This document shows positions 1-29,622 of a DNA stretch of 29,622 bases, piece by piece. Numbering within the stretch: the stretch's first letter is position 1; every line of letters starts with the position of its first letter. A program made the translations under genes and the position numbers. The notes below the pieces were generated by a model. That model had not been told where the DNA came from. It ran no database searches and saw only the letters and a program-made list of their open reading frames with translations. Source of the stretch: a virus; IMG/VR virus record IMGVR_UViG_3300034374_002197, positions 1 through 29,622 of that record, one strand, 5' to 3'.

Positions 1-1
1 C

Positions 2-1072
2 GTTAATGTTCCACAAACAGGGCTATCGGCTACTGGTCAGGTCGGCACCGTTGAGGTAGGTATTGGAATAACTGCCTCGGTTACCGGTGTATCTGCTTCT
101 GTTATTCTCCCAGCGCCAATTTCGTTCTCTGGTTTTGGGGATGCTCAAATATCTACGGCTCAGTCAAAGTTTGGCGGGGCAAGTTTACTTTTAGACGGCA
201 CCGGAGATTATTTAGAGTCTCAAGAAACATACAACCTTGGAAGTGATCCTTTTACAATAGATATGTGGGTCAGACCAACCAGTGGAACGCAAGATGCGGT
301 GTTCTTTGACTCTAGGGATTCCACATCTAACAATGCGTTAGCTCTTCGCCAAGCAACAGATAATCTGTTAGTTATTCGAGCAAACGGAACGCTATTTAAT
401 GTAAATGGCGTGTTTTCAGCAAATACTTGGGTTCACATTGCTGTTACCAGAGGTGATCCTTTCGGTAACACTTACTCAGTTTTTGTAGATGGCGTTAAAG
501 TAGACAGTACGCTTTTTGGAACAACGGCTACCGCGGCAACTATACACGTCGGTTCAGATTTTAACGGCTCCAATACTTGGGAAGGATATGTAGACGAACT
601 TCGTGTATCTGCGGTAGACAGATATGACGGAAACGATTTTAGCCCGCCAACTTCGGCATACACAGAAATTGAAGATACCCCTGTTTTATTGCATTTTGAC
701 GGGGGTAACGGCTCTACTACATTTACAAACAGTGGATTTGTACAAGCGGTAATTGTTACGGCGGATGCCAATGTATTCCCAACAGGAGTGGATGCAACCG
801 GCGAAGTAGGAACGCCGGAGATTAGCGGCGACGCCAATGTTCCGACCACTGGACTTCCTGTTACGGGTAGTGTAGGTACTGTTTCCATTACAGGAACAGC
901 TAATGTATCCTTAACGGGTGAAAGTCTATCCGCGCAGGTAGGCAATGTCTTTGTGTGGGGTGAGGTTGTGCCGGATCAACTTCCGAGTTGGTCTGAAGAG
1001 ACACCGAGTCAAACACCGAGTTGGACAGGCGTAACACCTTCTCAAACACCGGGTTGGGAAGACGCCGCATAG
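2..1072 (+). CDS. LamG-domain tail fibre / adhesin, 5' partial
   Basis: The reading frame is open from base 2, so the start lies upstream of the window and the ATG at 263 is internal; 356 residues are visible. A LamG / concanavalin-A-like domain runs from about residue 57 (KFGGASLLLDGTGDYLES, the classic first strand) to about 205 (GYVDELRVS). LamG domains are beta-sandwiches that often bind glycans, so a host-surface binding role is inferred. The domain is flanked by degenerate 22-residue repeats, one or two before it (residues 1-44) and three after it (256-321), with the pattern ANVxxTGxxxTGxVGTxxI. Two 11-residue PSW-TPSQT repeats follow near the C-terminus. The stop overlaps the AGGAG ribosome site of the next gene. 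The fold call is firm; the receptor is unknown. Confidence 0.85.
   Translation, partial: VNVPQTGLSATGQVGTVEVGIGITASVTGVSASVILPAPISFSGFGDAQISTAQSKFGGASLLLDGTGDYLESQETYNLGSDPFTIDMWVRPTSGTQDAVFFDSRDSTSNNALALRQATDNLLVIRANGTLFNVNGVFSANTWVHIAVTRGDPFGNTYSVFVDGVKVDSTLFGTTATAATIHVGSDFNGSNTWEGYVDELRVSAVDRYDGNDFSPPTSAYTEIEDTPVLLHFDGGNGSTTFTNSGFVQAVIVTADANVFPTGVDATGEVGTPEISGDANVPTTGLPVTGSVGTVSITGTANVSLTGESLSAQVGNVFVWGEVVPDQLPSWSEETPSQTPSWTGVTPSQTPGWEDAA
767..964 (+). repeat. three tandem 66-bp (22-residue) repeats in the LamG protein
   Basis: Three consecutive in-frame units at 767-832, 833-898 and 899-964 encode ANVFPTGVDATGEVGT..., ANVPTTGLPVTGSVGT... and ANVSLTGESLSAQVGN.... A related unit sits at 2-67 (VNVPQTGLSATGQVGTVEV), with a weaker one at 68-133. 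The units are similar in protein more than in DNA, so they are old. Related repeats reappear in the gene at 10100-10726. Confidence 0.8.
983..1048 (+). repeat. two tandem 33-bp repeats, PSW-TPSQT
   Basis: Units at 983-1015 and 1016-1048 encode PSWSEETPSQT and PSWTGVTPSQT, and a third unit begins (PGW) before the stop. They form a Pro/Trp/Ser/Thr-rich C-terminal tail on the LamG protein. Confidence 0.75.
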
Positions 1073-1081
1073 GAGAACTAA

Positions 1082-1660
1082 ATGGCGAGCACATATACCA
1101 CAAACACCGGAATTGAGCTAATCGCTACGGGCGAACAGTCCGGAACTTGGGGTGCAACAACAAACACAAACCTACAGATTGTGGACCGTGCTCTTAACGG
1201 CGTGGGCAATATTACACTATCTGGGACGACTCACACGTTATCAACAACCGACGGTACGTTAACCGACGGTATGTTTAAGACTTTAGTTTTAGGTGGTTCC
1301 CCATCTGGAACAAACACGATCACCGTCTCTCCAAATGACGCGCAAAAGATCTACATGGTTTACAATAACTCAGGTCAATCTGCGATATTTAGTCAGGGGT
1401 CTGGAGCCAACGTCACAGTAGCCAATGGCGACACAAAGATTATTTATTGCGATGGCGCGGGAGCGGGTGCCGCGGTCTCAGATTTCACAGCCAACCTTGC
1501 CTCATCCTCGATCAAGGTGACAGGCGGCAGTGTGACAGGAATTACAGACCTCGCTATCGCGGATGGCGGGACCGGAGCGAGTACAGCTTCCGCCGCATTA
1601 ACTAACTTAGGTGCCGAACCTGCTGGTACAGCCGTGGCACTGGCAATTGCACTAGGGTGA
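1082..1660 (+). CDS. tail-fibre-like protein with GTWG N-terminal module
   Basis: This 192-residue protein opens with TNTGIELIATGEQSGTWG followed by TNTNLQIVDRAL, an N-terminal module I recognise from many marine phage fibre proteins. The centre is beta-rich and Thr/Gly-rich (residues 45-140). Near the C-terminus is ADGGTGASTASAALTNLG (about 161-178), the common phage fibre linker motif that usually precedes a tip domain. Here the protein ends about 15 residues after that motif, so a tip domain appears to be missing or is supplied by another gene. AGGAG at 1071-1075 lies six bases before the ATG and overlaps the previous stop. The exact role (fibre shaft or adaptor) is inferred. Confidence 0.75.
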   Translation: MASTYTTNTGIELIATGEQSGTWGATTNTNLQIVDRALNGVGNITLSGTTHTLSTTDGTLTDGMFKTLVLGGSPSGTNTITVSPNDAQKIYMVYNNSGQSAIFSQGSGANVTVANGDTKIIYCDGAGAGAAVSDFTANLASSSIKVTGGSVTGITDLAIADGGTGASTASAALTNLGAEPAGTAVALAIALG

Positions 1661-1665
1661 GATAA

Positions 1666-1998
1666 ATGGCAAATACCTTTACACGCAAACTTTCTCGGAG
1701 CATCGGCACTTCACTGACGGCTGTTGGCTCGTACACGGTGGGGTCTTCTACGGATGTCACAGTCATTGGTTTGACTGTCGCAAACAGGACAGCTTCTCAG
1801 GTTCTTGTGGATGCCACACTGAACGACGGCTCAAACGACACTTACATTGTAAAAGACGCGCCTGTCCCTGCTGGGTCATCGCTCGTTATTGTGGGCGGCG
1901 ATCAGAAAGTGGTTTTAACAACAAACGACAGCATTAAGGTTAAGTCCGACACTGCGTCATCTGTTGATGCGATTATGTCGATTCTGGAGATCACCTAA
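1666..1998 (+). CDS. small beta-rich virion protein
   Basis: The protein has 110 residues, is nearly all predicted beta-strand and has no signal peptide or membrane segment. The C-terminal half has the pattern PAGSSLVIVGGDQKVVLTTNDSIKV followed by a stretch ending SILEI, familiar from small structural proteins beside fibre genes in marine phage contigs. The start lies five bases after the previous stop, with GGTGAGA just upstream. Its stop TAA overlaps the next ATG (TAATG), which indicates translational coupling. A fibre-associated or decoration role is inferred from context only. Confidence 0.6.
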   Translation: MANTFTRKLSRSIGTSLTAVGSYTVGSSTDVTVIGLTVANRTASQVLVDATLNDGSNDTYIVKDAPVPAGSSLVIVGGDQKVVLTTNDSIKVKSDTASSVDAIMSILEIT

Positions 1999-2945
1999 TG
2001 GCTTATTTTGGTAACACACCTGCCGACAGTTTTACTGCGATTACCAAAGACACTTTTTCTGGTAACGGCAGTACCACAGCATTTACCCTTACTAATCCTG
2101 CGACAACAAACGGCGTACAGGTCTTTGTTGAAAACGTAAGGCAGGAGCCAACAGATGCTTATACGGTGTCTGGAACCACACTAACATTCACAGCGGCACC
2201 GGTCACAGGCACAGATAACATTTATGTTGTGAACTCAGGCACTCCTGTTTCTACGATCACGCATCCTTCGGGCACTGCGCTGGAAGCAACGTCCGGTACT
2301 TTTAGCGGAAATGTAAGCACCAGCGGTGACTTAAAAGTAGACGTTTCTTCTGGCGGGACTTATACCGTCACAGGTACAGACACAGCAACTAACCGCACAC
2401 TGACTCTGCCGGATGAGACGGGGACGGTGTTGACGAGTGCGTCATCTATCCCGTCCAGCCAGATCACTGGATCGCTTGGGATTACTGAAGCTGATTCTTG
2501 GAGAATATCCACAACAACATCAGCGGCTAATGGGGCTGTGATATCCACTAACTGGGAACAAGTTGATACTGACGGCTTTGTTGTTTTGGGAACTGGATTG
2601 TCGCAAAGTTCTGGAGTATTTACTTTCCCGTCTACGGGTTATTGGTGGATTAACTTTTTTGCTGAAGGCAACAGAACCAATGCGAATACGCAGTATATTT
2701 GTATGGTTTTACAATATACAAGTAACAACTCAACTTATTCCGATGCAGTAGAATCTCGGAGTACCGTTCCAACTACAAATTACAGATCAAATTCTTCCGG
2801 TGTGTTTATGTTCAAAATAACGGATACGGCTAATCAAAAAATTAGATTTGTAATGGATACAGCGGCAGGAAGTGGAACTGAGTTCATTGGGGCGACTGAC
2901 AGGTCGGCAACAGGATTTAGCACATTTAAGGTAGCGGAAGTATGA
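1998..2945 (+). CDS. tail fibre with T7 gp17-like N-terminal module and C-terminal beta-sandwich tip
   Basis: The protein has 315 residues. Residues 12-85 (FTAITKDTFSGNGSTTAFTL, VFVENVRQEP, TDNIYVVNSG) form the beta-module found at the start of many marine phage fibres. Residues 85-150 carry repeat-type shaft sequence that includes TATNRTLTLPDETGT, a common linker. Residues 160-315 look like a C1q/TNF-type jelly roll: a GVFTFPSTGYWWINFF strand pair, alternating hydrophobic strands and a closing FSTFKVAEV. Such tips usually trimerise and bind receptors. GGAG about seven bases upstream fits the start, and the ATG overlaps the preceding TAA. The stop overlaps the next gene by four bases. The tip assignment is by pattern only. 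Confidence 0.7.
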   Translation: MAYFGNTPADSFTAITKDTFSGNGSTTAFTLTNPATTNGVQVFVENVRQEPTDAYTVSGTTLTFTAAPVTGTDNIYVVNSGTPVSTITHPSGTALEATSGTFSGNVSTSGDLKVDVSSGGTYTVTGTDTATNRTLTLPDETGTVLTSASSIPSSQITGSLGITEADSWRISTTTSAANGAVISTNWEQVDTDGFVVLGTGLSQSSGVFTFPSTGYWWINFFAEGNRTNANTQYICMVLQYTSNNSTYSDAVESRSTVPTTNYRSNSSGVFMFKITDTANQKIRFVMDTAAGSGTEFIGATDRSATGFSTFKVAEV

Positions 2946-3292
2946 CGGACTTTGTACAACAAGCTCTGAAAGCCCTGCGTCCTGACACTCCTAACTGGTA
3001 TGGATGGGCAAAGGTTGACGCAGACGGGAACACAATTCCAAACGATCAGCGTATGTGTTGGGAACACGCCATTGTTATTCAGGACGGTGTGACCAAGCCA
3101 ACCAAAGAAGAATTTGATGCCAAGGTAGCAGAACTCCAAGCGGCATACGATGAAGCCAATGCACCATACAAACTGGATCGCAAGAAAGCCTACCCATCCA
3201 TCGCAGAGCAACTGGATCAGATTTACCATGAAGGCATTGACGCATGGAAAGAAACCATCGCGGCTGTTAAAGCGGAGTATCCAAAGCCATGA
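2942..3292 (+). CDS. small conserved fibre-linked protein (possible fibre assembly factor)
   Basis: The protein has 116 residues, is charged and mainly helical, with no signal or membrane segment. The C-terminal third contains AYPSIAEQLDQIYHEGIDAWK (about residues 81-101), a motif I recognise in many phage proteins encoded just after fibre genes. The N-terminal half (NWYGWAKVDADGNTI, RMCWEHAIVIQDG) looks like a compact beta region. It overlaps the preceding fibre gene by ATGA, so the two are probably translated together. That pairing suggests a chaperone or accessory subunit for the fibre at 1998-2945. This role is inferred and has not been shown for the family as far as I know. Confidence 0.6.
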   Translation: MTDFVQQALKALRPDTPNWYGWAKVDADGNTIPNDQRMCWEHAIVIQDGVTKPTKEEFDAKVAELQAAYDEANAPYKLDRKKAYPSIAEQLDQIYHEGIDAWKETIAAVKAEYPKP

Positions 3293-3705
3293 GCTATATC
3301 GGCAAAGCACCGGGGTTCGGAATCCGAAATCGCTTCTACTTTACGGCGACAGCAAGTCAAACATCGTTTTCTGGATCTGATGATAATGGTCAGACGCTCA
3401 AGTACGCAGATTCAAAGTACACGGATGTGTACTTAAACGGAGTGTCTTTGGTTGCGGGCACGGACTATACGGCGGGAACGGGTACTTCGGTGGTTTTGAC
3501 CACAGGCGCGAGTGCCGATGACGTTGTTGAAATAGTCGCTTATGAACTTTTTTCAGTAGCGAATCTGGCAAACTACTCGAACACGATGGTTGTTCCGTTC
3601 TACAAGGCGGATTCAACTCTTGATACAATACCGTTAAATGCGTTACAGCAGGTCCCCTTCTTTGACGCAAGCGGTGCAGAAGACAATATTTCTTTAACGG
3701 CTTGA
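3289..3705 (+). CDS. tail-fibre module protein
   Basis: The protein has 138 residues. Residues 15-90 match a module common in marine phage fibres: RFYFTATASQTSFSG, then DSKYTDVYLNGVSLVAGTDY, then a strand ending VVEIVAYELFSVANL. In other phages this module sits at the N-terminus of a longer fibre; here it stands alone with a short tail, so it may be a connector or a cassette remnant. It starts inside the previous gene (ATGA overlap). The stop lies eight bases before the next ATG and is followed by GAGGTG. Confidence 0.65.
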   Translation: MSYIGKAPGFGIRNRFYFTATASQTSFSGSDDNGQTLKYADSKYTDVYLNGVSLVAGTDYTAGTGTSVVLTTGASADDVVEIVAYELFSVANLANYSNTMVVPFYKADSTLDTIPLNALQQVPFFDASGAEDNISLTA

Positions 3706-3713
3706 GGTGAAAA

Positions 3714-4118
3714 ATGGCTAAGTTAGTCAAATCCATATACACAGGTTCGGATGTCACGGCGCTTGGCGAAACAACTTCATCCGATCAACTCGAAGGGCGG
3801 TATGCGGTCGAGGTTGCGACACTGACTGATGGCGCTTCGATCACCCCTGATTTTGGTGCGAACCAAAACTTTACTGTAACCCTCGGAGGTGGCAGGACCC
3901 TTGAAAATCCATCAAACATGGTAGTTGGACAGACTGGTTCGATCTTTGTTGTACAGGACGGTACTGGTTCACGCACACTGTCTTTTGGCACTTACTGGGA
4001 TTTTGCAGGTGGTACTGCTCCTACGCTAACTACAACCGCCTCTGCGGTAGATCGCATTGATTACATCGTTCGCACATCAACATCCATTCACGCTGTCGTA
4101 ACTTTGGCGTATTCATAA
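3714..4118 (+). CDS. beta-rich tail-fibre module protein
   Basis: The protein has 134 residues, nearly all beta-strand. The core reads NFTVTLGGGRTLENPSNM, then GQTGSIFVVQDGTGSRTLSFG, then YWDFAGGTAPTL. This beta-prism-like module is frequent in marine phage fibres, usually inside larger proteins. GAGGTG overlapping the previous stop serves as its ribosome site. Its TAA overlaps the ATG of the large LamG/SPRY gene (TAATG), so the two are probably coupled. Function beyond fibre component is unknown. Confidence 0.65.
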   Translation: MAKLVKSIYTGSDVTALGETTSSDQLEGRYAVEVATLTDGASITPDFGANQNFTVTLGGGRTLENPSNMVVGQTGSIFVVQDGTGSRTLSFGTYWDFAGGTAPTLTTTASAVDRIDYIVRTSTSIHAVVTLAYS

Positions 4119-6628
4119 TGTTTATCAACAACCTCATAGCAGGATCGGCAGGACAAGCGACGGACTTCTATCCTACGACGATAGAACAATCGCTACGGTT
4201 TAACGATAATGACTCTGCGTATCTGAGTCGGACTTTTGCGGCGGGTGACCAAAAGACTTGGACTTGGAGTGGTTGGGTTAAGATTGGAAACATATCAGCC
4301 AACTCGACTATTTTTAGCGGTGGCTCAAGCACTGGCCGTGTTGCTTTATACAAAAGCAGTGGTGGCAATTTAATCACTGACTTAGGCGGAACTGGGGCAT
4401 ATGATCAATCTGTTGCGGTCTTTCGTGATCCATCAGCTTGGTATCATCTTGTTTGGCGTTTTAATACTCTTGATGGAACAGGTGCGAACAGGAGTCGTAT
4501 CTGGATTAATGGCGAAGAAATAACACTGACTAAAACTCGCACTTGGTCATTCGATACTAATTATGCAATAAACAGTGCCGCACTGCACACGATGGGTGTC
4601 TTTTCTAATTCAATAGGAACTTATCACTTAGACGGCTATCTAGCCGAAGTCCACTTCACAGACGGTACAGCCTACGATGCTGATGCGTTCGGGGAATTCA
4701 AGGAAAATGTGTGGGTGGCTAAGACTCCATCGGTTACCTACGGTACGAATGGGTTTCACCTAGAGTTTGACGGTAACGTCAACGATAGCTCTGGGGAGGG
4801 TAACAACTGGACTGCGAATAACATCACATCAGATGATTATGTGAGTGATAGTCCGACGAATAACTTTGCTACGTTGAATCCTCTAACTGGCGGATCATCT
4901 ACCACATCTAATGGTAATCTCGAAGCAACCATCGCCCCTGTAAATGGAGCTAGAGTTTCTACTTTTGCAGTTAATTCTGGTAAGTGGTACTGCGAGATGG
5001 TTCCAACAACTATCGCAGGTTATTTTGTTGTTGGTATTGGCGCACCGTACTCAAAAGGGTGGAACTCAAGCCAAGAAGCAAACCCTAAAACCATTGTTTA
5101 TACTTCACAAGGAAACTTGACTAGCAACGGTGGTTGGTCAACTTCATCTAGTACAGTATCAGGAACCTATACGACAAATGATGTGATTGGTATAGCACTA
5201 GATATGGAGTCTGCAACCAATACTATTGAGTTTTACAAAAATGGTACATCTGTTGGATCGGCAAATATAACTGTGGATAGTGATGTTTCATTTTTGATTG
5301 GAAACTCATCTGGGGCATCAAATGGTGCAGGAAGAGTCAATTTCGGCCAACAAGATTTCACCTACACACCGCCATCAAATCACCTTGCACTTTCGACAGC
5401 CAACCTACCCGACCCTGAGATAGACCCTGCACAGGGTAGTAGTCCTGTGGATTACTTTGGGACGCTAACGTGGTCTGGAGACGACAACGCAACACGCACT
5501 ATTCAAGCAGGAGGCTCTGGTGTAACAGGGGACATTAACTTCACACCCGACTTCTCTTGGGTTAAGCGCAGAAACGGATCGAGCAATGGTAGTGATCATA
5601 TGCTATTGGACGCTGTTCGTGGTGTCGGTTCGTTCAATGCTTTAGTTTCTAATGGCCCATCGCCTGATGGCACACGGGCTGAAGGTAAAACTCAGGCAGG
5701 GTCAGCTTGGACTAACTTTGGCGACATTAATGCGTACACAACTGATGGGTTTACTGTTCAGAAAGGTAGTGATCCAAGCCATACGCTAGAAGGAATTAAC
5801 CAATCTGGTGGTACTTATGTAGGATGGCTTTGGAATTTAGGTGGTGCGCCTACGGTAGACAACAGTGCAGGTGCAGGAGCTACCCCAACAGCAGGTAGTG
5901 TAAAAGTAAACGGGTCAAATTACGGATCAGCTTTGGCGGGGTCAATTCCTGCAACAAGGCTCAGTGCAAACACAACAAGTGGTTGTAGTATCGTGACCTA
6001 CACTGGAACTGGCTCTGACGGAACTATTGCTCACGGTCTGTCACAAGCACCTGAGATGCTTGTTTTTAGACGTAGAGATGCAGATGGAACAGATCACCTT
6101 GTCTATCATAGTGCGTTAGGTGCGGGTAAAAACTTGCGACACAATAATACGGACGCCGAAAATTCAAACACAACTTTCTTTCAAAACACTGCACCAACAA
6201 GCACTGTTTTTAGCATAGGTAGTTCAACACTAAACACCAACGGCAGGACATTTGTAGTTTATTGCTTCCACAGTGTCGAAGGCTTCTCAAAGTTTGGCTC
6301 ATTTTCGGGAAATAATTCTACGGACGGGCCATTTATCTACTTGGGCTTCAGGCCCGCATTGTTCATGGTGAAGTGTAAAAACACGACAGGCTCTTGGTAT
6401 TGCTATGATACAACTAGGTTGGACTACAACGTCATGGGATCACAAGGACAGCCAATAGCGTGGGATACAACCGCAGGAGAAGACAGCGGTGCAGATGCAT
6501 CTTGGTACGTTGATGCATTATCAAACGGCATTAAAATTAGAAACAACTCTAACTTTGATAATGGAACAAACAGCTTCATCTACATGGCATTTGCCGAAAA
6601 CCCGTTTAAGTACAGCAACGCTCGCTGA
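4118..6628 (+). CDS. large LamG + SPRY adhesin with three C-terminal repeats
   Basis: The protein has 836 residues. Residues 22-185 form a LamG-like domain (SLRFNDNDSAYLSRTF, WTWSGWVKIG, YLAEVHFTDG). After an FDGNVNDSSGEGNNW linker, residues 265-410 form a SPRY-like domain (KWYCEMVP, YFVVGIG, DVIGIALDM, NTIEFYKNG). Residues 475-832 carry three degenerate repeats sharing a hydrophobic (F/M)(S/L/M)V(K/F)(R/C) strand, a central HxLxD or YDTTR-like segment, a dGF/NGI strand and a closing aromatic strand. The last repeat ends IYMAFAENPFKYSNAR, a C-terminus I know from marine phage fibre proteins. LamG and SPRY domains are recognition folds, so receptor binding is inferred. There is no signal peptide. 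Confidence 0.8.
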   Translation: MFINNLIAGSAGQATDFYPTTIEQSLRFNDNDSAYLSRTFAAGDQKTWTWSGWVKIGNISANSTIFSGGSSTGRVALYKSSGGNLITDLGGTGAYDQSVAVFRDPSAWYHLVWRFNTLDGTGANRSRIWINGEEITLTKTRTWSFDTNYAINSAALHTMGVFSNSIGTYHLDGYLAEVHFTDGTAYDADAFGEFKENVWVAKTPSVTYGTNGFHLEFDGNVNDSSGEGNNWTANNITSDDYVSDSPTNNFATLNPLTGGSSTTSNGNLEATIAPVNGARVSTFAVNSGKWYCEMVPTTIAGYFVVGIGAPYSKGWNSSQEANPKTIVYTSQGNLTSNGGWSTSSSTVSGTYTTNDVIGIALDMESATNTIEFYKNGTSVGSANITVDSDVSFLIGNSSGASNGAGRVNFGQQDFTYTPPSNHLALSTANLPDPEIDPAQGSSPVDYFGTLTWSGDDNATRTIQAGGSGVTGDINFTPDFSWVKRRNGSSNGSDHMLLDAVRGVGSFNALVSNGPSPDGTRAEGKTQAGSAWTNFGDINAYTTDGFTVQKGSDPSHTLEGINQSGGTYVGWLWNLGGAPTVDNSAGAGATPTAGSVKVNGSNYGSALAGSIPATRLSANTTSGCSIVTYTGTGSDGTIAHGLSQAPEMLVFRRRDADGTDHLVYHSALGAGKNLRHNNTDAENSNTTFFQNTAPTSTVFSIGSSTLNTNGRTFVVYCFHSVEGFSKFGSFSGNNSTDGPFIYLGFRPALFMVKCKNTTGSWYCYDTTRLDYNVMGSQGQPIAWDTTAGEDSGADASWYVDALSNGIKIRNNSNFDNGTNSFIYMAFAENPFKYSNAR

Positions 6629-6643
6629 TAGGAGATAGAAACA

Positions 6644-7195
6644 ATGTGGACATATAATGGACGCACAATCAGAGTCGGCAGAAGTTGGGCTGACGATTCT
6701 GGCGTAAAGCATCCAACGAACTGGTCATCTTGGTCAGCAGACGAAAAAGCCGCTAGAGGTCTGGTGTGGAATCAGGACTTACAGCCTGTACCGTTCGACA
6801 ATCGCTTCTACTGGTCAGCAGGAGTTCCAAAGGCATTAGATGATGTCAATGAAGTAGACGAGGACGGCAATCCTGCACTAGATCCTGACGGTGTACAGAT
6901 CGTCACCAAAGGACTCAAGAGCAATGCCATCGCACAGACGAAAGTGACTGCTAGCGGCTTGCTTGCTCCGACTGATTGGATGGTCATCAAGGCGGCAGAG
7001 GTATCGGGATACACTGTCCCTGCTGAAGTAACAACTTATCGTGCGGCAGTGCGTACAGCATCGAATACCATCGAGACTGCAATCACAGGCGCGGCAGATC
7101 ATGCGGCATTTATGGCTCTCTACAACGCTCCTGTGGATGCTGACGGTAACAATGCTGGAAACGCACCGATCAATGACTGGCCGGAGACGATCTAA
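6644..7195 (+). CDS. fibre-cluster accessory protein, function unknown
   Basis: The protein has 183 residues. The N-terminus (MWTYNGRTIRVGRSWADDSGVKHPTNWSSWSADEKAARGL) followed by DNRFYWSAGVPKAL is beta-rich and tryptophan-rich. The C-terminal half (about 85-165) is helical, with ATDWMVIKAAE-like charged stretches, and resembles the helical tails of phage fibre assembly proteins. It ends PINDWPETI. AGGAGA lies in the 15-base gap after the large adhesin gene. Its TAA overlaps the next ATG. Position, size and architecture suggest an assembly chaperone or accessory for the 836-residue adhesin, parallel to the gene at 2942-3292. This is inference. Confidence 0.55.
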   Translation: MWTYNGRTIRVGRSWADDSGVKHPTNWSSWSADEKAARGLVWNQDLQPVPFDNRFYWSAGVPKALDDVNEVDEDGNPALDPDGVQIVTKGLKSNAIAQTKVTASGLLAPTDWMVIKAAEVSGYTVPAEVTTYRAAVRTASNTIETAITGAADHAAFMALYNAPVDADGNNAGNAPINDWPETI

Positions 7196-8253
7196 TGGCG
7201 ATCAGTAAGATTGGATCAGATGCTTTAGAAGCTGGCGCGGTTGATGCCACAGGGGTGTCTGACTCAGCCAACACCTCTACAGGATTCTTTGCTCTTCCAT
7301 CAGGAACTACGGCACAGCGTCCGGGGTCTCCTGCTGATGGTTATGTGCGGTTTAATACATCAACGTCTGAGCCGGAATGGTATGACGAATTTTCAAGCTC
7401 TTGGGTTAATTTTAGTGACGAGCCTAATCGTAGTATCTCGGTAGATTTTTTAGTTGTTGCTGGTGGCGCTTCCGGGGGTAGATATGGCGCTGGCGCTGGC
7501 GGTGGTGGTGCCGGGGGTTATCGTACATCGGTTGGTACTTCTGGTGACAATTCTTCAGCGGAATCAACTTTATCTTTAGCGTTAGACACCTCATATACCG
7601 TTACTGTTGGCGGGGGCGGTGCCGCAAGATCCGGTTCTGACGCAGTCGGAGAAAATGGTACTAATTCTGTATTTTCCACCATTACATCTACTGGTGGCGG
7701 GGGCGGTGGTACTAACGGTACAGGTAACACTGGTGGATCTGGTGGTGGTGCAGGCGGTACTAATACTTCCGGTGCTTCTGGTACGTCTAACCAAGGTGGT
7801 GACGGCGGCGCAGGACACACATCTGCCAATAACGGCGCTGGTGGCGGTGGCGGCGGTGCTGGTGGCAATGGAAGCGCGGGGACAAGTTCAGGCGGTGGTA
7901 ATGGCGGTGCCGGTTTAACAAGCTCTATTGACTCAGTAGCAAGGGCAGGTGGTGGCGGCGGGGGTTGTGTCGCCGCAGATACTCCGGGCACTGCAAGTAG
8001 CGGAGGTGGCGCTGGATCCACAACTGGAACGGCAACTAGCGGAACGACTAACACCGGTGGCGGTGGCGGTGGCGCAGGAGCCGGTGGAGGTACTTCTGGA
8101 GCCGGTGGATCGGGTGTTGTGGTCATTAAGTATTCAGACACAATTAGCGTTTCTAACCCGGGCGGCGGTTTGACGTTTAGCACCGCGTCTTCAGGCGGGA
8201 ATAAGATAACCACATTTACCGCTGGAACTGGCAATATACAGTTTAGCTTGTAG
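7195..8253 (+). CDS. glycine-rich tail adhesin A
   Basis: The protein has 352 residues. Residues 34-55 (LPSGTTAQRPGSPADGYVRFNT) are a short module shared with the gene at 9050. From VDFLVVAGG (about 83) to GGSGVVVIKYS (about 310) the protein is a glycine-rich domain. It has an early YTVTVGGGG strand, then dense runs such as GGGGGGTNGTGNTGGSGGG and NGAGGGGGGAGGNGSAG. Domains of this composition, as in the phage S16 adhesin, fold as polyglycine-II helix sandwiches whose loops bind outer-membrane receptors. That structure is known for S16, not shown here. The ATG overlaps the previous stop. Antisense proline-rich frames opposite this gene are only by-products of glycine codons. Confidence 0.8.
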   Translation: MAISKIGSDALEAGAVDATGVSDSANTSTGFFALPSGTTAQRPGSPADGYVRFNTSTSEPEWYDEFSSSWVNFSDEPNRSISVDFLVVAGGASGGRYGAGAGGGGAGGYRTSVGTSGDNSSAESTLSLALDTSYTVTVGGGGAARSGSDAVGENGTNSVFSTITSTGGGGGGTNGTGNTGGSGGGAGGTNTSGASGTSNQGGDGGAGHTSANNGAGGGGGGAGGNGSAGTSSGGGNGGAGLTSSIDSVARAGGGGGGCVAADTPGTASSGGGAGSTTGTATSGTTNTGGGGGGAGAGGGTSGAGGSGVVVIKYSDTISVSNPGGGLTFSTASSGGNKITTFTAGTGNIQFSL

Positions 8254-8263
8254 GAAAACAGCA

Positions 8264-8635
8264 ATGGCTCACTATGCTTTTTTAGATGAAAACAATGTCG
8301 TAACCGAGGTAATTGCCGGAAATACGGAAGGCGGACTGATTGATTGGGAATCGCACTATGGTGCTTTCCGTGGTCAGGCTTGTAAGCGCACTAGCTACAA
8401 CACGCACGGCGGAATACACGGATCAGGTGGCACACCATTTCGTAAAAATTACGCAGGCATCGGATACACTTATGACGCTACTCGTGATGCGTTCATTCCA
8501 CCACAGCCTTACGCAAGCTGGGCACTGAACGAAACATCGTGCCTCTGGGAAGCACCTGTTGCATACCCTGATGACGGTAATATGTATCGCTGGGACGAAG
8601 ACACAACCAACTGGGTTGAAATCACTGAGGAGTAA
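8264..8635 (+). CDS. small fibre-cluster protein B1
   Basis: The protein has 123 residues. It starts MAHYAFLDENNVVTEVI, then SYNTHGGIH, RKNYAGIGYTYD, FIPPQPYASWALNETSCLWEA and WDEDTTNWVEITEE. This is a widespread small protein of marine phages, including T4-like cyanophages, of unknown function and usually found among tail-fibre genes. Its C-terminal 64 residues differ from the neighbouring paralogue (8648-9046) at only about eight positions, while the N-terminal halves are diverged. GGAAAA lies upstream of the start in the ten-base gap after adhesin A. Confidence 0.7.
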   Translation: MAHYAFLDENNVVTEVIAGNTEGGLIDWESHYGAFRGQACKRTSYNTHGGIHGSGGTPFRKNYAGIGYTYDATRDAFIPPQPYASWALNETSCLWEAPVAYPDDGNMYRWDEDTTNWVEITEE

Positions 8636-8647
8636 AGGAGACAAGCA

Positions 8648-9046
8648 ATGGCACATTTTGCAAAAGTACAAGACGGCATCGTGACTAGGGTCATTGTTGC
8701 CGAACCAGAATTCTTCGACACATTTGTTGATGACTCACCCGGTCGTTGGCTAAAGACCAGCTACAATATGCGCGGCGGTGTTTACTACGATCCCGCAACT
8801 AACCAACCTGCGGCGGATCAATCTGTCATTACAGGGGACGAGGGCCGTGAGCGTAAGAACTACGCTGGTAAGGGTTATACTTATGACTCAACACGCAACG
8901 CATTTATTCCACCACAGCCTTACGCTTCGTGGACTCTGAACGAAACATCATGTCTCTGGGAAGCACCTGTTGCACACCCTGATGACGGCAATCTGTACGA
9001 GTGGGACGAAGACACAACCAACTGGGTTCAAATCACCGAGGAATAA
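8648..9046 (+). CDS. small fibre-cluster protein B2, paralogue of B1
   Basis: The protein has 132 residues. MAHFAKVQDGIVTRVIVAE is the usual N-terminus of this family (closer to typical members than B1), followed by WLKTSYNMRGGVYYD, an extra loop of about nine residues with an acidic GDEGRE, and the same RKNYAG to ITEE C-terminal block as B1. The DNA of the two blocks (8495-8632 and 8906-9043) matches at about 120 of 138 positions by hand count. AAGGAG seven bases upstream is a strong ribosome site. Function is unknown; fibre-associated by context. Confidence 0.7.
   Translation: MAHFAKVQDGIVTRVIVAEPEFFDTFVDDSPGRWLKTSYNMRGGVYYDPATNQPAADQSVITGDEGRERKNYAGKGYTYDSTRNAFIPPQPYASWTLNETSCLWEAPVAHPDDGNLYEWDEDTTNWVQITEE
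8906..9043 (+). repeat. 138-bp direct repeat, copy 2 (copy 1 at 8495-8632)
   Basis: The 3' part of B2 repeats the 3' part of B1 without gaps, from ATTCCACCACAG to the last sense codon. I count about 18 mismatches in 138 bases. Six of these cluster in one place (GCAAGC versus GCTTCG and the next codons), while stretches such as CTCTGGGAAGCACCTGTTGCA and the GGGACGAAGACACAAC block are identical. This is a recent duplication or gene conversion, and a possible recombination site for swapping fibre cassettes. Confidence 0.8.
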
Positions 9047-9049
9047 TCC

Positions 9050-10084
9050 ATGACCAAAGCTCGCGGCCTGTCAAGCATTAGCCCTGATTCAAAAACCGAC
9101 GCGGTTTATTTGCCTGCGGGCACGACTGCTCAACGTCCAAGTTCGCCTGTTGAGGGAATGATACGTCAAAACACTACCGAAAATGTTGTAGAAACCTATA
9201 ACGGTACTGAGTGGGTCACAGTAGGTACGCAAGCAGTTACTTATACTGTTGATGCGTTGCTTGTCGCAGGAGGCGGGGGTGGTGCAGGATCAGGAAGCGG
9301 TGGTGGCGGAGGCGGTGGTGCAGGCGGAATGCGCTCACTTACTGATGAGTCATTATCCCAAGGCACTACATACGTTATTACTGTTGGAGGCGGCGGGGCG
9401 CAAGGAACTGCCGATACCAATACAGCCGCCGGTGATGGCACTAACGGTGAAGACAGTGTTTTTTCAATCTATACCGCTGTAGGAGGCGGAGGCGGTGGTG
9501 CGGGTGGTGCCGCAAGAACCGGTAAAAGTGGTGGATCTGGTGGAGGCGGCGGTTATAGCGCAGGTCTTGGAGGATCAGGTACTGCGGGACAAGGTAATAA
9601 TGGCGGCAATGCTACATCTGGTACTAACGGTGGCGGTGCAGGCGGTGGTGCCGGAGCAGTAGGCGGAGGAAACCCGGCAGGTACGGCAGGTTCTACTGGC
9701 GGCATTGGAGCTATCTCCACAATTATCTCGTCTACTATTGCAACAGCACAATCCGTAGGAGAAGTCTCAGGATCTGATGTTTACTACGCCGGAGGCGGCG
9801 GTGGTGCTTCTAACGGTAGTGTTGGCCCCGGAGGCTTAGGCGGTGGCGGTAATGCAAGTACAGTATCCGGAGGTACGGCATCGACTGCGGGTTCTCCTAA
9901 CACTGGCGGTGGCGGCGGAGCCGCTTACGATGGTCCAGCCGCATCTGCGGGTGGTTCAGGTGTAGTTATTTTAAGAATGCTCACAGCAAACTACTCAGGC
10001 GCAGTTACAGGATCTCCGACAGTAGTCACGGACGGGGCGGATACAATTTTGATCTACAAAGACTCCGGTACATACATAGCTTAA
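9050..10084 (+). CDS. glycine-rich tail adhesin A', paralogue of 7195-8253
   Basis: The protein has 344 residues. Residues 21-42 (LPAGTTAQRPSSPVEGMIRQNT) repeat the linker module of adhesin A. VDALLVAGGGGGAG (about 66) opens a glycine-rich domain with a TYVITVGGGGAQG strand and many GGGG runs, closing at GGSGVVILRML (about 305). Compared with adhesin A, the glycine-rich loops differ throughout, and a non-glycine segment (AISTIISSTIATAQSVGEV, about 220-238) interrupts the array. The fold expected from family knowledge is a polyglycine-II sandwich with receptor-binding loops. The ATG follows the previous stop by three bases, and a 15-base gap with AAAGGA leads to the next block. Confidence 0.8.
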   Translation: MTKARGLSSISPDSKTDAVYLPAGTTAQRPSSPVEGMIRQNTTENVVETYNGTEWVTVGTQAVTYTVDALLVAGGGGGAGSGSGGGGGGGAGGMRSLTDESLSQGTTYVITVGGGGAQGTADTNTAAGDGTNGEDSVFSIYTAVGGGGGGAGGAARTGKSGGSGGGGGYSAGLGGSGTAGQGNNGGNATSGTNGGGAGGGAGAVGGGNPAGTAGSTGGIGAISTIISSTIATAQSVGEVSGSDVYYAGGGGGASNGSVGPGGLGGGGNASTVSGGTASTAGSPNTGGGGGAAYDGPAASAGGSGVVILRMLTANYSGAVTGSPTVVTDGADTILIYKDSGTYIA

Positions 10085-10099
10085 CTTAAAGGAATCTTC

Positions 10100-10726
10100 A
10101 TGCCCCTAAGCAAGCTCGTCTTTAAACCCGGAATCAATCGAGAAGGGACTAACTACTCGAACGAAGGCGGCTGGCACGATGGCGATAAAATCCGTTTTCG
10201 CTACGGCTACGTCGAAAAGCTAGGCGGTTGGGAAAAGGTCAACCAGAGTGCGCTTGACGGTACTCCCCGTGGTATTCATGACTTCACGACACTTGCTTCG
10301 CAGGACTTTTTATTTGTCGGCACCGAGAAAAAAGCATATCTCGAAGAATCGGGGACCCTGTACGACATCACCCCGTACCGAAGGACCGTTTGGTTACCTT
10401 TTGGAGTAACAGGTGTCGATGCTGGTGGATTCGTCGGCACGGTGACCGTGCAACTTGGTCTACCGTTTGAAGACGGCGTGCTTGAAGTAACAGGCGTATC
10501 TGCAACCGCAGAGCTAGGTATTCTTGAAGCAGTTACCACGCAAACATTTACTGAAACGGCTGTTCAAATGACCGGCGAAGTCGGCACAGTGACTTGGCTG
10601 GATTATGATAATCGCAATGTAACAGTCGATGTCCGAAGCTACAGCGCAGAAGACTCTATTCACATTACAGAGTACACTCAACCTATCGTATCTTCGGTTG
10701 GTACAGTTACGGTTTCGGTGAGTTGA
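10100..10726 (+). CDS. tail structural protein, N-terminal part (split gene)
   Basis: The protein has 208 residues. Residues 1-96 (MPLSKLVFKPGINREGT, GGWHDGDKIRFRYGYVEKLGGW, YDITPYRRT) match the N-terminus of a roughly 700-residue tail/stopper protein I know from marine podovirus-type contigs. In those proteins DITP-R is followed directly by a sequence like the start of the next ORF here. Instead, residues 97-208 are beta-repeat sequence (GVTGVDAGGFVGTVTV, VTGVSATAELG, MTGEVGTVTW, SVGTVTVSVS) resembling the repeats in the first gene of the window. The ORF then stops. AAAGGA about ten bases upstream fits the start. I infer that an inserted repeat segment has split the gene. Confidence 0.7.
   Translation: MPLSKLVFKPGINREGTNYSNEGGWHDGDKIRFRYGYVEKLGGWEKVNQSALDGTPRGIHDFTTLASQDFLFVGTEKKAYLEESGTLYDITPYRRTVWLPFGVTGVDAGGFVGTVTVQLGLPFEDGVLEVTGVSATAELGILEAVTTQTFTETAVQMTGEVGTVTWLDYDNRNVTVDVRSYSAEDSIHITEYTQPIVSSVGTVTVSVS
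10388..10723 (+). repeat. inserted VTG-VGTV beta-repeat segment
   Basis: About 112 codons with a recurring pattern VTGVxAxxxVGTVTV lie exactly between two pieces that are contiguous in related proteins. The repeats are of the same kind as those at 2-133 and 767-964, but more degenerate and with longer spacers. The segment boundaries are my estimate from the point where family similarity stops and restarts. Confidence 0.55.
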
Positions 10727-10727
10727 T

Positions 10728-12281
10728 ATGGCAATTAGTTTTTCAGCAACAAACGGTGATGCAACGCTCACGGTCCACGACCCGTCGCACGGATCTTCTA
10801 CCGGAGATTTTGTCGAGTTTGAAAGCGTTTCCGGCCTGACTTCTCAGTTAAACACCGATATTGAAAACTCAAGTGTTCCGCACGTTATTACGTCTGTGAC
10901 CACAGACACTTATACCTTAGAACTGGCTAATCCGGCCGATGGCGATTTTTCGGAACAAGGGCAAGCCTCTGCTTTTTATTTATTAAGCACGGGTTTGGCA
11001 ACCACAATTCTTGGACCGGGCTGGGGAGCGGGAACATGGGGTCGATTTACTTGGGGTTCTGCCGTGCCGTCACTGGCGGGTGAAACATTGCGTATATGGT
11101 TTGCGGACAATTTCGGTGAAGACCTTATTATGGTTAACGCTGATAATCAGATTTATTATTGGGACGCAACAAGTGGTGTAAACACTCGCGCAATACCTCT
11201 TATTTCTTTATCTGGAGCAAACGAAGTTCCAGTCGTTGCGCGTAAAACCCTTGTTTCAGAAGCTGACCGGCATGTCATTGCATTTGGCGCCAACCCGATT
11301 GGATCGACAGTACAAGACCCGTTACTGATTCGTTTCTCTGACCAAGAGAATCCGGCTGATTGGAATCCAACAGCAACCAACACGGCCGGTGATTTACGGC
11401 TATCTCAGGGTTCAGAGATTATTACCGCTGTCCGTACTTCACGACAAATCTTGGTGTGGACAGACTCCAGCCTACACTCGCTACAGTTTATCGGGCCTCC
11501 GTTTACCTTCGGTACCGCACTACTTGGTGACAACATCCGAATCGCAGGTCCTAACGCCGCTCTTAGCGTTAATGACACCGTGTACTGGATGGGTCAAAGC
11601 AACTTTTACATGTTTGATGGTCGAATTCAGCCAATCCCTTGTTCTGTTCGTGACTATGTTTTTTCAGACATCAATACACAGCAATCTTTCAAGATTTTTG
11701 CGGGATCTCTTGGTTCAGCAAACGAGGTCTGGTGGTTTTATCCGTCAGCCGGATCGGAAGAAAATGACCGTTATGTGGTTTATAATTATGCAGAAAACCT
11801 GTGGTATTACGGGACATTAGCTCGGACTTGCTGGAATGACCGCGCATCGGGGCAACGTTCTTATCCGCAAGCCACGGGACCAGATGGCTATATATATGAT
11901 CATGAGCGCGGATTAGAAGCGGACGGTTCTCCGTTAGAAGCATTTATCACGTCGTCTGATTTTGACATTGGTGACGGTGACCAGTTTATGTTAATAAGAC
12001 GACTGCTCCCGGATCTGTCCTTCCGAGGATCTACTGCGGACAACCCTGAAGTAGATTTCACCGTCACTGCAAAAAACTTTAGCGGAGCCGTAATAGATGA
12101 TGAAGCGTCTGGGACGGTTGTTCGTCAAACATTAGTTGGTGGGACACACGATTATACTAATCAACTATATATGCGAGCCCGTGGTCGTCAACTCGCCTTA
12201 AAAGTTGAATCAGACACGAGCGGTGTGCAGTGGCGGTTAGGGGCGCCACGACTCGACGCAAGAGCGGATGGTAGACGGTGA
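10728..12281 (+). CDS. tail structural protein, main part (nozzle/stopper-like)
   Basis: The protein has 517 residues. It begins SFSATNGDATLTVHDPSHGSSTGDFVEFESVSG, normally internal in the full-length family. The core has WGAGTWGRFTWG, LRIWFADNFGEDLIMV, NQIYYWDA, PADWNP, SLHSLQFIGPPFTF, VYWMGQSNFYMFDGR, YVVYNYAENLWYYGTLARTCW and GYIYDHERGLEADGSP. Repeated Tyr/Trp strands like these suggest a beta-propeller, as in the T7 gp12 nozzle; its position before the ejection proteins fits that. The start has GGTGAG five bases upstream and lies one base past the previous stop in the +1 frame, so reinitiation is likely. The upstream frame is closed by a TGA at 10719. Nozzle versus stopper cannot be decided here. 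Confidence 0.75.
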   Translation: MAISFSATNGDATLTVHDPSHGSSTGDFVEFESVSGLTSQLNTDIENSSVPHVITSVTTDTYTLELANPADGDFSEQGQASAFYLLSTGLATTILGPGWGAGTWGRFTWGSAVPSLAGETLRIWFADNFGEDLIMVNADNQIYYWDATSGVNTRAIPLISLSGANEVPVVARKTLVSEADRHVIAFGANPIGSTVQDPLLIRFSDQENPADWNPTATNTAGDLRLSQGSEIITAVRTSRQILVWTDSSLHSLQFIGPPFTFGTALLGDNIRIAGPNAALSVNDTVYWMGQSNFYMFDGRIQPIPCSVRDYVFSDINTQQSFKIFAGSLGSANEVWWFYPSAGSEENDRYVVYNYAENLWYYGTLARTCWNDRASGQRSYPQATGPDGYIYDHERGLEADGSPLEAFITSSDFDIGDGDQFMLIRRLLPDLSFRGSTADNPEVDFTVTAKNFSGAVIDDEASGTVVRQTLVGGTHDYTNQLYMRARGRQLALKVESDTSGVQWRLGAPRLDARADGRR

Positions 12282-12508
12282 GTATCAAAACAATACGTCC
12301 ATTACTCCCTGCGGCACCGGCGCAATACGACCCCGTTTATGTGCATCAGTTAGCACGGTCTTTGGAAAACTTAATTAACGAAGTCCGCAATCCGTTAACA
12401 GGAATTAACAGTTTGCCAAATGTAAACGCAATTGCCAGTTTAGAAGTTGGCGATTTATATGAAGACAACGGCTTTGTAAAAGTCGTTCGAGCAGAGGATA
12501 AAACATGA
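12278..12508 (+). CDS. small conserved phage protein after the tail gene
   Basis: The protein has 76 residues. It uses a GTG start in a GTGA overlap with the tail gene. The sequence RPLLPAAPAQYDPVYVHQLARSLENLINEVRNP is of a type often found directly after the tail/stopper gene in marine phages: a proline-rich start followed by a helix. The C-terminal half is short strands (ASLEVGDLYEDNGFVKVV). It has no known function. It overlaps the next gene by ATGA. Its tight coupling to the tail gene suggests a tail-completion or assembly partner, which is inference. Confidence 0.6.
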   Translation: MSIKTIRPLLPAAPAQYDPVYVHQLARSLENLINEVRNPLTGINSLPNVNAIASLEVGDLYEDNGFVKVVRAEDKT

Positions 12509-12738
12509 GCGATGATAACGTATTGATAATGGCTGACGGCACGCGTTGGAAACCTTCAACTAGCAGAGACATTGTTAGTTGCGTTTCTTGCGATAACGAA
12601 GTTGATACCCCAGAAGAAATTTTGTCTTACCCTTCGGGGAACTGCCCGGATTGCGGCAACCCTTGGACGGGGTCCGAGAAACGCAGTACAATCATACAGG
12701 TAACAGTACCTGAACAACTGGGCGGCGGAGCAGGCTAA
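12505..12738 (+). CDS. small zinc-ribbon protein
   Basis: The protein has 77 residues. It has two CxxC pairs, Cys26-Val-Ser-Cys29 and Cys47-Pro-Asp-Cys50, 17 residues apart, the spacing of a zinc ribbon. The N-terminus (NVLIMADGTRWKPSTS) is a short beta segment and the C-terminus is a strand plus a glycine tail. It starts by ATGA overlap and ends by TAATG overlap inside the virion operon. Zinc binding is inferred from the cysteine pattern. Whether it is a virion component or a regulator made late is unknown. Confidence 0.65.
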   Translation: MSDDNVLIMADGTRWKPSTSRDIVSCVSCDNEVDTPEEILSYPSGNCPDCGNPWTGSEKRSTIIQVTVPEQLGGGAG

Positions 12739-14534
12739 TGGCACAGGCACAACTTCAAGAAGAACTGATCCCAGCAGGCGGCATCGCAGACTTTGTAATG
12801 TCTGATGCAGAGATCGCGGCTCTCGAAGCAGAAGAAGCCCGTGAAGAGTTTGGTGATTCGGGGATTGCGCGTTTTGAACCAATTGCAAAACGCATGGCAT
12901 CTTATGGCCGTTATGGCGATGATCAAGTCGTTCACGCTGAAACAGGCGAGCTTCTCGTACCACGGGCCTTATTAGAACAAAGCCCTGAACTTAAAGAATC
13001 TATTTTCAGCCACCTGCGCGATATGGGGATTGAAGATCCTGATCGGTATGTGGTTGGATCGAGTGCAAACTCCATTAACCCAGACACGGGTATGCCCGAA
13101 TTCTTTTTGAAGAAAATTTTCCGCGGCGTTAGAAAAACTGTTTCTAACGTTGCTAAAGGCGTTAGCAAAGCGGTAAGCAAAGTCGGTAAGGTACTGAAAA
13201 AAGTTGCCCCGGTTGTTCTTCCAATCGCGTTAGCGATGACCCCGCTTGGTGCAATTTATGGCGCGGCCCTCGGATCAGGTATTGGTACCTTGATTCAAGG
13301 CGGTAATATTAAAGACGCTTTGAAATCAGCTTTGATTTCTGGAGTTTCTGGCGCCGTGTTCTCCGGTGTTTCTTCCAAGCTTGGCGGCGGTACATTTACT
13401 GAGGGCATTAAAGAAGCGGCGGCAAACCCAATGGGCCGTTTGAGTCAGACAGGAAAGGCGCTAGGTGCTGGAGATCCGTTCAGAAGCTTCGCTCCAACGG
13501 GCGATCAAATTGCTGATGATATTGCCGCGGGCCGTGCTGATGCAGGCGTGAGCGAAGCTCAAGAGCTTGCGGGAACTACGCCAATGGAAGAATATACACA
13601 AGCGGTTGATATTCGAGGTAAAGCTCCGTCTTTAGATCCAGACGTTGCAATGATGAACGACCCTTATTTTCAAGACGCTTCTGGCAACTTTGATCCAACC
13701 GGACGAAATTACACGGGCTTCAAGGGAGCTAGGAGTGCTAGCACGGATGGGGTAGGTTACGACTACCGCTTCGGTGGAACAGGCGGACCAACTCCGGATC
13801 GTGTAGCCAGCTTTGCAGAACAGGCGGGTAGCACTGCGGGTAGCACTGGAGCAGAAACAAGTCTCCTTGACACGGCTAAAGGGTATGGTCAAAAGGCATT
13901 AGACTTTTTTGATCCGCGTGTTCCCGACACAGTTCCCGGACTTGAAGCGGAAGTGGCTCGATTAAAAGGGTTAAATTATACGGATGATGTTGCTTATAAA
14001 ATAGCTCAAGAAAATATTGCAAAAGCGACTCCAAGTATGATCTCCCGTTATGCCCCAATCGCAGGTCTAGCCACTTTAGGCGCGACAGCCGGTGGATTCT
14101 TTGAAACGCCAGAAGAAGAAACAAACGAATTAGCCGAAGAGTTCCAACAAACCGGGGTTGATCTTGTCGCACAAAACCCAGAGCAATTTATGCTCGCGGG
14201 CCGCGACCCACGGTACTCGCAAGGTCAGTATGTTGTTGGAAGTCAGTATGGCTTGACCCCACAACAAACGCTCTTTAGTAACCCGTTTATGCGTTACCAA
14301 GCTCCGCAAATGCGGGCGGCGGCAGGCGGCGAAGTGTATCCACGTCGTAATGGCGGCATCATGCCAAACGAAGGCATCCCAGACCAAGACAGCGTTCGAG
14401 CATTGCTGATGCCGGGTGAGTTTGTCATGACCAAGGACGCGGTTCGCGGTCTAGGTGGCGGGAACTTAAATCAAGGCATCAACAACATGTATTCGATGAT
14501 GCGTAACCTTGAAACACGAGGACAGGTGGCGTAA
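12738..14534 (+). CDS. membrane-active virion protein candidate with cationic helix and hydrophobic core
   Basis: The protein has 598 residues. Residues 20-115 are acidic and include RYGDDQVVHAETGELLVPRALLE and HLRDMGIEDPDRYVVG. Residues 122-155 (FFLKKIFRGVRKTVSNVAKG and onward) are a strongly cationic amphipathic stretch with nine lysines. Residues 157-187 (APVVLPIALAMTPLGAIYGAAL...) and 195-213 are Gly/Ala-rich hydrophobic helices. A disordered middle follows. The C-terminus has RRNGGIMPNEGIPDQDSV, then LLMPGEFVMTKDAVRGLGGG, a motif shared by several marine phage structural proteins. The cationic helix plus hydrophobic hairpin suggests membrane insertion during DNA delivery. This is inference; the family has no function known to me. 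Both ends overlap neighbouring genes (TAATG). Confidence 0.65.
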   Translation: MAQAQLQEELIPAGGIADFVMSDAEIAALEAEEAREEFGDSGIARFEPIAKRMASYGRYGDDQVVHAETGELLVPRALLEQSPELKESIFSHLRDMGIEDPDRYVVGSSANSINPDTGMPEFFLKKIFRGVRKTVSNVAKGVSKAVSKVGKVLKKVAPVVLPIALAMTPLGAIYGAALGSGIGTLIQGGNIKDALKSALISGVSGAVFSGVSSKLGGGTFTEGIKEAAANPMGRLSQTGKALGAGDPFRSFAPTGDQIADDIAAGRADAGVSEAQELAGTTPMEEYTQAVDIRGKAPSLDPDVAMMNDPYFQDASGNFDPTGRNYTGFKGARSASTDGVGYDYRFGGTGGPTPDRVASFAEQAGSTAGSTGAETSLLDTAKGYGQKALDFFDPRVPDTVPGLEAEVARLKGLNYTDDVAYKIAQENIAKATPSMISRYAPIAGLATLGATAGGFFETPEEETNELAEEFQQTGVDLVAQNPEQFMLAGRDPRYSQGQYVVGSQYGLTPQQTLFSNPFMRYQAPQMRAAAGGEVYPRRNGGIMPNEGIPDQDSVRALLMPGEFVMTKDAVRGLGGGNLNQGINNMYSMMRNLETRGQVA

Positions 14535-15391
14535 TGGCAACTACTACTGAAATTGTTCGCGAAGCCCCCGAGATTGAAGCCTATAAACTAGGGCTTCTAA
14601 AATCCGCAAAAGATCTTGCGGATAGGCCGATTACGCTTCCCGTTCAGCAAATTGCTGAACAATCAGCCCTTCAGCAACGCGCCGCGGACCTCGCATCAGC
14701 GGGCATTGGGTCCTTTATGCCGTACTTAACAGAAGGCGGCTATACGATGGGCGATGCTTATCAGTCGTTAGCTGGCCCTCAACAAGTAACGGGTGAAATG
14801 ATTGAACGCTACATGAATCCTTTTCAGGATGCAGTTCAAGCTGAAATCAACCGGTCTTTTGATATTCAACAAAACCAAGCGGCAGGGCAGGCCGTAGGGG
14901 CAGGAGCTTTTGGCGGATCCCGAGCGCAGGTAGCGCAAAACGAGATTGACCGCAATCGTGCCGCGGCTCTTGCTCAATCACAAGCGCAAAACTTTATGCA
15001 GGCACAACAAGCGGCCGCAAATGAATTAGCCCGAGTTCAGCAACAAGGCGAACTATTGGGCACATTAGGCTTACGTCAGGCAAGCCTTGGCGAGCTTGGC
15101 CAAAAAATGGGTCAGCAAGAATCTCAATTCTTATTCGATATTGGTCAGCGTCAACAAGCACAACAGCAGGCAGAACTGGAAGCACAGCGTCAAAGCGACC
15201 TTGCACAGTTGTATGAGCCATACCAAAGATTCTCATATTTATCAGATATTTATAAAGGTGCACCATCGACGCAACAATCTATTGCGTCCGCAACAGCACC
15301 AAGTGTTTCACCGGCTCAACAATACCTCGGGCTAGGTATTGCAGGGCTTTCCGCCGCGGCAGGCGCAAGTAAAGCAGGACTATTCGGATGA
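14534..15391 (+). CDS. gp14-like internal virion / ejection protein candidate
   Basis: The protein has 285 residues. Residues 85-145 contain ERYMNPFQDAVQAEINRSFD and AVGAGAFGGSRAQVAQNEIDRN, signatures of a common marine phage virion protein. Residues 140-225 are an Ala/Gln-rich helical coiled coil. The C-terminus (PAQQYLGLGIAGLSAAAGASKAGLFG) is a glycine/alanine helix that could enter a membrane. Size and position (after the tail protein, before ~670- and ~1400-residue proteins) parallel T7 gp14, an ejected pore protein. That link rests on order and composition, not on sequence similarity. It overlaps the next gene by ATGA. Confidence 0.6.
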   Translation: MATTTEIVREAPEIEAYKLGLLKSAKDLADRPITLPVQQIAEQSALQQRAADLASAGIGSFMPYLTEGGYTMGDAYQSLAGPQQVTGEMIERYMNPFQDAVQAEINRSFDIQQNQAAGQAVGAGAFGGSRAQVAQNEIDRNRAAALAQSQAQNFMQAQQAAANELARVQQQGELLGTLGLRQASLGELGQKMGQQESQFLFDIGQRQQAQQQAELEAQRQSDLAQLYEPYQRFSYLSDIYKGAPSTQQSIASATAPSVSPAQQYLGLGIAGLSAAAGASKAGLFG

Positions 15392-16071
15392 TGAACAGAA
15401 GCGTAATGCAACGGCAAATGTTTAGGTACGGCGGCCCCGTCAAGATGATGGAACGAGGCGGTGCGCCTACAGGCCAGATGGCGACCTTGGTTAACCCACA
15501 AAGCGGCGAGCGCGTCACGTTGGACATGGCCAACGAAGCAGATGTTCAAATGATGGATCAGCTTGTTTCCGCAGGGTTTGTTATGGATACTCCTCAACAA
15601 GCACCTGTCGGTATGCAAATGGGCGGTGATCCGATGATGGCGGCAATGGCACAGCCTGCACCTGTCGATCAAGGTGTTGCGTCAATGATGCCTCAAGAAG
15701 CAATGCCCGCGGAACCTGCAATGGACATGGCGAGTATGGGCGTAGGCGAAGTTGATCCTGCAACAATTGAACAAATGTTGGGCGAAGTTGCTCCAGAAAT
15801 CGGTAATCCAGAAGAAGCCGAAGATTTTGAAACGATGATGAATTCTGTTCGCGGCGATGAAGCGTCTGTCGAACAACGTCGGATGGAGCTTGCTTCTTTA
15901 GTCGGGGAAGAAGACGCTATGCAAACTCCCGAATCTGTTCTTGCCTTAGTACAGCCTGTTGTACAAATGTCCTTGGTTGACGAAGGTATTGGTGGACTCG
16001 CAGAACAAGAGATGCAACAACCCGTAGAAGGCAACATGGCCGGCGGGATTATGTCAATGATGGGAGGCTAA
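15388..16071 (+). CDS. methionine-rich acidic virion-operon protein
   Basis: The protein has 227 residues, 33 of them methionine by my count (about 15 percent), often as MM pairs (FRYGGPVKMMERGG, GGDPMMAAMA, ETMMNS, SMMGG). It also has long Pro/Gln/Ala-rich and acidic stretches. The RYGGPV and MMERGG segments resemble short motifs in other marine phage structural proteins. It is probably mostly disordered, with helices at 130-170 and 185-215. ATGA overlaps at the start, and the next ATG follows the stop by one base. A scaffold or assembly role, or a minor virion component, is possible; nothing identifies which. Confidence 0.6.
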   Translation: MMNRSVMQRQMFRYGGPVKMMERGGAPTGQMATLVNPQSGERVTLDMANEADVQMMDQLVSAGFVMDTPQQAPVGMQMGGDPMMAAMAQPAPVDQGVASMMPQEAMPAEPAMDMASMGVGEVDPATIEQMLGEVAPEIGNPEEAEDFETMMNSVRGDEASVEQRRMELASLVGEEDAMQTPESVLALVQPVVQMSLVDEGIGGLAEQEMQQPVEGNMAGGIMSMMGG

Positions 16072-16072
16072 C

Positions 16073-18076
16073 ATGTCTCAGCCCGTAGATCGTTTCGGTA
16101 TTGGATCTTTACCTTTTTATAACGAGCCTATCGAACAAGTAATAGGAAGACCAATAGGTCTTACTCCTGCGGAGTCGCTAGGGGCTTCTCTTCGTGGTAC
16201 GGCAAAGGCTCAACGCTCTATTCAAGAGCCGGTGGTTGCTCCTCCCGCTCCACAGCCTGACCGGTTGACTCAAATTTATGAGCAAAAAGTTCCTTTGTAC
16301 GAAAGAATCATGGGAACCGATCAGGCCAGCCGTTTAAAAGAGCAGAAAGATTTAACGCAGGCACAAATGCTGTTTGACATTGCAAACACCGCGCTTGCGT
16401 TTAGTACAGCCGGGTCACGGCCGGGTATGTCTCCTGCGGAACGCTTGGCGGAAGCGTCACAGCAAACGCAATTATTCCCAACGATTTCTGCTCGCGCACA
16501 AAAACAACTTGAATCTAAGCAAGCTGTTGAAGGTGAAACTAAGAAAGCACAACTTGCGGCATTGCAGTCTGCCGAAGCGCAATTTACGGCTGAAGCAAAA
16601 GCACAAGAAGACATTAAGTTACAAAAATTAAAAGGCAGTCAGGACTTTGCAAAGATCAAACTTGAAGATCGGCTAGGATCTGCCTCTAATCAAGCATTGG
16701 AGAAATTGAAACAAACAGGGCGGATAGAACTACAAGATGTTAAAAGCATTGACGATTTAGGTTTAGAAGATCGTCGTCAAGTTAACCGCGTCGCTTTAGA
16801 AAATGTTCAGCAAACAAACCGAACATCCATCGAAAGATTAAGACAAGACGGTAGTGAAGCGAGCCTTGTTCTTGCCGATCAATTAGAAAAAGAAAACATT
16901 CAGATCAAAGCCGATCTTGAACTGAATCGCATGGGCGTGGCTAACGGCTACGACATTGAGCAAATTGAACTAAAGCATGAGCAGGCGCAAGAGCTTCTAA
17001 ATTCAGAACAAACCTTGAAACGCGAAATGCAAAGCCTTGAGCTTGAGCGTAAAGACCGAGGACTTCAACTTGAAGAATTAAGAACGTTAGCTAACGCCTC
17101 ACAAGGTGAGGAAAAGCTACGGCTTGAAAGACAAGCGCAAGAACTTGAGATTCAAAACCAAGCGTTTGATCAAGCATATAAGATCCGGAAGCTAGAAATA
17201 GACGCGGCGGCCGCAAGACTTGGACGTCTTGGCGGTAGTATCGAAGCACGGATCACGACTCTTATTTCAGATCCAGCAACTATCAAAGCTTATGCCGACG
17301 GTACTTTAGGCCCAGAAGAGACGTTAGAGTTAAACCAGTCGATTGCTTATTACAACAATCCTAAGCAGGTTTGGGACGAACAAAACAAGGTTTATAAGCT
17401 CTCCCCCGGAAATCCGTTGTCTAACGAATTGATCGGAGCGATTAGAAAGCGTCGTGATGGCGATCTTTCTGTGCCAAACGTTAAAGTGGATGACTTATTA
17501 ACGCCTTCAGATCCGGGATCTATTGCCAGTCAACGGCAAAAACGCCGAAATGAGATGACCAGTTCAATTACGAAGGGTCTTAAAGATCCGGCCGCGGCCT
17601 TTGGTTCAGACGCCTTGGCTAAAAATCTCGTAAACAACCTTGTTGAAGGTATAAGTTTTGGTGCAATCGGAGCACCCTTCACGCCTGAAAAAGACGCGAT
17701 CACTGCCGCAACAGCACTTAACACACGATATATTCAACTCCTACAGGATGCCGCTGAGTTGAGAGATAGCGTAGCGCAGTTAGAGTTACTTAAAAAGCTC
17801 ACTGCAAATCCGGCAAGTTTCTTCGTTGGAGATGATGCCGCGGCATCAAAGATAAGACAACTGATTGCTATCGCAGACGATTCTATCAATTTGTTAGAAA
17901 TCAGTTCTCAAGACTATCCCGCGGACAGCAAACGGTATTCGGAAGTTCAAGAAAAAATAGATAAACTGTATCAAATCAGACAGGGCTACCAAGTTTTCCA
18001 AAAAGCGTATGACATAAAAAATGCTCCGAAGGCAGGTGCCGGTGGTTTCCAACGTTTGTTTAAAGAAGAAGAGTAA
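16073..18076 (+). CDS. long coiled-coil ejection protein candidate (gp15-like)
   Basis: The protein has 667 residues. The N-terminus (RFGIGSLPFYNEPIEQVIGRPIGLTP) is conserved-looking. Residues 130-390 form a very long charged coiled coil rich in Glu, Lys, Gln and Leu (QEDIKLQKLKGSQDF, ERLRQDGSEASL, LERQAQELEIQNQ). Residues 400-667 are mixed helical (ITTLISDPATIKAYADGTL, YYNNPKQVWDEQNKVYKL). T7 gp15 (747 residues, helical) occupies the same slot between gp14 and gp16 and forms part of the ejection channel. The parallel is by size, order and helical content. No enzymatic motif was seen. Confidence 0.6.
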   Translation: MSQPVDRFGIGSLPFYNEPIEQVIGRPIGLTPAESLGASLRGTAKAQRSIQEPVVAPPAPQPDRLTQIYEQKVPLYERIMGTDQASRLKEQKDLTQAQMLFDIANTALAFSTAGSRPGMSPAERLAEASQQTQLFPTISARAQKQLESKQAVEGETKKAQLAALQSAEAQFTAEAKAQEDIKLQKLKGSQDFAKIKLEDRLGSASNQALEKLKQTGRIELQDVKSIDDLGLEDRRQVNRVALENVQQTNRTSIERLRQDGSEASLVLADQLEKENIQIKADLELNRMGVANGYDIEQIELKHEQAQELLNSEQTLKREMQSLELERKDRGLQLEELRTLANASQGEEKLRLERQAQELEIQNQAFDQAYKIRKLEIDAAAARLGRLGGSIEARITTLISDPATIKAYADGTLGPEETLELNQSIAYYNNPKQVWDEQNKVYKLSPGNPLSNELIGAIRKRRDGDLSVPNVKVDDLLTPSDPGSIASQRQKRRNEMTSSITKGLKDPAAAFGSDALAKNLVNNLVEGISFGAIGAPFTPEKDAITAATALNTRYIQLLQDAAELRDSVAQLELLKKLTANPASFFVGDDAAASKIRQLIAIADDSINLLEISSQDYPADSKRYSEVQEKIDKLYQIRQGYQVFQKAYDIKNAPKAGAGGFQRLFKEEE

Positions 18077-18085
18077 GGAAAGGGT

Positions 18086-21000
18086 ATGACAGAAGCTGAA
18101 CAAGCTGGGGTGGTGGTTGAAATCAATCCCGATCTCCCGGTTCAACAAAGCAATCCTTCCGCTGGAATTCCGGGGATTAGTGAACCGGTAATTAATCCGG
18201 TCACGTTAACTAACGATCAGGTTAGAGAATTTGCTGATGCTTATGGCGAAGGGTACGCGGAAGTTCTTGCTCGTCAGATTATTCAAGAGCAACAATTAGA
18301 TCATCCGGAACTTGATTACGATACGCTAGCCGACGGCACTAACCCGATTTTTGACCGTATTGCAGAATATGCTGATAAACCCCCTGCTGAACGTGCGCTT
18401 TATACTCCTAGCCTTGTTATTTCTTCTTTTGCAACGGATCCCGAAGGCAATCCTTTATCGGAAGGAACCCTGACAGATTTTGCGAAAGGGGCCGCTCGTG
18501 AAGCGCCTAGTGCTATAGCTAGTGCCTATGCGGGTTTTAAAACGGGTCAGAAAGTTTTACAAGCAGGGGCCGGTAAAATGGTTCCGCAAGTGCTTTACCC
18601 TGCCGCGGCGGTAGCCGGATTAGGTTCTTCTGTTTTAACTTATTTAGGTGTTGATTTAACGCGTAGTTACTTGGCCGGTCCAGAAGACGTAATGACTCCG
18701 GGCGCGCTTAAAAACTATGAAATGGGTCGAACTTTGATGGGCAACCTTGCTTGGTTGCCTTATCCGTTTATGACCGCTGTTAAACCGGTGACCGCGGCTC
18801 AAGATTATGTTCGTAAATTGCTGACAGATCAGGTTCCTGTAGGTCCTTTAACCAAGGACGCGCTTTCAACATTGAACAAACGCGGGTTGGAAAAAACCGT
18901 TAAATCAATTAAAGGGGATCAATTTGTCCCTGTCCCCCGGTCTGCGAAAATGGCCGCAGGATTAGAGAAAGGATTAACTTCGTTTGGTCAAACGGCGCGC
19001 ACAAAACCAAAAACGACGTTAGGCGTCGAATCTTTGCCCATTGCTGGATCTACTATTGGGGCGGGCTACGCTCAAGAGTCTGATCCAAATGATCCTGCAA
19101 CTCGAATTGGTTACGAAACGGTAGGAGCCGTTGCTCCCACTCTTCTCGGGGCAACTATAGTTCCTAAATTAGTGGGTCTTGCCCCGGACATTAAGCAGGT
19201 ATATACCAATATTCGAGACAAGGGCTTTAAACAAACGGGTAAAGAGCTTGCAGAAAAAATTGGCGGCCGTCGTGAACGTAAGGCAATTGAGCAAATCTTA
19301 GAAGTTTTAGAAACTTACGGAGAAGATATCGATGAGGTAATCGCTCGGCTATCTTCCGACGATCTTTCTCAGGTCATGTACGATGAGAGCGGTAAGAAGA
19401 TTAAGCTAACTGCTGGAGCCAAGTCTGGAAGTCCCGGATTGCTTGCAGTAGAAGCGGCGCTTGAACAAATTAACTCGAAAATTGGTGAAACAAGAAACGA
19501 AGCCAATCGACAAGCTTTAATGGCGCTTCAGAACACGATTTATGCTCTGGCTATTTCAAAGGATTCCGACGCGTTACAACTTGCGGGTCAGCTTGCAAAA
19601 GAGGCTTTTGATGAATCGCTTAAATATAAAGTAGACCGAGCGCAAAGAAACTTAGTCCAAGCTTACAACAAGTTAATCATGGGCGCTCCCGAAGAAGAGG
19701 CCCGAAAAAGAACGCGAGAGTTGTCTGTAAAATTGTTTGAAGTTGTGGGCGTTCAGTTGGATGCGGCCCGCGCAAAAGAAAGACAGCTTTGGCAGGCCGT
19801 GCCAAACACGTCTTTAACGCAGTTTGCTGATGCCGATGGTAATGTTTCAGACATCCCCGGATTTATTGCACGGTGGTCAGACTTGACTGCAAAAGGTGCA
19901 ATTGAGTTTGAACAAGAAGCGTTAACAGAAGGCGGTCTTCGTTGGATAGACAATTGGGTTCGTCGAAGAGCCCGAGATTACGGATTTGAATTTGTAGATC
20001 CATTAGCGGATGGAGCTACGGACGGGGCACAAGCCGCTACACGTCAAGCCGCAGATGCAGGGCCTTTGTCCGGATTAGGTAAAGAAAAAACTAAACTTTA
20101 TCAGCCCGCATTAAACATGATGCCTGATCGGGGAGATGACCCTTCCGGATTTAAAGTTTTCCAAAGGAAAGGGGAAGAGGGCGGATTTGTCACAACCGTT
20201 GTTGACTCTATGGGCAACAAGGTGGAGTTACGACTAGACCCTTCGGATAGGATAACTCCGTATACGGCAACAATTATTAACGGCACCGGTCCAGACGCTT
20301 TTCGAGCAGGAGCTACATCTAGCACGGTACCCTTAGCCGGACCAAACAATGTGCAAGAAGCCGTGGCGATGACACGGGTTCGCATGTCTTCCGAAGGCGA
20401 TTTTAACTTTGCCCCAACGTCAACCGTTGACGAAGTTTCAGGAGCGTCTGACGAAGTTGCACAGGAGACAGCCGAAGTTGCCGCAGAAGGAACAGAACGT
20501 CTTCGTCAGTTTGATGTAACTGCGCGACCAAAAGAAGGTTTAACGCTACAAGAGCTTCAATCAGCACGGTCCTCGGCCCTTGCTCGTGGAAGAAAATTGG
20601 CCGCATCTGGTGATGTGGATGAAGCGCGAATTGTTTTTGAGTTTGCTGATGCGTTACTTGAGGACATGAACAGCATTTCTGCCACCGAAGCTGGTGCGGC
20701 ATATAACATTGCTAGATCGTATTCTCGGGCTTTGAACGATACGTTTACCCGTAGTTATGCGGGAGAAGCATTAAAGAAATCTCCGTCAGGTGCTTATCGC
20801 GGAGCCCCGGAACTTATGTGGCAGAAGACGGGCGCGGGTACAGAAGACGCTACAACTCTGCGATTAGAGCAAATACTAGACATTCCTAAATTTGCTTTAG
20901 CAAACAACGTTGGAAAACAACGATTGTCTGACCCCTTGACTGGGGCTGAAATTAGTTTTGACCCTAAAGCGGCTCAAGCTTCAACAGAAATGGCTATCGA

Positions 21001-22297
21001 AAGTCTCTTACGCGACGCTCATTTTAGTGTAGGCCGAAATACGGACGGTAGTTTTAACGAAGGTCAATTCCAAAAATGGATGAGACAGCATGAACAAATA
21101 TTGTCTCAATTTCCCGGACTATATCGTGACTTGCAAAATGTCGAGCGTAGAGCGGCCTTGTTAGATGGTAGACGTCTTTCACAGAAAGAGCAGACCGCCA
21201 AAGTAAAAAGTTTGATTACTTTCATGGATCTTTTGCCAGCGGGTATTTATGGCGAAGGGACAGGAGTTACCAATCCTGCGATTGCCATAGAGCGCGCAAT
21301 GAAAGATAAAAAGAATCGTCTTCCTAACATGCTCAGATTACTGAGCTACGCGGAAAACGCGCCAGAAAAAATACGCGAATCTGCATTACGCGGATATAAA
21401 AACGCAGTAATTGAATGGGCTTTAACGGAATCCGGCTCAAGTGGCGGAATGATTAATTTCAAAGTTCTTTACAATAAGCTGTTTGTTCCGCCAGAAATTG
21501 GCGTTAAAGAGGGTGTAGCGCCTCGATTTACCGTTCCTTTAATAGACTTACTTGTTCAAAACAAAGCGATGCCTCAATCCGAAGCAGACCGCTTACGCAA
21601 ATTTGTTACGAACGGCGTTAAATTTGAGGCCGGTATGTCAGAAGGCAAAGACATCGCAGAACTTACAAAGAAAATGAACGCCGGTTTGGCTGTATGGTTC
21701 AAGATTTCTGGTTCTGCGGCCGGTACGCGTGTATATAGCTTGTTGACTGGCGGCCAAGGTGGACCGGGTTCGATTACCGCGGCAGGCATTGGTTCTAAAG
21801 CAGTTTCAGATCTTGTAGATAGATTGCCGGAAGCTCTTGCCGGAGATGTCATGCACAAAATTATGACGGACCCTGACTTGTTAGCTCTGTTACTTCGCGA
21901 ATATAAACCCGATTCTAAAGAAGGAATACGAATTGCGGGATTGTTAGAAGCTAAGTTAATGGACTACGGAATGATCGTTCCGCGCCGTGCAACGCGGACA
22001 ATTCCACGCGAAGCAACGCGCGATGAACAAGATCCAACCAGATCCGATCCCGCAGACCTTCCTATTTCCCCGCTTCAGTTGTTACCTCAAAGGCCGCAGG
22101 ATAGGCCGGCACCTTCGATATTGCCTCAATATCAGCCGCTTTCTCAAGCACGGCCCGCGGCTCCCGCTCCTGTTGCACAGGCCCCCGCACCACCACAAGG
22201 CGGAGCAAATCCACAGCAACGTCAGCAGTTAGCGGCGATGTTCCCTAACGATCCGATCTTGGGAGCGGCCGGCGGCATAGGAACCTTGTTCTCGTGA
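18086..22297 (+). CDS. giant internal virion / ejection protein (gp16-like)
   Basis: The protein has 1403 residues, close to T7 gp16 (1318) and last in the block like gp16. The N-terminal region has DQVREFADAYGEGYAEVLARQI. Hydrophobic segments lie at about 165-190 (MVPQVLYPAAAVAGLGSSV) and 342-368. Residues 380-560 are charged helices, 610-830 are mixed and 830-1330 largely helical. The C-terminal 80 residues are Pro/Gln-rich (PLQLLPQRPQDRPAPSILP) and end in QLAAMFPNDPILG, a tail motif seen in marine phage virion proteins. I found no transglycosylase or other catalytic motif. GGAAAGG precedes the start. The stop overlaps the acyltransferase gene by four bases, which makes this protein a prime candidate substrate. 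Function is inferred from context. Confidence 0.6.
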   Translation: MTEAEQAGVVVEINPDLPVQQSNPSAGIPGISEPVINPVTLTNDQVREFADAYGEGYAEVLARQIIQEQQLDHPELDYDTLADGTNPIFDRIAEYADKPPAERALYTPSLVISSFATDPEGNPLSEGTLTDFAKGAAREAPSAIASAYAGFKTGQKVLQAGAGKMVPQVLYPAAAVAGLGSSVLTYLGVDLTRSYLAGPEDVMTPGALKNYEMGRTLMGNLAWLPYPFMTAVKPVTAAQDYVRKLLTDQVPVGPLTKDALSTLNKRGLEKTVKSIKGDQFVPVPRSAKMAAGLEKGLTSFGQTARTKPKTTLGVESLPIAGSTIGAGYAQESDPNDPATRIGYETVGAVAPTLLGATIVPKLVGLAPDIKQVYTNIRDKGFKQTGKELAEKIGGRRERKAIEQILEVLETYGEDIDEVIARLSSDDLSQVMYDESGKKIKLTAGAKSGSPGLLAVEAALEQINSKIGETRNEANRQALMALQNTIYALAISKDSDALQLAGQLAKEAFDESLKYKVDRAQRNLVQAYNKLIMGAPEEEARKRTRELSVKLFEVVGVQLDAARAKERQLWQAVPNTSLTQFADADGNVSDIPGFIARWSDLTAKGAIEFEQEALTEGGLRWIDNWVRRRARDYGFEFVDPLADGATDGAQAATRQAADAGPLSGLGKEKTKLYQPALNMMPDRGDDPSGFKVFQRKGEEGGFVTTVVDSMGNKVELRLDPSDRITPYTATIINGTGPDAFRAGATSSTVPLAGPNNVQEAVAMTRVRMSSEGDFNFAPTSTVDEVSGASDEVAQETAEVAAEGTERLRQFDVTARPKEGLTLQELQSARSSALARGRKLAASGDVDEARIVFEFADALLEDMNSISATEAGAAYNIARSYSRALNDTFTRSYAGEALKKSPSGAYRGAPELMWQKTGAGTEDATTLRLEQILDIPKFALANNVGKQRLSDPLTGAEISFDPKAAQASTEMAIESLLRDAHFSVGRNTDGSFNEGQFQKWMRQHEQILSQFPGLYRDLQNVERRAALLDGRRLSQKEQTAKVKSLITFMDLLPAGIYGEGTGVTNPAIAIERAMKDKKNRLPNMLRLLSYAENAPEKIRESALRGYKNAVIEWALTESGSSGGMINFKVLYNKLFVPPEIGVKEGVAPRFTVPLIDLLVQNKAMPQSEADRLRKFVTNGVKFEAGMSEGKDIAELTKKMNAGLAVWFKISGSAAGTRVYSLLTGGQGGPGSITAAGIGSKAVSDLVDRLPEALAGDVMHKIMTDPDLLALLLREYKPDSKEGIRIAGLLEAKLMDYGMIVPRRATRTIPREATRDEQDPTRSDPADLPISPLQLLPQRPQDRPAPSILPQYQPLSQARPAAPAPVAQAPAPPQGGANPQQRQQLAAMFPNDPILGAAGGIGTLFS

Positions 22298-22728
22298 ACG
22301 AACTCGGACTGGCAGTCAGCTTGATGATGCGGTCCGACTTCCATCGCCCGTGGTTTATTTCTGATCTGGAAGACTGGATAACTCCTGCGATTGAAAACAA
22401 CAGGATTCAGTTTTTCTACGACGGTGAGGAGCCAATAGGCTTCTTTACCTACACGTTTTTAACGGAGTGTACAGAGCTTGGGTATCTGACAAAAACAGAT
22501 AAGTTGCAACCAAGCGACTGGCAAACCGGACCAGAGGATGGCCGTTTATACGCCATCGACTTTATTGCGTTTAAAAATGTGAGACAATGTGTAAAGGATG
22601 CAGGCAAGACTTTGCAGGCCCAATATGGGACAGTCAAAGGCGAATGTCATTTTTTCCGGTACGCAAAAGACCGCTTGGGACGCATAGCAAAGAGACGAGA
22701 TGAATTATGTTTGAAGATGGCATCGTAA
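22294..22728 (+). CDS. HlyC-type toxin-activating lysine acyltransferase homologue
   Basis: The protein has 144 residues and uses a GTG start in a GTGA overlap. From memory of E. coli HlyC (about 170 residues), the alignment is continuous: LGLAVSLMMRSDFHRPW with LGHVSWLWASSPLHRNW; ITPAIENNRIQFFYDGEEPIG with the HlyC VLPAI and RDNYPVA segment; GYLTKTDKLQPSDWQTG with KYLNDVTSLVAEDWTSG; and RLYAIDFIA with KWFIDWIA. The catalytic His23 and Asp92 of HlyC correspond to His17 and Asp89. HlyC moves a fatty acyl group from acyl-ACP to internal lysines of pro-haemolysin and activates it. No RTX toxin or calcium-binding repeats occur here, so the substrate is probably a phage protein, perhaps an ejection protein encoded just upstream. 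The activity is inferred. Confidence 0.8.
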   Translation: MNELGLAVSLMMRSDFHRPWFISDLEDWITPAIENNRIQFFYDGEEPIGFFTYTFLTECTELGYLTKTDKLQPSDWQTGPEDGRLYAIDFIAFKNVRQCVKDAGKTLQAQYGTVKGECHFFRYAKDRLGRIAKRRDELCLKMAS

Positions 22729-23429
22729 GAAAAAAACAAATCGGTTTTGATCCAGAGACGTCCATGTACTGCTTCGGTGGTGGTGGCGGTGGAAATAACT
22801 CCACTAGCGATAGCGCGTATTCAAATCAGCAAACAGGGCAGGGATCGCGGACCACGCAACCCGGACCTAATACGCGTACAGATAGCCGTGGAAACACCGT
22901 GAACTTCAACACGACGCCTGCTACGGTAACAAGCACTCCTAACTATACAAAAACGCTACCTAACGGCGTTGTTGTCGAAGATTTTTCGCGTCCGTTTGCA
23001 GGGCAGGTCAACCTATCTAACCGCGGTACTCCTGAAGTAACAGACTTATCTACACAACGCTCGGCTTTTGCATCGGCGCCAGTTACGCCCACGACACCAA
23101 TGGGTGGTCTTTACGACAATCTAGCGATCAATATGCCAAACGTGACTGTTCCAAACGTCGATGATTTGACTCCGCAAGAAAGAAGATTAATGGATTCCAT
23201 CAATACGCCCATGGGTAATCCAACAACTCCTCAAGAAGCCATGGAACAAGCTTTAGGTGCCGGCCAGTTTGGTGATGGCCGCGTAGGTCTTGGCGGTGGA
23301 TTCTCTATGGGTAAGGTCCCCGGAGGTTTCGGCTTTCAGTTTGATAGGGCTTTCGCACAAGGCGGCCCTGTGACCGCGGGCATCGGATCACTGGGCTTGC
23401 AGATGCGGCCTAGATCAACCAAGTCTTAG
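22707..23429 (+). CDS. glycine/proline/threonine-rich structural-type protein
   Basis: The protein has 240 residues. The first ATG (22707) overlaps the acyltransferase gene by 22 bases. A second in-frame ATG at 22764 begins MYCFGGGGGGNN, the usual N-terminus (MCFGGG-type) of a class of marine phage virion proteins, so the real start may be 22764. Neither has a strong ribosome site. The middle is low complexity Thr/Asn/Pro (TTQPGPNTRTDSRGN, APVTPTTPMGG), and the C-terminus is glycine-rich with RAFAQGGPVTAGIGSLGL. The role is unknown; it is the last gene of the virion block. Its 3' end overlaps the opposite-strand helicase by 20 bases. Confidence 0.6.
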   Translation: MFEDGIVRKKQIGFDPETSMYCFGGGGGGNNSTSDSAYSNQQTGQGSRTTQPGPNTRTDSRGNTVNFNTTPATVTSTPNYTKTLPNGVVVEDFSRPFAGQVNLSNRGTPEVTDLSTQRSAFASAPVTPTTPMGGLYDNLAINMPNVTVPNVDDLTPQERRLMDSINTPMGNPTTPQEAMEQALGAGQFGDGRVGLGGGFSMGKVPGGFGFQFDRAFAQGGPVTAGIGSLGLQMRPRSTKS

Positions 23430-24864
23430 TATCTTCACCTAAGACCTGACCTGCGATATCAATCTTGTCTCGTAAAGCACCGAGGATTTTTTCATCTACG
23501 GTGTTTGGCGTGACAATATCAATGTAAGTGACGTTCTTTTCTTGCCCAATGCGGTGAGCGCGATCTTCTGACTGCAAGCGTATCTCTAAGTCGTAACCGT
23601 TATTGTAGTAGATCATAGTACCTGCTTCGGTCAGGGTAATGCCGTAGCCCCCTGTGCGGGGTTGGCCAACAAAGAATCGTAGCTCGCTGTTAGGATCTTG
23701 GAACGTTTCAACAATCTCTTGCCGTTCATCCTGCGGCGTCTCGCCAAAGTAAATGCGGGACGAGCCTTCGCCATACTTCTTGGTTAGCTCTGAATAAATA
23801 ATCTTCAGATCATGCGTAAAGGTTGCCCATATAATGATCTTGCCAGAAGTTTCTTCAATAATATCAAGCAGTTCTGACAAACGATTGCTCTTTAAAGTAT
23901 GCAAATCACCGGCATCGTCAGGAAGATGTCCACAACAAATTTGCTGTAATCGCATAATTTGGGTTAATACCGACGCAGTTGTGGATAACTCTCCAGACTC
24001 CAGCTTTGCCAAAGCAAGTTTCTGCATTTGTTTGTAGGCTTTGGCTTGCTCATCGGTCAGGCTGACGTTGCGCCGCATGTACACTTTATCTGGCAAATCC
24101 AGACAGTCTGACTTCAGTACGCGATTGCTGAACTTATCGAGTTTTTCGTTTAGCTCATCCAGACGACGGTAGCCGGTGATCTCATTAAAGCTTTTGTGAC
24201 CCATCGTGCGCTTCTGTACAACGGCGTAACGGTTCTGGTAGCCGTAGTACGAGTTAATACCAAGCGCCTTGGGGGACAGGAACGCGCACTGGCTAAACAA
24301 ATCCATCGGGGACTTTGTAATAGGAGAACCTGTGAGGATGCGACGGTACTTGCTGACCTTCAACAGTTCTACAATGTTCGCGGTCCGCTGTGCTTTTCTG
24401 TTCTTAATCGTCGTCGATTCATCAACAATCACTAAATTATCAGGATTCTTTTTGCAGAATTCATACGCGGCTCGCGTACCCCGTGGGGTAGAAAACGCCT
24501 CAACGTTCATCACAAAAATTTTAAGCCCTTCAAAGGCTTCGTAGACTAACTTGACTAGCTCGTCCTGATAACTCTTGGCACCAGAAGGCGTCCAACGGAC
24601 GACCTGCGTTGCAATGCGCTCAGGCAAATGGGCTTCTAATTCTTTGCGAACCCAGTTATCGTAGACGCCCTTCGGAGCAATGATGAGCGCCGCGTCGATA
24701 TGACCTTTTTCATACAACATACCCATCGTATCAATTGTAACTTTCGACTTACCCGTTCCCATCTCCATGAACAGCGCATAGTATTCCGCGGCCCACGAGT
24801 CGCGTAGCGCGTTAAGCTGATGATCATACGGCTTAGTCTTAAATTCATAGTTTTCAAAATTCAT
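23410..24864 (-). CDS. SNF2-type (SF2) DNA helicase/translocase
   Basis: The protein has 484 residues from the ATG at 24862-24864. That start has GGGGA seven bases upstream and lies just after a promoter candidate. The frame stays open to 24924, but those starts fall inside the promoter. Motifs: Q-like YDHQ (12-15), Walker A MGTGKS (35-40), IIAPKGVYDNW (61-71), DEST box (148-151), LTGSP (177-181), motif V GGYGITLTEAGTMIYYN (405-421) and motif VI QSEDRAHRIGQ (431-441). These are the Snf2/RapA-group motifs. Phage members are thought to act in replication, recombination or strand switching; the exact job is unknown. It is the only gene on this strand, convergent with the virion block and divergent from the replication operon. 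Confidence 0.92.
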   Translation of the reverse strand: MNFENYEFKTKPYDHQLNALRDSWAAEYYALFMEMGTGKSKVTIDTMGMLYEKGHIDAALIIAPKGVYDNWVRKELEAHLPERIATQVVRWTPSGAKSYQDELVKLVYEAFEGLKIFVMNVEAFSTPRGTRAAYEFCKKNPDNLVIVDESTTIKNRKAQRTANIVELLKVSKYRRILTGSPITKSPMDLFSQCAFLSPKALGINSYYGYQNRYAVVQKRTMGHKSFNEITGYRRLDELNEKLDKFSNRVLKSDCLDLPDKVYMRRNVSLTDEQAKAYKQMQKLALAKLESGELSTTASVLTQIMRLQQICCGHLPDDAGDLHTLKSNRLSELLDIIEETSGKIIIWATFTHDLKIIYSELTKKYGEGSSRIYFGETPQDERQEIVETFQDPNSELRFFVGQPRTGGYGITLTEAGTMIYYNNGYDLEIRLQSEDRAHRIGQEKNVTYIDIVTPNTVDEKILGALRDKIDIAGQVLGEDTKTWLI

Positions 24865-24876
24865 GTCACTTTCCCC

Positions 24877-24905
24877 TTGACTCTTGCTAATCATAGGATT
24901 ATATA
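24877..24905 (+). promoter_or_regulatory. sigma70-type promoter candidate for the replication operon
   Basis: TTGACT (24877-24882, five of six matches), a 17-base spacer, then TATATA (24900-24905, four of six) lie about 50 bases before the ATG at 24954. It overlaps the minus-strand promoter almost completely, so the two may compete or share a regulator. Just downstream is a short dyad, AAGGC (24916-24920) and GCCTT (24930-24934). Confidence 0.4.
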
Positions 24906-24917
24906 TAGAAATGTCAA
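24890..24917 (-). promoter_or_regulatory. sigma70-type promoter candidate for the SNF2 helicase
   Basis: Read on the minus strand: TTGACA (complement of 24912-24917), a 16-base spacer, then TATGAT (complement of 24890-24895, one mismatch to TATAAT). Transcription would begin near 24883, leaving a short leader with GGGGA before the ATG at 24864. This supports the shorter start of the helicase. Predicted by motif only. Confidence 0.55.
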
Positions 24918-24941
24918 GGCCCAAACGGTGCCTTTAATAAC

Positions 24942-24946
24942 GGAGG
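24942..24946 (+). promoter_or_regulatory. ribosome binding site GGAGG
   Basis: A consensus GGAGG seven bases before the ATG at 24954. It is among the strongest sites in the window, in keeping with this being the first gene of an operon and not a coupled internal gene. Confidence 0.7.
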
Positions 24947-24953
24947 AAAGCGC

Positions 24954-25541
24954 ATGAGCGATCTAAACGAATCAGCAGATCTGCTGAGAATGATGGAGCA
25001 GGACACTGCCGAATCAAAACTAGAAACGCTAGACCAAGAAAGGCTTAAAACTGTTGCCTCAATGGCCGTAGCAATAAGAAATAAAGAAGCAGAAATCGAA
25101 GATCTTGAGGCCAAACTCAAGAAAGAGAAAAACGCTCTTTTAAAAATGACTGACGAAGACTTGCCGACCATGTTGACCGAAATTGGTTTTTCATCAATAA
25201 CTTTGGACGACGGCTCAAACGTTACTGTAAAGCAAACGTATGGGGCATCAATCCGCATTGACGATAAGCCGCAGGCTTTCGAGTGGCTCCGCGATAACGG
25301 CTATGACGACATCATCAAGAATCAAGTGATGTGTATCTTTGGCCGCGGCGAAGACGATCAGGCATCTGCCTTCAAGGCCCTTGCATCACAGCAGGGATTA
25401 GTGGCGGAGCAGAAGACTGATATTCATCCGCAGACATTGCGTGCCTTCATTAAGGAACGCGTAGAAAACGGTGACGACTTCCCAATGGAGCTATTCGGCG
25501 CTTGGGTAGGACAACGTGCAGTAATCAAGAGGACTAAATAA
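24954..25541 (+). CDS. coiled-coil early protein, conserved in phages, function unknown
   Basis: The protein has 195 residues. Residues 1-30 are acidic and 30-65 a charged coiled coil (IRNKEAEIEDLEAKLKKEKN). Residues 65-195 are a mixed domain with EIGFSSITLDDGSNVTVKQTY, WLRDNGYDDIIKN, FKALASQQGL, IHPQTLRAFIKERVENGDDFP and ELFGAWVGQRAVIKR. This looks like a family found beside replication genes in many marine and other phages, always unnamed as far as I recall. It is the first gene of the + strand replication operon. Its stop and the next ATG overlap (TAATG), so the two products may form a complex. DNA-replication accessory by context only. Confidence 0.6.
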   Translation: MSDLNESADLLRMMEQDTAESKLETLDQERLKTVASMAVAIRNKEAEIEDLEAKLKKEKNALLKMTDEDLPTMLTEIGFSSITLDDGSNVTVKQTYGASIRIDDKPQAFEWLRDNGYDDIIKNQVMCIFGRGEDDQASAFKALASQQGLVAEQKTDIHPQTLRAFIKERVENGDDFPMELFGAWVGQRAVIKRTK

Positions 25542-26317
25542 TGGCAACATCAAAAGCAGTAGCTGAAAAGCAATCAGGGGCAATTGCGGAATTTGACCCA
25601 ACAATGTTCGAGGCCGATGCCGGCATCGGAACTCGCATGGAGCAAGAAGATCTTGCCCTACCTTTCCTGAAAATTGTTTCGGCGCTCGACCCATTGCTCG
25701 ACGACGAAAACTTTGAAGGACGCAAGGGCGACATCTACAACACGGTCAGCGGTACGGTGTACAGCGGCAAGGAAGGTATTCGGGTGATCCCCTGTGCCTA
25801 TCAGCGTCGTTTTATTCAGTGGGCTCCCCGTGGTCAAGGTAGTGGTGCTCCACAAGCGATCTACGCGCCAAACGAAGATCGTCCAAAGACAACTCGCGAT
25901 CCATCCGATAACCGCGAGTATGTAGACGGCGGGAACGGCGAATACATTGAAGAAACGCATCAGCATTTCGTTATCGTACTCAATGAGGACGGTTCGGCTG
26001 AAACAGCGTTACTTGCAATGAAATCAACGCAGTTGAAGAAATCACGCAAGTGGAACTCAATGGTTGCATCCGCAAAGATGCAGGGAGCCAATGGGCCATT
26101 CACTCCGGCGCGATTTGCTTACACTTACCTGCTGAAAACCCTGTCAGAAGAAAACTCAAAAGGTTCATGGCACGGGTGGGAAATGTCACGTTTAGAGCCA
26201 GTGTCTGACGGTGCTTTGTATATGCAAGCCAAGCAGTTTGCAGAAAGCATTATGGCCGGTGACGTTGTTGTTAAACACGGGGCGGATGAGGAAACAAACA
26301 CTAACCCTGCGTTTTAA
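25541..26317 (+). CDS. candidate ssDNA-binding / replication accessory protein
   Basis: The protein has 258 residues. Residues 30-110 read EQEDLALPFLKIVSALDPLL, GDIYNTVSGTVYSG, IRVIPCAYQRRFIQW, a beta-rich conserved-phage-protein region with exposed aromatic and basic residues. Residues 145-170 and 185-215 (ARFAYTYLLKTLSEE, GSWHGWEMSRLEPVS) continue the fold. The C-terminus is acidic then hydrophobic and ends in phenylalanine (ADEETNTNPAF), like the partner-binding tips of E. coli SSB and T7 gp2.5. Those features, plus its place before a primase, make an ssDNA-binding protein plausible, but I could not recognise an OB-fold outright. A terminator-like stem-loop follows its stop. Confidence 0.5.
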   Translation: MATSKAVAEKQSGAIAEFDPTMFEADAGIGTRMEQEDLALPFLKIVSALDPLLDDENFEGRKGDIYNTVSGTVYSGKEGIRVIPCAYQRRFIQWAPRGQGSGAPQAIYAPNEDRPKTTRDPSDNREYVDGGNGEYIEETHQHFVIVLNEDGSAETALLAMKSTQLKKSRKWNSMVASAKMQGANGPFTPARFAYTYLLKTLSEENSKGSWHGWEMSRLEPVSDGALYMQAKQFAESIMAGDVVVKHGADEETNTNPAF

Positions 26318-26323
26318 CGACAT

Positions 26324-26351
26324 GCGGGGCGCGTTCGCGCGCCTCGTTTTT
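26324..26351 (+). terminator. stem-loop terminator with TTCG loop
   Basis: CGGGGCGCG (26325-26333), loop TTCG (26334-26337), CGCGCCTCG (26338-26346), followed by five Ts (26347-26351). The nine-pair stem has one G-T wobble and an extra-stable tetraloop. It lies between the candidate SSB gene and the primase, ending just before the primase ribosome site (GAGG at 26352-26355). It probably lowers primase expression relative to the two upstream genes. Confidence 0.8.
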
Positions 26352-26362
26352 GAGGATCAACT

Positions 26363-27895
26363 ATGTCAGTCGAAAAATTTAGTTCTATCTTCGCCGGTCT
26401 GGAACAGGCGTATGGAACTTTTAAAATTGAGAAGAAGACGCAAAGCGGCAAGAGCGCCGGTAAAGCGGCCGTCGTTCGAGAAACACGGACCACGGAACTA
26501 TGGGAAGGTCACTTGTCTGGAACTGGCAAGGGCATCGGTATTATTCCGATTAACGAAGACAACAGTTGTGTCTGGGGCTGTATTGATATCGATCAGTACC
26601 CTTTGGACCACACTGATCTCGTCTCCAAGATCCGTCAGGCCAAACTGCCTTTAGTTGTGTGTCGCTCCAAATCTGGCGGCGCGCATTGCTTTTTGTTTTC
26701 AACCGAGTGGATTGAAGCCAAGCTAATGCAGGAAACTCTGCAAAGCATCTCGACGGCTCTCGGCTACGGTAACAGCGAAATTTTTCCAAAGCAGGTGAAG
26801 CTCCATCTGGATCGTGGCGACATCGGTAACTTTTTGAATCTGCCGTACTACGACGCAGAAGACGGCCTACGCTACGCGATTAAAGACGACGGCACCTCAG
26901 CTACTCTGGAAGAGTTTTTTGCGCTCTACGACGCGCATGTGCAGACTCCGGAGCAAGTTAAGGCTCTGACGCAGAACACCAATGGCCCAGAGATTATCGT
27001 TAAAGACGGGCCGCCATGCTTACAGTACCTGTGTAAAGAAAAAATCTCAGAAGGGGGACGTAACAATGGGCTATTCAATCTGGGGGTCTACCTCCGCAAG
27101 GCGTATCCGGACGAATGGGAAAGTAAGATACTTGAGTACAATGCCCAGTATTTGGCTCCGCCCTTACCACTCAACGAAGTTAATATCGTTGCGAAGCAAC
27201 TTGAAAAAAAGGATTACGCTTACAAGTGCAGTGATGCGCCGATCTGCGCCCACTGCAACAAAGACCTCTGTCAAACGCGTAAATTTGGGATTGGCGCCGC
27301 AAGTCAGGGTGCGGCTATCGCAAATCTTAGAAAGTATAACTCCACACCTCCCGTCTGGTTCATGGACGTCAATGGCGAGCCTCTCGAACTCGATACAGAT
27401 GCGCTATTGTCTCAAGCAACTTTCCAAAAAGCGTGCATGGAACAACTCAATTTCATGCCTCGCACAGCATCAAAACAAAACTGGGAGAGTCGGATTAGCG
27501 CGCTCATGAGCGAGATGCGCGATAATGAAAGCGCAATCATGGAAGTGGCACAGGATGCTTCGACCTCCGGCCAGTTCTACGACTACCTCGAAGAGTTTTG
27601 CCGGCATTTACAGCAAGCGCAGGACAAAGAAGAGATCTTGCTCCGCCGCCCTTGGACCGACGAGGACACTAACAAGACCTATTTCAGACTACGGGATTTT
27701 GAAGCACATCTGCGAAAGAATAAGTTTTTTGAATTTAAATCGCACAAGATTGCTCAACGCTTGCGGGATATCAGCGGCGAAAGCACCGTGTTAAAGATTA
27801 AGGGGCGGGCAGTCCGCGTGTGGTCTATCCCATCCTTTGAATCAGCAGACATAGATCTGAAACCTAAGTTTGACCAAGAAGAGGCCCCATTCTGA
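26363..27895 (+). CDS. archaeo-eukaryotic-type (AEP) DNA primase, no fused helicase
   Basis: The protein has 510 residues. The catalytic motifs are CIDIDQY (metal-binding Asp75 and Asp77), RSKSGGAH with His108, and KLHLDRGDIGNFLNLPYYD (about 146-164), the pattern of AEP primases of the TOTE/phage kind. Residues 220-285 (CLQYLCKEKISEGGRNNGLFNLGVYLR...) resemble a PriCT domain. Cys289, Cys295, Cys298 and Cys303 (with His297) could bind zinc. The last 150 residues are helical with a winged-helix-like end (FRLRDFEAHLRKNKFFEF, IKGRAVRVWSIPSF) and finish DQEEAPF. It would lay RNA or DNA primers for phage replication. There is no C-terminal helicase, so a separate helicase must serve the fork. GAGG lies seven bases before the ATG, and the TGA overlaps the next ATG. 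Confidence 0.88.
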   Translation: MSVEKFSSIFAGLEQAYGTFKIEKKTQSGKSAGKAAVVRETRTTELWEGHLSGTGKGIGIIPINEDNSCVWGCIDIDQYPLDHTDLVSKIRQAKLPLVVCRSKSGGAHCFLFSTEWIEAKLMQETLQSISTALGYGNSEIFPKQVKLHLDRGDIGNFLNLPYYDAEDGLRYAIKDDGTSATLEEFFALYDAHVQTPEQVKALTQNTNGPEIIVKDGPPCLQYLCKEKISEGGRNNGLFNLGVYLRKAYPDEWESKILEYNAQYLAPPLPLNEVNIVAKQLEKKDYAYKCSDAPICAHCNKDLCQTRKFGIGAASQGAAIANLRKYNSTPPVWFMDVNGEPLELDTDALLSQATFQKACMEQLNFMPRTASKQNWESRISALMSEMRDNESAIMEVAQDASTSGQFYDYLEEFCRHLQQAQDKEEILLRRPWTDEDTNKTYFRLRDFEAHLRKNKFFEFKSHKIAQRLRDISGESTVLKIKGRAVRVWSIPSFESADIDLKPKFDQEEAPF

Positions 27896-28155
27896 TGTTA
27901 AAAGCAGACGGATTAGACGATGCGATTATTGGTGTTGGTCACCGATGCGGAGAACCGGCAGTTGTCGTGTACGACATCGACTTGGCGATACAGGCGGTTC
28001 AAAGAGAATTGAAGTGCGAGATCTGGGAAGCCGTTGAGTATTTCAACTTTAATATTTTGGGTTCTTACATCGGGGAACACACGCCGATATTTGTAGAACG
28101 CGTACAGGGCATTAAAGAATTAGAGGAGTGGGTGGATGCCAATGGACAACCGTGA
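27895..28155 (+). CDS. small conserved phage protein
   Basis: The protein has 86 residues. The pattern GLDDAIIGVGHRCGEPAVVVYD, then EAVEYFNFNILGSYIGEHTPIFVE, belongs to a small family common in phage replication regions, with no function known to me. The fold looks like two strands, a helix and a strand. It starts in a TGATG overlap with the primase gene and overlaps the next gene by 20 bases. An accessory role in replication or host take-over is possible but not shown. Confidence 0.7.
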   Translation: MLKADGLDDAIIGVGHRCGEPAVVVYDIDLAIQAVQRELKCEIWEAVEYFNFNILGSYIGEHTPIFVERVQGIKELEEWVDANGQP

Positions 28156-28345
28156 AAGAGACTTTCAGATTTACGAGATGCGAACGAAGTATTACATGAC
28201 TTTGACCGCTATCGGAAAACGCATGGGGCTGTCGCGCGAACGTGTGCGTCAGATTATTAAAAAGGTAGAAGACAATCCAAAGGACTACGGGAATGTTCAG
28301 AATCTTCGGACCACCGGGAACCGGAAAAACAACAACGCTACTTAA
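28136..28345 (+). CDS. small helix-turn-helix protein like sigma factor region 4
   Basis: The protein has 69 residues. Residues 14-45 read MRTKYYMTLTAIGKRMGLSRERVRQIIKKVE, matching the region 4.2 helix-turn-helix of sigma-70 factors, where TLxxIGxxxGxSRERVRQI contacts the -35 element. No region 2 or 3 is present, so it is not a full sigma factor. GAGGAG seven bases before the ATG supports the start; a second ATG two codons later is also possible. Its last 18 codons overlap the helicase gene in another frame. It could be a transcription switch protein, a sigma appropriator or a simple DNA-binding repressor; the sequence does not decide. Confidence 0.7.
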   Translation: MPMDNRERDFQIYEMRTKYYMTLTAIGKRMGLSRERVRQIIKKVEDNPKDYGNVQNLRTTGNRKNNNAT

Positions 28346-29622
28346 TATGGTAGATAAGGCGCTCGAATCAGGCGTATTGCCTCAAGAGATTGCCTTCCTT
28401 GCCTTCACTAAGAAAGCGGCGACAGAAGCAAAAGAGCGTGCGGCCGAAAGGTTCAGCCTTGATGCCAAGAACGATCTGATATTTTTCAGGACGTTGCACA
28501 GCCTTGCCTTGTCCATGACCGACATTAGCTCTGAGCAGATCATGCAACCAGAGCATTACAAGGAACTAAGCCATGCCATCGGCGTGGAACTCTTTGGTTC
28601 CAAACAAGGTTCGGATGATTTCATGGATCTGGCTAAAACAAACGACCCCTTGCTCGGTTTGATTAACCTTGCGCGGCTTCGTAAGGTGCCATTGCGCGAG
28701 CAGTACAACGAAAGCGAACTGGATGTTGACTGGAATACGGTCAATTACGTCGATAAATCGTTACGCAAGTACAAGACTTTGTACAATCTATGCGATTTCA
28801 CCGACATGCTGGAACTGTTTGTGGAACAAGCACCGACGTTCAAGCACCGGTTTAAGCTGACGTTTCTGGATGAAGCGCAGGATTTGTCCCCGTTGCAGTG
28901 GGATATCGCGCATATTCTGGATGACATGTCCGACAAGATGTATTGCGCGGGAGATGACGACCAAGCGATCTACCGTTGGGCAGGGGCAGACGTCGATCAT
29001 TTCATCAATCTGGACGGCGGTTCTGAGATCTTAGCGCAGTCGTATCGTGTGCCGTCTTCAGTTCATGCCGTGGCGGAAAACATTTCCAACCGGATTAGCC
29101 GACGGTTCCCGAAACGCTACGAACCAAAAACAGATCGTGGGCAAGTTAGCCGCATCTCGACCATTGATGGAATCGACATGGCTAACGGATCGTGGCTGAT
29201 CCTGTCACAAGCGGGTTACCAGTTGTCGCCCGTTGCGACCGACCTCAAGTCAAACGGTTATCTGTTCAACTACCGCGGACACCGGTCTATTTCTGAGAAA
29301 GTAGCCGACGCCGTCAATGGTTGGGAAGCATTACGCAAGGGCCGTGAAATCTCAGGCAAGACAGCGCGGAACATCTACGCGTTCATGAGCGGCAAAGAAC
29401 GTGTGGCGAGGGGGTTTAAAAAACTGCCTGCGCTTGGCGATGAGGACATGGTTGATCTGGATACGCTAATCGCGGATCACGGGCTTAATGCAAACAAAGA
29501 GATGATCTGGCACGTCGCGATGGACAAACTGCCAGAGCAGGATCGGGCTTACATCATTGCGCTCTTGCGTCGCGGAGAAAAGTTCAATGGCGAGCCTCGC
29601 ATTACGGTGTCCACGATCCACG
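28293..29622 (+). CDS. UvrD/PcrA-like SF1 helicase, 3' partial
   Basis: The frame is open from the ATG at 28293 to the window end (443 residues visible). The start has AAAGGA about eight bases upstream and lies inside the preceding HTH gene. Motif I GPPGTGKTTT (6-15), Ia AFLAFTKKAATEAKERA (34-50), Ic RTLHSLA (66-72), II FLDEAQDLSP (191-200), III GDDDQAIYRWAGAD (220-233), IV QSYRVPSS (249-256) and the start of motif V (VSTIH) at the very end. This is the SF1A group of UvrD, PcrA and Rep, 3'-5' translocases of repair and replication. The missing part should hold the KGxE and motif VI residues. As the primase has no helicase domain, this or the SNF2 protein may serve the fork. Confidence 0.9.
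   Translation, partial: MFRIFGPPGTGKTTTLLNMVDKALESGVLPQEIAFLAFTKKAATEAKERAAERFSLDAKNDLIFFRTLHSLALSMTDISSEQIMQPEHYKELSHAIGVELFGSKQGSDDFMDLAKTNDPLLGLINLARLRKVPLREQYNESELDVDWNTVNYVDKSLRKYKTLYNLCDFTDMLELFVEQAPTFKHRFKLTFLDEAQDLSPLQWDIAHILDDMSDKMYCAGDDDQAIYRWAGADVDHFINLDGGSEILAQSYRVPSSVHAVAENISNRISRRFPKRYEPKTDRGQVSRISTIDGIDMANGSWLILSQAGYQLSPVATDLKSNGYLFNYRGHRSISEKVADAVNGWEALRKGREISGKTARNIYAFMSGKERVARGFKKLPALGDEDMVDLDTLIADHGLNANKEMIWHVAMDKLPEQDRAYIIALLRRGEKFNGEPRITVSTIH

Follow-up and report, generated by a model that had tools for sequence, protein, structure and literature searches.

Does the tail gene at 10100-12281 encode a single virion protein that has been broken, or two subunits that together make up a nozzle? 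The tail nozzle is the pore through which DNA exits the virus, and in podoviruses it forms a hexameric ring at the tail tip; to our knowledge, all solved podovirus nozzles are single chains. The locus lies in IMGVR_UViG_3300034374_002197, an incomplete virus record of 29.6 kb that was analysed over its whole length and is referred to below as the window. Here a first reading frame ends and, one base further on, a second opens at +1 relative to it (junction letters ...GGTGAGT TGA T ATG GCA ATT AGT). This is exactly the layout, at the same coordinates, that the original prediction had described: a stop, one base, and an ATG in the +1 frame preceded by a GGTGAG site. The features of the locus are as follows.

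10100-10726, plus strand: ORF1, 208 aa
10100-10390, plus strand: ORF1 N-core (aa 1-97), the first nozzle part, ending just past DITPYRRTV; matches the PHROG 3287 profile at 7-98
10391-10723, plus strand: ORF1 insert or C-terminal tail (aa 98-208), with four degenerate VTG..VGTV units, from the repeat profile and the alignment of split N-halves
10717-10722, plus strand: GGTGAG, a Shine-Dalgarno-like site for ORF2 inside the last ORF1 codons, from anti-SD duplex energy
10724-10730, plus strand: TGA-T-ATG junction, with the ORF1 stop at 10724-10726, one T, and the ORF2 start at 10728
10728-12281, plus strand: ORF2, 517 aa, comprising an accessory beta region (approximately aa 1-120) and the remaining nozzle
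12278-12508, plus strand: small downstream ORF, 76 aa, GTG start, overlapping the ORF2 stop by 4 nt

Elsewhere in the window, the genes at 8264-8635 and 8648-9046 are tandem paralogues (both phrog_7759; 195 nt aligned at 82.6 % DNA identity), and a glycine-rich domain protein lies on either side of the pair, at 7195-8253 and 9050-10084 (region 7195-10084). The only long minus-strand gene (23410-24924) encodes an SNF2-related helicase, which adjoins Pam3 gp33/gp34-like genes (24954-25541 and 25541-26317) and lies near a TOTE-type primase domain protein (26363-27895).

ORF1 and ORF2 match the same profile, PHROG 3287, at 7-98 and 108-524 (E=8e-69 for ORF2), and therefore together make up one full virion protein. 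ORF2 was 38.7 % identical to the stabilization protein of phage DSL-LC04, and a profile built from one-ORF relatives matched two solved structures, 9nwi_Y (E=5e-29) and 8zkk_O (E=3e-13), the nozzles of Pseudomonas phage Pa223 and Vibrio phage VP1 (gp16), respectively. The N-core was 75-81 % identical to that of the one-ORF sisters L098-L103. The predicted structure of the unsplit sister L098, whose identity to the window is approximately 81 % across the N-core and 70 % over the remainder, reached a pLDDT of 85.7 with 51 aligned sequences, and Foldseek returned the Pa223, VP1, SU10, P22 gp10, Sf6 gp8 and cyanophage nozzles as its top matches. Of the earlier description of the gene as 'nozzle/stopper-like', only the nozzle part stands, the fold being that of a nozzle. 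In the L098 model the strands of the N-core run from residue 24 to 89 and close with a strand at 93-99; an accessory beta region follows at approximately 104-186, and then the remainder of the nozzle. The split point falls between strands 93-99 and 104-106, hence where the first sheet gives way to the accessory domain, most of which is absent from the PHROG consensus and from the short nozzles L007, L009 and L010. The same site accepts in-frame insertions in other phages. From the strand order and known nozzle folds, we read the N-core as a probable propeller blade; a model of the N-half by itself was of low confidence and uninformative.

All loci in which both halves could be found were classified, giving 252 distinct loci, 232 of which were a single ORF. 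The remaining 20 were broken, one of them (L072) by an ordinary frameshift within the N-core. With L072 left out, 19/251 loci were split at the site following DITP, a proportion that does not represent a natural frequency since sampling relied in part on split-member queries and some split loci are near-copies. Alignment bore out the expected contiguity: relatives run from DITP-R into SATNG..TVTD..HG within approximately 3-7 codons of one ORF, and the nozzle is a single gene in the nearest cultured relatives with loci examined here (DSL-LC04, CRP-901, MinM2, HTVC027P, HTVC023P and others). Homologues that are separate genes with these repeats, which had been named as grounds for rejecting a split, do exist, yet only as the above minority of a family in which one gene is the norm. 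A scan of host genomes with the N-half gave no matches, and a literature search of partial coverage turned up no description of a nozzle gene in two parts. The junctions of the split loci took six forms.

TGA-T-ATG: window and L013
TAA-A-ATG: L097
TGATG: L190, L191, L346, L348 and L349
TAATG: L193, L194 and L221
ATGA: L255, L257, L258 and L265-L268
TAA-AT-ATG: L308

The spacing between stop and start thus ranged from -4 to +2 nt across the split lineages, with ORF2 offset by +2 except in the window, L013 and L097, where the offset was +1.

These junctions bear directly on whether the split is real. The original prediction had called for a check on a sequencing indel near 10715-10730, and an error of sequencing or assembly that broke one long frame would leave a stop of this kind; the survey does hold one plain frameshift, that of L072. 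Two loci, L011 and L012, were identical to the window across the 13.6 kb compared, although this is weak proof because they may be dependent copies from the same population. Insert, TGA, single T and ATG are all shared by L013, whose DNA is approximately 71-75 % identical, and in L097, whose N-half is 64 % identical, the two frames are separated by TAA-A-ATG. That such diverged loci keep the split excludes an assembly error, and L190, L193, L221, L255, L258, L265-L268 and L308, like L097, are broken at the same site with other stop codons and frames; we regard a technical origin as next to impossible. A natural gene in decay, with nozzle function supplied from elsewhere, would likewise present an ancestral frame interrupted by a stop. 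Both frames are, however, open and each has a start and a Shine-Dalgarno site, whilst comparison of the window with L013 gave dN/dS values of 0.09 (N-core), 0.10 (insert) and 0.05-0.08 (ORF2), with synonymous sites near saturation. Nor was a second nozzle found in the record, incomplete as it is, which gave one nozzle match only. We therefore consider a pseudogene very improbable.

The question then becomes how ORF2 is translated. Stop/start spacing such as that seen here is the geometry of termination-reinitiation, and among gene pairs of this type those for subunits of the same complex are over-represented (PMC10666635). The window pair has the adjacent or overlapping stop and start that characterize coupled genes, as do the other split lineages. 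The anti-SD energy at the ORF2 start was -7.6 kcal/mol in the window, within the range of other window genes, and -12.3 in L013. Within the same genes, 5.6 % of positions equalled or bettered the window site; in most split lineages the corresponding figure was 1-10 %, with a weaker signal in the L190 group and in L097 (20-26 %). The GGTGA of the window, L013 and L265-L268 falls inside the final codons of the repeat tail, where the same nucleotides encode protein and can also act as a ribosome site.

A fused nozzle could alternatively be produced by programmed recoding, whether by a +1 shift at AGT-TGA, by bypass from that AGT to the one at 10737, or by readthrough. The junction in the window and L013 invites this idea, with 22 identical nucleotides between flanks that are approximately 71 % identical and a matching in-frame AGT codon downstream in both; conservation of the start region would account for this identity equally well. 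In L097 the stop is TAA and a second AGT is lacking, the AGT-AGT arrangement is missing from other lineages also, and stop codon, flanking codons and frame offset all differ among lineages, so that no shift site or direction is conserved and a frameshift or bypass is rejected. As each lineage moreover has its own start codon and SD-like site at ORF2, we judge recoding in any form to be improbable.

The sequence between the two halves was examined with a 22-residue profile built from 91 regular units of other phage proteins. Four units were found in the window insert of approximately 110 codons (whole-sequence E=1e-4), at aa 103-118, 130-140, 158-165 and 199-206; the best scored 12.7 bits, compared with at most 9.4 in shuffled sequences. 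The 'VTG-VGTV repeats' of the original prediction are thus present, albeit degenerate. In all 19 split N-halves, one to approximately five VTG..VGTVTV units follow DITP and are succeeded by the stop, with a single unit in L265-L268 and L221. Best units in the other split N-halves scored 6-28 bits, although in L193, L190, L221 and L097 the match is insignificant alone and relies on alignment with other split N-halves. Among one-ORF nozzles the best score was 8.6 bits, from a single unit in CRP-901, which has a different insert, and the next was 2.1; a motif search found VGTV-type units at the split site in 0/232 one-ORF members. In-frame VGTV repeats were considered for the long inserts of CRP-901, HTVC023P, 023Pt_psg01 and L261-L263, and rejected, as these consist of other sequence or of apparently duplicated accessory domains. 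Split and repeat insertion thus always occurred together in our sample. As a separate observation, the post-DITP accessory domain appears to be duplicated in frame in L261, L263, L276, L317 and L336, giving nozzles of approximately 800-930 aa. The 22-residue repeat itself (VTGVSATGxVGTVTV; L112-L186) is widespread, forming regular arrays in proteins of approximately 200-800 aa on many environmental phage contigs, and no Pfam match to the window copy was seen.

A tree of 84 representatives, from which sparsely filled insert columns were left out, indicated that the split state has changed more than once. Four changes of the split label are required, and well-supported branches force at least three of them. 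Clade A comprises the split loci of the window, L097, L190, L193 and L221, with the one-ORF group around L098 nested inside; the split rows of clade B are L255, L258 and L268; and L308 is split whilst its sister L324 is one ORF. By this topology, a nozzle split at the same site is present in at least two family branches other than that of the window. Forcing the nine split rows into one clade cost 403 log units (p-AU 3e-76) and was rejected. Horizontal spread of the whole N-half was also rejected, since a tree of the N-core only recovered the same clades A and B. The repeat, stop and start alone may nevertheless have spread horizontally, and clade A may reflect either an early split with one re-fusion or several splits.

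The small gene following the nozzle offered a further pattern. It ends in a VGTVTV-type unit in 10/10 unsplit clade-A sisters examined (L098, L099, L195, L199, L205, L206, L210, L218, L246 and L253) and in L324, and lacks this unit in L308 and in five split clade-A representatives, the window included. It looks as if one or the other of two adjacent tail proteins carries the VGTV element, but we treat this as a lead only because L268 has the repeat on both its N-half and its small protein, and only three independent pairs exist. The same pattern could arise if the 3' end of a different phage gene (VGTV, stop and start) had been brought by recombination into a permissive loop, leaving a near-neutral by-product whose tail has no role. 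Valine and threonine codons of the repeat (e.g. ACGGTGAC) easily yield GGTGA, and repeat regions evolve fastest (dN 0.32 versus 0.10-0.12), both of which favour this scenario. The tail is nonetheless under purifying selection between the window and L013, at the dN/dS given above, and is found in every split member, and no donor was identified at the DNA level; the neighbour pattern carries the limits already noted. An origin without function is therefore, in our estimation, unlikely.

At the gene level, the structure of the locus, its homology and the natural conservation of the split are firm, as are the strict association of split and repeats in the loci compared and the occurrence of several evolutionary changes. 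The reading we prefer, with a probability of approximately 0.7, is that the nozzle is made from two translationally coupled genes whose products fold non-covalently into one subunit with a free VGTV tail. ORF1 would supply an N-terminal blade-like sheet (aa 1-97) followed by a free C-terminal VTG..VGTV tail. The ribosome would stop at TGA 10724-10726 and reinitiate one base further at ATG 10728, aided by the GGTGAG within the last codons of ORF1, and the ORF2 product would form the remaining bulk of the nozzle. Non-covalent folding of the two halves would then give a single nozzle subunit, from whose body the repeat tail would emerge where the first sheet meets the accessory domain. We infer coupled translation, hetero-assembly, and the exposure and function of the tail from these sequence data: a two-subunit assembly is likely, exposure of the tail at the surface is plausible, and our most likely guess at its role is that of an additional contact strand at the surface of the phage tail. 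The suggestion that the halves are separate subunits is accordingly supported as probable by the match of both to one family, the conserved split and the coupled spacing. The accompanying idea of an extra domain has to be modified, because the repeats do lie between the halves but would constitute the C-terminal tail of the N-half rather than a domain within one chain. A broader generalization, possible but doubtful at present, is that nozzle fission has repeatedly left a first subunit ending in an interchangeable VGTV element, that either the nozzle fragment or its small neighbour must display this element, and that its DNA doubles as the ribosome-binding site of the second subunit.

Recurrent natural fission at one site marks a nozzle boundary that tolerates a free end, and provides a two-part nozzle ready for structural work as well as a clean example of gene fission that is apparently functional via termination-reinitiation. 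The strict tie to one type of repeat raises a testable question about the role of VGTV at the tail. For annotators, a 208-aa 'hypothetical protein' beside a truncated nozzle is no assembly error.

Several known systems resemble parts of this arrangement. The podovirus nozzles (P22 gp10, Sf6 gp8, Pa223, VP1 gp16 and SU10) correspond to it in PHROG 3287 membership, in the Pa223 and VP1 profile matches and in the fold of L098, but are single chains, whereas the window nozzle is carried in two frames with a stop and start between them, an arrangement kept in relatives, and its first product has a VGTV-repeat tail. The nozzle genes of HTVC027P, HTVC023P, CRP-901 and DSL-LC04 have the same N- and C-parts in the same order, with similar neighbours, and some HTVC023P-type marine podophages even carry in-frame insertions at the window's split site; theirs are, however, uninterrupted ORFs with non-VGTV inserts, in contrast to the two ORFs and VGTV repeats seen here. 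Proteins with the 22-residue VTGxxATGxVGTVTV repeat (L112-L186) share the repeat, in that their unit profile matches the N-half tails, but they are other proteins with regular arrays, whilst the window and other split N-halves have one to five degenerate units as the C-terminus of a nozzle fragment. Lastly, coupled gene pairs encoding heteromeric complexes share the spacing of -4, -1, +1 or +2 nt and the SD-like site (PMC10666635), and differ from the window-type pair in that the latter, in which coupling is predicted, stems from the fission of a single structural gene, an event that apparently happened more than once.

Follow-up and report, generated by a model that had tools for sequence, protein, structure and literature searches.

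A phage HlyC-family gene with an intact His/Asp dyad and its pairing with a CFGG-leader protein gene in virion operons

The stretch of DNA analyzed here, referred to as the window, is a 29.6-kb phage fragment (positions 1 to 29,622 of the IMG/VR record IMGVR_UViG_3300034374_002197). Its late operon leads from tail-fibre-like genes to five ejection-type genes on the plus strand (12738–22297), which encode proteins of 598, 285, 227, 667, and 1403 residues, followed on the same strand by a 144-aa HlyC ORF (22294–22728) and a 240-aa ORF (22707–23429). The operon is bounded by a convergent SNF2-type helicase gene on the minus strand (23410–24924), whose L142 homologue matches PF00176 and which we used as the marker gene for finding relatives of the window phage. 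The 598-aa protein (12738–14534) has PHROG tape-measure and endolysin matches, the 285-aa protein (14534–15391) matches the DNA ejection protein family phrog_4287 with an E-value of 4e-11, and the 227-aa (15388–16071) and 667-aa (16073–18076) proteins were placed in the ejection operon by synteny with relatives. The giant 1403-aa protein (18086–22297) is related to a protein of phage DSL-LC04 named 'DNA transfer protein', and this relationship, together with the phrog_4287 member in the same operon, bears out its initial annotation as an ejection-type protein. Short terminal motifs (GIGSL, FPND, and FAxGGxV) are common to several ejection-operon proteins of the window (14534–23429) and of its relatives, with the C-terminus of the giant and the 240-aa protein among the carriers; the giant's conserved C-terminal tail (FPND...GIGTL, 22144–22297), recognized by DNA identity and the shared motif, contains no lysine. 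In the tail-fibre-like region, positions 7195–10084 hold a similar Gly-rich pair (352 and 344 aa) and a near-identical small pair (123 and 132 aa), which suggests a tandem duplication.

The HlyC gene begins with a GTG codon and overlaps the end of the 1403-aa ORF by exactly 4 nt (GTGA), as originally described. HlyC-type enzymes are used by bacteria to attach fatty acids to toxins. In profile searches, PF02794 was the sole family matching the 144-aa protein, with 59.8 bits against a cut-off of 25 and an E-value of 3.2e-16, in agreement with the initial assignment to the HlyC family. The end-to-end alignment with HlyC claimed at that stage holds for the fold and not for the sequence, where the match is confined to the first two thirds of the protein (residues 4–101 on positions 2–97 of the 127-position profile). 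A phmmer comparison with ApxC (PDB 4whn) gave an E-value of 5.8e-5 with the catalytic His and Asp aligned. As a fold predicted from the single sequence was poor (pLDDT 48), we used instead an AlphaFold model built from an alignment of 35 phage relatives (pLDDT 84.3). Below an E-value of 1e-3, this model matched only three chains of 4whn in the PDB (3.9e-8 to 4.8e-7), the best match spanning 132 alignment columns for the 144 residues of the protein, and the next match was a GNAT at 1.3e-2. With the ApxC chains as the top three matches, the predicted fold corresponds to the toxin-activating acyltransferase (TAAT) variant of the GNAT fold, whereas the GNAT families themselves gave no Pfam match and GNAT structures scored at E-values of 1e-2 or higher.

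The codons of the catalytic residues that had been proposed, His17 (22342–22344) and Asp89 (22558–22560), both align with their ApxC counterparts. Ser14 (22333–22335) lies three residues ahead of His17, the same spacing as in ApxC, and is kept in all intact-dyad phage homologues covering the region; we take it to be the counterpart of the Ser found necessary in HlyC by mutagenesis. Ser, His, and Asp are intact in every CFGG-paired homologue (defined below) that covers the region, and all three have counterparts that are required in HlyC, ApxC, and CdiC. The His/Asp dyad of HlyC-type acyltransferases has been described previously (PMC8510554). Compared with the homologue in locus L005, the window gene has a dN/dS of about 0.05 at a dS of about 0.94, and it is under strong purifying selection. 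Family, fold, dyad, and gene position thus support the view that an intact HlyC-type enzyme is encoded inside a virion/ejection operon, and the sequence and the model point to a catalytically intact-looking TAAT-type acyltransferase of the GNAT fold, whose activity we infer.

The RTX repeat family PF00353 was found in none of 19 HlyC-bearing records, including a 60-kb record with an identical region, so no RTX pro-toxin gene is linked to the window HlyC, just as first reported; at the bacterial yardstick loci L124 and L125, a calcium-binding protein gene does adjoin the HlyC-type gene. No CdiA-like gene was seen in the annotated window, where the neighbours of HlyC are phage late genes. Bacterial genomes scanned with the window HlyC protein and with A5 yielded no relatives, and we therefore make no prophage or host assignment.

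The 240-aa gene downstream overlaps HlyC by 22 nt and encodes a Gly-rich protein, beginning with MFEDGIVRKKQIGFDPETSMYCFGGGGGG, for which Pfam and PHROG searches returned no match. Its N-terminus consists of a 21-aa leader, MFEDGIVRKKQIGFDPETSMY (22707–22769, plus strand), followed by a CFGGGGGG motif (22770–22793, plus strand). Because the motif is coded past the HlyC stop codon, the overlap of the reading frames does not account for its conservation. A scan of IMG/VR using aligned intact HlyC proteins as the query gave 39 judgeable loci including the window, which are mostly metagenome contigs with many near-duplicates. In all 39, the ORF immediately downstream of the intact-dyad HlyC shares 4 to 74 nt with it and encodes a CFGG(D/G)GG-type N-terminus in which 16 to 45 leader residues come before the motif; the window itself conforms to this arrangement. 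Two of these loci, L228 (CFLGDGGES) and L239 (CFGGPSDSDTGG), fall short of the glycine-count rule but are visibly variants of the motif and were counted. The Cys is replaced by Val in the L219 type and by Leu in L210. No lysine occurs in the leader at L238, L239, L241, or the L288 type, which excludes a lysine of the leader as an acceptor common to all loci. Under the strict form of the motif, 31 N-termini were found among 871 ORFs of the HlyC loci, every one of them in the gene directly after HlyC, and none among the 1298 ORFs examined in 76 relatives that lack HlyC.

The pairing was also recovered from the other side, using a DNA pattern for CFGGDGG without any use of HlyC, which hit at least 80 loci. 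Among the 80 matches listed, 26 have an HlyC ORF, in each case overlapping the CFGGDGG ORF that directly follows it, although this count is not fully independent of the forward one because the two scans partly hit the same contigs. Further leader-type ORFs among the matches listed (L259, L270, and L287) begin at contig ends, and the other matches listed probably have no such leader or are chance reading frames. The HlyC–CFGG gene pairing is thus reciprocal and near-exclusive, with overlap, in virion operons. Across both scans, the paired HlyC proteins form 8 clusters at 50% identity and the bodies of the downstream proteins form 11 clusters without detectable similarity to one another. The pair occurs after the giant ejection gene, after the portal gene (L283), between terminase and portal (L274), before terminase (L239), and before the head-tail adaptor region (L291). 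Judged by gene position and the shared tail motifs, the CFGG proteins are putative virion members. L320 (2944–4190) encodes a 154-aa GNAT-looking protein, unconfirmed by searches, followed by a protein starting MCFGGDGG, and L248 (3–1263) has small proteins in tandem, with the N-termini MCFF and MCFGGDGG, beside a 556-aa gene that may be a portal gene.

Cultured phages show that the position upstream of such a protein can be occupied by different families. In CRP-235, a cultured Roseobacter phage of the HMO-2011 type (PMC9038755), gp30 is an intact-dyad HlyC (PF02794, E-value 1.6e-15) encoded directly before gp29, which starts MGGGGGD and thus keeps the Gly-rich N-terminus without the leader and CF. 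In CRP-738 (gp29), CRP-3 (gp28), and CRP-212 (gp27), an unrelated protein of approximately 150 aa, labelled 'putative acyltransferase' by the depositor in CRP-738, precedes a homologue of CRP-235 gp29 whose leader ends in VFKGGGG, VFGGGG, or AFGGGG. A homologue of this slot family, HTVC023P gp80, lies ahead of a DNA ejection protein homologue with the N-terminus MSFIFGGGGGG. The slot family has no detectable homology to HlyC and no Pfam match above cut-off, and neither its acyltransferase label nor its membership in the GNATs gained support from PF00583, PDB, and Pfam searches. T7 gp13–gp14 was considered as a pair of the same kind and dropped for want of profile support. In these HMO-2011-type phages, homologous bodies of the downstream protein come with N-terminal leaders that vary with the slot enzyme, as would be the case for an enzyme acting on the N-terminus.

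In the hlyCA operon, the gene of the enzyme comes before that of its substrate. Because of this gene order and the precedent of CdiC (PMC8510554), we propose that the two genes form a cassette in virion/ejection operons, with HlyC as the enzyme that acylates the CFGG-leader protein, a reading to which we give a probability of roughly 0.5. In this proposal, HlyC would recognize the downstream Gly-rich protein by its N-terminal leader and CFGG(D/G)GG motif and move a fatty acyl chain onto it from host acyl-ACP, and the lipidated, flexible N-terminus would help a virion or ejection component to anchor in or cross the host envelope, much as CdiA acylated by CdiC is anchored in the outer membrane. 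Several observations speak against it: some leaders have no lysine, the Cys is replaced in L210 and the L219 type, CRP-235 gp29 has neither leader nor CF, the CFGG proteins gave no family match, and host proteins can be the target of Rac, a phage acetyltransferase likewise encoded by a gene overlapping a structural one (PMC7552054). A broader version, which we put forward only tentatively and hold to be considerably less probable, is that tailed phages possess a general lipid-maturation module, in which an acyltransferase of the HlyC type or of an unrelated family is encoded before a virion protein with a hydrophobic-Phe-Gly-Gly-Gly leader, with the leader guiding acylation to the motif or its vicinity; removal of the leader might expose the Cys.

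Instead of an enzyme, HlyC could be a non-catalytic chaperone or docking partner of the CFGG-leader protein, which we regard as unlikely. The pelagiphages HTVC112P, 103P, 026P, 111P, 115P, and 104P (L008–L013) encode HlyC-like proteins in which the catalytic His is replaced by Tyr or Trp and the catalytic Asp is sometimes Glu, and yet these are conserved beside genes with unusual N-termini; the next gene often has a Lys-rich or hydrophobic N-terminus, as in the central tail fibre J of HTVC112P. The family can evidently persist without the His, so a non-catalytic role of the pair is conceivable. On the other hand, a pure chaperone would need none of the three residues that all CFGG-paired members covering the region retain. 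Substitution of the His/Asp pair in homologues, named in the initial annotation as a finding that would count against its proposal, is seen in pelagiphages and not in the window phage's own clade. In L202, a His-less HlyC-like gene (19572–20000) stands at the 5' end of an ejection operon; the intact HlyC of the window stands at the 3' end of the same operon type.

It is less probable still that HlyC targets host proteins or lipids during infection, for takeover or exclusion. The precedent is Rac (LUZ19 gp28), a phage N-acetyltransferase that acts on host proteins (PMC7552054). The HlyC-like genes of HTVC103P (L009, 9458–9907) and HTVC104P (L013, 9830–10279) also lie in the early region near a gene for an ssDNA-binding protein and outside the virion module, although in HTVC115P, whose gene content is similar, the gene is inside the virion module. 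Against a host target stand the exclusive pairing with CFGG genes across lineages, the swapping of another family into the same slot, and the terminal location of HlyC in a late virion operon.

The initial annotation had favored the upstream 1403-aa ejection protein as the substrate, with its acylation allowing insertion into the host envelope; this is probably wrong, and we consider it slightly more doubtful than a host target. The idea has some appeal, as ejection proteins must cross the host envelope, shifting from soluble to membrane-inserted. The two genes are also tightly joined, with a 4-nt overlap in 19 of the 30 loci that have the giant and a 1-nt overlap or a 1–3-nt gap in the rest, and T7 gp14 forms an outer-membrane pore (PMC8954989). 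Nevertheless, the giant was rejected as the most likely substrate on three grounds. First, the two proteins have diverged to very different extents: in L004/L016, HlyC is 99.3% identical to that of the window and the giant 29% identical, and with the same contrast in L005 and L006, giants of 29–34% identity stand beside HlyC proteins of 92–99% identity overall. Second, no conserved lysine column was found in the giants of five HlyC-positive phages, in an alignment whose quality is limiting at such divergence. Third, the co-occurrence anticipated for HlyC and the giant breaks down in both directions, as the HlyC–CFGG pair exists without the giant gene in L238, L239, L241, L274, L283, L291, and L301, whereas the relatives found through the helicase retain the giant and only a few of them carry HlyC. 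The exclusive neighbour of HlyC is instead the CFGG-leader protein. Another candidate acceptor, K241 (SDIYKGAP) of the 285-aa ejection protein, is Lys in 5 of 5 HlyC-positive phages and a K/R mix elsewhere, and was set aside as too weak.

Comparison of the window with L016 over 22144–23429 shows HlyC as an island of 92–97% DNA identity, preceded by the diverged giant, with identity climbing again from the giant tail (22144) on through HlyC, and followed by a replaced body, a pattern that suggests recombination with a conserved cassette boundary. That HlyC is a bacterial passenger gene with a role unconnected to its neighbours would fit its absence from most phages of the same group and is very improbable given the dN/dS and the strict two-way coupling with the CFGG gene.

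The literature available to us, the coverage of which is incomplete, contained no account of the function of a phage HlyC or of a phage fatty-acylating a protein of its particle. The cassette touches on the open question of how short-tailed phages breach two membranes, and the acylation proposed here is directly testable because the strict enzyme–leader pair is present in several lineages and a related pair in the cultured CRP-235. The CFGG-leader proteins, previously undescribed, gain a defined partner, and the possible substrate range of the TAAT family becomes wider. If the general lipid-maturation module exists, it would be a viral counterpart of lipoprotein maturation through which ejected proteins engage the host envelope.

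The window protein resembles the TAAT enzymes HlyC and ApxC (PF02794) in family, fold, His/Asp dyad, the Ser before the His, and a gene placed before that of its partner. It differs from them in being shorter (144 aa), in its encoding in virion operons, in the lack of RTX repeats in the 19 records, and in its partner, a Gly-rich phage protein. The pelagiphage HlyC-like proteins share PF02794, and their genes often belong to the virion module, where a tail or virion gene follows immediately, but the next gene has no CFGG leader and the dyad is altered; they carry the annotation 'toxin-activating lysine-acyltransferase', which thus includes proteins without the catalytic His. Rac is likewise a phage acyltransferase with a gene that overlaps a structural one, but Rac is a GNAT acting on host factors, whereas the window protein matches TAAT and GNATs only at E-values of 1e-2 or above. 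The CRP-738 slot family, although unrelated to HlyC by homology, has a similar size (approximately 150 aa), lies directly upstream of a hydrophobic-F-GGGG N-terminus, and occupies the HlyC slot of CRP-235. CdiC of class IV CDI, an HlyC relative, attaches 3-hydroxydecanoate to a lysine of CdiA, which gives a firmer hold on the target outer membrane (PMC8510554). CdiA is a bacterial filamentous toxin, whereas the window partner is a phage late-operon protein with a putative acylation; in both cases, an HlyC-family gene stands upstream of the gene of a non-RTX partner, and the lipid may serve as an anchor in a bacterial outer membrane.
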